A stretch of DNA of 53,472 bases from the NCBI GenBank assembly GCA_902781455.1, contig CACZJF010000014.1, forward strand, positions 1 through 53,472, read 5' to 3'. Below, piece by piece: positions 1 to 53,472 of this stretch. Origin of the DNA: an uncultured Lachnospiraceae bacterium (GTDB lineage: Bacteria > Bacillota > Clostridia > Lachnospirales > Lachnospiraceae). The position numbers were made by a program, and so were the translations under genes. The notes beneath the pieces are model-generated. The model made no database searches and had not been told where the DNA came from. It saw nothing but the letters and a program-made list of their open reading frames with translations. Positions within the stretch are counted from its first letter, which is position 1; the number at the start of each line of letters is the position of its first letter.

Positions 1-1
1 C

Positions 2-244
2 GAACAACATGACATCATGGAACTGCTGCACAGACGGAGGAAGAAGTCCTCAACAATCTTCTGCTCACAGTATGACCCCAGCGGTTGGTACGACCAGCTT
101 GGCGGTGATGACAGCCCTCTTGCCGAAGCTATCCTCGACCGTATCAAGCACGATGCCTATAAGATCAACATCGTTCCGACCGATCCTGCCAACTACCGGT
201 CCATGAGAGAAGTATACGGACTGGATCCAGCACTGAGCGAATAA
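2..244 (+). CDS. istB: IS21-family helper ATPase IstB, C-terminal part (cut by window start)
   Basis: The frame is open from the window edge and ends at TAA 244, giving about 80 residues. The segment with SQYDPSGWYDQL, then SPLAEAILDRI, KINI and a closing DPANYRSMREVYGL is the typical C-terminus of IstB, the AAA+ helper that works with the IstA transposase of IS21-like elements. The Walker motifs would lie upstream, outside the window. Family assignment rests on this recognisable tail. Whether the whole element is intact cannot be seen. The following gene reads in the same direction but is unrelated. Confidence 0.85.
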   Translation, partial: EQHDIMELLHRRRKKSSTIFCSQYDPSGWYDQLGGDDSPLAEAILDRIKHDAYKINIVPTDPANYRSMREVYGLDPALSE

Positions 245-414
245 TGTAACTTATTAACTGGCGCCCCATCCCGGATAAACTATTTCTCCGGGATGGCGGC
301 TCCGCCGCACTGATCACTTCCGGAATGACGATTTCCTTTGCCCGGACAGGTGATTTCCAAAACACCGGACAGGCGCTTTCAGCGCACCGGAATAATCAAG
401 TAAGGGAAAGGACT
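245..414. mobile_element. Probable 3' non-coding end of the IS21-like element
   Basis: Non-coding stretch between istB and the DUF434 gene. It holds a perfect 10-bp inverted repeat (CCATCCCGGA at 266-275, TCCGGGATGG at 287-296, 11-nt loop) and short ACCGGACAGG/CCCGGACAGG-like direct repeats at about 340-375, which resemble the multiple terminal repeats of IS21 ends. The exact element end cannot be fixed without the other end. Confidence 0.45.
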
Positions 415-1119
415 ATGGATGCGAAGCGTGGATATGTTCCTGAGGATGAGCGCAACTTTTCTGCAGAAGCAGTAGAGAAGATGAGAACGGCGTCCCGCCA
501 TATTTCCTGGCTGTTGGACGAGGGATATGATCTGAAACAGGCGACGGTTTTCGTAGGCAATCATTTCCTTCTTTCTGAGCGGCAGCGGCTTGCCATAATG
601 AGAAGCGTGGCTTCACGGCAGCAGATATTGGAGAGGAAAAGAAAACGGGTATCAATCGAAGCGCTTACAGGTAAGGAAGTATGGATTGATGGCTTTAACA
701 TCATTATCACACTGGAAGTTCTGCTGAGTGATTCCCTGCTATTTGTTTGTATGGATGAAGCTGTCCGTGATCTTGCCGCGCTTCGCGGAACATACCGGCT
801 GATACCGGAGACGACAGAAGCTGTGATGATGCTGTTTGATGTTCTGCAGGAAGCCAGGGTAAGTAAAGTGAACATTCTTCTGGACGAACCGGTTTCCAAT
901 TCCGGGAGGCTGAAGACACTGATAGCGGAGACTGCAGAAGGGAACTATGCTTTTGATCTGAATATTCAGATCTGCAGAGATGTGGACCGCACGCTTTATC
1001 AGAGGGAATATGTGATCACCTCGGATTCTATCATTCTGGATCATTGTGTCAGCTGGGTGAACCTGACGGCGGAATGCATGAAACGGAAAGGGAAGCACGG
1101 GATGCAGGTATCAGTTTGA
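415..1119 (+). CDS. DUF434 / DUF5616 family protein
   Basis: A 234-residue protein. I chose ATG 415 because AGGGAAAGGA lies just upstream; the frame stays open to 325, but that extension runs through IS-end DNA and has no ribosome site. The N-terminal ~65 residues are helical and match DUF434. The C-terminal part has WIDGFNIIIT, a run of acidic residues (MDEAVRDL, LLDEPVSNSGRL) and ITSDSIILDHC, matching the DUF5616 region. The spaced aspartates recall PIN-like nuclease folds, but that is inference. Function is unknown. It follows IS DNA directly, so its native promoter may have been displaced. Confidence 0.8.
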   Translation: MDAKRGYVPEDERNFSAEAVEKMRTASRHISWLLDEGYDLKQATVFVGNHFLLSERQRLAIMRSVASRQQILERKRKRVSIEALTGKEVWIDGFNIIITLEVLLSDSLLFVCMDEAVRDLAALRGTYRLIPETTEAVMMLFDVLQEARVSKVNILLDEPVSNSGRLKTLIAETAEGNYAFDLNIQICRDVDRTLYQREYVITSDSIILDHCVSWVNLTAECMKRKGKHGMQVSV

Positions 1120-1233
1120 TGGGGAGCGGTCAACAGAAATGGAATCTATTTTTGTCCGAAGCAACACGCCTTAAACTGTGATGCCATGCAAATAATGGAA
1201 AAGCCCCAGTGTGGGTCTGGAAAGGAGACAGGA

Positions 1234-1731
1234 ATGGAACGTCATATTGATATTCTGGAAAAGCAGGAGCAGATGCTGCGTTTTGATCATTTTACGCATA
1301 AGGACATTCTTGACCTTGGACTGTTCATGGTAGACCGCGCACAGCGCCTTGGTACCTGCGTTTCTGTTGCTGTCAGAACCGCAGAGGGGGCAGCTGTATT
1401 CCAGCATCTGCCTGACGGGACGGGAAAGAACAATGAGAACTGGATGCGGAGGAAGGCAAATACGGTTCTTATGATGGACTGCAGTTCTTTGCGTGCAGCT
1501 TACAATCTGGAGCGGTATCACGAAACACTGGAGGATCACGGATTAAGCCACGCAGACTATGCGCTTTGCGGTGGTGGTTTCCCTGCCCGGCTGAAGGATG
1601 GAACACTGGTCGGCGTGGTGACAGTTTCCAACCTCTACCATATTGCTGATCATGAGTTTGTCACACAGAGCCTTAGAGAATATCTGAATTGCCCGGAGTG
1701 TCCGGAGTATCCCTATACCATACCGGAGTGA
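1234..1731 (+). CDS. UPF0303 / HbpS-GlcG-like (heme-degrading domain) protein
   Basis: A 165-residue cytoplasmic protein. ATG 1234 follows GGAAAGGAGACAGGA; upstream codons in the same frame from 1186 lack a ribosome site. The order TFxxxDxxDLG-like start (FTHKDILDLGLFMVDRAQ), CVSVAVRTAEGAAVFQHLPDG, WMRRKANTV, and the Gly-rich YALCGGGFPARLKDGTLVG followed by VGVVTVSNL is the UPF0303 pattern, a HbpS/GlcG-like alpha-beta fold linked to heme or small-molecule binding in some relatives. The biological role here is not determined. It stands alone between DUF434 and a convergent operon. Confidence 0.8.
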   Translation: MERHIDILEKQEQMLRFDHFTHKDILDLGLFMVDRAQRLGTCVSVAVRTAEGAAVFQHLPDGTGKNNENWMRRKANTVLMMDCSSLRAAYNLERYHETLEDHGLSHADYALCGGGFPARLKDGTLVGVVTVSNLYHIADHEFVTQSLREYLNCPECPEYPYTIPE

Positions 1732-1752
1732 ATGTGATCACAGCATCGGTAG

Positions 1753-1839
1753 ATGCTCACATTTCTGGCATTTGCGTACGGGCTTCCCGTCATGCTTCTG
1801 TTTCAGGTGATTGCGTTCCTGGTGGTGAGAATCCTCTGA
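1753..1839 (+). CDS. Possible 28-residue hydrophobic peptide
   Basis: ATG 1753 to TGA 1839 encodes MLTFLAFAYGLPVMLLFQ and a hydrophobic end VIAFLVVRIL, one membrane helix. A stop codon lies directly before the ATG and the ribosome site is weak. It may be a membrane micropeptide or the tail of a lost membrane protein. Confidence 0.25.
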   Translation: MLTFLAFAYGLPVMLLFQVIAFLVVRIL

Positions 1840-1862
1840 ATAAGATGTGTCAAAGCAAAAGG

Positions 1863-2804
1863 CTATGTGTAAAAATCAAGATTCAGCCGCATCTGCGGAT
1901 CGATCCAGCTGACCTGTTTCGCCTGGTGGATCACATCCCCCGGCAGTTCATGACCGATCAGGAAAGGGGAGCTTGGATCGTGCATCCTTAAATTGCGCAG
2001 CACGGTGTTCTTTTCCGCATTCGCATAGCAGTAGCGGCAGAGATGGCCGCAGGTATTATAAGCGCCGATATCTCCCGTGAGATAGCAGGCGCATTCTTTT
2101 CGGTTATTGGGATTCGGCGGCACTTTGAGATTCTGGCCGATTGCTGTCTCAAATGTCCTGACTGTCATGCATCCGGAACAGTCTGCGCCGAGGGCTTCAA
2201 GAGATCTGCTTTCTCCACAGGGCTTTATAACCATATTGTGTTTTTTGCCGATTTCAACGAAAGAAGCGGTGAGCGTCAACTGATCCTTCATCGGAACCCG
2301 TTTTGCTTCAGGATAATTCTGTTTCACTTTTTCATACAGATCAATAAAGCTGATGACACAGGCTGATGTGAACCCGGAAAGTTTTGCAGCCATGTAAGAG
2401 AAGGCTTCGATATGACGATCAACCGTCCAGGTATCGTCGATCAGGATCGGATCGTAACGCCAGCAGATGGAGTCGATGCCAACCTCTTCCGACAGACGGC
2501 GAAAGGTATCCATGACTGCGTTTTTGTCTGGCACTTTCGGTTCGATCTCTTTTCCATAAGGTGTGATAGTCACAAACCAATATTGACCGTAATCTTTCAG
2601 AAGATCCATGTACTTCAGCATCGGAGCCGGGTTCTTGGAACAGAAACCGATCATGTCCACAACGGAAGGATCCAGTTCATATCGTGTTATGGATGCAGGA
2701 TTGTAGGGATTGCGTACAAGAACAAAACCTTCCTTCAGCCGGTTTGCAAACCAGTCGGAATAGAAGGCTGGGATATCTGTTCTCATGCCTGTCTGGATGA
2801 TCAT
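1863..2804 (-). CDS. DUF1848 family protein with C-terminal radical-SAM-like Cys cluster
   Basis: A 313-residue protein. The N-terminal ~220 residues are TIM-barrel-like (MIIQTGMRTDIPAFYSDWF, VDMIGFCSKNPAPML, ICWRYDPILI). The C-terminal part holds many cysteines, CSGCMT then CACYLTGDIGAYNTC and CGHLCRYCYAN, i.e. CxxxCxxC. In DUF1848 this cluster is known to resemble the [4Fe-4S] motif of radical-SAM enzymes, but it sits at the C-terminus instead of the N-terminus. GGGAGAAT precedes ATG 2804, inside the end of the upstream YolD-like gene. The two are 2 nt apart and share one SOS-type promoter. A repair or nucleotide-modifying role is inferred from that context only. Confidence 0.85.
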   Translation of the reverse strand: MIIQTGMRTDIPAFYSDWFANRLKEGFVLVRNPYNPASITRYELDPSVVDMIGFCSKNPAPMLKYMDLLKDYGQYWFVTITPYGKEIEPKVPDKNAVMDTFRRLSEEVGIDSICWRYDPILIDDTWTVDRHIEAFSYMAAKLSGFTSACVISFIDLYEKVKQNYPEAKRVPMKDQLTLTASFVEIGKKHNMVIKPCGESRSLEALGADCSGCMTVRTFETAIGQNLKVPPNPNNRKECACYLTGDIGAYNTCGHLCRYCYANAEKNTVLRNLRMHDPSSPFLIGHELPGDVIHQAKQVSWIDPQMRLNLDFYT

Positions 2805-2806
2805 TC

Positions 2807-3355
2807 TTATTCTCCCGGCATATCAGGAAAGCTCTTCCGCCCGAAGTTCCCATCAATTTCCCATATGTCATCAAAGGGGATCGACACTTCTCCATCAGAG
2901 GTTTTGATCCGGATGGAATGCGGGTCTACATGAAGGACCGTTCCGCTGTGTTCCCTGTACTGTCCGCCGTGGCCGTACCAGTCATTCTCACTGTCTGTAC
3001 AGGATTCGAAACAGGTGATGGTCACGGCAGGAGCATTCTTCCTTGCTTCATGGCTATTATAGGTGAGAGAGCGCAGAAAGGACAGCTTCCGGTTCAATAC
3101 CTCCACTTCTCCATCAGAGAGAACTTTCCGCTCACAATACAGTACTTCCTTACCGGCGATTCTTTCGTCAAAACCATACAGTGCGTCAAACGGGGCAAAG
3201 ATCTTCGCCCAGTGACTGGCCGGCATCGGCGGGTGTCTGATTAAGAAGGGGTCGTACCCTTCATGCTTCGGCCTGCCGCGTCTGAGAATCTCCTTGTATC
3301 TGAAACCGGCTGGCATATTCATAAAGCCGATCATCGGATATGCTGCTGCAGTCAT
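2807..3355 (-). CDS. YolD-like protein, SOS-regulated
   Basis: A 182-residue protein. I chose ATG 3355 because a strong AGGGAGGTGA lies at 3361-3370; a longer frame to 3421 would place the start inside the operator. The core AKIFAPFDALYGFDERI is the YolD signature (usually KWAPFDALTGF). The C-terminal HSGTVLHVDPHSIRIKTSDG followed by ISIPFDDIW-like residues is the small beta-barrel half of the family. YolD proteins of Bacillus sit in SOS operons with Y-family polymerases; here the partner is DUF1848. The first gene of the two-gene operon, it lies under two LexA boxes. The molecular function of YolD is not established. Confidence 0.85.
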   Translation of the reverse strand: MTAAAYPMIGFMNMPAGFRYKEILRRGRPKHEGYDPFLIRHPPMPASHWAKIFAPFDALYGFDERIAGKEVLYCERKVLSDGEVEVLNRKLSFLRSLTYNSHEARKNAPAVTITCFESCTDSENDWYGHGGQYREHSGTVLHVDPHSIRIKTSDGEVSIPFDDIWEIDGNFGRKSFPDMPGE

Positions 3356-3401
3356 CTGTATCACCTCCCTGTACAAAGCTGTGGAAAAGTTGTGCCTGGC
3401 A

Positions 3402-3415
3402 GGAACGGATGTTCG
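3402..3415. promoter_or_regulatory. LexA (SOS/DinR) box B, just downstream of the start site
   Basis: Read on the minus strand the site is CGAACATCCGTTCC, again GAAC-N4-GTTC with the flanking C and C of the consensus. It covers about +5 to +18. Its centre is 34 bp from box A, close to three helical turns, which would allow cooperative binding of two LexA dimers on one face. Confidence 0.8.
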
Positions 3416-3426
3416 GTGCATGATCT

Positions 3427-3455
3427 GTTATATCACGAACGGACGTTCTGGTCAA
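3427..3455 (-). promoter_or_regulatory. Promoter of the YolD-DUF1848 operon
   Basis: Read on the minus strand: -35 TTGACC (3455-3450), 17-nt spacer, -10 TATAAC (3432-3427). Transcription would start near 3420, giving a leader of about 65 nt before ATG 3355. The spacer is almost filled by a LexA box. Confidence 0.8.
3436..3449. promoter_or_regulatory. LexA (SOS/DinR) box A, inside the promoter spacer
   Basis: CGAACGGACGTTCT matches the Gram-positive LexA consensus CGAACRNRYGTTYC at every position but one of the outermost. It lies between the -35 and -10 elements, the position expected for direct steric repression. Confidence 0.85.
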
Positions 3456-3598
3456 CCAGGTCGTAGAAAATGGATAAGAGGGGGACTTACGAGGCAGCTA
3501 TGAATACGATCAAAGATGTTTCACCGGTCGTTTATATGCTATGATAGAATACAACAAAGAAGGAAAAAGTGTTGAGAAAAGTATAAGAGAGGTGAAGT

Positions 3599-4267
3599 AT
3601 GACACTGCAGGAAGCAATTGATGCCCGGCATTCTGTGCGGGCATATAAGACGGATCCGATTCCGGAGGAGATCAGAGAAAAACTCGATGCGTTTGTTAAG
3701 GAGTGCAACAAGGAAGGGGATCTTCATATCTCCATCCGCTATGATGACCCGGCCGGCTTTGACTCCAGGCTTGCGCATTACGGCAGTTTCCGGAATGTCC
3801 GGAACTACATTGTGCTTGCGGGAGAGAAGGGGCCAGACTTTAATTTCAGGTGCGGATATTATGGAGAAAAGATTGTCCTGTTTGCGCAGCAGCTTGGTTT
3901 GAATACCTGTTGGACAGCACTCACATTCAACAAGAAAAAGGTGAAGGAGCTGATTGATCCACAAGATACCCTGTGCATGGTAATTGCGCTTGGCTATGGG
4001 GAAACGCAGGGGATAGCGCATAAGAGCAAGGGTATCTCCGATGTGGTTGCAAGCAGGGGCGATATGCCGGAATGGTTCCGTCTGGGTGTGGAGGCGGCCC
4101 TGAAGGCTCCGACCGCCGTGAACCAGCAGAAGTTTGCATTCGGCATGAAGGACGGAGCGCCTGCGGTTATGGTGAAGGGGTTCGGCGGGTATACGAAAGT
4201 AGACCTCGGGATTGTGGCGTATCACTTCGAGACCGGCTCCGGCAGGAAAATCAGTTATCACGCATAA
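3599..4267 (+). CDS. Nitroreductase-family protein (TM_nitroreductase type)
   Basis: A 222-residue flavoprotein. AGAGGTGAAGT precedes ATG 3599. The start LQEAIDARHSVRAYKTDPIP is the FMN-binding N-terminus of nitroreductases, and the RYDD, YYGEKIVLFAQQLGLNTCW and APTAVNQQKF segments match the two-repeat 'putative TM nitroreductase' branch. It probably reduces quinones, nitro compounds or flavins with NAD(P)H; the substrate cannot be read. It is divergent from the SOS operon, whose LexA boxes lie 150-200 bp upstream. Confidence 0.88.
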   Translation: MTLQEAIDARHSVRAYKTDPIPEEIREKLDAFVKECNKEGDLHISIRYDDPAGFDSRLAHYGSFRNVRNYIVLAGEKGPDFNFRCGYYGEKIVLFAQQLGLNTCWTALTFNKKKVKELIDPQDTLCMVIALGYGETQGIAHKSKGISDVVASRGDMPEWFRLGVEAALKAPTAVNQQKFAFGMKDGAPAVMVKGFGGYTKVDLGIVAYHFETGSGRKISYHA

Positions 4268-4276
4268 GGATATCCT

Positions 4277-4766
4277 TCACCCCGGGAGAAGCCCTTCCAG
4301 CGTTTCGAACAGTACATCCGGGTCCACCGGTTTGCTCAGGTGGGCATTCAGGCCTGCCTGCATACTTTGCTGCACATCCTCATCAAATGCATTTGCTGTT
4401 AATGCGATGATGGGGATTTTTTTTGCGTCAGCGCGGTTCATGGACCGGATTCAATGCGGCTCATGTCAAGAATGTCGTTGATGATGCTGAGCAGATGCTG
4501 GGCTGACAGCCCGATCTTCTCAAGATACTCCCGTGTCTTTTCAGGAAGGTCGGGATCGCTCAGGGCGATCTTGTCCAGTCCGATGATTGCATTCATGGGA
4601 GTGCGGATTTCATGGCTCATATTGGACAGGAAAGCGGTCTTGGCCTTGTTGGTCTGATTGGCCTCTTCCAGCGCAACACTCAGCGATTCCTGCTGATGCG
4701 CCAGCTGCTGCATCAGTTCTTTTTCCCTGTGAGAATTTCTCTTTACCGGCCGGATCTCCTCCTTGT
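4277..4766 (-). pseudogene. Remnant of a hybrid histidine kinase / response regulator
   Basis: Reading the minus strand, 4766 to 4438 encodes a coiled-coil linker ([15 protein letters not shown]) and a HisKA dimerisation helix with [16 protein letters not shown] and [16 protein letters not shown]; the phospho-acceptor His is present. The frame then stops at TGA 4438. In another frame, directly downstream, 4438 to 4277 encodes the end of a receiver domain (IPIIALTANAFDEDV, LNAHLSKPVDPDVLFETL). The whole ATPase domain and most of the receiver are missing, and no start codon remains at the 5' side. This is an internal deletion of a BarA-type hybrid kinase. Very unlikely to be functional. Confidence 0.85.
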
Positions 4767-4892
4767 ATGATCATCATATGAGGGAGTACACTGTTATTAA
4801 ATCTTATGACGTCTTCTTTGATTTCAGGGAAGACACGGATCGATACAGATAAGCTGCCGAAACGGTGGCAAAGACATGGAACGGACAGAGCA

Positions 4893-5669
4893 ATGGTGAA
4901 CAAAGAGAGAGCAGAGCAGACATTTCTGGAGTACGCTTCCCACTATAACATGGAGGATCCGAAGATCCGTCTGAAAGTGGGACATACCCTGCGTGTTGCC
5001 GGGCTGTGCGAACGGATCGCCGGGAGCCTGGACCTTAATCCGGAGGAGAAAGATCTTGCGTGGATGATCGGGCTGCTTCATGACATCGGTCGGTTTGAGC
5101 AGGTGAGGATCTACCATACGTTCCGGGATGCGGAGTCTGTCAATCATGCGCAGTTCAGTGCGGATCTTCTGTTTCGTGACGGAATGATCCGGGATTATAC
5201 TGCTGTGAGTGACCGGGACCGGATCATGGAAACCGCGATCCGGTACCATAACGCATACCGCCTGCCGGAATCCTTGACAGAGCAGGAGGGGACATACAGT
5301 CAGATCCTGCGGGACGCGGACAAGATCGATATCCTCAGGGTGAACCGGGAAACGCCGATGACACAGATCTACAATCTTCCGGAGGAAGCGTTCCTGACTT
5401 CCGGGATCTCTGATCCTGTATATGAAGATATGCTTGCACACAGGGACGTCAACCGGGCGAACTCCAGAACGGGCGTCGACTTTCTGATGGGACATATCGC
5501 ATTTGTATTTGGCCTGGTATTCCCGATCAGTTTCCGGATTGTGGAGGAACAGGGATATCTGGAACAGATGCTTGCCTTCGAGAGCAGAAATGAGAGAACC
5601 AGGGAACGGATGGACCGGATCCGGAAGGAAGTCAGAGATTATATCCGGAAAAAGCGTGAAGTGTCATAA
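4893..5669 (+). CDS. HD-domain phosphohydrolase
   Basis: A 258-residue protein. An in-frame ATG at 4806 exists, but ATG 4893 (MVNKERAEQTF) gives the family-like start; the upstream site is a weak GGACAGAG, so the start is uncertain. The metal-binding H...HD...D pattern is visible: VGHTLRVAGLCERIA, GLLHDIGRFEQ, then ETAIRYHN and ILRDADKIDIL. Such HD proteins hydrolyse phosphates from nucleotides or second messengers; the substrate is unknown. It may be co-transcribed with the downstream macrodomain gene. Confidence 0.82.
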   Translation: MVNKERAEQTFLEYASHYNMEDPKIRLKVGHTLRVAGLCERIAGSLDLNPEEKDLAWMIGLLHDIGRFEQVRIYHTFRDAESVNHAQFSADLLFRDGMIRDYTAVSDRDRIMETAIRYHNAYRLPESLTEQEGTYSQILRDADKIDILRVNRETPMTQIYNLPEEAFLTSGISDPVYEDMLAHRDVNRANSRTGVDFLMGHIAFVFGLVFPISFRIVEEQGYLEQMLAFESRNERTRERMDRIRKEVRDYIRKKREVS

Positions 5670-5780
5670 CGAGTCGATGACGCCACAAGAACGGTATGAA
5701 CGTTTTCGAAAAAGCACGTCATTCACCAGGTAAGGGAATATGCCGGTACGATGTATGACATGAGAGATGGAGGAGCCTTT

Positions 5781-6296
5781 ATGGATACCATAATCAGAAA
5801 CATACAGGGAGACATCACGAAAGTGGATTCTGCGGAAGCAATTGTGAATGCCGCGAATAATTCTCTGCTGGGCGGCGGTGGTGTGGACGGCGCGATCCAC
5901 CGTGCCGCCGGTCCGAAGCTGCTGGAAGAATGCAGAACACTGCATGGGTGCAGGACAGGGGAGGCAAAACTGACGGGTGCGTACAACCTTCCCTGCAAAT
6001 ATGTCATCCATACGGTTGGCCCCATATGGAGGGGAGGATACATGCATGAGCCGGAGCTGCTTGCGGATTGCTACCGGAACTCCCTGAAGACAGCGGTAGA
6101 GCATGAGATCCGCAGTGTGGCATTTCCGTCCATCTCAACAGGCGTCTACAGTTACCCTGTTGAGGATGCTGCGGAGATTGCGGTTCATACAGTAAGGCAG
6201 TTCGTCCGGGATCACCCCGGCAAACTGGATCTGGTAGAGTGGGTGCTGTTCGACAGGTACACTTATGAGGCATATGAGAATGCGCTGCATGTATGA
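5781..6296 (+). CDS. Macrodomain protein, O-acetyl-ADP-ribose deacetylase (YmdB-like)
   Basis: A 171-residue single macrodomain. ATG 5781 lies 7 nt after GGAGG; a longer frame from 5751 has no comparable site. Motifs in order: [20 protein letters not shown], the glycine loop [42 protein letters not shown] split across residues ~65-90, and [12 protein letters not shown] for the diphosphate loop. These are the ADP-ribose-binding and catalytic parts of MacroD/YmdB enzymes, which remove acetyl groups from O-acetyl-ADP-ribose or ADP-ribose from proteins. A second, larger macrodomain gene lies at 23.4 kb. Confidence 0.9.
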
Positions 6297-6359
6297 ACTC
6301 GGACATGCACGCCTGAGGCCTGGAAGATCTGGCAGTAACCGGGAAGGAGATGAGGACAC

Positions 6360-7007
6360 ATGATCAGGCATCTGTATGGAGAGAAGTCTTCTTCCAGAAT
6401 TCTGATTCAGATGGTAGATGACCATGATCTGTCTGTGATGGACAGTGAAGTCAGGCTGATCCGGGAGATGGCAGGAGAGGATTTTCTCCTGATTGCCATG
6501 AAGGTTGAAAGCTGGAATCATGATCTGACGCCCTGGGGAGCGAAGGCTGTTTTCGGATCGGAGGACTTCGGGGACGGCGCGGAGGAAACGCTGAAGGCTG
6601 TTCTGGATGAACTGCATTCGTATGACAGCCGGAAGAAGTTTTATATCGGCGGTTATTCCCTGGCGGGACTGTTCGCCCTGTGGAGCGTTTACCGGACAGA
6701 TGTCTTTTCCGGAGCGGCCTGTGCGTCTCCTTCCGTATGGTATCCCGGCTTTTCAGACTTTGCAGAAAACCATGAGATCCATACAGGCTCTGTATATCTC
6801 AGCCTTGGAGACCGTGAGGAAAAGACCAGAAACAGCGTTATGGCAACCGTTGGGGAGAAGATTCGAAACACGCATGCGCTCCTGTGCGGCAGGGGTGTGT
6901 CCTGCACATTGGAATGGAATCCGGGCAATCATTTCCGGGATCCGGATCTGAGGACAGCAAAGGCATTTGCCTGGGTAATGAGAAACGATGGAAAGGAGTT
7001 TATATGA
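6360..7007 (+). CDS. Alpha/beta-hydrolase esterase-like protein
   Basis: A 215-residue protein; GGAAGGAGATG lies upstream of ATG 6360. FYIGGYSLAGLFALW contains the nucleophile elbow GxSxAG of the esterase D / Fes-like family, SVWYPGFSDF follows, and GNHFRDPDLRTAKAF supplies the likely catalytic His. No signal peptide, so it acts in the cytoplasm. The substrate is not evident. The stop codon overlaps the ATG of the next gene (ATGA), so the two are translationally coupled. Confidence 0.8.
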   Translation: MIRHLYGEKSSSRILIQMVDDHDLSVMDSEVRLIREMAGEDFLLIAMKVESWNHDLTPWGAKAVFGSEDFGDGAEETLKAVLDELHSYDSRKKFYIGGYSLAGLFALWSVYRTDVFSGAACASPSVWYPGFSDFAENHEIHTGSVYLSLGDREEKTRNSVMATVGEKIRNTHALLCGRGVSCTLEWNPGNHFRDPDLRTAKAFAWVMRNDGKEFI

Positions 7008-7729
7008 ACTGGAAAGGGAAAACGGCGATCGTGACGGGTGCTTCCGGCGGAATCGGAAGCGCGGTCTGTGAAAAGCTTGCTTCGCTGCAGATGAATCAGG
7101 TGATCACTGGCAGAAAGATGGACGTGCTTGAAAAATTATCTGCCAAGGCGTGCGGCCTGGGCGCTGAAGTGATGGCCTGTGCCGGTGATGTCACGGACAG
7201 TGCTTTCCGGAAGAGCCTGGTTCAGAATGCGGTGGAGCGTTTCGGCAGCCTGGACGTCGTGATTAATTGCGCCGGCATCGCGCAGAACCAGCACTTTGAG
7301 GAAGTCACGGAAGAAGACTATGACCGGATCATGAACCTGAACGCGAAGGCTCCTTATTTCCTTTGCCAGACGGCACTGCCGGAGCTGAGAAAGTCCTCCT
7401 GCGCGACGATTATCAACATTACCTCCGTAGTTGCGCACAAGGGTTATCCTTTCCAGAGCGCGTACGCTGCGAGCAAGCATGCGCTGGCGGGCTTTTCCAA
7501 GTCCCTCGCGAATGAGGTGTACAAAGAGAACATCCGGGTGCACCTGATCAGCCCGGGCGGGGTGTATACGCCCATGGTGGCACTGGCGAGGCCGGACCTG
7601 ACGCCAGATATGGTCAGCCTGCCCGAAGACATCGCGAACATCGCTGCATTTTATCTGGAGATGAGAGATGCCAATGCGATTGTCGATGAGATTCAGGTTC
7701 ACCGTTCAGGCAAGGAGCCGTTTGCGTAA
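7004..7729 (+). CDS. Short-chain dehydrogenase/reductase (SDR)
   Basis: A 241-residue classical SDR. ATG 7004 overlaps the esterase stop and follows GGAAAGGAG. The NAD(P)-binding TGASGGIGSAV is at residues ~11-20, NCAGIAQN at ~90, the catalytic Ser in NITSVV and the YxxxK motif in YAASKHALAG. The C-terminal ISPGGVYTPMV loop is also typical. Its position in a run with an esterase and an omega-amidase suggests minor carbonyl or acid metabolism, but the substrate is not known. Confidence 0.9.
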   Translation: MNWKGKTAIVTGASGGIGSAVCEKLASLQMNQVITGRKMDVLEKLSAKACGLGAEVMACAGDVTDSAFRKSLVQNAVERFGSLDVVINCAGIAQNQHFEEVTEEDYDRIMNLNAKAPYFLCQTALPELRKSSCATIINITSVVAHKGYPFQSAYAASKHALAGFSKSLANEVYKENIRVHLISPGGVYTPMVALARPDLTPDMVSLPEDIANIAAFYLEMRDANAIVDEIQVHRSGKEPFA

Positions 7730-7762
7730 GAAACGAAAAGAGCAGGAAGGGAAGGCCGGCGA

Positions 7763-8581
7763 ATGAAGAATCAAATCATGCAGGTACTTGCCATTCAGAA
7801 AAAATCCTTTCCGACACCGGAGCAGAACATGGACGAGGTCAGAAGGATGCTGGATGGATATTCCGGTGACAGGCCGGACTTTATGCTGCTTCCGGAGATT
7901 TTCACATGCCCGTATGATAACAGCTGCTTCCCTGTCTTTGCGCAGAAGGACGGGGGAGAGGTGTTTTGCTTTCTTCAGGAACTTGCGCGAAAGAACCAGT
8001 GTTACCTGATCGGAGGTTCTGTGCCGGAAGCAGATGAGAGCGGGAGACTGTACAATACCTCATACGTTTTTGACAGGGCAGGTTGCCTGATCGGAAAACA
8101 CAGGAAGGCCCATCTTTTTGATATCGATGTACCGGGTGGGCAATACTTTAAGGAATCGGATGTCCTCTCCAAAGGAGAAGGAGCTACTGTCTTTGATACG
8201 GAATATGGAAAGATGGGAGTGTGCATCTGCTTTGACATCCGTTTTCCGGATTTATTCCTGAAGATGAGAGAAGAAGGCGTGCGGATGGTTTTTGTGCCTG
8301 CCGCGTTCAACATGACGACCGGACCTGCACACTGGGAGATCCTGTTCAGAAGCCGTGCGCTGGACCAGCAGATTTTCATGCTGGGGTGTTCCCCTGCCAG
8401 AGACACCGAAGCTTCCTATGTGGCATACGGGCACAGCATCCTGGCTGATCCGTGGGGACGGGTACTTGGTGAACTTGGAGAAAAAGAAGGACTTCTCAGC
8501 GCCAAGGTTGATCTGGGATTGGTTGATGCCGTCCGGCAGCAGATTCCCCTCCGGGCGAGAGAAGGAATGGAATTGACATGA
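7763..8581 (+). CDS. Carbon-nitrogen hydrolase, omega-amidase (Nit2) type
   Basis: A 272-residue protein of the nitrilase superfamily, of usual length. The Glu-Lys-Cys triad can be placed: Glu in FMLLPEIF (residue ~45), Lys in GKHRKAHLFDIDVPGG (~117), Cys in GVCICFDIRFPDL (~155). The DIDVPGG segment is characteristic of omega-amidases, which convert alpha-keto-glutaramate or -succinamate to the keto acid and ammonia. Start ATG 7763 follows GGGAAGG. It overlaps the next gene by 4 nt (ATGA). Confidence 0.88.
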   Translation: MKNQIMQVLAIQKKSFPTPEQNMDEVRRMLDGYSGDRPDFMLLPEIFTCPYDNSCFPVFAQKDGGEVFCFLQELARKNQCYLIGGSVPEADESGRLYNTSYVFDRAGCLIGKHRKAHLFDIDVPGGQYFKESDVLSKGEGATVFDTEYGKMGVCICFDIRFPDLFLKMREEGVRMVFVPAAFNMTTGPAHWEILFRSRALDQQIFMLGCSPARDTEASYVAYGHSILADPWGRVLGELGEKEGLLSAKVDLGLVDAVRQQIPLRAREGMELT

Positions 8582-9411
8582 TATATATCGGCTGCCACCT
8601 TTCCGTAACGGATGGGTATGAGGCCATGGGAAAAACCATGCGCCGGTTTGGAGGAAATACATTTGCCTGGTTTACACGGAACCCGCGTGGAGGCAGGACG
8701 AAGCCGGTTGTTCAGGAGGACGTGGACGCGCTTCGGCTCCATCTGGAGAAAGAAGGATTCGGACCATTGGTGGCGCACGGCAGCTATACTATGAATCTGT
8801 GCTCTGCGAAGGAAGAAACCCGCGCGAACGGACTGGACATGCTGACACAGGATCTTGAGCGGATGGAGCTGCTTCCGGGAAATTACTATAACTTCCATCC
8901 GGGCGCGCATACCGGACAGGGAACAGAGACAGGAATGGAGCAGATTGCGTCTGCGCTGAATCAGGTTATGAAACCCGGGATGAAAACGACCGTTCTTCTG
9001 GAAACCATGGCAGGAAAAGGATCTGAAATTGGCGGGACCTTTGAGGAACTGCGTGAGATCATCAGCCGGATTGAGTGCAAGGACCGGATCGGCGTCTGCT
9101 TCGACACCTGCCATACCTGGGACGCGGGCTACGATATTGTGAGTGACCTTGATGGAGTGCTGCAGCATTTTGATGATGTGATTGGCCTGTCAAAACTGAA
9201 GGCAGTTCATTTCAATGACAGCAAGAATGGCTGTGGATCCCACAAGGATCGTCACGAGAAACTGGGACAGGGATGCATCGGAATGGAAGCGATGAAACGG
9301 ATCGCGCTGCACCCTTCGCTGCAGGGGCTGCCCTTCATTCTGGAAACACCGAATGATGACGAGGGATACATGAAAGAAATCCACACTGTATTGGGGTGGG
9401 ATAGAGAATAG
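8578..9411 (+). CDS. nfo: Endonuclease IV (AP endonuclease)
   Basis: A 277-residue zinc-dependent AP endonuclease. IGCHLSV at the start, VAHGSYTMNL, YYNFHPGAHTGQG, TVLLETMAGKGSEIGG, CFDTCHTWDAGYD, VHFNDSKNGCGSHKDRHEKLGQG and LETPNDD carry the metal ligands of the family in the correct order. The enzyme cuts 5' to abasic sites in base-excision repair. It is translationally coupled to the amidase gene in front, and no LexA box is seen near it. Confidence 0.93.
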   Translation: MIYIGCHLSVTDGYEAMGKTMRRFGGNTFAWFTRNPRGGRTKPVVQEDVDALRLHLEKEGFGPLVAHGSYTMNLCSAKEETRANGLDMLTQDLERMELLPGNYYNFHPGAHTGQGTETGMEQIASALNQVMKPGMKTTVLLETMAGKGSEIGGTFEELREIISRIECKDRIGVCFDTCHTWDAGYDIVSDLDGVLQHFDDVIGLSKLKAVHFNDSKNGCGSHKDRHEKLGQGCIGMEAMKRIALHPSLQGLPFILETPNDDEGYMKEIHTVLGWDRE

Positions 9412-9429
9412 AAAAAGGAGGATTGTTCC

Positions 9430-9639
9430 ATGAGATGTCCGAAGTGTGGTGGTGAAAACTGCCAGATCATAACAACCGAGCATACGGAGGGGACTGACTA
9501 TTCTGCAGGAAAAGGATGCTGCGGCTGGCTGCTGGCAGGCCCTCCGGGATTATTGTGCGGTTTTTGTACCAAAGGAAGGCAGACATACACGGAGTCTTAC
9601 TGGGTATGTAATACATGCGGAAAGAAATGGAAGGTTTAA
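9430..9639 (+). CDS. Small zinc-ribbon protein
   Basis: A 69-residue protein with a very good ribosome site (AAAGGAGG) 9 nt before ATG 9430. It starts MRCPKCGGENC and ends WVCNTCGKKW, i.e. two CxxC pairs that form a zinc ribbon around a hydrophobic, Gly-rich centre (CCGWLLAGPPGLLCGFC). That centre may touch membrane. Similar short proteins are common in Lachnospiraceae and are uncharacterised. The next gene starts inside its end. Confidence 0.75.
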   Translation: MRCPKCGGENCQIITTEHTEGTDYSAGKGCCGWLLAGPPGLLCGFCTKGRQTYTESYWVCNTCGKKWKV

Positions 9640-10007
9640 GCAGGAAAGACCGGCTGTGGATGCATTCCATGAGGACCTGCAGGAAATACTGCGGCTGCCA
9701 TCAGATGCCGGATCGCAGCTTTTTCATCGGGGAGTATCAGTTCCCGCTGTGTGCGAGATGCACCGGGATTGTGATCGGGCATATCCTTGGCCTCACAGTG
9801 TCTGCTTTTCATGCGGTTTCATGCATGAGCCTGCTGGGAACACTGCCCCTTATGATTGACGGAACCGTGCAGAAGTTTACTTCCTACGAATCGACGAATG
9901 GCAGGAGGCTGTTTACGGGAATCCTGTATGGGTTTGGGATGATGAGCGCCTTCATCAGAGGCGTGAAAGCATTCATACTTTGGGCGAACGAAAGAGGCGG
10001 CAGGTAA
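9615..10007 (+). CDS. DUF2085 family membrane protein
   Basis: About 130 residues. The conserved CHQMPDRSFFIGEYQFPLCARCTGIVIGH pattern (shown in parts: CHQMPDRSF, PLCARCTGI) is the DUF2085 signature, followed by two hydrophobic segments and a third near the C-terminus. The start is unsure: ATG 9615 overlaps the preceding gene by 25 nt, and ATG 9627 is equally possible. Function unknown; the Cys pairs suggest metal binding at the membrane. Confidence 0.78.
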   Translation: MRKEMEGLSRKDRLWMHSMRTCRKYCGCHQMPDRSFFIGEYQFPLCARCTGIVIGHILGLTVSAFHAVSCMSLLGTLPLMIDGTVQKFTSYESTNGRRLFTGILYGFGMMSAFIRGVKAFILWANERGGR

Positions 10008-10042
10008 ACTGATCTGTAACAAGATGGAACAGAATCATCCTG

Positions 10043-10222
10043 ATGGCAGTGTCTGTCCTGCTGATGTTCTTTACCGCGTCCTGTGGAAGCTGGAACAAGA
10101 TTCGGTTTGGTTCTGCCGGGATCGGCGGATACTATGATACGACCGCTCTGACCATTGCCGGATTTCATCAACAGTCTGGTGATTACATTTTTCATCAATC
10201 TGATCTGAGGTTCAATTGCTGA
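10043..10222 (+). CDS. Possible small lipoprotein
   Basis: A 59-residue frame. The N-terminus MAVSVLLMFFTASCGSW looks like a lipoprotein signal with a lipobox-like TASC. The rest is polar with no motif I recognise. There is no good ribosome site in front and the frame is closed by a stop 33 nt upstream, so it may also be the tail of something lost. It follows DUF2085 in the same direction. Confidence 0.35.
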   Translation: MAVSVLLMFFTASCGSWNKIRFGSAGIGGYYDTTALTIAGFHQQSGDYIFHQSDLRFNC

Positions 10223-10340
10223 CGAATCAGGGATCAGAACAGCAAAGCAGATTTTGATTGAGAAAACACAAAAAGTACAGAAACACTGGCACTTAGTCTG
10301 CTATAGGTTCTGTTTATAACTGGCAATAAAAATTGGAAAA

Positions 10341-10369
10341 TTGACATAACACAGCGCATACCTTATATT
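10341..10369 (+). promoter_or_regulatory. Promoter of metY
   Basis: TTGACA at 10341-10346, a 17-nt spacer and TATATT at 10364-10369: a near-consensus vegetative promoter about 70 nt upstream of ATG 10440. It is the strongest promoter I can see in the window. Confidence 0.85.
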
Positions 10370-10386
10370 CCTATCAAACAAATAGG
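10370..10386. promoter_or_regulatory. Operator-like dyad at the metY start site
   Basis: CCTAT-N7-ATAGG is a perfect inverted repeat directly after the -10 element, over the expected transcription start. AT-rich dyads of this kind are bound by Rrf2-type regulators such as CymR at sulfur genes, which fits metY, but the identity of the regulator is inference. A second hairpin-forming stretch (TACACC/GGTGT, 10394-10410) lies further down in the leader. Confidence 0.55.
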
Positions 10387-10439
10387 TGATTCGATACACC
10401 GAAAAGGTGTCGAACACGGTTTTCATAAAGGAGAAAGGT

Positions 10440-11735
10440 ATGAGCGAACATCAATTCAAGTTTGAGACCCTGCAGCTTCACGTCGGGCAGGAGAATCCGG
10501 ATCCGGCGACAGACGCGAGAGCGGTCCCCATCTATCAGACAACTTCTTATGTATTTCACAGTGCGCAGCACGCGGCCGACCGTTTTGGCCTGAGAGACGC
10601 AGGCAATATCTACGGCAGGCTGACCAATTCCACACAGGGTGTTCTGGAGGAGCGTATCGCCGCCCTGGAGGGCGGAGTCGGTGCCCTGGCGGTTGCCGCA
10701 GGAGCAGCCGCGGTGACGTATTCGATTCTTGCGCTTGCCGGAGCGGGCGAGCACATCGTAGCGCAGAACACCATCTACGGCGGAAGCTACAACCTGCTGG
10801 ACCAGACGCTTCCCAACTATGGCATCCGCACAACGTTCGTCGACGTGCATGACCTGGCAGCGGTCGAAGCAGCGGTGGAAGAGAAGACGAAAGCCATCTT
10901 CATCGAGACGCTGGGCAATCCGAATTCGGATATCCCGGACATCGATGCCATCGCTAAGATCGCGCACAGCCACAAGATCCCCCTGGTCATAGACAATACC
11001 TTCGGAACACCGTACGCGATCAGACCGATCGAACACGGTGCCGACATCGTCGTGCATTCCGCCACCAAGTTTATCGGCGGACACGGCACCACGCTGGGCG
11101 GAATCATCGTGGACAGCGGAAACTTTGACTGGAGTCAATCCGGGAAGTTCCCGCAGTTTACAGAGCCGAATACCAGCTACCATGGTGTTTCCTTCGTTCA
11201 GGCAGCAGGAGCGGCGGCCTATGTCACCTATATCCGCGCGATTCTTCTGCGTGATACAGGATCCGCAATCTCACCGTTCAACGCATTTCTGCTGCTGCAG
11301 GGACTGGAAACCCTGTCTCTTCGCCTGGAGCGGCACGCGGAGAACACGAAGAAGGTCGTAGAATTCCTGGCATCTCATCCGCAGGTAGAGGCGATCAGTC
11401 ATCCCTCCCTCCCTGACCATCCGGATCATGCGCTGTATGAGAAATATTTCCCGAACGGCGGAGCCTCCATCTTCACGTTCCGCATCAAGGGCGGAAAAGA
11501 AGAGGCGTATGCATTTATCGATGGTCTGAAGATCTTTTCCCTGCTTGCGAATGTGGCTGATGTCAAGAGTCTGGTGATCCACCCGTATGACACCACACAT
11601 GCGGAGATGTCACCGGAGCAGCTGGAGGCGGCCGGAATCTACCAGAATACGATCCGCCTCTCGATCGGCACAGAGCATATCGATGATATTATCTGGGATC
11701 TGGAGCAGGGCTTCGCGGCTGCGGCAAAGAAGTGA
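10440..11735 (+). CDS. metY: O-acetylhomoserine sulfhydrylase (aminocarboxypropyltransferase)
   Basis: A 431-residue PLP enzyme of the Cys/Met-metabolism family. ATG 10440 follows AAGGAGAAAGGT; the frame is open further up but only through the promoter region. The start FETLQLHVGQENPDPATDAR with RAVPIYQTTSYVF is typical of MetY, ALAVAAGAAAVTYSILALAGAGEHIV matches in parts, and VVHSATKFIGGHGTTLGG contains the PLP lysine. It makes homocysteine from O-acetylhomoserine and sulfide. The adjacent amino-acid ABC transporter, without a terminator between, suggests a common sulfur-amino-acid unit. Confidence 0.93.
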   Translation: MSEHQFKFETLQLHVGQENPDPATDARAVPIYQTTSYVFHSAQHAADRFGLRDAGNIYGRLTNSTQGVLEERIAALEGGVGALAVAAGAAAVTYSILALAGAGEHIVAQNTIYGGSYNLLDQTLPNYGIRTTFVDVHDLAAVEAAVEEKTKAIFIETLGNPNSDIPDIDAIAKIAHSHKIPLVIDNTFGTPYAIRPIEHGADIVVHSATKFIGGHGTTLGGIIVDSGNFDWSQSGKFPQFTEPNTSYHGVSFVQAAGAAAYVTYIRAILLRDTGSAISPFNAFLLLQGLETLSLRLERHAENTKKVVEFLASHPQVEAISHPSLPDHPDHALYEKYFPNGGASIFTFRIKGGKEEAYAFIDGLKIFSLLANVADVKSLVIHPYDTTHAEMSPEQLEAAGIYQNTIRLSIGTEHIDDIIWDLEQGFAAAAKK

Positions 11736-11814
11736 CGTTCGTCCGCGCGATAACCGAATGAGAAATGAAAATGATTGCAGGTTCACTGACAGAAGGAGAA
11801 GGAGGAAGACCGTT

Positions 11815-12675
11815 ATGAAGAAAAATCAGTTGATCGCGGCTGCAGCTGCGGCAGTACTTGGGATATCACTTTTAAGCACAGGGACAGTGTTTGCGGATGA
11901 GGCATTCCGCACCCTGGACGAAATCAAGGAAAGCGGAACGATCAATATCGGCGTGTTCTCTGACAAGAGCCCGTTCGGCTATGTGGATGAGAATGGGGAG
12001 TATCAGGGATATGACGTCTACCTGGCCGAGCGGCTGGGAGAGGATCTGGGTGTAGAGATCAATTATGTATCGACCGAGGCGGCAAGCCGCATCGAATATC
12101 TGCAGACAGGGAAGGTGGATATTATCCTGGCGAACTTCACCGTGACCGAAGAGCGCGCCGAGGAAGTGGACTTCGCGCTGCCCTACATGAATGTGGCGCT
12201 TGGTGTGGTTTCTCCGGATGACGCGGTTGTGGAAAGTCTGGATGACATCGGTGAGGACGATCAGGTGATCGTTATCTCCGGTACCACGGCGGAGACCTAT
12301 CTGGTAAAGAATTACCCGGATATCAAACTGCAGAAGTATGATGCCTATGCGGAGGCAAAGACCGCCCTGGAGAATGGCAATGCCGCTGCCTGGGCCAATG
12401 ACAACACGGAGGTGATCGCTTTCGCGATCGAAAATGAAGGCTTCACAGTCGGGATTCCTTCTCTGGGCAGCGCGGATACGATCGCGCCTGCGGTGACGAA
12501 GGGAAACGAGACGCTGCTTGACTGGCTGAACGAAGAGATTGTCGCTCTTGGCGAGGAACAGTTCTTCCATGCGGATTATGAGGCAACATTGCTGGATACC
12601 TACGGAGCAGATTATGAAGATACGCTCGTGGTCGAAGGCGGAGCAGTCGGAACAGTGGAGACAGAAGCAGAGTAA
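11815..12675 (+). CDS. Amino-acid ABC transporter, substrate-binding protein
   Basis: A 286-residue SBP_bac_3 protein. ATG 11815 follows AAGGAGGAAGACCGTT. The N-terminus MKKNQLIAAAAAAVLGISL is a signal peptide that likely ends at VFA-DEAF; there is no lipobox Cys, unusual for a Gram-positive binding protein. The fold markers IKESGTINIGVFSDKSPFGY, GYDVYLAERLGEDLGV and LQTGKVDIILANFTVTEERA fit polar amino-acid binders. It is the first gene of a complete ABC set; placement after metY suggests cystine or another sulfur amino acid. The C-terminus is acidic. Confidence 0.9.
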   Translation: MKKNQLIAAAAAAVLGISLLSTGTVFADEAFRTLDEIKESGTINIGVFSDKSPFGYVDENGEYQGYDVYLAERLGEDLGVEINYVSTEAASRIEYLQTGKVDIILANFTVTEERAEEVDFALPYMNVALGVVSPDDAVVESLDDIGEDDQVIVISGTTAETYLVKNYPDIKLQKYDAYAEAKTALENGNAAAWANDNTEVIAFAIENEGFTVGIPSLGSADTIAPAVTKGNETLLDWLNEEIVALGEEQFFHADYEATLLDTYGADYEDTLVVEGGAVGTVETEAE

Positions 12676-12714
12676 TCCGGCTTTCTGTTCGGCAGTTTTG
12701 TTAAAGAGGACCGG

Positions 12715-13374
12715 ATGGAGAAAGAAGTAATCTTACAGTATCTACCATTGTACCGGGAGGCACTCCTGCTGACCCTCAGGATCGGTTGGCAGGGTGTCTT
12801 GCTTGCGCTTGTTTTCGGGGTTGCGTGTACATGGATCCGGCAGCTGAAGATTCCGGTACTGAAGTCCCTTGTGACTGTGTACATCGAGCTGTTCCGCAAC
12901 ACGCCGCTGCTGGTGCAGCTGTTTTTTCTGTATTTCGCGCTCCCGAAGGCAGGGATCCGGATGACACCGGAACTGTGCGGAAGTCTGGGGCTGGGCCTTC
13001 TGGGCGGAGCCTATATGGCGGAGACATTCCGCAGCGGACTGGAGAGCATCGCGCCGATTCAGGAGGAAAGCGCGCTCAGCCTGGGTATGACTTCCATGCA
13101 GGCGCTGCGTTACGTGATTCTGCCGCAGGCAGCCACATACAGCATCAGCGGAATCGTGGCCAATGTCATATTCCTCCTGAAGGAGACCAGCGTTTTTTCG
13201 GTCATCAGCCTGATGGACCTGATGTTTACGGCCAAAGATCTGATCGGCATGTACGCGAAAACCCTGGAATGTCTCACGCTTCTCGTGGTGTTCTATCTGA
13301 TCATGCTGCTGCCGGTGTCCGTGTTCGGATCCTGGCTGGAAAGGAGGATGCGCCGTGCAGAGTTTGGGGCTTGA
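12715..13374 (+). CDS. Amino-acid ABC transporter permease 1
   Basis: A 219-residue membrane protein of the His/Glu/Gln/Arg/opine permease family. It begins close to ATG 12715 after AAAGAGGACCGG. Several membrane segments are clear, and ELFRNTPLLVQLFFLYF and ESALSLGMTSMQALRYVILPQA (given in parts: the EAA loop is at residues ~120-140) mark the ATPase contact. It pairs with the second permease that starts within its last codons. Confidence 0.9.
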   Translation: MEKEVILQYLPLYREALLLTLRIGWQGVLLALVFGVACTWIRQLKIPVLKSLVTVYIELFRNTPLLVQLFFLYFALPKAGIRMTPELCGSLGLGLLGGAYMAETFRSGLESIAPIQEESALSLGMTSMQALRYVILPQAATYSISGIVANVIFLLKETSVFSVISLMDLMFTAKDLIGMYAKTLECLTLLVVFYLIMLLPVSVFGSWLERRMRRAEFGA

Positions 13375-14029
13375 CGTCCTGTTCAAGGGCAGCAACTTCA
13401 TCCGGCTTCTTGAGGGACTGTGGGTGGCGGTCCGCATCAGCCTGATCTCCGTGGTGCTCAGTATCGTGCTGGGCATTCCGGCAGGTATGCTGATGACATC
13501 GCGCAGCAGGGTGATCAGGGCACTGTTCCGGGTCTATCTGGAAATTGTGCGGATCATGCCGCAGATGGTGCTGCTGTTTATTGTCTACTTCGGAACGACC
13601 AGGGTGTTTGGCTGGGACCTTTCAGCGGAAGCTTCTGCCATCATCGTCTTTGTATTCTGGGGCTGCGCGGAGATGGGGGATCTGGTGCGCGGCGCACTGA
13701 TCAGTATTCCGCGTATTCAGTACGAGAGCGCTGCGGCACTTGGCATGAATCAGCTTGTCTCCTTCCGGTACGTGATTCTTCCCCAGACGGTCCGAAGGCT
13801 GATCCCACTGTCGATCAACCTGATTACGCGTATGATCAAGACAACCAGTCTTGTGATGATGATTGGTATTGTTGAAGTCCTGAAGGTTGGACAGCAGATC
13901 ATCGAAGCAAACAGGAAGGCATCGCCGAATGCCGCTTTTGGTGTATTCGCGACAGTATTTCTTCTGTACTTCCTGATCTGCTGGCCGATCAGCACATTGG
14001 CTTCCTGGCTCGAGAAAAGGTGGGCATAA
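13355..14029 (+). CDS. Amino-acid ABC transporter permease 2
   Basis: A 224-residue permease. I take GTG 13355 as start because GGAAAGGAGG lies 7 nt before it; this overlaps the first permease by 20 nt, so they are coupled. YLEIVRIMPQMVLLFIVYF and the EAA-type loop YESAAALGMNQLVSFRYV are as expected. Together with permease 1 it would form the heterodimeric channel. Confidence 0.9.
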   Translation: MQSLGLDVLFKGSNFIRLLEGLWVAVRISLISVVLSIVLGIPAGMLMTSRSRVIRALFRVYLEIVRIMPQMVLLFIVYFGTTRVFGWDLSAEASAIIVFVFWGCAEMGDLVRGALISIPRIQYESAAALGMNQLVSFRYVILPQTVRRLIPLSINLITRMIKTTSLVMMIGIVEVLKVGQQIIEANRKASPNAAFGVFATVFLLYFLICWPISTLASWLEKRWA

Positions 14030-14032
14030 AGT

Positions 14033-14782
14033 ATGGAACATGGGAATGAGGTTCTGCGGATCGAGCATCTGCACAAAGAGTTTGAAGGCAATGTCATCAT
14101 CAATGATATCAGCCTGACCGTGCACAAGGGTGAGGTGATTGTGGTGATCGGACCGTCCGGCTGTGGTAAGAGCACGCTGCTTCGCTGTATCAATGCGCTG
14201 GAGGATATCCAGGGCGGACAGATCCTGCTGGACGGCGTTCCTGTGGACCGGACTGCAAAGAACATCAGCCGGATGCGTGAGAAGATCGGGATGGTTTTTC
14301 AGAGCTATGATCTGTTTCCGCATAAAACCATTCTGCAGAATGTGACGCTTGCTCCGATCAAGGTGCAGAAGAGGAAAAAAGAGGACGCGGAAAAAGAAGC
14401 GGTGGAGCTTCTGGACCGGGTCGGGCTGGCAGACCGGAAAGACGACTATCCCAGACAGCTGTCCGGGGGACAGAAGCAGCGTGTCGCGATCGTCCGGGCC
14501 CTCTGCATGCACCCGGATATTCTGCTTCTGGACGAGATCACGGCTGCGCTGGATCCGGAGATGGTACACGAGGTTCTCGAGGTTGTACTATCGCTTGCCC
14601 GTTCCGGGAGCACCATGCTGATTGTGACGCATGAGATGGCTTTTGCCCGTGCTGTCGCGAACCGTATCCTCTTTCTGGACGACGGCAGGATCGTGGAGGA
14701 AAGCGCTGATCCAAAGAAATTTTTCGCCTGTCCTGAGACAGAGCGCGCCGGCGCATTTCTGAAAACATTTGATTATGAATAA
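14033..14782 (+). CDS. Amino-acid ABC transporter ATP-binding protein (GlnQ type)
   Basis: A 249-residue ATPase: Walker A GPSGCGKST, Q-loop in MVFQSYDLFPHKT, signature LSGGQKQRV, Walker B LLLDEITAALDPE and switch His in VTHEMAF. ATG 14033 lies only 3 nt after the permease stop. The length and the 'LHKEF..VIINDISL' start are those of polar amino-acid importers. A terminator follows, so this closes the metY-transporter unit. Confidence 0.93.
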   Translation: MEHGNEVLRIEHLHKEFEGNVIINDISLTVHKGEVIVVIGPSGCGKSTLLRCINALEDIQGGQILLDGVPVDRTAKNISRMREKIGMVFQSYDLFPHKTILQNVTLAPIKVQKRKKEDAEKEAVELLDRVGLADRKDDYPRQLSGGQKQRVAIVRALCMHPDILLLDEITAALDPEMVHEVLEVVLSLARSGSTMLIVTHEMAFARAVANRILFLDDGRIVEESADPKKFFACPETERAGAFLKTFDYE

Positions 14783-14804
14783 TGCCGGTCATGACCGTTA
14801 TTGA

Positions 14805-14845
14805 AACAGCATCGTGTATAATGATACGAGACGATGTTGTTTTTC
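14805..14845 (+). terminator. Terminator of the amino-acid transporter operon
   Basis: AACAGCATCGT (14805-14815) pairs with ACGATGTTGTT (14831-14841) with one G-U pair, then TTTT. A second palindrome GGTCATGACC lies at 14788-14797. Confidence 0.7.
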
Positions 14846-15067
14846 GTACTGGTCAGCTTCAGCGTATTCCAGGCCGGCCATACAGACAATGTGGAGATCC
14901 TGGACGAAACCTGCACGACGTATACCGTGCTCTGCCCGCAGAATTATATGCTGGAGATTGAGCAGTTCGGCAGGTGTATTCTGGAAGGAGAGAAACCGCT
15001 GGTCGACAGGGAAGAAACACTGCGCAATGCAAGGGTTCTGGACAAGGCATTTGCTTGCTGCAGATAA
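14834..15067 (+). pseudogene. C-terminal remnant of a Gfo/Idh/MocA-type oxidoreductase
   Basis: A 77-codon frame whose second half, NYMLEIEQFGRCILEGEKP followed by a DREETLRNARVLDKAF stretch, is the well-known C-terminus of Gfo/Idh/MocA dehydrogenases. The Rossmann half and most of the catalytic domain are missing and the frame starts inside the preceding terminator. It is a decayed remnant. Confidence 0.7.
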
Positions 15068-15157
15068 AACAGAAACGGATTAGAATCCGGGAAATCCGGC
15101 AGGCGCATCTGGATTCACGGATGAGCTGCCTTATATGGGAGAGTATCATCCTTGTGA

Positions 15158-15610
15158 TTACTCTCCCATTACCTGGAATACGATCTCTCTGTCACGGTCC
15201 CGTGTATCACACTCTACCAGTGTCAGGTTCTGCCATGGACCAATCGTGATCTTCCCATCAACGAAGGGAATTGTAATAAAAGGCGAGAGGATCAGCGAAT
15301 GGATGTGAGAACTTCCATTGTCGTCATGCCATGTGTCATGATGATGATAATGAAGAACATTCCCCTGCTGATCCCTGTAGGGTGCAATTCCCTGCATCGC
15401 CTCCCGGACATCGTGATGAACCAGACCTGGTTCAAACTCGAGAGTGGTAAGAGCGGCTACCCCGCCAGTCGTGAAACCTGTGATAATCCCGCTTCGAATC
15501 TTCTTGATCCGGCATGCGTTGGAAACAGCCTCCTGGAAATCCACAGTAACATCAATCATTCCCATATTTCCTTTTGTACGGTATGATTTCATCTCAGTAT
15601 GAACAGCCAT
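15158..15610 (-). CDS. yjbQ: YjbQ / UPF0047 family protein
   Basis: A 150-residue protein of normal family length. Conserved features are VSNACRIKKIRSGIITGFTT in parts, the acidic EFEPGLVHHDV, the His-rich LHYHHHDTWHDDNGSSHIHS, and IPFVDGKITIGPWQNLTLVE. The family shows weak thiamine-phosphate synthase activity in vitro; its real role is unclear. On the minus strand AAAAGGGGGC precedes ATG 15610. A perfect 11-bp hairpin (15135-15145 / 15159-15169) overlaps its stop codon and could help end transcription. Confidence 0.88.
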   Translation of the reverse strand: MAVHTEMKSYRTKGNMGMIDVTVDFQEAVSNACRIKKIRSGIITGFTTGGVAALTTLEFEPGLVHHDVREAMQGIAPYRDQQGNVLHYHHHDTWHDDNGSSHIHSLILSPFITIPFVDGKITIGPWQNLTLVECDTRDRDREIVFQVMGE

Positions 15611-15672
15611 CAGTAAGCCCCCTTTTCGCCTGGTGTCTCAGGCGTCCTTTTTTGTCCCAATCAGTATATCAC

Positions 15673-15702
15673 TTAACCGGGATGATGGATTGAGTGTATA
15701 AT
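15673..15702 (+). promoter_or_regulatory. Likely promoter of the Pr6Pr-family gene
   Basis: TTAACC (15673-15678), 18-nt spacer, TATAAT (15697-15702). A second TATAAT lies at 15719-15724 without a good -35. Either would serve the GTG-start gene at 15774. Confidence 0.45.
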
Positions 15703-15773
15703 ACAAAACAGCATCTGATATAATTTGGTTCACAGATCATATAACAGGCGCAAGCCCGGGAAAGGATAAGTAC

Positions 15774-16433
15774 GTGTACATAAAGAACAGAACAGCTTCT
15801 ATCCTATGGAAAGCTGTGTTTCTGGTACTCGCTGCGTGGGCGCTGCTTGACGGAGCAGGAATACTGGCAGGACACTATACCAGAAACTTTCCCCACATGT
15901 TTACCAACATTTCCAATCTGGCAGCATGGGTTTACTTCCTGTGCGCGATAATCCGGCTGATCATCCGGAAAGAGTCAGAAGACGGCGTGCCTTTCCTTCC
16001 GGTGTTCAAGTATACGGTGACGATTTCTTTGCTTGTAACCATGCTCATTGCGCACTTCATGCTCTTCAATGCCATGTTCAAGGACGGGCATCTGGTATGG
16101 TGCCTTGTGATCCTGCACTATGTCGCTCCATGTATGACCCTGCTGGACTGGCTGCTTTTCGATCAGAAAGGGAAGATGCCTGTCTGGGGGCCTTTTGCAT
16201 GGATATCACTGGGAGTAGCTTATCTTGCGTTTACGATGATCTATGTTGGTGTATTCGGCAGATATATGGGCGGCGGCACCACAGCAGATCTGACATCATA
16301 CCCGTATGATTTCCTTGATCCGGCTATCAAGGGAACAGGCGCTGTGATCGGATTCTGCGGCGCAATGATCATAGCCTTCATCGTTCTGGGATATGTGCTG
16401 TATGGAATTGATCATCTGATGAGGAGAAAATAA
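15774..16433 (+). CDS. Pr6Pr-family integral membrane protein
   Basis: A 219-residue, six-segment membrane protein. GTG 15774 follows GGGAAAGGATAAGTAC. The order of the segments, NFPHMFTNISNLAAWVYF between the first two, YVAPCMTLLDWLLF and SYPYDFLDP near the C-terminus are typical of the Pr6Pr family. Function is unknown. The next gene, a MATE exporter, is 58 nt downstream and may be co-transcribed. Confidence 0.8.
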   Translation: MYIKNRTASILWKAVFLVLAAWALLDGAGILAGHYTRNFPHMFTNISNLAAWVYFLCAIIRLIIRKESEDGVPFLPVFKYTVTISLLVTMLIAHFMLFNAMFKDGHLVWCLVILHYVAPCMTLLDWLLFDQKGKMPVWGPFAWISLGVAYLAFTMIYVGVFGRYMGGGTTADLTSYPYDFLDPAIKGTGAVIGFCGAMIIAFIVLGYVLYGIDHLMRRK

Positions 16434-16491
16434 GATGCGAAGAAGAAATCTTGCGAAATGTCTGTTGATTCTATAGTACGAGGCAGTGAAC

Positions 16492-17838
16492 ATGGCGCAT
16501 TCAAATGGAACCGTTCTGATGACGGAAGGGAACTACAGGAAGCAGATTTTCTTCTTTGCCGTTCCTGTGTTTGTCGGCGCGCTGTTTCAGCAGATGTACA
16601 ATACCGTTGATTCCCTGATTGTCGGCAATTATCTGGGGCCGGAGGCTCTGGCAGCGGTCAGTTCTTCCGGTACCCTTACTTTTTTCCTCGTTGGTTTCTT
16701 CTGGGGCTTTGCGACCGGGGCAGGGGTTGTCATTGCCCGCTATATTGGGGCGAGGAATGAGGACAAAACCTTTCGGGCAGTGCATACAGCCATGGGGGTC
16801 GGACTGGTATGCGGCATCGTTATGACAGCAGCAGGCATACTGCTTTCACCGATTCTGCTCAGACTCATACAGACACCGGAGAGTGTTTACATGACTGCGA
16901 AGACCTATCTGACAATCTACTTCGGTGGATCCTTCTTCCTGGTCATGTACAATATTCTGGTGGCAATCATGCAGGCGGCGGGGGACAGCCGCCACCCGCT
17001 CATATATCTGGTGATCAGCTCCCTGACAAACATCGTACTGGACATCGTTTTCATCGCAGTTCTGAAGATGGGGGTGGAGGGCGCAGCACTGGCCACCATT
17101 CTTTCCGAGTGCCTGAGTATGGTGCTCTGCCTGCAGAGACTTCTGCGGATCAAAGATACTTACCGGGTGGACCTGCGGAAGATTCGGTTTGACAGGAGCT
17201 GCACCCTGGCGATTGTGCGTCAGGGACTGCCGACTGCTTTCCAGGCGACGGTGATAGATCTTGGAAACATCCTGATCCAGTCTTACATCAACTCCTTTGG
17301 TGCGCTTGCGATGGCGGGGATCGGCGCTTACACCAAGGTGGAAGGGTTCTGTTTCCTGCCGGTGATATCGTTCTCCACGGCTGTCACAACGTTCGTCAGC
17401 CAGAATTACGGGGCAGGGAGGAAGGATCGTGTCCGGAAAGGAGCGCGCTTTTCCATCGTCTGCGCCATCGTGCTGATCGAACTGATCGGAGTGGTACTGT
17501 TCGTGACCGCTCCGCAGCTGGTCGGCGCGTTCAGCAGTGATCCTGCCGTGATCGCATTTGGTACAGGCCGGGCAAGGGTCTGCAGCCTGTTTTATTTCAC
17601 GATGGGATTCTGCCATCTGGCGTCTGCCATCCTGCGGGGACTCGACAGACCAGTCATCCCGCCTGCCGTCATGATGGTCTGCTGGTGTCTGGTCCGGGTG
17701 GTAAGCGTGCTGACGATCGGACAGGTCTGGCACAGGATCGACCTGGCATACTGGCTGTATCCGGTTACCTGGATGCTCAGTACGGTACTGTTTGCATTCA
17801 TTTTGTCAAAAGAGTTTCGGAAGAGAAACGAATCATAA
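16492..17838 (+). CDS. MATE-family efflux transporter
   Basis: A 448-residue protein with twelve predicted membrane segments. ATG 16492 follows GAGGCAGTGAAC; GTG 16486 is the alternative start. FVGALFQQMYNTVDSLIVGN, and LVGFFWGFATGAGVVIARY in the first half with the matching LPTAFQATVIDLGNILIQ in the second, show the two-fold MATE repeat. It would export drugs or metabolites with Na+ or H+. The DinF-like subgroup is likely but not certain. Confidence 0.92.
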   Translation: MAHSNGTVLMTEGNYRKQIFFFAVPVFVGALFQQMYNTVDSLIVGNYLGPEALAAVSSSGTLTFFLVGFFWGFATGAGVVIARYIGARNEDKTFRAVHTAMGVGLVCGIVMTAAGILLSPILLRLIQTPESVYMTAKTYLTIYFGGSFFLVMYNILVAIMQAAGDSRHPLIYLVISSLTNIVLDIVFIAVLKMGVEGAALATILSECLSMVLCLQRLLRIKDTYRVDLRKIRFDRSCTLAIVRQGLPTAFQATVIDLGNILIQSYINSFGALAMAGIGAYTKVEGFCFLPVISFSTAVTTFVSQNYGAGRKDRVRKGARFSIVCAIVLIELIGVVLFVTAPQLVGAFSSDPAVIAFGTGRARVCSLFYFTMGFCHLASAILRGLDRPVIPPAVMMVCWCLVRVVSVLTIGQVWHRIDLAYWLYPVTWMLSTVLFAFILSKEFRKRNES

Positions 17839-17964
17839 CGAACCGGAGAAGGAAAGCAGATGCTGAAGATACAGAGGAAAAGACCGCGGCGCTGCCATGG
17901 ATCCAAGCGGATATCACTGACACCAGTGAGGTCAATATGAATGAATGGAATAGAAGGAGCGGCA

Positions 17965-18576
17965 ATGGACGAACGACTGAAAAAACAGCTTGCCTTTTCT
18001 CTGGAGATCGACAAGGAGAAGAACATCTTCCGGCAGACGCATCTGTCCGGACACGGGCGAAATGAGAACGATGCAGAGCATGCCTGGCACATGGCAATCA
18101 TGTCCTGGCTGCTGCGGGAATACGCGAATGAAGAGGTAGACATCGCGAAAGTGATGCTCATGTGTCTGATTCACGATATCGTCGAGATCGATGCCGGTGA
18201 TACATACGCTTATGATGAGGAAGCCCTGAAGACGCAGAAGGCACGTGAAGAAGCCGCGAAGGAGCGGATCTTTTCGCTGCTGCCTGATGATCAGAAGGAA
18301 GCGCTGACGGCTCTTTTTGACGAATTTGAGGAGAACCGGACACCGGAAGCGAGATACGCTCATGCGATGGACAACCTGCAGCCGCTCATTCTGAATCACA
18401 GCAACGGCGGCAGTGACTGGGTTGAGCATGGCGTTACGGCAAGTACAGTATATGGCAGGCAGAAAAAGACGAAGCTCGGGTCGGAAAAGCTGTACGAAGT
18501 AACGGATCAGATCATCCGGGAGAATATCAGGAAGGGCGTTCTTCCGGAAGGGAATCTGAGAAAGGAGCGTGACTGA
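17965..18576 (+). CDS. HD-domain protein (YfbR/HDDC2-like)
   Basis: A 203-residue protein. ATG 17965 follows GAAGGAGC; an earlier ATG at 17941 lacks a site. NENDAEHAWHMAIM and MCLIHDIVEIDAGDTYAYD give the H...HD...D metal centre, and the helical layout is that of 5'-deoxynucleotidase YfbR and HDDC2. It likely dephosphorylates nucleoside 5'-monophosphates. It overlaps the DUF6472 gene by 1 nt. Confidence 0.85.
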   Translation: MDERLKKQLAFSLEIDKEKNIFRQTHLSGHGRNENDAEHAWHMAIMSWLLREYANEEVDIAKVMLMCLIHDIVEIDAGDTYAYDEEALKTQKAREEAAKERIFSLLPDDQKEALTALFDEFEENRTPEARYAHAMDNLQPLILNHSNGGSDWVEHGVTASTVYGRQKKTKLGSEKLYEVTDQIIRENIRKGVLPEGNLRKERD

Positions 18577-18752
18577 TGGACATTCTTTGCAGTCAGTGCG
18601 CGTATCTGGTTTATGATGATGAGGCGGAAGAGTATGTCTGTGATGTCCGTATGGATGAAGACGATTATTACCACCTTGTGAGGAGCAATTACAGGCAGTG
18701 TCCGTATTACCGGAACGGCGATGAGTATCAGGTTGTGAAGAAGCAGATGTGA
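18576..18752 (+). CDS. DUF6472 family small Cys protein
   Basis: A 58-residue protein. ATG 18576 shares one base with the previous stop and follows AAAGGAGCG. It begins MDILCSQCAYLVYDDE, has EYVCDVRMDEDDYY in the middle and ends CPYYRNGDEYQVVKKQM. The four cysteines probably bind zinc. This small family is frequent in Lachnospiraceae and has no known function. Confidence 0.85.
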   Translation: MDILCSQCAYLVYDDEAEEYVCDVRMDEDDYYHLVRSNYRQCPYYRNGDEYQVVKKQM

Positions 18753-18811
18753 GCAGGAGGACGGCCTCAGAACGGCAAAGGTATCTGCGTGGGTGATGAA
18801 AGGGAAGTGTT

Positions 18812-20581
18812 ATGAAACTGCGTGATACGGTTGAGGTATGGTTCTCTGAACTGGAAGACAACTGGGAAGAGTGCAGCTTCCATTGGTTCTCGCTGGGCAA
18901 TCGAAAAACCGAACGCTACCGCCGGTACGGCGATCTGCCGGACGGGCGTCACTTCGGTGTCGGTCTCGTTCCTGCGTTTGGAGATCCATGGGGGCGCGAG
19001 TCGGCGATCGTGATTGTGGGAGAAGACGGGGAACTGCAGCGGGATACCCCTTCACGGATCGAGATGGGCAATAGCGTCCTGATCGCGATGGCAGCTTCGC
19101 CTGACGGGAGAAGTCTGGTCTGGTTTACGTCAGATGGCCGACTGGGCGTATGGAGACAGGAAAAAGAAGATTTTGTTGACTGGCAGGGAGAAACTCTGAA
19201 TAAACGGCTCAATGGCCTGTCCATCGTGGATGTGAAACTGCATGCGGACGACTTCCTGGAGATTCAGTGCAAAGGCGGAAAGACCGCCGGTTATCTCTGC
19301 GCAGCTGACGTTATACTTACGCCGTGGAAAGGCGGCTGGACGCCCGGAGCGAAGGAGCGCGGGAACTTCTCCTTCGCGCTGAAAAACGGGATTCTCCATG
19401 CATGCCCTGAATTCGTCTTTGTGCGGATATGTGAAGACGATGGCTGGGGTGAATACGCAGGGTGCGGTGTAAAACATGTCCTTTTCGATGAGGGACTGGA
19501 GAGAATCGAAGGCGAGATACTCGCGGACAACCCGTCCCTTGAGACCGTTGTGATCCCGGCCAGTGTCCGGTATGTGGACTGGAGGGCCTTCGGCGGCTGC
19601 AAGGGGCTCAAAAACCTGGTGATTGAGGGCGATCTGTCGCGTGTGAAGCAGTGGGACAGAAACGCGTTTGAGGGCTGTCCCTGTGAAGAATACTATGCCC
19701 TGATCGTTCAGGGCAGTGAATCAGCCATCAGAACAGCGCTTGACCAATGCGCGAATGACATGGTGCTGTACGGCATAGCGAATTCTTCCGGTACTGCCCC
19801 GGATATGATTTCCGTCAGGAGAAAAGCGGCTCGTCTGATTCAGAACAGAGATTATCAGTATGCGCTCAGTTCACACATACACAACCCTGCCAGAACGGAC
19901 ATGATCCTGAATCTGTATGATTCTCTTGAAGGGGATGAGCTCTTTATCGCAAGGACGATTCTGACAGACCCAAACGATGAGAATAAGGCACATATGCTGC
20001 TTTACTGTGAGGATGAGGATTTGCTGATGCTGGGCTGGCGGTATGTGTATGGGGCAAGGAAATTCTGCGCGGACCGGCTGCATGCGATGGGCTCCCGTTT
20101 TCCGGAGACATTCGTGGAGATGGATCCGCAGGAAAGAAATGAGTGGGTGCGGAACTGGCTTTCGAGTGCGGCGGAAACGGCACTTGACCTGATTCCGGAA
20201 GACAACGCGGTACGCGGCAGAGTATCCGAAACAGCTTCTGTGGACAGCGAGCCGCTGCATGCTTTCCTGAGTATGCAGCATCCGAGGAAAGTGATCAGAT
20301 GGTGGCATGCCAGGAAGCTGGAGGATCCGGCATGGATAGCCTATGTGGGAAGCTGGACAACGGATGAGCAGATCAAGGAAGCGCTGTCTGTCAAAATCAA
20401 CAGTGCCGAATGGATTACAGAGATGATCTACGGAGATCTCTCCGGAGCGGATCTGATCTTTGGGTTTCAAAGGCCGGAAGACATGACTGTGCAGGATCGT
20501 TTCTGCATGGAGATCATAAAGAATCATCCTGACCGCGCAATTCGTGATCATGTGCGAAAAGTGATGCAGGATTTTCATTAA
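18812..20581 (+). CDS. Large uncharacterised protein with a BspA-type leucine-rich segment
   Basis: A 589-residue protein without signal peptide or membrane segment. The first ~160 residues are beta-rich with short Trp/Gly-containing strands (SLVWFTSDGRLGVWRQ) that look like propeller-type repeats. Residues ~215-290 include HVLFDEGLERIEGEI, LETVVIPASVRYVDWRAFGG and LKNLVIEGDLSRV, i.e. LRR_5/BspA-like repeats. The last half is helical and may be a HEAT/ankyrin-like solenoid. I do not recognise the whole. It appears to stand alone, with the secreted protein downstream. Confidence 0.7.
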   Translation: MKLRDTVEVWFSELEDNWEECSFHWFSLGNRKTERYRRYGDLPDGRHFGVGLVPAFGDPWGRESAIVIVGEDGELQRDTPSRIEMGNSVLIAMAASPDGRSLVWFTSDGRLGVWRQEKEDFVDWQGETLNKRLNGLSIVDVKLHADDFLEIQCKGGKTAGYLCAADVILTPWKGGWTPGAKERGNFSFALKNGILHACPEFVFVRICEDDGWGEYAGCGVKHVLFDEGLERIEGEILADNPSLETVVIPASVRYVDWRAFGGCKGLKNLVIEGDLSRVKQWDRNAFEGCPCEEYYALIVQGSESAIRTALDQCANDMVLYGIANSSGTAPDMISVRRKAARLIQNRDYQYALSSHIHNPARTDMILNLYDSLEGDELFIARTILTDPNDENKAHMLLYCEDEDLLMLGWRYVYGARKFCADRLHAMGSRFPETFVEMDPQERNEWVRNWLSSAAETALDLIPEDNAVRGRVSETASVDSEPLHAFLSMQHPRKVIRWWHARKLEDPAWIAYVGSWTTDEQIKEALSVKINSAEWITEMIYGDLSGADLIFGFQRPEDMTVQDRFCMEIIKNHPDRAIRDHVRKVMQDFH

Positions 20582-20660
20582 GAGCAGGGCAGGTACGGCC
20601 AGGTTGAGCGGACGGCCATATCTAAGTATCATAAGACCAGGGATCAGGAGGACATCGAAT

Positions 20661-21887
20661 ATGAGATTGATCAGATGGGCAGCAGGTGCTTTGGTATTAT
20701 CCGGTCTTCTGCCTGGCGCGGCCCCCGTATACGCGGAAACACTCGTTCCTGGCTATATCATGGCCTCCTCTACGCTGATTGAGCCCGGGTATGATCACAG
20801 CGCGTGGCTGGTACAGGATCATGATGTTTCAACTGCATGGACGGAGGGTGCTCCCGGAAATGGGCTGGGGGAATCTCTCTATATGGAGACGGACCGTTAC
20901 GCGGTGATTACCGGCGGTGTGATCTGTACCGGATACTGCCGCAGTGAGGATCTGTTTTACAAGAATGGCGCGCCGACCCGCATATACATTCATACCGGCA
21001 GTCAGGAAGCGTACCTGGATGTAACGCAGGACGCGAACACATACCAGTACGGCTATGAGGGATTTCATTTTCGGTTTGATGAGCCTTTGGTCAGCGATGG
21101 TTCGGTGACGATGACGATCGTTGGCGTGCGGGATGGCTGGAAATGGCAGGATGCCTGCATCAGTGAGCTGCGTCTGGAGGGATACCAGGCAACGGCTGAT
21201 ACGGCACCGGATTTTTCCGGACAGACACCTCATGTCTCGCTTGTGCTGCCGGCAGAGGACGGGGAGTGGGGCGATGCTTTTCACAATCCGGACGGACTTG
21301 GCAAAGATGGAAGGGAACCGGGCGAGACGGACGGCTATACGCAGGATCCGGAGGCGCTGGACGGCGAGACCATCGAGCGGCTGCGGGCATGTGCGGATAC
21401 AATCTACAAGATTCAGACACAGCACGCCGGAGCGTACGATGTGGAGATTACCGCTGAGGACCTGTACAGTTTCACTCACGCAGGCGTTCTGAACTGGTAT
21501 CAGGCGAAAGTACGGGACGCGCGCATTTCTTACCAGGGCACGTTCCATTATGCTTATGAGGAAGATCTGCAGGAGATTGTGGGGGAACTGTTTGAGACAC
21601 AGACGCCGCAGGAGGATGTGCAGGCTCTGTGTGATTATTTCGGAGCGGTTCGCGAAGGCGGGATGATCCGGCTGAATGCTGCCGGAAATGACTGGAATGA
21701 CACGTACTATCTCCGGGAGCCGGCAGGCGCGGGATTTGAGCAGGGGAAGACGGTCCTGATCGGGGCCGTGATGGAATACAATCCCGGATCGCAGGGATAC
21801 ATACATACGAAGAGCTATCACGCGATCTTCACACAGGATCCATATGACGCGGACGTGTTCCGGTTTGACGGATTGTATGTGGGTTAA
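20661..21887 (+). CDS. Secreted protein with NADase-type glycan-binding domain
   Basis: A 408-residue protein. ATG 20661 lies after CAGGAGGACATCGAAT. MRLIRWAAGALVLSGLLPG is a signal peptide ending near VYA-ET. Residues ~30-175 contain ASSTLIEPGYDHSAWLVQD and DVSTAWTEGAPGNGLGESL, the pattern of the discoidin-like 'NADase-type glycan-binding' domain. The rest, acidic and with a YSFTHAGVLNWYQAKV segment, is not recognised. No sortase motif is seen, so the protein is probably released. Confidence 0.75.
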   Translation: MRLIRWAAGALVLSGLLPGAAPVYAETLVPGYIMASSTLIEPGYDHSAWLVQDHDVSTAWTEGAPGNGLGESLYMETDRYAVITGGVICTGYCRSEDLFYKNGAPTRIYIHTGSQEAYLDVTQDANTYQYGYEGFHFRFDEPLVSDGSVTMTIVGVRDGWKWQDACISELRLEGYQATADTAPDFSGQTPHVSLVLPAEDGEWGDAFHNPDGLGKDGREPGETDGYTQDPEALDGETIERLRACADTIYKIQTQHAGAYDVEITAEDLYSFTHAGVLNWYQAKVRDARISYQGTFHYAYEEDLQEIVGELFETQTPQEDVQALCDYFGAVREGGMIRLNAAGNDWNDTYYLREPAGAGFEQGKTVLIGAVMEYNPGSQGYIHTKSYHAIFTQDPYDADVFRFDGLYVG

Positions 21888-22023
21888 TCAAAAAAACCGG
21901 TTATGAAGAAGGAGGCAGGCTATGCTGGGCGAACTCAGCTGAGGGTGCTGATGTGAAAGTACATGACCAGGGACGCTGCGGCAGAGGGTGCCGGAAGTTT
22001 TGTTTCGTAAAGGAATGAATGCT

Positions 22024-22665
22024 ATGAATACAACAAACATTTCGATCAACACGCAGAGCAGTATCCGGATTACCGGATCGAAGGTTCTTTACTTTGATCC
22101 GTTTCAGATTGCAGAGGAGCGGCATGATGCAGATATCATCTTTATCACGCATTCTCATCATGATCATCTGGATCCGGAATCAATTGAAAAAGTTTCACAG
22201 GAGAATACGGTTTTTGTTGCTCCTGCCAGTATGGACCGGGAGATGCGGAAGGTGATCGGCGATGCCGAACTCTTCCTGATGACGCCGGGAGACAGGCAGG
22301 ACATTGACGTTCTCTCGATCCAGGCGGTGCCTGCATATAACCGTCTGAAGCCATTTCATCCAAAACGGAATGGGTGGAACGGATACGTCGTGATGATGGA
22401 TGGAGTCCGGTATTATGTGGCAGGAGACACGGACGCACTGAAAGAGCTTTCATCGGTTGCGAGTGATGTGGCACTGGTACCGATCGGAGGCACTTATACC
22501 ATGACGGCGAAGGAGGCGGCCAGGCTGATCAATGAGATCCATCCGCTGGTCGCTGTCCCGACACATTACGGGAGCATCGTCGGAAAGCCGGAGGACGCAG
22601 ATGTCTTCAGGAAGTATGTTGATCCGGAGATCACAGTAGAAACCAGACTGTTCTGCCATTCATAA
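22024..22665 (+). CDS. MBL-fold metallo-hydrolase (UlaG-like)
   Basis: A 213-residue protein; ATG 22024 follows AAAGGAATG. The metal motif HxHxDH is seen in FITHSHHDHLDPESI, further ligands in YVAGDTDAL and VAVPTHYGSI. Short length and the 'IRITGSKVLYFDPF' start are those of small UlaG-like hydrolases of unknown substrate. Confidence 0.87.
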   Translation: MNTTNISINTQSSIRITGSKVLYFDPFQIAEERHDADIIFITHSHHDHLDPESIEKVSQENTVFVAPASMDREMRKVIGDAELFLMTPGDRQDIDVLSIQAVPAYNRLKPFHPKRNGWNGYVVMMDGVRYYVAGDTDALKELSSVASDVALVPIGGTYTMTAKEAARLINEIHPLVAVPTHYGSIVGKPEDADVFRKYVDPEITVETRLFCHS

Positions 22666-22699
22666 TGCAGCCTGCAGATCCTGAACAAAAAGGAGAAAA

Positions 22700-23356
22700 A
22701 TGAAATACCGCTGTCTTGTGCTGGATCATGATGATACGATTGTCAACAGTACGGCAACCATTCATTATCCGGCCTTTGTGGGCTATATGAAAACAGCAAG
22801 GCCTCAGATCCATATGTCTGTGGAAGAATATTTTGCCCTGAACTTTGATCCGGGCGTGATCGGGCTGTTCCGTGATATCTGCGGTCTGAGTGAGGAAGAG
22901 ATGAGGCAGGAAGAGCTTTACTGGCAGGAGTATGTCCGCACCAGAATCCCGAAGGCCTACGACGGAATCCGGGAGATCCTGGAACGGTTTCGCCGGGAAG
23001 ACGGCCTGATCTGTATAGACTCTCATTCCTACAGTCATTATATCAGGCGGGATTACGCCCATAATCATCTGCCAGAGCCGGACCTGATCTTTGGCTGGGA
23101 TCTGGCACCTGATAAAAGGAAGCCGTCTCCATATACAGTCTTCGAGATCCGGAAACGGTTTGACCTGAAAAGGGAAGAGATCCTGATCGTGGACGACCTG
23201 AAACCGGGGTATGACATGGCCAGAGCGGCTGGCGTCGCCATCGCCGGTGCCGGCTGGGCCAATGATGTGCCGCAGATCGAGGCCTTCATGAAAGAAAACT
23301 GTGATTTCTATTTCAAGGAAGTCGCGCAGCTGCAGGCTTTTTTGTTCGGACCCTGA
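22700..23356 (+). CDS. HAD-superfamily hydrolase
   Basis: A 218-residue protein. Motif I LDHDDTIVNS (nucleophile Asp), the cap helix region, SHSYSHYIRRD, GWDLAPDKRKPSP with the motif III Lys, and motif IV VDDLKPGYDMARAAG are in order. AAAAGGAGAAAA precedes ATG 22700. It is a phosphatase of phosphoglycolate-phosphatase type; substrate unknown. Confidence 0.88.
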   Translation: MKYRCLVLDHDDTIVNSTATIHYPAFVGYMKTARPQIHMSVEEYFALNFDPGVIGLFRDICGLSEEEMRQEELYWQEYVRTRIPKAYDGIREILERFRREDGLICIDSHSYSHYIRRDYAHNHLPEPDLIFGWDLAPDKRKPSPYTVFEIRKRFDLKREEILIVDDLKPGYDMARAAGVAIAGAGWANDVPQIEAFMKENCDFYFKEVAQLQAFLFGP

Positions 23357-23445
23357 AAAACCTCCGGCGTGGCATCCTGCAGCAATGATACAGACAGGGG
23401 ATCCAAAGCCGGAAACGGTATGAGTGTGAAAGGGGAGTGACTGGA

Positions 23446-24645
23446 ATGCCGCTGAAAATTGTTCGGAATGACATTACGAAGATGCATACGGAGGCTATCG
23501 TCAACACGGCAAATGACAAGCCGACCGTCGGGACCGGCTGTGATCATGCTGTCTATGAAGCGGCCGGCTATGACAGGCTGCTTGATTACCGGAAGGAGCA
23601 CATCGGTGTGGTGGAGGAAGGCGAGGTCTTCCTGACGCCGGGATTTGGTCTTCCGGCAAAGTATATCATCCACGCGGTCAGCCCTCTGTATATCGACGGA
23701 AAGAGCAAAGAAGAAGAGAAGCTCCGTTCCTGCTACCGGAAGAGTCTGGCACTGGCTGCGGAGAAAGGGATCCGGTCGATTGCATTTCCGCTGATCTCGA
23801 CAGGCGGATTCGGCTATCCGAAGGAAGAAGGGATGCGGATCGCTGTCGACGAGATCAATGCATTTCTCCTGACGAATGAGATGCTGATCTATCTGGTGGT
23901 GTTTGACGAGAAGGCCACGCAGATGGGGAAGAGCCTCTATCCGGATCTGGAAGCGTACATCGACCGCAATTATGTGCAGCAGAAGCATGAAGAGGAATAC
24001 CGCGACGCGTTCTATGGTGTACGCGATGACAGGTACGAGTCTGCGCCGTCTCCAAAGGCTGCCCCCAATGCACGAAGCCGTATGGAAGAGGAACGGTGGA
24101 AGGCTGCGAGAAGAGCCAGGGAAAAGGTGGCACGCGAAGCTGTCCGGCCGAAGAAGATGTCGGATTTCCTGAGTGACTTCATGCCGGACGCACCGGCGTT
24201 CCATGGCAGTTACGCTGCAGGTGTACCTTCCCTGTCTTCTCTGGAAGCAGAAGACGCAGCGATCGAAGAACTCGATGAGAAGCTGTCACGGCGGATGGAA
24301 CACATGGCGGATACATTTCCGCAGTACCTGCTCTACCTGATCAGCGAGAAGGGAATGGAGAACGCGGATGTCTACAAGAGAGCCATCGTTGACAAGAAGG
24401 TTTTCTCAAAGATCAAGAACAATCCGGAGTACCACCCGCAGAAGCTGACGGCCCTGTGTCTGTGCATCGGTGCGAAGCTGAATCTGGATGAATCAAGGGA
24501 TCTCCTTTCCAGAGCCGGATATGCCCTGTCGCCCTGTGATAAGACCGACATCATCTTTTCCTATTTCATCGAGAATGAAATCTACGACATGATCGAGCTG
24601 GACATACAGCTGGAAGCGCATGGACTGCCATGCATCATTGCATAA
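23446..24645 (+). CDS. Macrodomain protein with conserved C-terminal helical domain
   Basis: A 399-residue protein; ATG 23446 is ~8 nt after AGGGGAG. Residues 1-170 form a macrodomain: IVRNDITKMHTEAIVNTAND, GTGCDHAVYEAAGYDRLL, YIIHAVSPL, FPLISTGGFGYP. It lacks the GGGGV loop of ordinary deacetylases (here VGTGCD). A charged linker follows. The last ~115 residues (DVYKRAIVDKKVFSKIKNN, LTALCLCIGAKLNLDESRDLL, AGYALSPCDKTDIIFSYFIE) are a helical domain widely fused to other domains in Firmicutes, including stress-response proteins. A vWA protein follows after a terminator. Confidence 0.85.
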   Translation: MPLKIVRNDITKMHTEAIVNTANDKPTVGTGCDHAVYEAAGYDRLLDYRKEHIGVVEEGEVFLTPGFGLPAKYIIHAVSPLYIDGKSKEEEKLRSCYRKSLALAAEKGIRSIAFPLISTGGFGYPKEEGMRIAVDEINAFLLTNEMLIYLVVFDEKATQMGKSLYPDLEAYIDRNYVQQKHEEEYRDAFYGVRDDRYESAPSPKAAPNARSRMEEERWKAARRAREKVAREAVRPKKMSDFLSDFMPDAPAFHGSYAAGVPSLSSLEAEDAAIEELDEKLSRRMEHMADTFPQYLLYLISEKGMENADVYKRAIVDKKVFSKIKNNPEYHPQKLTALCLCIGAKLNLDESRDLLSRAGYALSPCDKTDIIFSYFIENEIYDMIELDIQLEAHGLPCIIA

Positions 24646-24676
24646 TCCTTCACATGAACTTTCACATGAACTTTCG

Positions 24677-24702
24677 AGGTCGCCTGCCGGGCGACCTTTT
24701 TT
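24677..24702 (+). terminator. Terminator after the macrodomain gene
   Basis: AGGTCGCC (24677-24684), 5-nt loop, GGCGACCT (24690-24697), then TTTTT. Just before it, a 12-bp unit (TTCACATGAACT) is repeated twice in tandem. Confidence 0.88.
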
Positions 24703-24777
24703 CATCCCCTCTTCCGTATACTGATCTCAGAACACAGACAGACACAGCTGCCAAAGCAGCAGAAAGGAAGGTTGGTT

Positions 24778-25452
24778 ATGAAGAAGGGGTTAACAGAACT
24801 GGTATTTATTCTCGACAGGAGCGGGTCTATGTCCGGACTTGAGGCGGATACGATCGGCGGATTCAACTCCATGCTGGAGAAGCAGAAGAAGGAAACCGGA
24901 GAGGCATACGTATCGGTTGTGCTGTTCGATGACCGGTCGGAAGTGCTCTATGACAGAGTGGACATCGGGAAGATTGAGCCGATGAGTGATACCCAGTATT
25001 ATGTGCGCGGCTGCACCGCTCTGCTGGACGCGATCGGCGGTGCGATCCATCATATCGGCAATGTCCACAAGTATGTCCGTGAGGAAGATGTGCCGGAGAA
25101 GACACTCTTTATCATTACAACGGACGGAATGGAAAACGCGAGCCGCCAGTACAGCTATGAAAGAGTCCGGAAGATGATCGAGCGCCAGAAGGGTCAGTAC
25201 CACTGGGAATTCCTGTTCCTCGGCGCCAACATCGACGCAGTCTCTGTAGCGGGCAGATTCGGCATTGACCGGAGCCGTGCAGTGCGGTATGAGCATGACG
25301 CGGAAGGAACAATGCTGAACTTCAGGGTCATGTCGAAGGCAGTCAGCTGTGCGAGGCAGGCACCGTCTGCAGCGGGCATGAGCGACTTCCTGGATGAAGA
25401 TGAGCTGTTGGAGCCGATTCGCAAGGATTATGCGAAGCGTCATAAAGAATGA
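24778..25452 (+). CDS. von Willebrand factor A domain protein
   Basis: A 224-residue cytoplasmic vWA protein. ATG 24778 follows AAAGGAAGGTTGGTT. FILDRSGSMSG is the MIDAS DxSxS motif at residues ~9-20, the second ligand is in VRGCTALLDAIGGA (Thr), and the third in IITTDGMENAS. It covers the whole domain with a short tail. It lies behind the macrodomain fusion, and comparable pairs occur in tellurite/stress (Ter-like) gene sets; the link is inference. Confidence 0.87.
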   Translation: MKKGLTELVFILDRSGSMSGLEADTIGGFNSMLEKQKKETGEAYVSVVLFDDRSEVLYDRVDIGKIEPMSDTQYYVRGCTALLDAIGGAIHHIGNVHKYVREEDVPEKTLFIITTDGMENASRQYSYERVRKMIERQKGQYHWEFLFLGANIDAVSVAGRFGIDRSRAVRYEHDAEGTMLNFRVMSKAVSCARQAPSAAGMSDFLDEDELLEPIRKDYAKRHKE

Positions 25453-25682
25453 GGAGTCAACTCTGCCGTCTGCCTACTCTGCCAACCCTTGTGAAAACAA
25501 GTGGCATCTCTTCCCTATAAGCGGTATAATAATTCAATAGCTTTTGATATACAGGGCACGATTTCTGGTGATTGGCAGGAATTGTGCTCTTGTAATAAGA
25601 TTTCAGATACAGGGCTTTCTGCCTTGTATGTGGCGGAACAGCATCCGTTACCGGAGCTTCATCCGCATGGAGAAAACAGGTT
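25453..25682. promoter_or_regulatory. Leader region of the TM2 gene
   Basis: A 230-nt gap without a gene. It contains a TATAAT-like box (in GCGGTATAATAATT, about 25522-25535) without a good -35, so a long leader of ~150 nt before ATG 25683 is possible. I see no known riboswitch fold. Confidence 0.35.
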
Positions 25683-26300
25683 ATGAAACTGATCAGTATG
25701 AGATGCCCGCACTGCGGCGCAGAGCTTTCGATCGACATGGACAGGCGGCAGGCTTTCTGCCAGTACTGCGGCAATACGCTGCTGCTTGATGATGAGAATA
25801 CGATCAACATCAACAAACGCATCGTGGACGAGGCGAGACTCAAGGAGGCGGAGATACGCCTGAAGGAGCTGGAATACCAGCATGAGCGGGAGATCCGCCA
25901 GGAGACGATCAGGAAAGAGCAGAAGAGATCCTTCTGGATATCTGTTGCGGTATTTGTCGTCGTACTGCTGATCTCAGTCTCCGTCGACAGACTGCGCCCG
26001 TTTTCACTGATTGTCGTGATTGCCGGCTGTGTCCTGCTGTCTTCCAGAAAAACAGAAGAGAAGAATACTTCTTCCGGGCGCCAATACCTGTATTCTCCCA
26101 AGAGCAGGACAGCTGCGCTGCTGTTATGTTTCTTCCTGGGTTTAATGGGCGTGCATCGTTTCTATGTCGGTAAGGTCGGAACCGGGATCCTTTATTTTTT
26201 TACTTTAGGTGGTTTTGGAATCGGCTGGCTGATCGATATGATCACAATTGCGTGCGGTGTATTCCGGGACGGCCAGGGGAATTACGTGAAGGATTGGTAG
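25683..26300 (+). CDS. Zinc-ribbon / TM2-domain membrane protein
   Basis: A 205-residue protein. MRCPHCGAELSIDMDRRQ with FCQYCGNTLLL is an N-terminal zinc ribbon. A charged coiled coil spans residues ~40-80, and two closely spaced membrane segments follow (ISVAVFVVVLLISV, LIVVIAGCVLL). The last part is a TM2 domain: CFFLGLMGVHRFYVGKVGTGI and GFGIGWLIDMI. The start is after GGAGAAAACAGGTT. Function unknown; zinc-ribbon plus TM2 is a common Firmicute layout. Confidence 0.85.
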   Translation: MKLISMRCPHCGAELSIDMDRRQAFCQYCGNTLLLDDENTININKRIVDEARLKEAEIRLKELEYQHEREIRQETIRKEQKRSFWISVAVFVVVLLISVSVDRLRPFSLIVVIAGCVLLSSRKTEEKNTSSGRQYLYSPKSRTAALLLCFFLGLMGVHRFYVGKVGTGILYFFTLGGFGIGWLIDMITIACGVFRDGQGNYVKDW

Positions 26301-26337
26301 AGATGTGATAGCAGGGAAAGATAACAGAGGTGATGAT

Positions 26338-26973
26338 TTGATCAATCAGGCAGAAAGCGTTGTAAGATACTATGTCCTCTGCAATCGTCTTAAGAACATC
26401 ATCCGAACCGGCTGGGTCAACTGGCATGTGAAGCGTGACAGAGTTGAGAGTGTGGCCGAGCATATCTACAGCACACAGATGCTGGCGATTGCGATGGCTT
26501 CAGAATTCAAATACAACATTGATCTGGCCAGGGTCATTTTCATGCTGGCGATTCATGAACTCGGTGAAACCGTGATTGGCGACATTACTCCGTTTCAGAT
26601 GGATCCGTCAGAGAAAGAGAAGCGGGAACATGAGGCGGTTCATGAGATCCTCGCCGGTCTGATCAGCGGAGATGAGATTGAGAAGCTGTTTCTGGAATTC
26701 GATGCCCATGAAACAGAAGAGGCCCGGTTTGCCTACCAGTGCGACAAACTGGAATGTGACCTGCAATGCCGTCTCTACGATGAAGAAGGCTGCGTGGATC
26801 TGAAGGCTGCCGTCAGTGACAGGATCCTGGATGATCCGAAGGTCAGCAGTCTTTTATCGTCTGACAAAAGCTGGTCTGAGCTGTGGCTGGAATACAGCCG
26901 GCAGTCATATCCTTATGATCAGAACTTCCGCGAAGTATCTGATTATGCAATGACACATAAGATCGGAGAGTAG
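26338..26973 (+). CDS. HD-type protein with HE variant motif
   Basis: A 211-residue protein of the YfbR-like HD branch. I propose TTG 26338, directly after AGAGGTGATGA; GTG 26305 is possible. WHVKRDRVESVAEHIYSTQM supplies the first His. In the second motif MLAIHELGETVIGDI the usual HD is HE; relatives in Lachnospiraceae often show the same. It probably still binds a metal. A DNA adenine methylase follows by 43 nt. Confidence 0.8.
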   Translation: MINQAESVVRYYVLCNRLKNIIRTGWVNWHVKRDRVESVAEHIYSTQMLAIAMASEFKYNIDLARVIFMLAIHELGETVIGDITPFQMDPSEKEKREHEAVHEILAGLISGDEIEKLFLEFDAHETEEARFAYQCDKLECDLQCRLYDEEGCVDLKAAVSDRILDDPKVSSLLSSDKSWSELWLEYSRQSYPYDQNFREVSDYAMTHKIGE

Positions 26974-27015
26974 GACGATGCTATAAACTGCCGGCAGCCG
27001 GACAGAGAGATTGGC

Positions 27016-27873
27016 ATGGAAAAGGAATACATCAAGTCCCCCATGAATTATATCGGGAATAAATACCGGGTCATGGGACAGATTCAAAAATGGTTTCCCC
27101 GCAGCATAGACACGATGGTGGATCTGTTCTGCGGCGGGTGTGACGTTACGATCAACACCGATGCCGGGGTTCACTATGCGAATGACATCAATTATCATGT
27201 GATTGACATCTTCAGGGAGTTTCAAAAGCACTCTGCGGATGAGATCCTTGCATACATCGATGAAACGATTGAAAGGTGGCATCTGTCAAGGACAGACGCA
27301 GAAGCATACCGTCTGTTCCGGGATCATTACAACACCGGGAAAAAACCGTTGGATCTGTACATTCTCATGTGCTTCAGCTTCAATTACCAGTTTCGTTTTA
27401 ATGAGAATCATGCGTATAACAATCCGTTCGGGAAAGACCGGAGTTCCTTTACTGCTTCCATGCGGGCCAATCTTCTGAAAGCATGGGATAAGCTGGCCGG
27501 GGTGCAGTTTACGTCAGGACCGTTTCAGTGTTTTGACTTTGGGGTTTTGAAGCAGGGGGATTTTCTGTATGCCGATCCGCCTTACCTTATCACATGTGGT
27601 TCCTACAATGACGGGAAGCGGGGATTTACAGGCTGGACGGAAAAAGAGGAGAGGGAATTATATGACATTCTGACGGATCTGGACAAAGCCGGCATCCGGT
27701 TTGCGCTGTCCAATGTGCTGGAGCACAACGGGGAGACAAACGAGATTCTCCTTCAATGGTACAAGGACCATCATTATCATTTACACCAGATTCAAGTCAG
27801 TTATCAGAACAGTAATTACCATGCAAAAAAGAGTACAAATGTGACAAAAGAGATTCTGATCACGAATGCCTGA
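27016..27873 (+). CDS. DNA adenine methyltransferase (D12 class), orphan
   Basis: A 285-residue N6-adenine methylase of the D12/Dam alpha group. KSPMNYIGNKYRVMGQI and VDLFCGGCDVTIN form the AdoMet motif, and FLYADPPYLIT is the catalytic DPPY. The length and layout match DpnM/MboI-type GATC methylases but the target is not readable. No restriction enzyme or specificity subunit is seen on either side, so it is solitary. It is followed directly by the large channel gene. Confidence 0.87.
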   Translation: MEKEYIKSPMNYIGNKYRVMGQIQKWFPRSIDTMVDLFCGGCDVTINTDAGVHYANDINYHVIDIFREFQKHSADEILAYIDETIERWHLSRTDAEAYRLFRDHYNTGKKPLDLYILMCFSFNYQFRFNENHAYNNPFGKDRSSFTASMRANLLKAWDKLAGVQFTSGPFQCFDFGVLKQGDFLYADPPYLITCGSYNDGKRGFTGWTEKEERELYDILTDLDKAGIRFALSNVLEHNGETNEILLQWYKDHHYHLHQIQVSYQNSNYHAKKSTNVTKEILITNA

Positions 27874-27899
27874 AAGAAGCAGGAAGACAGGAGCAGAAA

Positions 27900-30806
27900 G
27901 TGAAGCATTTTTTACTGAAAATCATATTGACCGTATTGCTGGCAGCCGGTTTTGTCCTGGCCTTCAGCTATATTGTCACCTGGCAGAATTACAGGATTCT
28001 GTCCAGGGATGCCGCAGAGGAAAAGCAGATCAACCGGGACGCGGTCAATTATACGCTGAAGAATCTGACGGCTGCATGGAATGACTACGAAATCAAGATC
28101 AAAGGCCGGTACGAGATGGAGGCTGTTCTTTCAGCGCTTGCACTTCAAAGCGTCATCGATAATGACAAGGCTGTGGAAGACGAGACCGGTGAGGACAGTG
28201 CGGTGGCTGTCATTGCGGACGGGAAACTGTCCATACCGGGATCCATCGGCGAAACACTGGGTCTGGAGGAATCTCTGTTTACGGAAAAGAGTGGCTCTTT
28301 TGTCGCACCGAATGAACCGTCGACCCTTGTGGTGTACTGCAGGATCGGCAATACGGACAAGTATTACGTAGAATGGCATGAAGATGTCGTGCTGGATGAC
28401 CTCGTGCTGGAAACCATCGATATCCCCGGCATTCTGAAGAGAACAGAGATTGCCTACGATGTTTCTGCCATGTTTCTTCCCGGTGAGCAGGACGGCCGGA
28501 CGCCCTCCGAGCTTTTATACAGGAATGACCGTTATTTCTCTGACTGTGAGAAGATCGGGGATCTGGGCCTTTCCCTGGAGGACCTGCAGGGAAGTGATCA
28601 GAAGGCGTCAGGAACACTGACTTATGATGATATCAGCTTCTCCTATGTCGCCGGGGAGTCCCTGCTGCCGGCCGGATATGTGATTCTGCTGGAACCGGTG
28701 CCGAATCTTTATGCGAAGGCGTTTGGCCAGGCCGGATATATGATCGCGGCGCTGATTGTCCTGCTGGCTGCGCTGCTGACCGCGGGATTCTCCCTGTATC
28801 TTTATGTCCGTGACAATATCCTGACGCCGGATCAGGAGAAGACTTATCAGCCCGCCCATTCCCGTTCACTTGCGACGCTTTTCGGAATTCTGGGACTGAT
28901 CATCATCGCGCTGACCGGTATGCTGATCTATGCGCTGAACGGGCTGTATGACGACGTCGCCAGAGGCAGGGAACGTCTTGCGACGATGGACGAAAGTATC
29001 TACATGTATACAGACCGGTTCGGCCAGAATATACAGTCCTTCGATGATATTTACCTGGAATTTGGCAATCACATCGCGGAGTTTCTGGATACCTATCCCG
29101 AGCTGAGGGATCCTGAGGTGCTCGCGACACTGGCGGACAGCATCCATGCTTCCTCCATCACGCTGTATGGGGCTGACGGCCGTGAAACGATAAGCAGCGG
29201 TCCGTGGATTGATCTGACGCTTGGCACGGATCCGGATTCTTCTACCTATGAGTTCAGGAAGATTCTGAAAGGTGCTCCATACATCATACATGACCAGGAG
29301 ACGGATGAGGAAACCGGCCTGAACGAGATGAAGATCGGGATCCGGATCCGGGATGATGTGTCCGAAGAGAAGTACGGTATCATGCTGCTTGGCGTAGATA
29401 CCTCCTCTCTGTCCGAGCAGGACGCCAATCCGGAGAAAGCGGTCAGAGAGATCCTTCAGGACCTTTCTGATGACGAAACTACGATGTGGATCGCTGACGT
29501 GAAAAGCGGACTGATTCTTGTTTCCGCTGATCAGGAGATGGAGGGAAAGAGCATCACGGAGACCGGCCTTTCGGAGTCTGACCTGAAGGGGTCTTTGGTC
29601 AAGACCGTGAAGACGGAAGAGGGATCCGCCTTTGTCACATCAGCTTCCATGGCAACGTCCGGAATTCTGGAATGGACGAATGCGAAGGAAGGAATCATTG
29701 CGTACTATCGCGGCCCGAAAACGCCTTATCTGTCCGGCATGCTTGGGCTTGTCCTGACCGGCTGCATCCTGTTTGCCGTGATTTATCTGATCCTTGCGTG
29801 GATCGTATTGAAAGGATATACGGAAGAGTTCTTCCAGGCAAACAAACATGTGAAGGGATCCGAGATTTACCGGAAGAACCAGAACCAGCTCATGAGGTCT
29901 CTCGCAGAAGTCCCTCCCGGCAGGAAAGGCATTGCGGCCATGGAAATTGCGACTGCGGTATTCCTGCTTCAGATGATGCCCTTTATTGATTCCGGATCCC
30001 TGTTTGTAAAGAATACGGTCTATTATTTTATTTCTTCCGGAGACTGGGAAAAGGGGTTCAATCTGTTCGCGATCGCGGCGATTCTGATCCTTCTGTCGAA
30101 GGTTGTTCTGCTTGTGATCGGCGTACGGCTGGTGCTGAGCATCTGTGGTTCCTTTGCCGGGGCAAAAGGGAAGACGATCTTCCGGCTTCTTGCAAGTGTG
30201 TTTTTGTATATCTCCCTGTTTTTCTTCCTGATCCAGACCTTTGAGTATCTTGGATTCAGTGCAACGGCGATTGCGGCCGGACTGGGATCCCTGGCGCTGG
30301 CGGTTTCCCTGGGCGCGCAGAACTTTGTCGCGGATATCTTCGCCGGACTGACCTTTGTATTCGAGGGGACAATCCATGTGGGAGATAACGTGCAGATTGC
30401 GGTGGCGGGCAGCCCGGTTGTGCATGGAACGGTCATGGAAATCGGTGTCCGCAATACCAGAGTCCTGACCCAGGAGGGAGACCTGATTTCCTGCGGGAAC
30501 AGAGATATCAAGATGATTAAGAACAGTACACGGATGAATTCCCGTGTGATCTGTGAGCTGGTGGTCTCTTCAGATCTTTCAGCTGATGAAATCGAGCGTA
30601 TGCTGAATGAGGAACTGCCGAAGGTCGGGCAGGAAGACCGCCGGATCCTGGCAGGCCCGTTCTACAACGGCATCACCGCGCTTGGCAGTGGAACGATGAC
30701 GCTTAGTGTCAGCGCAGAGTGCACGGAGAAGGATAATGATTATGTAAGGGACGTACTGAATGCTTCCCTGCAGAGAATTTTCCGGGAGCATGGCTACAGT
30801 ATCTGA
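27900..30806 (+). CDS. Large MscS-family mechanosensitive channel with extracellular sensor regions
   Basis: A 968-residue protein. GTG 27900 follows AGGAGCAGAAA. Membrane segments are near residues 5-25, 278-300, 325-345, 608-635, 680-700, 718-740 and 755-775, and the MscS pore and beta-domain follow at ~780-870 (ATAIAAGLGSLALAVSLGAQ, FVADIFAGLTFVFEGTIHVGD). Two extracytoplasmic regions (~26-277 and ~346-605) are unusual for MscS and look like Cache/PAS-type sensor folds, e.g. DGRETISSGPWIDLTLG. The channel may respond to a ligand as well as to tension. A structured intergenic region follows. Confidence 0.87.
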   Translation: MKHFLLKIILTVLLAAGFVLAFSYIVTWQNYRILSRDAAEEKQINRDAVNYTLKNLTAAWNDYEIKIKGRYEMEAVLSALALQSVIDNDKAVEDETGEDSAVAVIADGKLSIPGSIGETLGLEESLFTEKSGSFVAPNEPSTLVVYCRIGNTDKYYVEWHEDVVLDDLVLETIDIPGILKRTEIAYDVSAMFLPGEQDGRTPSELLYRNDRYFSDCEKIGDLGLSLEDLQGSDQKASGTLTYDDISFSYVAGESLLPAGYVILLEPVPNLYAKAFGQAGYMIAALIVLLAALLTAGFSLYLYVRDNILTPDQEKTYQPAHSRSLATLFGILGLIIIALTGMLIYALNGLYDDVARGRERLATMDESIYMYTDRFGQNIQSFDDIYLEFGNHIAEFLDTYPELRDPEVLATLADSIHASSITLYGADGRETISSGPWIDLTLGTDPDSSTYEFRKILKGAPYIIHDQETDEETGLNEMKIGIRIRDDVSEEKYGIMLLGVDTSSLSEQDANPEKAVREILQDLSDDETTMWIADVKSGLILVSADQEMEGKSITETGLSESDLKGSLVKTVKTEEGSAFVTSASMATSGILEWTNAKEGIIAYYRGPKTPYLSGMLGLVLTGCILFAVIYLILAWIVLKGYTEEFFQANKHVKGSEIYRKNQNQLMRSLAEVPPGRKGIAAMEIATAVFLLQMMPFIDSGSLFVKNTVYYFISSGDWEKGFNLFAIAAILILLSKVVLLVIGVRLVLSICGSFAGAKGKTIFRLLASVFLYISLFFFLIQTFEYLGFSATAIAAGLGSLALAVSLGAQNFVADIFAGLTFVFEGTIHVGDNVQIAVAGSPVVHGTVMEIGVRNTRVLTQEGDLISCGNRDIKMIKNSTRMNSRVICELVVSSDLSADEIERMLNEELPKVGQEDRRILAGPFYNGITALGSGTMTLSVSAECTEKDNDYVRDVLNASLQRIFREHGYSI

Positions 30807-30836
30807 CCTGGCAACAGCAGGTTGATCTATTGACAG

Positions 30837-30917
30837 AAAACACTTCTGTTCGTGCAGAGTTACCTATGCACATGTGCATATTCATGGTATATTATGCAAT
30901 AGTAACAGAAGTGTTTT
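30837..30917. repeat. Nested inverted repeats between the channel and DUF308 genes
   Basis: A perfect 14-bp outer repeat (AAAACACTTCTGTT at 30837-30850, AACAGAAGTGTTTT at 30904-30917, then more T) encloses a perfect 16-bp palindrome TATGCACATGTGCATA (30865-30880). The outer arms followed by T could act as a terminator of the channel gene. The palindrome looks like an operator. Confidence 0.65.
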
Positions 30918-30984
30918 TTTATCCATTGTCTGACTGCATCAACAACATCAGAAGACGATTCGGTCGGACAGAGGGCCATATGTG

Positions 30985-31551
30985 ATGGAGGAAACTGGTA
31001 TTATGCTGTTTGATGCATTGGATAAGATCAGGCAGCAGACGGTGATTACATCGGTTCTGCTGATGATACTCGGACTGTTGATGCTGATTATTCCTGTTCA
31101 GCATGACCAGATTCTTGTGGAAATCCTGGGCTATATCCTGCTTCTTGTGGGAGGTGTTATGATCTGGGATTTCATCGCAGGAAGGAAGAAGCTGTCGGAC
31201 TGTATTCTTTTTACAGCTGCGCTTCTGCTGGTTGTGCTGGGCCTGTTTATTCTGATCTCAGGAGATGACATCCTGACGGTACTCAGCGTGCTCTTCGGCA
31301 TCCTGCTGATTGTTGACGGTCTGCACAGCGCAGTCCACGCATGGATGTATGCCCGCAGGTCCGGCAAGAAGTGGTGGTGGATTCTGCTGCTTTTGAGTAT
31401 CTCCCTGATGGTTGCCGGCGTTGTGATCCTGAATAATCCGTGGTGGAAAACCGCGCATTCTTTCGTGAAGGTGATCGGCGGCGTGATGCTGTACGCGGCG
31501 GCCGTTGGGATTTTCAGACTGATTCTGGTCTGGCCGCTTCGGACGAAATAA
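30985..31551 (+). CDS. DUF308 / HdeD-like membrane protein
   Basis: About 188 residues with six hydrophobic segments in the DUF308 pattern (LLMILGLLMLIIPVQHD, ILGYILLLVGGVMIW, AALLLVVLGLFILISGDD). The start is uncertain: GTG 30982, ATG 30985 or ATG 31003, the last one 11 nt after GGAGG. It is 14 nt from the UbiB-like gene, so they are likely co-transcribed. HdeD-like proteins relate to acid and envelope stress; here the role is unknown. Confidence 0.83.
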   Translation: MEETGIMLFDALDKIRQQTVITSVLLMILGLLMLIIPVQHDQILVEILGYILLLVGGVMIWDFIAGRKKLSDCILFTAALLLVVLGLFILISGDDILTVLSVLFGILLIVDGLHSAVHAWMYARRSGKKWWWILLLLSISLMVAGVVILNNPWWKTAHSFVKVIGGVMLYAAAVGIFRLILVWPLRTK

Positions 31552-31564
31552 GGAGGGCTGGGAA

Positions 31565-33535
31565 ATGAGTGATAAGAAGAATAAGAATCATCAGCCGGAG
31601 AAGACGGTTCAGATCCATGAAACTGATCCTGTGAAGGAAACCGTTCAGACCATGGGAGCAGACCAGACGGAAGGAGCTGTGCCTGCAGAGGATCTCAGCC
31701 GGACGGAGGAAGCCGCTTCGAAGAAAGACCTTACATGGATGGATGACCTGAAAGGGACACTGGAGAGGGCGATTCATTATAAGCAGGAAGATGCCGCGCC
31801 GCAGAATGGGCAGGAACAGGCACCTCCGGCGCCCAGCAAGGATGATCTGCAGAAACAGCTTGCAGCCATGAAGGCGGACTTTACCCATACGCCCATGGAG
31901 ATTACGCCGGACCTGGAGAAACTGCTTGCGGAAGAGCTGAAAGCGGAAAAGAAGAATACAAAGCGCGCTGCCCAGATGATCAGTGTGCTTGCGAAGCATA
32001 ACTTCTATGCCAACGGGCTCACACCGGAGGAGCTTCGGACTACACTGGAGGATCTTGGCCCGACCTATGTCAAGATCGGGCAGATTATGTCCAGCCGTGT
32101 GGACCTGCTTCCGGAGATATACTGCAAAGAGCTGGAGAAGCTGCGCCAGAACGTGAAGGAGCTGGATCCTGCGATCTCCCGTGCCGTGATCGAAGCGGAG
32201 ACCGGAAGAAAGATTGATGATATTTATTCAGAATTCAGGGATGCGCCGATCGGCTCTGCCTCCATCGGACAGGTGCATTACGGCGTGCTGAAGGATGGCA
32301 CGAAGGTTGTCACCAAGGTGCAGCGTCCGCTGATCGCGGAGATGATGCAGAAGGACTTTGACCTTCTGAAGAAACTGGCGCCTCTTCTGGATGGGGATGA
32401 AGCGAGCAAGGATCCGGATGCCCTGAGCCTGGGATCCATCATCGATGAATTTGAGAAGGTAACCAAGGAGGAGCTGGACTTTCGGATCGAGGCGGCCAAT
32501 ACGAAGTTTTTCCGTGATGTGGTTCTTGCGGATGGAAAGTGTACCTGTCCCAGGGTTGTCGATGAGCTGACGACGGAGCGGATCTTTACCATGACCTTCG
32601 TGGAGGGCTGTTCTGTCTCCAAAAAGGATCAGCTGGCTGCGCAGGGAGCGGATCCCATGCAGGTTGGACGGGATATCCTGGAAAGCTATCTGCAGCAGGT
32701 TTTTGACGCAGGTGTCTTCCATGCGGATCCTCACCAGGGCAATATCATGGTCAGCGGCGGGAAGGTTCACTGGATCGATTTCGGCATGATCGGAGAGATC
32801 ACGGAAGCGGACATTACCGCTCTTGAGAACATCGTGGTCGGCCTTCTGAAGAGCGATACGGATACGATCGCGGACGGTGTCCTGTCCATCGGAAAGAGCG
32901 GGACGGGGACAGACCGGAACAAGCTGAAGGATGACCTGGAGCTGTTCTGTGCCAAGTACATGAATGTTTCAAGCCTGAGCGACATCGATTTCTCCGGGCT
33001 TCTGGGCGAGGTATGTGACCTGGCGGACAAGCACCATATTACGATGCCGGGCCGCTTCACGATGCTGGTGCGTTCCTTCCTGACCATCGAGGGTGTGATG
33101 GAACAGCTGTGTCCGGAGCTGGATCTGTTCGATGTCATTTCCGGCAAGCTGATGGACCGCATGAAGAAGTCCTTCAGCCTGGAGAAAGAGATCAAAGGTC
33201 TGGGTTCCGGCATTCTGGATGCAGGGAAGAAGGTTTCCAGAATTCCGCAGATGATCGCTGATGCTCTGAACGATGTCATCAAGGGAAGACTGAAGATCAA
33301 CTTCGAGCTGGGCGGATATGAGGATCTGTCGGACGGTCTGAATCAGAAGATCAATGACATCATTCTGGTCATCATCGGTTGTGTCCTGTTTTCCGGCGGC
33401 TGCAAGCTGAGTGAGACGAAGATCCGGCCGGTTCTTCCGAACGGCATGCCGCTGATCGCGATGGTTGTTCTGATGATCGGTGCCTCCATGCTGATCTTTG
33501 CTTTGAAACGGATCTTTAAAAAGAAAAAGAAGTAA
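31565..33535 (+). CDS. ABC1/UbiB-family atypical kinase
   Basis: A 656-residue protein; AGGAGGGCTGGGAA precedes ATG 31565. The first ~125 residues are charged and of low complexity. The kinase-like domain has the family motif GPTYVKIGQIMSSR (KxGQ) at ~167, APIGSASIGQVHYG, FHADPHQGNIMVSGG and WIDFGMIGE. Two C-terminal membrane helices close the protein. Clostridia generally lack ubiquinone, so the family here probably serves lipid or isoprenoid homeostasis. A 10-bp hairpin follows at 33553-33578. Confidence 0.9.
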   Translation: MSDKKNKNHQPEKTVQIHETDPVKETVQTMGADQTEGAVPAEDLSRTEEAASKKDLTWMDDLKGTLERAIHYKQEDAAPQNGQEQAPPAPSKDDLQKQLAAMKADFTHTPMEITPDLEKLLAEELKAEKKNTKRAAQMISVLAKHNFYANGLTPEELRTTLEDLGPTYVKIGQIMSSRVDLLPEIYCKELEKLRQNVKELDPAISRAVIEAETGRKIDDIYSEFRDAPIGSASIGQVHYGVLKDGTKVVTKVQRPLIAEMMQKDFDLLKKLAPLLDGDEASKDPDALSLGSIIDEFEKVTKEELDFRIEAANTKFFRDVVLADGKCTCPRVVDELTTERIFTMTFVEGCSVSKKDQLAAQGADPMQVGRDILESYLQQVFDAGVFHADPHQGNIMVSGGKVHWIDFGMIGEITEADITALENIVVGLLKSDTDTIADGVLSIGKSGTGTDRNKLKDDLELFCAKYMNVSSLSDIDFSGLLGEVCDLADKHHITMPGRFTMLVRSFLTIEGVMEQLCPELDLFDVISGKLMDRMKKSFSLEKEIKGLGSGILDAGKKVSRIPQMIADALNDVIKGRLKINFELGGYEDLSDGLNQKINDIILVIIGCVLFSGGCKLSETKIRPVLPNGMPLIAMVVLMIGASMLIFALKRIFKKKKK

Positions 33536-33552
33536 CCGTTAACCGGTAATTA

Positions 33553-33578
33553 TTCAGCCAGGGTATCTCCTGGCTGAA
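33553..33578 (+). terminator. Hairpin after the UbiB-like gene
   Basis: TTCAGCCAGG and CCTGGCTGAA form a perfect 10-bp stem with a 6-nt loop, but no T-run follows. It may be a weak terminator or an mRNA end protector before the ABC exporter genes. Confidence 0.45.
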
Positions 33579-33614
33579 GCAGTCTGAAAACACACGCAGA
33601 GAGGAGGCGGAACG

Positions 33615-34976
33615 ATGAGCAACATTCTGAGGCTTGTCCTGGTGCTGCTTTTTGATTCATACCAGCCTTTTTTTATCGCGGTACGGTGCCTGTATATTCT
33701 GGGCGCATGGCTCCTGCTGACAAAGTCGGGCCTTGCGGGCTGGTGGTCTCTGATTCCATGGGTGAGAGAGTATCAGCTGGGCCGCTGTGCCGCGCGGGAA
33801 CCGGAAGGAAGGGGCTTCTGCATCGCCAGTATGCTGATCACGCTGCTGCAGGTGGCAAATATCTGTTTCGAATGGATGCAGGCCAGCCACACATTACAGT
33901 CCTTCGCTCCGCTGATCCTGGTCATTCTGTTCGCTGTCATGCTGATGCACTTTGTGTACAACATCCGGGTATTTGCCGGATTTATCGAGGTTTATGGTGT
34001 CAGCAGATGGTGGATCGTGTTCGGGATCTTCGATGAGCTTCGTTTTGTCCCGATGCTGATCTGGGGACTTGGCAAGAAGTATCAGCCGGGCTGGAAGGTG
34101 GAGGACCTGAAGGCCGAGATGAAACGGCTTGCGACCCACGGAAGTGCCGCCGTTCTGGATGAAGGCCTGACCGTCAATCTGAAGGACCGGCATGTCAAGG
34201 AGTTCTTCCGCAAGAAGTATCTGCTGAAGGACATTCATATGGCGATTCCGCAGGGGCATATGGTGCTGCTTCTGGGCGGTTCCGGTGCGGGAAAGACGAC
34301 CTTCCTGAATGCCGTGAACGGCTATGAGAAGGCAGACGCCAAGGTTACGCTGAACGGAAATGACATGTATTCCGACTATAAGAAGATGAAGTATGACGTG
34401 GGCTTTGTGCCGCAGCAGGAGAACATGCGGAATAAAGACACGGTGGAGAGGACGCTTCTCGACGCGGCGAAGCTGCGTCTGTCCAAGGATATCTCGAAGG
34501 AGGACCGGCTGAAGCGGGTGCAGGACGTGATGGATATCTTCGGCCTGACACCGGTCAAAGGGCATCTGGTGGAGAAGCTCTCCGGCGGACAGAAGAAGCG
34601 CCTGTCGATCTCCATGGAATTTCTTTCCAACCCGTCGCTGTTCATTCTGGACGAGCCGGATTCCGGCCTGGACGGTGTGATGGCCAGGGAGCTGTTTGAG
34701 CAGCTCCGCGGGATTGCGGATACCGGGAAGATCGTCATCGTGATCACGCATACACCGGACCGGGTCATCGATCTGTTTGACGATGTCATCGTACTGGCAA
34801 AGGACAGTTCCCGCACTGGACGGCTGGCCTTCTACGGCAGCATAGAAGACGCCAGGAAATTCTTTGGCAGGCAGAAGATGGAAGAAATTGTGAAGTCTGT
34901 CAACCAGAAGGAAGAAGGCGGAGACGGACTTGCGGACGAGTTCGTACTGAAATATGCGGAGGTGCAGCATGGCTGA
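33615..34976 (+). CDS. ABCG-like ATP-binding protein with N-terminal membrane region
   Basis: A 453-residue protein; AGAGGAGGCGGAACG precedes ATG 33615. Residues ~1-165 have four hydrophobic segments (DUF5684-like layout: CLYILGAWLLL, WWSLIPWVREYQLGR). The ABC domain follows: Walker A GGSGAGKTT at ~222-230, signature LSGGQKKRLS, Walker B LFILDEPDSGLD, switch VITHTPD. The ATPase resembles the ABCG/White type. A soluble ATPase fused to its own membrane anchor, partnered with the separate permease behind it. Confidence 0.87.
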   Translation: MSNILRLVLVLLFDSYQPFFIAVRCLYILGAWLLLTKSGLAGWWSLIPWVREYQLGRCAAREPEGRGFCIASMLITLLQVANICFEWMQASHTLQSFAPLILVILFAVMLMHFVYNIRVFAGFIEVYGVSRWWIVFGIFDELRFVPMLIWGLGKKYQPGWKVEDLKAEMKRLATHGSAAVLDEGLTVNLKDRHVKEFFRKKYLLKDIHMAIPQGHMVLLLGGSGAGKTTFLNAVNGYEKADAKVTLNGNDMYSDYKKMKYDVGFVPQQENMRNKDTVERTLLDAAKLRLSKDISKEDRLKRVQDVMDIFGLTPVKGHLVEKLSGGQKKRLSISMEFLSNPSLFILDEPDSGLDGVMARELFEQLRGIADTGKIVIVITHTPDRVIDLFDDVIVLAKDSSRTGRLAFYGSIEDARKFFGRQKMEEIVKSVNQKEEGGDGLADEFVLKYAEVQHG

Positions 34977-36270
34977 GAAGAACGGAACAGGTTCTGCGAG
35001 ACAGTTGACCGTGCGGCACCGCGGCCGGCTTGCGCAGATCGGAATCTATTTTGGCAAGTTTATCCGGATGTTTGTGTACCAGAGCGACTGGAAGGTGCTG
35101 CCGATGGCCGCGCTCATAGCGGGCCTTGTCGGATTCGCCCTGGGCAGCGGCTTCGGAAAAACCATGGAAGGGACCCTCACAGGCGCATTTGCCATCGTAT
35201 GTGTGTGCATCTGGAACGGATCCTTCAACTCCATCCAGGTTGTCTGCCGTGAGAGAAATGTGATCAAGCGGGAGCATCGCTCCGGCATGCATATTTCTTC
35301 CTATATTCTGGCGCATATGATGTACCAGCTGCTTCTGTGCATCCTGCAGACGATCGTGACCCTGATCGTCCTGTACCTGGTAGGAATGAGATTTTCGGGC
35401 AAGGGGATGTTTACGCCCTGGATGATCGTGGACGCGGGGATCACCATGCTGCTTGTCACCTATGCGTCTGACATGCTGTCTCTGTGGATCTCCACCCTGG
35501 TTCATACGACGACAACGGCCATGACAATCATGCCCTTTGTGCTGATCTTCCAGCTGATCTTTTCCGGCGGGCTGTTCTCGCTTCCGAAGGTGGTGGATCC
35601 CATCATCATGCTGACGATCTCCAGCCCCGGCCTGAAGGCCATGGCGTCCCAGACGAAGATCAATGACCTGCCGTACTCGGCGGTCAATGGCATGATCAAG
35701 ATGGTGGACAGTGTCGAGATCGGCGGCAGGGTGACGGTTGGCCAGGTTCTCGACATCATGCAGGATACGGAGAATCAGACGGTTGTGGAGCTTCGCGCTG
35801 TTCCGATCGGCAACAAAGAGACGCTCCGGCAGCTTTGCGAACACCTTCTGGAGAAAGACCATTACCAGGATCTGCGCAGTGAGACGCTGACCGGGGATGT
35901 GACGGTGGAAGACGCCATACGGGCACTGATGGATCTGGAGGAGATGGATGAGATTCTCGATACCGAGATCGGAGGGATTACGACACTGGGAGAGGCTGTC
36001 GATGCGCTTGCGGCCAGTGACAGCATACAGGATCTGCGTGACGAGGGAATCGTTGTCCATATGACAGTGGGAGACGCGATCGATATGATCGGACGGGAAG
36101 AGACCATGGCACGGATCAGCGAGACGGCTTCCGAGGCGATGTACAAACCGGACTACGCGTATACCAGTGAGAACATACTGGGGAACTGGCTCCACATTCT
36201 GATCTTCGTCATTGTGTTCGCGCTTGCGTCCATCATTACGCTGGAATTCATTGACAAGGACAAGCGGTAA
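34969..36270 (+). CDS. ABC-2 type permease with helical-repeat insertion
   Basis: A 433-residue permease; GGAGGTGCAGC precedes ATG 34969, which overlaps the ATPase gene by 8 nt. Membrane helices occupy ~45-245 (VLPMAALIAGLVGFALG, SFNSIQVVCRERNVIKREH, MTIMPFVLIFQLIFSGGLF) and one more is at the C-terminus (WLHILIFVIVFALASIITL). Between them, residues ~250-400 form a soluble insertion of about five related ~26-residue units such as VTVEDAIRALMDLEEMDEIL and MTVGDAIDMIGREETMA. The substrate is unknown. Confidence 0.85.
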   Translation: MAEKNGTGSARQLTVRHRGRLAQIGIYFGKFIRMFVYQSDWKVLPMAALIAGLVGFALGSGFGKTMEGTLTGAFAIVCVCIWNGSFNSIQVVCRERNVIKREHRSGMHISSYILAHMMYQLLLCILQTIVTLIVLYLVGMRFSGKGMFTPWMIVDAGITMLLVTYASDMLSLWISTLVHTTTTAMTIMPFVLIFQLIFSGGLFSLPKVVDPIIMLTISSPGLKAMASQTKINDLPYSAVNGMIKMVDSVEIGGRVTVGQVLDIMQDTENQTVVELRAVPIGNKETLRQLCEHLLEKDHYQDLRSETLTGDVTVEDAIRALMDLEEMDEILDTEIGGITTLGEAVDALAASDSIQDLRDEGIVVHMTVGDAIDMIGREETMARISETASEAMYKPDYAYTSENILGNWLHILIFVIVFALASIITLEFIDKDKR

Positions 36271-36345
36271 GCAGGCAATTCCAGTCACAGGATTGTCCCT
36301 GTATGCCTGACAGAGAATTCCACAAATCACGGTTGACTGAAAGAA

Positions 36346-36382
36346 AACGGCCGCTCCGGATCAGTTCCGGAGCGGCTGTTGC
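36346..36382. terminator. Bidirectional terminator between permease and aquaporin genes
   Basis: GCCGCTCCGGA (36350-36360) and TCCGGAGCGGC (36366-36376) form a perfect 11-bp stem. On the minus strand it is followed by GTTTTCTTTC, so it serves the aquaporin gene best; on the plus strand the T-run is poor. Confidence 0.8.
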
Positions 36383-36441
36383 AATACTCTGTTCGCGGCT
36401 GCTGCCGCGGGTCATACCAGCGACGAAGCCGTTACGCTCCA

Positions 36442-37110
36442 TTACTCCTCAGCACCGCCAAGGACCTTCCAGAGCAGGGCAGCGATGATTCCGCCGATCA
36501 GCGGGCCAACGATGAATACCCATACGACCTTCAGGGCGTCTCCTCCGAGAAGAAGCGCAGGTCCGAAGGAACGGGCAGGGTTGACGCTGGTTCCGGTGAA
36601 GAAGATTCCAAGAAGATGTACCAGAGTCAGCGATCCGCCGATGACCAGTCCTGCGACATGGCTGTTCTCGATCTTGGAAGTGGCACCGAGCACTGCAAGC
36701 ACGAAGATGCAGGTAAGAATGATCTCAATGACGAGTGACTTCATGACATTGCCGTCATACAGTCCGTTGCAGCCAAGACCGAGCTCTGTTCCGATCATGA
36801 AACGAAGAACAGCAGCGCCGGCGATCGCGCCGAGGAACTGCGCGGCAACATAGCCGATAAAATCAGTGACGTCCATGCCGCCGTTCAGAAGAACGCCGAT
36901 GGAGACCGCCGGATTGATGTGGCAGCCGGAAATGTTGCCGATGGAATATGCCATCGCGACGATGACCAGACCAAATGCAAGCGCGGTCAGGATATAGGAC
37001 GCGTTTGCCTCAGCCGTGCAGCCTGTCACAGCGGCGACGCCGCACGCGACAAAGACAAGTACAAATGTTCCGATAAATTCCGCAAGATACTTACGAACCC
37101 CTTCTGCCAT
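36442..37110 (-). CDS. Aquaporin (AqpZ-type water channel)
   Basis: A 222-residue MIP channel. On the minus strand GAGGGAGGTAGTAATT precedes ATG 37110; an upstream extension to 37464 crosses the divergent gene and is rejected. Both NPA boxes are present: CHINPAVSIG and TSVNPARSFGP. Selectivity-filter positions look like water-type AqpZ: Phe in TALAFGLV, His in LVHLLGIF, Thr before SVNPARS, and Arg. It should pass water rather than glycerol. Confidence 0.92.
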   Translation of the reverse strand: MAEGVRKYLAEFIGTFVLVFVACGVAAVTGCTAEANASYILTALAFGLVIVAMAYSIGNISGCHINPAVSIGVLLNGGMDVTDFIGYVAAQFLGAIAGAAVLRFMIGTELGLGCNGLYDGNVMKSLVIEIILTCIFVLAVLGATSKIENSHVAGLVIGGSLTLVHLLGIFFTGTSVNPARSFGPALLLGGDALKVVWVFIVGPLIGGIIAALLWKVLGGAEE

Positions 37111-37270
37111 AATTACTACCTCCCTCTCAGCAGAACAAAATATGATAGAATCTGTCCGGACGCTGTATGATAACTGCGTAAGGACAGTTTTTATTTTACA
37201 CGGATCGGAGCATAATTGAAATAGGAAGATGGCAAATTGCAGGAATGGAGAAAAGAGAAGGGTGAAACAG

Positions 37271-37882
37271 ATGCCTCTTGCAGATACGAAACCAAAAACC
37301 CTGGACGCAGAAAAATGCTCGTTGCGCGCGAAAGCCGCGGCACGCCGGAGAGAATGCCCGGAATCGGAGATTGCCAGGCTGAGTGCGCAGATTACGGCGC
37401 GGATAATCGGGCTGGAACAGTACACGAGGGCAGAGGTGGTTTTTGCGTACATGGCTCTGCCCAAAGAGGTGCAGACGCGGGAGCTGATCCTGCGGTGCCT
37501 GGAAGACGGAAAGCGCGTAGGCGTGCCGAAGGTACAGACCGAAGGGGCGGCAGGGGAGATGCATTTTTATGAGATCAGGGACTTTGATCATCTGCTGCCG
37601 GGACCGATGCATCTGATGGAGCCTGATCCGGCGTACTGTGCATGTCTGGACCAGGAAGAGGAAGCGCTCGTCATCCTGCCCGGTGTGGCTTATGACCGCG
37701 CGCTTCACCGGCTCGGATACGGCGGGGGATTCTATGACAGATACCTTCAGGCACACGAAAAGCACCCCACCGCAGCCGTCGCTTTTGACTTTCAGGTCTT
37801 TGATGAGGTGCCTTTTGTAAATACTGATATCCGTCCGCAGATTCTGGTTACACCTCAGTGTATCCTTCAGCGGCCCAGATAG
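37271..37882 (+). CDS. 5-formyltetrahydrofolate cyclo-ligase
   Basis: A 203-residue protein. I take ATG 37271, 6 nt after AAGGGTG; ATG 37229 has its purine stretch too close. LRAKAAARRRECPESE gives the N-terminal basic patch, VVFAYMALPKEVQT the folate-binding strand, and LVILPGVAYDRALHRLGYGGGFYDRYL (in parts) the ATP-binding GYGGGFYD loop. It converts 5-formyl-THF to methenyl-THF. Its last 16 nt overlap the end of the convergent amidohydrolase gene. Confidence 0.9.
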   Translation: MPLADTKPKTLDAEKCSLRAKAAARRRECPESEIARLSAQITARIIGLEQYTRAEVVFAYMALPKEVQTRELILRCLEDGKRVGVPKVQTEGAAGEMHFYEIRDFDHLLPGPMHLMEPDPAYCACLDQEEEALVILPGVAYDRALHRLGYGGGFYDRYLQAHEKHPTAAVAFDFQVFDEVPFVNTDIRPQILVTPQCILQRPR

Positions 37883-39246
37883 ATCCTGTCCTGACGGTTT
37901 GCTTCATATGCAAGCTTTTCTTCGTCGACTCTGGCAAGGCGGCCATGCTCGACGGTCACTTCACCGTTTACGATGGTGTAGTCTACGGCACCCTTCAGTC
38001 CGACTGTGCCGAGGCAGGATTTCGGATCAAACAGAGCGCCCACAAGTTCCAGACGATCCGAAGAAACGAGGAACAGGTCCGCGCACTTCCCTTCTTCCAG
38101 GCTTCCGATCTCATCCTCGCGGCCCAGCAGACGGGCGGATCCCATCGTTGCAATCTTCAGAATCTCGTAGCCCGAAGGTGCTTTGTCAGAAGAGTTCAGA
38201 CGGTGCAGCAGATACGCGACACGCAGCTCTTCAAGCAGGTTCGAGCCGTCATTGCTTGCGCTTCCGTCGACACCCAGTCCGACCGGAACACCCATCTGAA
38301 GCATCTCGGGAATCCGTGCGATGCCGGACGACAGCTTCATGTTCGAGATCGGGCAGTGGCAGACGCCGGTGCCGGTTTCGGCCAGGAGCTGCAGCTCCTC
38401 TGTATTGAAATGAATGCCATGTGCGTACCACACGTCGCTGCCGACCCAGCCGAGTTTTTCCATGTAGGCAAGCGGCCTCAGGCCGACCTTCTCAAGCGTG
38501 TAATTCTCCTCGTCTTTCGTCTCGCACAGATGTGTGTGCAGCCGGACGTGTTTGTCACGCGCCAGGATCGCGCTCTCGCGCAGAAGATCTTCTGAGACGG
38601 AGAACGGAGAGCAGGGCGCCAGGGCGATCCGCTTCATCGATCCGAACGACTTGTCCTCGTACTTTTCGATCAGGCGTACGGAATCCTTCATGATTTCGTC
38701 GACCGTCTGGACGACGCTGTCGGGCGGAAGCCCTCCGTCCTTTTTGGAACGGTCCATGCTTCCCCTGGAAAAATGCATGCGCACGCCGAGTTCCTGCGCG
38801 GCCTGCCACTGTGCGCCCAGAAGGTCGCCGCCCTGCGCGGGGAAGACATAGTGATGGTCGAAGACCGTTGTGCAGCCGTTCTTCATCAGCTCGCCCATCG
38901 CTGTCAGGCTCGCCAGATGTTCTGTCTCTTCGGTCAGGTTCTTCCAGACCTCATACAGCGCCACCAGCCAGTCAAAGAGTTCCAGGTTCTGCACTTCGGG
39001 AAGATTGCGGGAAAAGACCTGATAGAGATGGTGATGCGCGTTGATCAGGCCCGGGTAAGCAATCATGCCGGTCCCGTCGATGACACGGTCAAACTTCGTA
39101 TCCTTCAGCGCCGGATCCTCTTCCAGGTTCGCACCGATCTTCCTGATGATCCCATCCACACACAGAAGATCAACATGCTGCGGCATGGAATCTTCTTTAT
39201 CGCAGGTTACAATTGCATCAATGTTCCTGATCAGAAGTGTACTCAT
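37867..39246 (-). CDS. Amidohydrolase, probable 8-oxoguanine deaminase
   Basis: A 459-residue metal-dependent hydrolase. AAGGAGGGAACCGT precedes ATG 39246 on the minus strand. Metal ligands: GLINAHHHLYQVFSRNLP, HTHLCETKDEE, YAHGIHF and GVDGSASNDGSN. The overall pattern, with FDHHYVFPAQ and HFSRGSMDRS, fits the 8-oxoguanine deaminase / AtzB branch of guanine-deaminase-like enzymes. It would clear oxidised purine bases. The assignment to 8-oxoguanine is inference from the branch motifs. Confidence 0.85.
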   Translation of the reverse strand: MSTLLIRNIDAIVTCDKEDSMPQHVDLLCVDGIIRKIGANLEEDPALKDTKFDRVIDGTGMIAYPGLINAHHHLYQVFSRNLPEVQNLELFDWLVALYEVWKNLTEETEHLASLTAMGELMKNGCTTVFDHHYVFPAQGGDLLGAQWQAAQELGVRMHFSRGSMDRSKKDGGLPPDSVVQTVDEIMKDSVRLIEKYEDKSFGSMKRIALAPCSPFSVSEDLLRESAILARDKHVRLHTHLCETKDEENYTLEKVGLRPLAYMEKLGWVGSDVWYAHGIHFNTEELQLLAETGTGVCHCPISNMKLSSGIARIPEMLQMGVPVGLGVDGSASNDGSNLLEELRVAYLLHRLNSSDKAPSGYEILKIATMGSARLLGREDEIGSLEEGKCADLFLVSSDRLELVGALFDPKSCLGTVGLKGAVDYTIVNGEVTVEHGRLARVDEEKLAYEANRQDRIYLGR

Positions 39247-39329
39247 ACGGTTCCCTCCTTTTGGCATGATGTGTCAGCGGGATGGATGCCATCTTTCAGG
39301 GCTTAAGGCTGTATTCAGTCCGGACTGCT

Positions 39330-40241
39330 TTATTCCTCTGCAAGATACTTCTCCATCGCCTGTTTCCAGAAGTTGTCGAATGCATTCCTCTCACGGCGTC
39401 TGCGGTCATCATCGTCCCCATCCTGACGGATCTTGATGAGGCCTTCTTCAAACGCGTTGGTATACGCATCAAGCACACGCTGGAAGATCTGGTCATCGCC
39501 GAACGGCGCGTCGCCGCAGTCCGTCAGCGTCTTGCAGGCAAGCGCCGTCATGCGCGCGCACATCTGCCGGTCTTCCTGCTGTTCGTAAACCGCTGCTTCT
39601 GTCGCGTACACGGCAGCAAGTCCACGGTAGAGTTCCTTCACTGAATCGTCCAGGCTGCCGCAGGCAGCAATCTTCTCGCGGTACAGCGCGACGCTGCGTT
39701 GGCACATCTCAAGCGCCATCTCTTCCCGGCCTTCGGAACGGCTGCAGGCAAAGCCAAGATCCGCGTACAGTTTCTCCAGCGTGCCGAAATTCTGTTCACG
39801 GCCTTCCAGCGCCTCCAGCGCCAGCGTAAAGTGATGCACAGCCTTTTCGTAATCTTCATCCCACAGAGCATGGTTTCCGCAGGCTGTCTGCGCGTATGCG
39901 ATCATCAGCTTCGAGCCATTCTCCTCGGCAGCTGTCACATCCTTTTCCAGCTGATTTGCACTGCGTATGTAAGCATGCCTGGAGAATGCAAGACTGTAGG
40001 CTCCGTCTGTCACACGTCCGAGAATATTCACGGCGCGGCTGAGGATATTGAAATACGCATCTTCGTCCGCATCGATTCCGATCAGATTCCGGGCTTCATT
40101 TATCGTCAGGCTGTTGATTCCCGGAATATCAAGAATCTCCTGCAGCGCGTCATCTTTCTTTGTTATGATGTCCCTCACGTCCGACGGCTTCCCCTTCGAA
40201 GGAGACAGGACGAGACGGTAACATCTGTAATGCTGTGCCAT
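39330..40241 (-). CDS. TPR-like helical protein of unknown function
   Basis: A 303-residue helical protein. AAAAGGAGTTGAACCACC precedes ATG 40241 on the minus strand. The segments YAQTACGNHALWDEDYEKAV, HFTLALEALEGREQNF and LYADLGFACSRSEGREEMAL look like tetratricopeptide repeats (residues ~115-180). Conserved N- and C-terminal parts have no family I know. It lies 84 nt upstream of the amidohydrolase in the same direction. Confidence 0.7.
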   Translation of the reverse strand: MAQHYRCYRLVLSPSKGKPSDVRDIITKKDDALQEILDIPGINSLTINEARNLIGIDADEDAYFNILSRAVNILGRVTDGAYSLAFSRHAYIRSANQLEKDVTAAEENGSKLMIAYAQTACGNHALWDEDYEKAVHHFTLALEALEGREQNFGTLEKLYADLGFACSRSEGREEMALEMCQRSVALYREKIAACGSLDDSVKELYRGLAAVYATEAAVYEQQEDRQMCARMTALACKTLTDCGDAPFGDDQIFQRVLDAYTNAFEEGLIKIRQDGDDDDRRRRERNAFDNFWKQAMEKYLAEE

Positions 40242-40313
40242 GGTGGTTCAACTCCTTTTCTAAACACTGCCTGAAAGGTTTCTGCATTCGTGCCGAATGC
40301 ATCGTCAGAGACT

Positions 40314-40341
40314 ATTATAAACTACTTTCGGACTGTCTGCA
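40314..40341 (-). promoter_or_regulatory. Possible promoter of the TPR-like gene
   Basis: Minus strand: TGCAGA (40341-40336), 16-nt spacer, TATAAT (40319-40314). Downstream in the leader a perfect 7-bp hairpin GCATTCG-TGC-CGAATGC lies at 40284-40300. Confidence 0.4.
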
Positions 40342-40357
40342 TCGATAAAAATGCACG

Positions 40358-40855
40358 TTAAGACCTTGTATTTGCCCAGAAAGCGCTCATGCTCCGGCCA
40401 GGCTGCCCGGTGACGTCCTCTGACAGGTATCCGCCCAGACCGCAGGCGGCGGGATCCCAGGAGCGCGCCTGCTGCTCACTGCCAAATTCCACCTCCGCGT
40501 ACATGAACGCTGTAGGCAGGCCCTCGTCCACGAGGTTCACTTCCAGTTCCAGACCTTCCGGAAGCTGATAGATCCGCCGCTCCTTGCGAACCAGCGGCTG
40601 CCCGATCAGGTCTGACAGGCGCTCAAAATCCTCTTTGCTCACCTCAATCTCAATCTCCTTGCGCACCAGAAGCCCTTCCGACTTAAAGCAGAGCACATAC
40701 TTTGTATCAGTACCGCGCCGCTCCAGCCGGATCCGCACGATCGGTGCCTGGGTGTGCAGGTATCCCTGCTCCTGGTACTCTGTACAAAGAAGCGGGAGCG
40801 CTTCCGCATCCAACACCGGCCAGCCGTCAACCATCCATTTTCTTTCAATCTCCAT
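40358..40855 (-). CDS. CYTH-domain protein
   Basis: A 165-residue protein with the defining ExExK start MEIERKWMVDG. Later strands (VRIRLERRGTDTKYVLCFKS, LVRKEIEIEVSKEDFERL, LELEVNLVDEGLPTAFMYAEVEF in parts) carry the paired acidic and basic residues of the triphosphate tunnel. Likely an inorganic triphosphatase or a class IV adenylate-cyclase-like enzyme. It stands alone between the TPR gene and the carB repeat region. Confidence 0.87.
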   Translation of the reverse strand: MEIERKWMVDGWPVLDAEALPLLCTEYQEQGYLHTQAPIVRIRLERRGTDTKYVLCFKSEGLLVRKEIEIEVSKEDFERLSDLIGQPLVRKERRIYQLPEGLELEVNLVDEGLPTAFMYAEVEFGSEQQARSWDPAACGLGGYLSEDVTGQPGRSMSAFWANTRS

Positions 40856-40982
40856 CCTCTGTGGTCCTTTCCTGATTTACATGGAACTTTGCAAAAAAAG
40901 AGTTCGATTCCCTGAAAAACCTTTATTGTGGACAGTTTACCACGAAGTATGTAGAATGGTTCGGGAAAATGAAACAAAATTG

Positions 40983-41240
40983 TTACCATTCACGGCCGAT
41001 CTGCGTTTTTTCTGCCGGGACAGGCTTGCCTGGCCACGGCAGTACAAAACGCAGATCAGCCGCGAAGCGGGAACTTTCCCAGCAACCGTGAACGGAAGCT
41101 GCGCAGCAGCGGCAGACATGCGAAGCATGGATGGTTCACGGTCTGCGGGGGAAGGAGCCGTGAATGGTAATATCAGAACCCTGCAGCCGATCTACGTTTT
41201 TTCTGCCTGGCTGCGGAAGTACAAAACGCAGATCAGCCGC
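40983..41240. repeat. Structured palindromic repeat region upstream of carB
   Basis: A 413-nt non-coding gap holds this mosaic. An outer 13-bp inverted repeat (TTACCATTCACGG 40983-40995; CCGTGAATGGTAA 41158-41170) encloses a hairpin built on GATCTGCGTTTT / AAAACGCAGATC (40998-41009 / 41046-41057) and another on ACCGTGAAC / GTTCACGGT (41086-41094 / 41134-41142). A second copy of the first hairpin (41186-41240) follows, with one changed base in the stem. It could be a MITE-like element or a structured leader. Confidence 0.75.
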
Positions 41241-41269
41241 AGGGGCGCTGCAAGGGAAGGAAGGCGTGC

Positions 41270-44560
<3,291 letters not shown>

Positions 44561-44569
44561 TGGATAAAA

Positions 44570-44602
44570 CGCGGCCGGCAAGCAAGTTTGCCGGCCGTTT
44601 TT
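44570..44602 (+). terminator. Terminator of carB
   Basis: CGGCCGGCAA (44572-44581) pairs perfectly with TTGCCGGCCG (44588-44597), followed by TTTTT. Confidence 0.92.
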
Positions 44603-44636
44603 CCATCAGTTTCAGGAAGGGGCAGAATATATTAAA

Positions 44637-44664
44637 ACAAACCTCAAAAATCGTCCGGTGAGTA
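44637..44664 (+). repeat. Single copy of a motif shared with the 50.9-kb tandem repeat
   Basis: ACAAACCTCAAAAATC is identical over 16 nt to the core of the tandem repeat units near 50.89 kb and is followed by a similar GTGAG (ATGAG there). It lies in the 252-nt gap before the secreted vWA gene, which otherwise shows only the carB terminator and a GAGGAGG ribosome site. Confidence 0.5.
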
Positions 44665-44812
44665 AACTCCCCATCCTGATTTTGTGAGAATTCATGGGAT
44701 GCTGAATCGATACAAAAAAATAATAAAAGGATGTGACCTCCGCCTCACGGATCCCGTCCTTACAGACAGAAGGGAATAAACTGTCCAGATTTTTCAAGAG
44801 GAGGTAGCCATT

Positions 44813-46735
44813 ATGAGAAAAAGAAGAATGCTTTCCATCATTGCAGTATCGACCGCTGCGGCGGTGTGCTTCGGAAGCGCGTACGCGGCGGCAAAGGCCG
44901 GCCTTCAGGTCAGCATCGCGGAGACGGAAACGGAAGAAACCGAGACCGAGACGGAAGAAGCCGGACGTGGAACACCGGAATCCGAGACAAATGATTTCTC
45001 CATCATTGATTTTCTGACAGGAACCTCGGCAAAAAACGCGATGCCTGAAGAGGAGGCCTATGAGGACCTGGCTGTGTCTGACGGCATGCTCATGGCCGCT
45101 GCGGAAACCGGCAGCTATTATGCCGAGCCTGCGATGCCGAACTGGAATACCGAGCAGTATTCCACCGTGGACGAGACCGGGTTCCGCGACGTGAAGCTCT
45201 ATCCGCTGTCCACCTTCGGAATGGACGTGGACACGGCGTCCTACGCGCTCCTCAGACGCAACGCTCTGGATGATTCGCTTGGCTGGATGCCGAAGGATGC
45301 GGTCCGGATCGAGGAGATGATCAATTACTTCCATTACGATTACGATATGCCTGAGGACGGGGAGACGTTCGCGCTCAACGCGCAGATCGCCGACTGCCCG
45401 TGGAATGAGGATACCAGACTCCTGCTTGTCGGACTGCAGGCAAAGGATATTCCGCAGGATCAGATCAAGGACCAGAACCTGGTCTTTCTGGTAGATACAT
45501 CGGGAAGTATGTACGATGCCGACAAGCTGCCGCTCGCAGTCGAAGCGCTCAAGTACCTTCTGGGGGAGATGGACGAGCGTGACTCTGTCGCGATTGTGAC
45601 CTATGCGGGCAGCAGTGAGATCGCGCTCGAGCCGACGAAGTGCACGCAGGAAGGAAAGGAAGCCATCGTCAGGGCACTCGACGCGCTGACCGCGGACGGC
45701 GGCACCTATGGAGAAGCAGGCATCCGGACCGCGTATGATCTTGCCGCGCAGTCATTTGTGGAAGGAGGCAACAATCGCGTGCTGCTTCTGACGGACGGTG
45801 ACTTTAATCTCGGGCAGACAGATGATTCCGAGCTGGTCGACCTGGTACAGGAGAAAGCACAGGGCCAGATATTCCTTTCCATTCTCGGATTCGGAACCGG
45901 CAACTACAACGACGCGCTTGCGGAGCAGCTTGCGGACAAGGGAAACGGGAACTACAGCTACATTGACAGTGACATGGAAGCCCGCCGTGTGATGGGCGCC
46001 GCGCTGAAGGGAACGCTCAACACCGTAGCCAAGGACGCGAAGGTGCAGGTTGACTTCAATCCGGCGTACATCAAGGGATACCGCCTGATCGGATACGAGA
46101 ACCGCATGATGAACGCGGAAGACTTCGAAGACGATAAGAAAGACGGCGGAGAGGTCGGCGCCGGCCAGCAGGTCACGGTACTGTATGAGCTGGTCACCGC
46201 TGACAGTGACATGGAGATTCCTACGGCGCACAGCAGATACACACAGGAAGAGGAAACATCGGCATATGCTTCGACAGAAGCAGAGCAGGCGGCAGACGCC
46301 GGAGAGACTGCAGGCTGGACCACGCTTGCGATCGCCGGAAGTGAGACAGAGCCGGAATCCGGGACGGAGCCTATGATTCAGCACACCATTCCCGAGGGAG
46401 AAGAATTCCTCACAGTCAGCATCCGCTATAAGGATCCGGAAGGAGAGAAGAGCATGCTGAAGGAATTCCCCGTCACCGCGGACAATGAGTACATCGCGCT
46501 GCCGGACAATCTGTCCTGGGCCGCCGGAGTCGCGCAGGTCGGCATGCTGCTGCGTGAGAGCGAGTATGCAGGAAGCAGCACCTATGATGAGGTGCATGGC
46601 CGCCTGGAGAACCAGACACAGGGGGATGAATTCCGTGAAGAGTTCGTCTACCTCATCAACCGGTTCAAAGGTGCGCATCTGGAAGACACCAGCGATTATG
46701 GCGGAGCATATGTGGAAGACGGCATAGACTGGTAA
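44813..46735 (+). CDS. Secreted vWA-domain protein with DUF3520 (YfbK-like)
   Basis: A 640-residue protein; AAGAGGAGGTAGCCATT precedes ATG 44813. Signal peptide RMLSIIAVSTAAAVCFGSAYA, then an acidic Glu-Thr repeat (ETETEETETETEE). Residues ~125-190 carry the vWF N-terminal domain (YPLSTFGMDVDTASYALLRR), ~220-400 the vWA fold with MIDAS FLVDTSGSMYD, GGTYGEAGIR and LLTDGDF. The C-terminal part matches DUF3520. There is no sortase motif or membrane anchor. Function unknown; the family is widespread as a cell-surface or secreted protein. Confidence 0.9.
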   Translation: MRKRRMLSIIAVSTAAAVCFGSAYAAAKAGLQVSIAETETEETETETEEAGRGTPESETNDFSIIDFLTGTSAKNAMPEEEAYEDLAVSDGMLMAAAETGSYYAEPAMPNWNTEQYSTVDETGFRDVKLYPLSTFGMDVDTASYALLRRNALDDSLGWMPKDAVRIEEMINYFHYDYDMPEDGETFALNAQIADCPWNEDTRLLLVGLQAKDIPQDQIKDQNLVFLVDTSGSMYDADKLPLAVEALKYLLGEMDERDSVAIVTYAGSSEIALEPTKCTQEGKEAIVRALDALTADGGTYGEAGIRTAYDLAAQSFVEGGNNRVLLLTDGDFNLGQTDDSELVDLVQEKAQGQIFLSILGFGTGNYNDALAEQLADKGNGNYSYIDSDMEARRVMGAALKGTLNTVAKDAKVQVDFNPAYIKGYRLIGYENRMMNAEDFEDDKKDGGEVGAGQQVTVLYELVTADSDMEIPTAHSRYTQEEETSAYASTEAEQAADAGETAGWTTLAIAGSETEPESGTEPMIQHTIPEGEEFLTVSIRYKDPEGEKSMLKEFPVTADNEYIALPDNLSWAAGVAQVGMLLRESEYAGSSTYDEVHGRLENQTQGDEFREEFVYLINRFKGAHLEDTSDYGGAYVEDGIDW

Positions 46736-47063
46736 ACCGCAGCCAGCCAGGCAGCGCTGTATCAGCACCCTGCCGCCGGCAGGACCGGGCAAGTCAGGCC
46801 GGTCTTGCTGGAAAAGTCAGACTGGACAAAAGAAAGGGAAGAGCAGCGAATTTTTCAAGGCCGGAGACACACGCGTCTCCGGTCTGTTTCATGCATGACT
46901 GTCCTGAATAAGCAGATTGTTATATGAATTATTTCATAATCATGGCCTCGCTCCTGCATTTTTATGCAATATTTTCCGAATAAAGGTAGCAATTGTGAGA
47001 AAAATGTGTCACCATAGAAGGTAATCGTACCGGTGTGTCAGCATCAGGAATTGGAGAATCGGA
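46736..47063. other. Intergenic region with a terminator, no gene
   Basis: The stretch holds a GC-rich dyad (about 46778-46810) and the terminator listed separately. The rest is AT-rich DNA before the FIST-GGDEF gene, with a possible TTGTGA at about 46993 but no convincing -10. I see no gene. Confidence 0.6.
46861..46889 (+). terminator. Terminator of the secreted vWA gene
   Basis: CCGGAGAC (46861-46868), 6-nt loop, GTCTCCGG (46875-46882), then TCTGTTT. Confidence 0.8.
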
Positions 47064-48845
47064 ATGAAACAGATATTGGTGGAATGGAAACAGGATCATC
47101 CTGCGGCAGGGCAGGTGGAAGAGATCCGGCAGGAGTGGGAAAAGGGTGTATACAGCAGTATGCTGATACACATTTACAGCGGCTTGTCGGAGGACCGCTT
47201 TACCAGCCATATTGCTGCTGAGATGAAGGCGTGCTTCCCGCAGGCACAGGTTGTCGGAACGATGTCTGCCGGTGAGATTAAGGACGGCAGACTGATGGCA
47301 AAGGGGGTTCTGGTTTCAGCGATTCTGTTTGAGGAAACCGAAGTGACCGTGCTGCGCTATGATCATGTGAAGGGGAATGAAGAATCCACAGGACACAGAA
47401 TCCGGACCGATCTGGGAGCCATCCCAAAAGTGCGCGGAGCGGAGCTGCTGTTTCCGGGAACAGAGCTGAATACACGGCCTTTCTTCCGGGAAATGAGCAG
47501 GTGCAGAAAGGACATCCAGATCTGGGGCGGCTACAGCGGCGATCACATGCTGAACGCACCTGTCCATTTTATCTTTGATGAAAGCGGCGTCCTGTTTGAT
47601 TCCGTACTGGTGACGGCCTTTGCAGGAGACAACATATTCTTCAATATCGATAAGAGCATCGGATGGGAACCGCTCGGTCCGTCCTTCCACGTGACGAAAG
47701 CGGAAGGCAACCGGCTGATAGAACTGGAAGGACGTCCGGCCTCGGAGATCTACGAGAAGTTTCTCCAGATCGACCGGAGAAGACGGAACAATGCCGAAGA
47801 AGGATACGCATTTCCGCTGCTCGCCAAGTACAACGGCGAGGAATGGCTCAGGAGCGCGTTTCACATTGAAGAAGACGGTTCTTTGAACCTGCATGGTTTT
47901 GTCACGGAAGGAACGGAGATTCAGCTCTCCTATGGAAACCCGGAGAACATTCTCCGCGTCATCAACAACCGGCTTGAGACGATCCGGCAGTTCAAGCCGC
48001 AGGTCATCCTGCTGTATTCCTGCGTGGTCCGCAAAGCATTCTGGGACAACCTGGTAGACATCGAGATGGAGCCATTTGCCCTTCTGGCAAGTACGGCAGG
48101 GTTTCATACCTGGGGAGAAGTAGCCCGCAATAAGCGCAACGGCGAGGTTGTGGAACACAATGTTACGCTTCTCTCCATCGCGATGCGGGAGGGCTCTGCT
48201 CCATCCGGAGAACTTCCGGTGGTACAGGCAGATGATACGCTGCTGAGAGGACAGGCTGCCATGCTTCGCCGCCTGACGAACCTGATCTTCATCACCATGG
48301 GGGAACTGCAGAAGGCGCACAACGATCTGCAGAAGCTGAACGAGAAGCTCTCTGTCATGGCGGAAAAGGATTCTCTGACAGGCCTGTACAACCGCAGGAA
48401 GATCGATGAGCTGATCAACTATACCCTTGACGATTCTGAGAGAACGGGACAGCCGGTTTCTCTGATCATGGCGGATATCGATCATTTCAAACAGGTCAAC
48501 GATCTGTATGGCCACCATACGGGTGATGTGGTACTGAGAGAAATCGCCAGAGTACTTGGGTCTGTCGCGGAAGCCTCCGGCGGAAGCGCAGGCCGGTGGG
48601 GCGGGGAGAAATTTTTCCTTCTGCTTCCTGATACCGAAGAAGAGGAAGCGATGGTCACTGCGGAACACCTGCGGATGATTGTGGGAAAACGCAGTTTCCC
48701 GGAGGTGGGGAAGGTGACAGTCAGCCTTGGCGTGATCACCGTTCATGGAGATGCTGAGAGGAAGCAGGTATTCTCCAGGATTGACACAGCGCTCTACGAG
48801 GCGAAGGATGGAGGCAGGAACCGGACCGTACAGGCCACCATCTGA
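47064..48845 (+). CDS. FIST-sensor GGDEF-domain protein with degenerate GGEKF motif
   Basis: A 593-residue protein; ATG 47064 follows TGGAGAATCGG. Residues ~1-390 are the FIST N and C domains (SHIAAEMKACFPQAQVVGTMSAGEI, GGYSGDHM, LLYSCVVRKAFW), which bind amino acids or other small ligands. A coiled coil (LQKAHNDLQKLNEKLSVM) leads to the GGDEF domain: EKDSLTGLYNRRKIDE, MADIDHFKQVND, and RWGGEKFFLLLP at ~513. The fourth residue of the motif is Lys instead of Glu, so diguanylate cyclase activity is doubtful. No RxxD inhibitory site is evident. Confidence 0.9.
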   Translation: MKQILVEWKQDHPAAGQVEEIRQEWEKGVYSSMLIHIYSGLSEDRFTSHIAAEMKACFPQAQVVGTMSAGEIKDGRLMAKGVLVSAILFEETEVTVLRYDHVKGNEESTGHRIRTDLGAIPKVRGAELLFPGTELNTRPFFREMSRCRKDIQIWGGYSGDHMLNAPVHFIFDESGVLFDSVLVTAFAGDNIFFNIDKSIGWEPLGPSFHVTKAEGNRLIELEGRPASEIYEKFLQIDRRRRNNAEEGYAFPLLAKYNGEEWLRSAFHIEEDGSLNLHGFVTEGTEIQLSYGNPENILRVINNRLETIRQFKPQVILLYSCVVRKAFWDNLVDIEMEPFALLASTAGFHTWGEVARNKRNGEVVEHNVTLLSIAMREGSAPSGELPVVQADDTLLRGQAAMLRRLTNLIFITMGELQKAHNDLQKLNEKLSVMAEKDSLTGLYNRRKIDELINYTLDDSERTGQPVSLIMADIDHFKQVNDLYGHHTGDVVLREIARVLGSVAEASGGSAGRWGGEKFFLLLPDTEEEEAMVTAEHLRMIVGKRSFPEVGKVTVSLGVITVHGDAERKQVFSRIDTALYEAKDGGRNRTVQATI

Positions 48846-48884
48846 TCCCTGCCGCAAAAACAGGTTTGTCTTGTATCAGGTTGT

Positions 48885-48915
48885 TTGCATATGTCCGTGT
48901 GGTTTGTGTTATAAT
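48885..48915 (+). promoter_or_regulatory. Promoter of the symporter gene
   Basis: A perfect TATAAT at 48910-48915; the best -35 is TTGCAT (48885-48890) with a long 19-nt spacer. It lies 45 nt upstream of ATG 48961. Confidence 0.5.
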
Positions 48916-48960
48916 GATTCCAGAAACTGTAAACTTCTGCAGCAGAAAGGACACACAGAT

Positions 48961-50175
48961 ATGAAAGAAAAGAAAAAGCTGACTCTGGCAACAAAGATCT
49001 TTATCGCTCTGATTCTGGGTATCATCGTGGGTATGGCCCTGACAAGCCATTCGGACATCGCTGTCTCTTACATCAAGCCATTTGGTACGATCTTCCTGAA
49101 CCTGATCAAGTGGATCGTCACACCGCTGGTATTCTTCTCCATTATGGCTGGTGTCATATCGATGAGAGATATCAAGAAGGTCGGCTCCGTCGGAATCAAA
49201 ACTCTTGTTTACTACCTGTGCACAACGGCATTCGCGATCACCATCGGACTGATCCTTGCCAATCTGTTCAAAGGGATCTTCCCCGTGCTGCAGACAACGG
49301 ATCTGGCTTATGAAGCAGCTGAACCCGTGAAGTTCATGGACACTCTGGTCGGCATCTTCCCGTCCAACTTCTTCGCACCGTTTGTGGAAGCAAACATGCT
49401 CCAGATCATCGTCGCGAGCCTGATCATCGGCTTTGCGCTTCTTCTGGTCAAGCAGCAGAAAGAGATCGAATTTACGATGGTCGATATGCTGAATGATGTC
49501 TTCATGAAAGCGATGGAGATGATCGTAGCCCTGTCACCGATCGGTGTCTTCTGCCTGATCTGCCCTGTGGTCGCTGAAAATGGGCCTGCGGTGCTTGGCT
49601 CTCTGGCGAAGGTTTTGCTGGTGGCATATCTTGGATATATCCTCCATGCGATCATCGTCTATTCTCTCGCGGTAAAGACGGCTGCAGGCATGAGTCCGGT
49701 TACATTTTTCAAGGGCATGATGCCTGCGATCATGTTTGCATTTTCCTCTGCCTCTTCCGTGGGTACACTTCCGATCAACATGGAATGCACGGAGAAGCTG
49801 GGCGCGAGCAGGGAGGTTACTTCCTTCGTCCTGCCTCTCGGCGCGACGATCAACATGGACGGTACCGCGATTTATCAGGGCGTCTGCTCTGTCTTCATCG
49901 CATCCTGCTTTGGCATCACACTGACCTTCCCGCAGATGCTGACGATCGTGCTGACCGCGACGCTGGCTTCCATCGGAACCGCGGGTGTTCCCGGTGCCGG
50001 CATGGTCATGCTCGCGATGGTGCTCAGCTCGGTCGGACTTCCGGTGGAAGGTATCGCGCTGGTCGCCGGCGTAGACAGAATCTTCGATATGGGACGTACG
50101 ACGGTTAACATCACCGGTGACGCTTCCTGCGCAATCATCGTTTCCGCCATGGAAAAGAGAAAGCAGAAGGCGTAA
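48961..50175 (+). CDS. Dicarboxylate/amino-acid:cation symporter (DAACS)
   Basis: A 404-residue secondary transporter. ATG 48961 follows AGAAAGGACACACAGAT; the in-frame extension upstream is not used. Several membrane helices, the serine-rich hairpin FSSASSVGTLPINMEC, NMDGTAIYQG, and the C-terminal DRIFDMGRTTVNITGDA (substrate and Na+ site) mark the GltP/GltT/SstT fold. It takes up glutamate, aspartate or serine with Na+ or H+. It is a single-gene unit with its own promoter and terminator. Confidence 0.93.
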   Translation: MKEKKKLTLATKIFIALILGIIVGMALTSHSDIAVSYIKPFGTIFLNLIKWIVTPLVFFSIMAGVISMRDIKKVGSVGIKTLVYYLCTTAFAITIGLILANLFKGIFPVLQTTDLAYEAAEPVKFMDTLVGIFPSNFFAPFVEANMLQIIVASLIIGFALLLVKQQKEIEFTMVDMLNDVFMKAMEMIVALSPIGVFCLICPVVAENGPAVLGSLAKVLLVAYLGYILHAIIVYSLAVKTAAGMSPVTFFKGMMPAIMFAFSSASSVGTLPINMECTEKLGASREVTSFVLPLGATINMDGTAIYQGVCSVFIASCFGITLTFPQMLTIVLTATLASIGTAGVPGAGMVMLAMVLSSVGLPVEGIALVAGVDRIFDMGRTTVNITGDASCAIIVSAMEKRKQKA

Positions 50176-50257
50176 GCGGAAGGCGGTAAACGCCGGACGT
50201 GAAACGCTCATTCTGCCGGAGACAGATTTGAATGGGCGGCAGATTGAAATGAAAGAG

Positions 50258-50296
50258 AAAGACCGCTGCATGCGACTGCGTGCAGCGGTCTTTTGT
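50258..50296 (+). terminator. Terminator of the symporter gene
   Basis: AAAGACCGCTGCA (50258-50270) pairs with TGCAGCGGTCTTT (50281-50293), then TTGT. Confidence 0.88.
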
Positions 50297-50860
50297 CGGG
50301 TCGGTTTAGAAACGCGCTCCTCCGGCACACGGCGGAGCGTCCGGCCTGCCTGCGATACCTGCCTGTGGCTGACCGGAATCAGGAAGCCGGGCTGTCCTCA
50401 TCTTCATTTTCATGTTGCCTCCATTCCGTTGACAGTATGAACCGTCATGGGAAGTGTTTCTTTCCCAATTCGTCACGTCCTTTTTCTCCCGGAAGGGAGA
50501 TCCGGATCTGCCACCGGTGTTACTGAATCCGAAAAGCTGTATTCTTCGAACCGGATCGACAGGGCAAGTATAGCATGGATATTAGTATACAAACATGTGA
50601 CATTCATTCATAAAAGGACGGAAAAGTCCCAGCCGCAGCGCAGCTGTTTTATGTATTACGTCGAGAATTTCGAATTTGACGATCTCATGGTGGACGATGG
50701 TATGGCGAGGTGGTACGATTTCGCCAGGATCGTTTCTGGATCAATTCGATGAATTTCTTTCGTACACTGTGAAAACCTGCCACACGCTGAGAAAACTTGC
50801 GTCGGCGCGGATTTCTCAATCAATCCTTGATTATCCCCGTATTCCCATACCTGCCAGATC
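50297..50860. other. Gene-free stretch with a short relic-like frame
   Basis: No supported gene over about 560 nt. A 33-codon frame at 50651-50752 begins MYYVENFEFDDLMVDDGM and might be a gene remnant, but it has no ribosome site. Base composition is more AT-rich than the neighbours. An AT-rich promoter-like segment lies at about 50570-50600. Confidence 0.5.
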
Positions 50861-51040
50861 GTGACAAGACGTGGCAATCACCGACAAACCTCAAAAATCC
50901 CCGTATGAGCAGCATATGGTGAGAGAGACAAGGCGTGGCAATCACCGATAAACCTCAAAAATCCCCGTATGAGCAGCCTGTGGCGAGAGAGATAAAGCGT
51001 GGCAATCACCGACAAGTCTAAAACCTCCCCGTATGAGTAG
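50861..51040. repeat. Three-copy 64-bp tandem repeat upstream of cpaF
   Basis: GTGGCAATCACCGA begins at 50871, 50935 and 50999, an exact 64-bp period. Each unit continues with an ACAAACCTCAAAAATCCCCG-type core and ATGAG; copies one and two differ at few positions, copy three more. The array ends just before the cpaF start. GGTGA/TCACC could pair between units. Confidence 0.85.
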
Positions 51041-51082
51041 AAAGGAGCAGGGTGCCTGCTGAGGCGTTCACCCGCAAGAAAC

Positions 51083-51622
51083 ATGATGGACCAGCAAAGA
51101 TTTCTGGAATGCAGATCTCAACTGATGAGCCGGCTGGAGATGTCCCGGGATATGTCAGACTCGGAGATTCTCGACCTGATTGACGATCTGATCGCGCAGA
51201 GCGATCCTGCCAGGCGGATGCGGTTCGCGGACCGCTACCAGCTCAAGACGGAACTGTTCAATTCCGTACGGCGGCTGGATATTCTGCAGGAGCTTCTTGA
51301 CGATGATACAGTCACCGAGATCATGGTGAACGGAATGGGGAGTATCTATATCGAGCGGGCGGGGCGGCTGATGAAGTGGGAGAAGGCCTTTACATCCCGC
51401 GAGAAGCTGCAGGACATCATCCAGGCAATCGTGGCATATTCCAACCGCGTGGCCAATGAGTCTGTTCCGATTGTGGATGCCCGTCTTCAGCGTGGCGAGC
51501 GTGTCAATATCGTCATGAACCCGATCGCGATCGACGGACCGGTGGTGACAATCCGGCGTTTTCCGGAGAAGCCAATCTCCATCAGGCAGCTGATCTCATG
51601 GGGATCCGTATCGCAGGAGGAA
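51083..51622 (+). pseudogene. cpaF: CpaF/TadA-type secretion ATPase, 5' part, interrupted
   Basis: About 180 codons of the N-terminal and linker domains of a Tad/Flp pilus ATPase: MSDSEILDLIDDLI, LLDDDTVTEIMVNGMGSIYI, RVANESVPIVDARLQRGERV, GPVVTIRRFPEKPI, ISIRQLISWGSVSQEE. After the codons for QEE at about 51622 the protein should continue into the Walker A region, but it passes into foreign sequence, and a composition change is visible at once. The frame happens to stay open to 52006. Start ATG 51083 or 51086 has only a weak ribosome site. Not functional as read. Confidence 0.85.
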
Positions 51623-52002
51623 GGTAAAATTCGCAGACGAAATTTCGACCCCTCAAAAACCCGCCAACCACGGGCGTTTCTCAATTCCGTCAGTTTCCAT
51701 ATCGTCAAATACTTTTCCCAAGCGGATGTACGAAACAAAAAAGTATTTTTCCGAAACGGCGTCGTAGTTTTGTCCCAAAAAGCGAAACGACCATGGAAAA
51801 AAGCGTCGGGATTTCGGGACAAAAGTCCGTTGCCCAATTGCCCGACCTGCGCAAAAGCCGGCGTGAAGTCTCCCGCCGGAAAGAGGGTTCTTTTCCGCAC
51901 GCGGGTCTCGGAACGCCAAAGAGGGCGACGGTCGGCAAGGGACTGCGGAACGACCCGTCGTATGAAATATGCGAAACCAACGGCGAAAAGGAGGAACAAC
52001 GT

Positions 52003-52299
52003 ATGAGGAAAGAAACGAAAACGACGAACGCCGATGAGACGACCAGACGAGAAATCGGATTGGCCTTGGCCGATGCGAGAACCGTGCGGACGATTCTCCT
52101 GAAACTCACGGGAAGCGGGTACAGGTGCGAACCGGAGGTCGGAATCCTGCTCACGGAGGTCATGCTGGAAAAGACCGAGGAACTCGTCGAAAGGCTTCGC
52201 CCGCTGGCTGACGCGGAAACGGCGGGGAAGAGCGACGAGGTCGACGTACTGTTCGGAGAGATGGATTATCTGATGGGAGGAAAAATCAGGGTCAACTGA
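52003..52299 (+). CDS. Unknown 98-residue helical protein (foreign segment)
   Basis: ATG 52003 follows a strong AAAAGGAGGAACAACGT; the frame is open upstream but without support. The protein is acidic and helical (MRKETKTTNADETTRREIG, LTEVMLEKTEELVERLRPL). No family is recognised. Codon usage (ACG, CGA, TTG) differs from the host genes. A terminator follows at 52327. Confidence 0.6.
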   Translation: MRKETKTTNADETTRREIGLALADARTVRTILLKLTGSGYRCEPEVGILLTEVMLEKTEELVERLRPLADAETAGKSDEVDVLFGEMDYLMGGKIRVN

Positions 52300-52326
52300 A
52301 ACGGACTACATATGGGAAGTAAACGA

Positions 52327-52356
52327 GACGGCGGGAGAAGTCCCGTCGTTTTTCGT
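52327..52356 (+). terminator. Terminator in the foreign segment
   Basis: ACGGCGGGA, loop GAAG, TCCCGTCGT with one G-U pair, then TTTT. Confidence 0.75.
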
Positions 52357-52413
52357 CCTTTCCGAAAGGATTCGACGCATATTGCTGAAAACGCCACGGA
52401 AAGGAGAAACGAG

Positions 52414-53355
52414 ATGGTCAAAAGAAACCTGACGGTAAGCCGAACAATAATGTTTGGACTATTGCTGTGCCTCATCGCTGTCAGCCTGTGCGGTTGTGGA
52501 AATAAAACGAAAAAATACGGGATAGAATCTTTGAACGACGAACAGAAAAGAACGCTCGGTGGTACTGACTCCATAGACGAGGCTGTAGCGGAAGGAATGA
52601 GAGAAGTAGGAGCGAACAGTTTCGAAGTGGTTGGGTACGGTAATTATGAGAAAAACTACGTCGGAGAATACGTGGATGTCGTAGTAGACGCAAAAGACAG
52701 AGTTCTGATTGCTCGCATGCTCTTGAAAGACAACGACGCCGAATGGGTGACCGAAGACATCAGAAACGCTGAAAACCATCACTTGTATTACGACAGAAGC
52801 GGTAATTCCATTTCGGACGTCTACGACTATGATACGGATGAAGTGGTAAAGTCCGGAGAGAATCCTCAGGAACTGTTGGATAAAATGAAAGAAGCAACCG
52901 ATACTCCTGAAAATATCCTTTACGAGGTACGGTCGCATGTATCGAATAATTACGAAGACTCCGTCGTCGATGATGTCGCCGTAAACGATGACGTACATGA
53001 CAAGAAAGGTCGAGTAGTACTTGTAAACCTGACATGGAATCGGAACAACTCGGAAGCAACGACGAAAGATATGCTTTCAAGATATTCCGATGATTTGGCG
53101 GCTCATCTCAACGATAGTTTCAGCAGTGTTAATGAAGTGGCTGTATTTTGGACGGTTCCCTACTTAAACGATAAGACGTTCAAATATCAATACTCGAGAA
53201 CCGATATGAAATTCGACGGCGACGAACGAGGCGAGGGGTCTTCGGACGACCGACGACCGAGGGAAAACGAACGAAAACGGCGAAAACATCCGTTTTTTCT
53301 TTCGAAAACGTTTCGAAACGACGCCGAATTCTTTTTTCGACATAATGGACGGTGA
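52414..53355 (+). CDS. Probable lipoprotein of unknown function (foreign segment)
   Basis: A 313-residue frame. ATG 52414 follows GGAAAGGAGAAACGAG; the frame is open from 52312 but through a terminator. The signal IMFGLLLCLIAVSLCGCG ends in a lipobox (LCGC), so export and lipid anchoring are likely. The middle is acidic and polar with VDAKDRVLIARMLLKDNDAE and DKMKEATDTPENILYEV stretches. The last ~50 residues are unusually basic and Arg-rich and span a hairpin-T region (about 53275-53300), so the true protein may end earlier through a frameshift. No family recognised. Confidence 0.6.
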   Translation: MVKRNLTVSRTIMFGLLLCLIAVSLCGCGNKTKKYGIESLNDEQKRTLGGTDSIDEAVAEGMREVGANSFEVVGYGNYEKNYVGEYVDVVVDAKDRVLIARMLLKDNDAEWVTEDIRNAENHHLYYDRSGNSISDVYDYDTDEVVKSGENPQELLDKMKEATDTPENILYEVRSHVSNNYEDSVVDDVAVNDDVHDKKGRVVLVNLTWNRNNSEATTKDMLSRYSDDLAAHLNDSFSSVNEVAVFWTVPYLNDKTFKYQYSRTDMKFDGDERGEGSSDDRRPRENERKRRKHPFFLSKTFRNDAEFFFRHNGR

Positions 53356-53429
53356 ATGAAATCGTCCTGAAATCGAACCGCCGACCGCAAGGCCGTACGC
53401 GGGTCGACGGAACGGTCGAGGGACGAACG

Positions 53430-53472
53430 ATGGAAAGAAAGTCCGCAGTCGGAACGGCTTTACGGTCGAAAG
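53430..53472 (+). CDS. Possible start of a further gene, cut by window end
   Basis: ATG 53430 with a GAGGGACGAACG site before it opens a frame (MERKSAVGTALRSK) to the window edge. Only 14 codons are visible, so the product cannot be named. Confidence 0.3.
   Translation, partial: MERKSAVGTALRSK

Follow-up and report, generated by a model that had tools for sequence, protein, structure and literature searches.

The predicted yolD-DUF1848 operon and its promoter

Near one end of the window, the whole stretch of 53,472 nucleotides that was analysed, two genes lie on the minus strand, in a region read from position 3480 down to 1863. The first (2807..3355, ATG at 3355) encodes a divergent YolD-like protein of 182 amino acids, and is preceded by a ribosome-binding site (GGGAGGTG, 3362..3369), whereas the second (1863..2804, ATG at 2804) encodes a DUF1848 protein (PF08902) of 313 amino acids with a predicted permuted radical-SAM barrel, the codons of its radical-SAM-type motif, C252GHLC256RYC259Y, lying at 2025..2051. 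Upstream of both genes is the promoter TTGACC-17-TATAAC, with the -35 element TTGACC at 3450..3455 and the -10 element TATAAC at 3427..3432; these elements, the ribosome-binding site and the motif codons were read directly from the letters. Pattern and matrix scans place two LexA-type boxes on this promoter. Box 1 (AGAACGTCCGTTCG, or CGAACGGACGTTCT on the plus strand) occupies 3436..3449, within the 17-nt promoter spacer, and box 2 (CGAACATCCGTTCC on the minus strand, 3402..3415) lies just 3' of the expected transcription start, 11 nt from the -10 element and 34 bp, centre to centre, from box 1. The promoter, both boxes and the gene order with its 2-nt spacing had been described in the original prediction, and both the letters and the matrix uphold that description. 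A consensus promoter scanner run over the window did not list the TTGACC-17-TATAAC promoter, because it requires a T at the final -10 position. A macrodomain gene (PF01661) is found at 5751-6296, on the strand opposite to the two genes.

The matrix for the 14-bp box was built from 17 boxes of other promoters chosen by the analyst, upstream of lexA, uvrX-type and yolD in relatives and of the organism's own lexA, with the window sites left out. Box 2 (14.25 bits) and box 1 (12.55 bits) rank first and second in the 53 kb, while shuffled windows contain a mean of 1.28 sites as strong and show two such sites within 60 bp in 0 of 60 cases. In addition, the window has no exact CGAACN4GTTC core beyond those of the operon's two boxes; with one mismatch allowed there is no excess, with 12 occurrences versus 12.7 in shuffles. 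Over the assembly holding the window (81% complete, 65 contigs), exact cores number seven, two of them at the yolD-DUF1848 promoter, and a reversed control pattern occurs 34 times. The organism's own lexA is present, with similar boxes upstream. A LexA-type box over the promoter, as expected of a LexA regulon member, is represented here by two predicted boxes, and SOS-type (LexA) control of the operon, which had been proposed for this locus, appears likely from the exact cores, the two matrix ranks and the lexA gene with its similar boxes.

LexA bound to the two boxes that cover the promoter would repress transcription, and RecA filaments formed on damaged DNA would trigger LexA self-cleavage, such that the YolD-like and DUF1848 proteins would be made, probably from a common transcript. 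The gap of 2 nt between the yolD stop codon and the DUF1848 ATG, together with a ribosome-binding site inside the end of yolD, is suggestive of translational coupling.

Companions of yolD and the origin of the gene pair

The YolD-like protein scores 16.8 bits against PF08863, under the curated cut-off of 27.5, and is therefore regarded as a divergent member. As a query it matches YolD ORFs placed behind Y-family polymerase genes, by which homology to YolD is indicated, and it is filed here as YolD-like only. Folded alone, the protein yields a model with a pLDDT of 36.7, too low to use. In the relevant passages of one study, YolD/YqjX and the UvrX/YqjW polymerase are described as a Gram-positive Pol V-like set (PMC6511836). 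The window resembles this set in having a YolD-like protein under LexA-type control, but differs in that its yolD has DUF1848, and not a polymerase gene, next to it. A Y-family polymerase gene is 5' of yolD in 21 of the 23 order-level loci listed and in 28 of 29 viral loci, whereas the DUF1848 gene sits 3' of yolD. No Y-family polymerase was found beside the window's yolD among the window genes and their Pfam matches, and one match occurs elsewhere in the incomplete assembly, away from yolD.

In standing alone, the window's yolD resembles the lone yolD recorded for Staphylococcus in those same passages (PMC6511836) and those of close genus relatives, for instance loci L151 and L153, where lone yolD genes carry LexA-type boxes. 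A different arrangement is seen in five loci (L054, L057, L058, L060 and L162), where an SRAP-type gene, its identity backed by Pfam at L054, lies directly 3' of yolD. Here too a non-polymerase gene follows yolD, but SRAP takes the place of DUF1848, the arrangement occurs in several genomes, and a polymerase gene precedes yolD in all except L054.

The adjacency of yolD and DUF1848, by comparison, is found in one assembly only, that of the window. It is absent from the other genomes with both genes, at the level of the order (0/23) as well as the genus (0/4), and from the 80 nearest named relatives, with flanks of up to 6 kb (0/80). In the case of the genus member G434, a yolD relative with 45% identity is on one contig and the closest DUF1848, with 74% identity, on another, with no LexA-type box found in the DUF1848 locus. 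Two candidates for a second pair were rejected: in G032 the genes are about 2.0 kb apart with one gene between, which was taken as chance, and in L013 the YolD-profile match beside DUF1848 (E 0.0052, 14.4 bits) is actually a RhuM-family protein. Nor was a credible LexA box found in the 400 bp scanned before DUF1848 genes at other loci, where 10 of 145 loci have loose matches. The best-looking of the box matches, at -61 in L233, lies inside codons of the conserved MRTDIP protein start. LexA boxes are present before the yolD relatives L151 and L153, with none convincing in the 400 bp before DUF1848, and of the DUF1848 loci examined only the one in the window has predicted SOS control. With the pair in the window alone, and a polymerase as the usual companion of YolD, the coupling is specific to one lineage and DUF1848 is not the conserved partner of YolD; the conserved adjacency for which relatives were surveyed is rejected. 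The original prediction had named a lack of conserved adjacency or LexA boxes in relatives as refuting, and for the partnership of YolD with DUF1848 this is the outcome obtained.

DUF1848 as a probable permuted relative of radical-SAM enzymes

The DUF1848 protein matches PF08902 over its full length (E 2.5e-97), the sole family listed by hmmscan at E up to 1. The CxxxCxxC predicted near its C-terminus is present as C252xxxC256xxC259, residues 252-259 of 313, and C252, C256, C259 and Y258 are invariant in 58 of 58 aligned bacterial and viral DUF1848 proteins. Four additional cysteines are invariant, and perhaps represent a putative second metal site. In the alignment, residue C55 is a cysteine in 35/58 and a tryptophan in 23/58; within PF08902, window-type members are FCTKNP-type, while other members have FWTKNP.

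The predicted structure (pLDDT 92.8) has as its nearest folds radical-SAM barrels, including that of spore photoproduct lyase. The model thus contains a TIM-type barrel related to known radical-SAM members, but the Cys motif does not precede the remaining barrel elements, as it does in such members. The DUF1848 profile has no direct match among the sequences of solved structures (best E 0.76), and a viral Foldseek library gave few good matches, the best being a phage protein (TMq 0.61). PF04055 (Radical_SAM) gives 12-16 bits on DUF1848 proteins where it is listed, in natural or permuted order; it is not listed for the natural window protein, and five permuted copies show no gain (12-16 bits). 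As the Pfam scores stay low, the case for permutation rests on hhalign, structural alignment and one cross-hit.

For the hhalign comparison, the C-terminal CxxxCxxC segment was shifted to the front and the natural and permuted forms were aligned to the same targets. Against a pooled lyase-like profile the value rises from 24% (natural) to 91% (permuted), a rise seen for this pooled set and a COG1533 pair only, and the probabilities for the pair are rough because the target consists of two similar sequences. There is no gain against 12 true lyases alone (28.5 vs 27.1), 14 distant lyase-like proteins alone (17.4 vs 16.7) or another single radical-SAM target (1.9 vs 1.9). A third COG1533-like protein alone shows little or no gain, with 39.2 natural and 42.1 permuted, and 53.7 for another cut.

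The comparison proteins from L210, L214 and a Roseburia plasmid are grouped here as SplB/COG1533. Even unpermuted, 128 barrel columns of this group match DUF1848, but a colinear match to the radical-SAM relatives is obtained in the permuted order only. Once permuted, DUF1848 shares the CxxxCxYC motif with the group, followed in order by TG-x-x-SD or TG-x-RTD, TK, T-T-Y...EP-V and W--PI motifs. The cross-hit is provided by the L210 protein, which matches Radical_SAM with 60.4 bits and also DUF1848, at E 2.9e-4. The differences are the C-terminal position of the Cys motif and the four extra invariant cysteines of DUF1848. The position of this motif, and the colinearity after permutation, therefore mark a permuted relative and not a canonical radical-SAM member, and the combined evidence indicates a predicted circularly permuted SplB/COG1533-like barrel. 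Together with the fold, the cysteine invariance and the cross-hit, this lends support to the radical-SAM identity suggested in the original prediction, in that DUF1848 looks like a radical-SAM enzyme with predicted kinship to SplB/COG1533 and spore photoproduct lyase, and its Cys cluster presumably lies at the barrel mouth.

The order of elements in spore photoproduct lyase is unlike that of DUF1848, and nothing found points to thymine-dimer activity in DUF1848. The Pfam SPL family (PF20903) is not listed for the DUF1848 protein by hmmscan at E up to 1, and the window's assembly has no SPL match. In Bacillus spore photoproduct lyases, an H-donor cysteine lies beside the SDP motif. DUF1848 has T5/G6 or A/S at this position, and fetched lyases also have no cysteine in the stretches listed; the missing cysteine was dropped as a case against lyase chemistry.

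A LexA-controlled radical-SAM gene might seem to be without precedent, a claim dropped in view of vnz_31145, a radical-SAM gene that appears in the LexA regulon table of Streptomyces venezuelae (PMC9380542). SOS control of a radical-SAM enzyme therefore has precedents, vnz_31145 among them, although the passages do not describe it as DUF1848 and mention no YolD.

Candidate roles of DUF1848

The reading favoured here, at a probability of roughly one half, is that of a LexA-repressed operon in which a DUF1848 gene became coupled, in this lineage, to the 3' side of a lone, divergent yolD, with DUF1848 acting as a permuted radical-SAM enzyme on modified DNA or nucleotides. DUF1848 would have descended from SplB/COG1533 by relocation of the first barrel strand and CxxxCxxC loop to the C-terminus, where the loop would bind a [4Fe-4S] cluster. 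The enzyme may use a 5'-deoxyadenosyl radical to act on DNA or nucleotides that are damaged or carry covalent modifications, with alkyl-type adducts as the first guess, and in this operon the reaction would be placed under SOS control. The YolD-like protein may be a UmuD-like accessory, as proposed for its kin, perhaps serving a polymerase whose gene lies at another locus, and contact with DUF1848 would not be required. None of the papers searched contains the names DUF1848 or PF08902. Permuted radical-SAM placement gives a testable chemistry to this common family, which was matched in 72 of 150 Lachnospiraceae genomes and, among viruses, at 27 loci, some of them part of contigs several hundred kilobases long.

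The contexts of other DUF1848 genes make it plausible that the protein acts on nucleic acid that is damaged or modified. Those linked to damage (LexA boxes in the window; Ada, Ogt and AlkD, and cinA-recA, at other loci) point to first substrates. Ada, Ogt, AlkA-type, AlkD or ATL genes are near DUF1848 in 6 of 174 loci versus 2 of 130 control loci with weak matches, a difference not significant by count alone, with queries that came from the DUF1848 loci themselves. As an independent check, at least 2 of 55 DUF1848 genomes were found to carry an Ogt-type gene (PF01035) no more than about 1 kb away from DUF1848, where a rough estimate expects about 0.1. One DUF1848 gene sits between cinA and recA. 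Should DUF1848 prove to be a DNA repair enzyme, it would join a small number of radical-SAM enzymes with that known function.

A possible alternative, though on the unlikely side, is that a chance rearrangement left DUF1848 behind a lone SOS-controlled yolD, such that it is transcribed upon damage with a function unrelated to damage or YolD. The confinement of the pair to the window, the separate contigs and box-free DUF1848 locus of G434, and the very mixed neighbours of DUF1848 (194 clusters from 244 proteins) are as such a passenger would have them, but the gene is intact, its apparent translational coupling to yolD speaks for more than chance, and DUF1848 genes elsewhere lie by Ada, AlkD and Ogt genes and between cinA and recA.

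It is unlikely that DUF1848 belongs instead to ADP-ribose or NAD chemistry, making, removing or sensing an ADP-ribosyl-type modification with SirTM and a Zn-macrodomain protein, SOS control being the link to stress; were this so, DUF1848 would be a missing enzyme of the SirTM system. SirTM and/or Zn-macrodomain genes are its commonest recurrent neighbours, on the same strand and on either side, and the Roseburia plasmid neighbours are annotated as Sir2-family and protein-ADP-ribose hydrolase. In three loci there are NUDIX neighbours resembling, in the analyst's reading, ADP-ribose pyrophosphatase, and in L107 cinA adjoins DUF1848. However, the SirTM association extends to 13 of 145 loci, leaving most without such genes. 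The listing for L083, the locus in the window, has no SirTM or Zn-macrodomain protein, and the six alkylation-repair-linked loci gave no match to either. Neither a DUF nor a radical enzyme appears in the passages on SirTM operons from two studies (PMC4518038, PMC11490716).

A bolder form of the favoured reading is doubtful, namely that DUF1848 is an unrecognised direct-reversal repair class, of permuted SplB type, which removes alkyl or ADP-ribosyl adducts from bases or phosphates, is carried on very large phages and entered LexA-, Ada- and RecA-linked operons in separate recruitments. It is very unlikely that the cysteines of DUF1848 bind zinc only and that the protein is no radical-SAM enzyme: the four further invariant cysteines could make a zinc site, no solved homologue is found by sequence and the PF04055 score is weak, but the cysteines of CxxxCxYCY are spaced as in radical-SAM motifs, the closest folds belong to radical-SAM enzymes, and the DUF1848 profile has a match in a canonical member of that superfamily. 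Finally, a YolD-DUF1848 complex with DUF1848 in the place of the Y-family polymerase, the partnership originally proposed, is scarcely credible, for although it would suit the operon structure and the position of the assembly's sole polymerase match away from yolD, no second genome has the pair, DUF1848 has no profile likeness to a Y-family polymerase (hhalign 0.1-0.2), and the polymerase gene, where it accompanies yolD in the order-level and viral loci, stands on the 5' side.

A probable permuted radical-SAM barrel in DUF1848

The second gene of the operon encodes a DUF1848 protein (P0001, PF08902) whose C-terminal segment carries the cysteine motif C252xxxC256xxC259. A 58-sequence DUF1848 alignment was compared with 29 spore-photoproduct-lyase and lyase-like proteins. 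In natural order, the pooled lyase-like set was matched over 42 columns round the Cys motif (probability 24.2), with the barrel matching separately (7.4). When residue 241 onward was placed in front, a single colinear match of 166 columns was obtained (probability 91.4, P 9e-7). Cuts at 150 and 190, which also bring the Cys motif ahead of the barrel, gave 91.1 and 91.4, as against 46.5 and 46.6 for cuts at 60 and 100, which do not, and at most 0.9 for the controls (a reversed target, 40 column-shuffled targets and three unrelated families).

In the case of a pair of COG1533-type proteins, encoded near DUF1848 in loci L210 and L214, probability was 85.6 in natural order and 95.2 when permuted, and other cuts gave values between 86.5 and 94.4. 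The two Cys motifs are aligned with each other, as are IQTGMRTD with IGTGSMSD, SKN with TKS, TITPY..IEPKV with TLTTY..LEPNV, and WRYDPIL with W-TPIL. The L210 protein is a canonical Radical_SAM match (60.4 bits), and its part after the Cys motif matches Pfam DUF1848 at E 2.9e-4, below the profile's cut-off. Permutation brought no gain with true lyases alone (28.5 natural, 27.1 permuted) or distant lyase-like proteins alone (17.4 and 16.7), and no real gain with two single radical-SAM targets, one of them COG1533-looking; Pfam Radical_SAM stays at 12-16 bits on DUF1848. We put the probability that DUF1848 is a permuted radical-SAM protein at roughly 0.85, and radical-SAM chemistry would be its likely activity.

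The likeness of the C-terminal cysteines to a radical-SAM cluster is already noted in the Pfam text for DUF1848, and so is not new. The permutation is new as far as our searches go: nothing relevant on circular permutation together with radical SAM or spore photoproduct lyase was found in the literature searched, including passages of PMC1282579, nor was any mention of the names DUF1848 or PF08902.

Probable LexA-type control of the operon

The short operon occupies 1863-3455 on the minus strand. As read from the sequence, its promoter consists of TTGACC, a 17-nt spacer holding a LexA-type box (AGAACGTCCGTTCG), and TATAAC, with a second box (CGAACATCCGTTCC) beginning 11 nt past TATAAC. An RBS (GGGAGGTG) precedes the 182-codon yolD-like gene, and the 313-codon DUF1848 gene begins 2 nt past the yolD-like stop, its likely RBS, GGGAG, sitting within the end of the yolD-like gene. 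Re-reading the sequence confirmed the promoter, paired boxes and gene pair originally described. Downstream, an opposite-strand gene ends at 1731; upstream, a divergent nitroreductase-type gene starts at 3599. A simple scanner listed no terminator-like sites, and one promoter-like site, within DUF1848. The window also encodes a macrodomain protein (PF01661, E 3.2e-49; 5751-6296, other strand), about 2.3 kb from the operon promoter, and a DUF434 plus DUF5616 protein (325-1119) with no function assigned.

Both exact CGAACN4GTTC cores in the window lie at the operon, and the 2.39-Mb assembly holds seven, versus 34 for the reversed pattern. The organism has its own lexA, with CGAATATCTGTTCA and CGAAAATCTGTTCG upstream. 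Elsewhere in the genus and order, boxes of this kind stand ahead of lexA and of a number of yolD and UvrX-type polymerase genes. In L141, a polymerase gene has two of them, 32 bp apart, before its probable start, an arrangement much like that of the operon. A matrix built from 17 sites before such genes, none from the window, ranks the window's two boxes first and second, and 60 shuffles yielded a mean of 1.28 sites of equal strength and never two within 60 bp. The exact cores, the organism's lexA with its boxes, and the matrix ranks make the SOS-type control originally predicted likely; LexA would probably repress the operon, with joint induction of both genes. Radical-SAM-type genes under LexA control have precedents: one, vnz_31145, is listed for the Streptomyces venezuelae LexA regulon (PMC9380542), and neither its product nor that of the other precedent is called DUF1848 in the passages on them.

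A lone yolD and the question of partnership

The yolD-like product (P0002) scores 16.8 bits against PF08863, below cut-off. Used as a query, it finds matches in 70 of the 295 order-level genomes, counting the window's. Besides the window's locus, 29 loci were fetched, and in 21 of the 23 of them examined a Y-family polymerase gene, recognised by motif and confirmed by Pfam for L055 alone, lies ahead of the match. Of 29 viral loci found with a YolD alignment, 28 carry a same-strand polymerase gene 5' of YolD, separated from it by about 0.8 kb in L313; the remaining one, L314, begins right where its sequence stretch does. Because the matches lie behind Y-family polymerase genes at both order-level and viral loci, P0002 is regarded as a divergent YolD-like protein.

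In passages of PMC6511836, YolD is proposed to partner UvrX/YqjW polymerases in a UmuD-like role, and a distant yolD under separate LexA control is described in Staphylococcus aureus. Two yolD genes in the window's genus (L151 and L153; 47 and 45% identical to the window gene) have no polymerase gene ahead and each carry a LexA-type box directly upstream (AGAACATGTGTTCG and CGAACATGTGTTCG). The window gene fits such a lone SOS yolD, the ordinary component of the operon; the assembly (81% complete) has one Y-family polymerase match, away from the operon. In L054, too, the yolD-like gene has no polymerase gene ahead of it; an SRAP gene comes next, and SRAP-type genes hold this position in L057, L058, L060 and L162 as well, which may link YolD to abasic-site protection.

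The original prediction had DUF1848 replacing the polymerase as YolD's partner. Among the 295 genomes, DUF1848 (E at most 1e-10) occurs in 55, YolD-like proteins (E at most 0.01) in 70, and both in 24 including the window; among 19 genomes of the genus, the counts are 7, 12 and 5. At both levels, comparison of the match lists placed the two genes adjacent in the window only, counts that fragmented assemblies limit. No YolD lies beside DUF1848 in the 80 nearest named relatives, up to 6 kb each side. Loose LexA-box matches, none convincing, occur in the 400 bp upstream of DUF1848 in 10 of 145 loci (including the window's own and one fetched twice), a scan that may miss boxes heading longer operons, the window's own boxes sitting further up, before yolD. 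SOS control and radical-SAM identity are supported, the partnership is not, and DUF1848 need not bind YolD. Since neither the pair nor a convincing box was found elsewhere, SOS control of DUF1848 appears to be a property of the window's lineage.

Repair and ADP-ribosylation neighbourhoods

Across 145 DUF1848 loci, a same-strand neighbour lies upstream in 82 and downstream in 65. The largest recurrent group, labelled from motifs and plasmid annotation, is SirTM and/or Zn-macrodomain (18 proteins flanking DUF1848 on one side or the other at 13 loci: L023, L026, L173, L177, L178, L179, L181, L182, L188, L203, L225, L236 and L238), and a Roseburia plasmid (L366) has the same association. Pfam assigned Macro in L181, and in L026 it matched SIR2 below the cut-off. 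Passages on SirTM operons (PMC4518038, PMC11490716) contain neither 'DUF' nor 'radical', and nothing relevant on radical SAM together with SirTM was found in the literature searched; DUF1848 is possibly an unreported member of these ADP-ribosylation operons.

Pfam annotation of 138 of 146 selected neighbours gave, among the 25 families listed out of 170, GNAT (9), Macro (6), NUDIX (4) and DNA_alkylation (2). Alkylation-repair genes lie within 1.5 kb at 6 of 174 DUF1848 loci, the window excluded, versus 2 of 130 control loci, where the matches were weak. In the six (L015, L337, L357, L363, L210 and L223), an Ada, Ogt, HhH glycosylase, AlkD or ATL gene sits close by on the same strand, resembling adaptive-response clusters. 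On a Planktothrix plasmid, DUF1848 and AlkB are encoded on opposite strands, roughly 1 kb apart, and L107 has the Pfam-assigned order cinA-DUF1848-recA. Two LexA-like sites 33 bp apart precede the recA start there.

These DNA-damage contexts (Ada, Ogt, AlkD, HhH glycosylase, cinA-recA and SOS) occur in different branches. An activity that removes or alters a covalent adduct on nucleotides or nucleic acids would fit these contexts as well as the SirTM ADP-ribosylation ones, and is tentatively proposed for DUF1848, the inferred substrate being alkyl-type in the first instance. DUF1848 is of interest as a widespread but unstudied family, probably of permuted SplB-like radical-SAM proteins, that recurs in several settings of stress and repair, to which the window adds LexA-type control.

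DUF1848 also occurs at 27 loci on viral contigs. The viral contigs that carry the relatives in L261-L265 and L268-L276 reach 673 kb; some matched frames are short, about 180-214 residues, and the seven cysteines are kept in L268, L269 and L273, those read.
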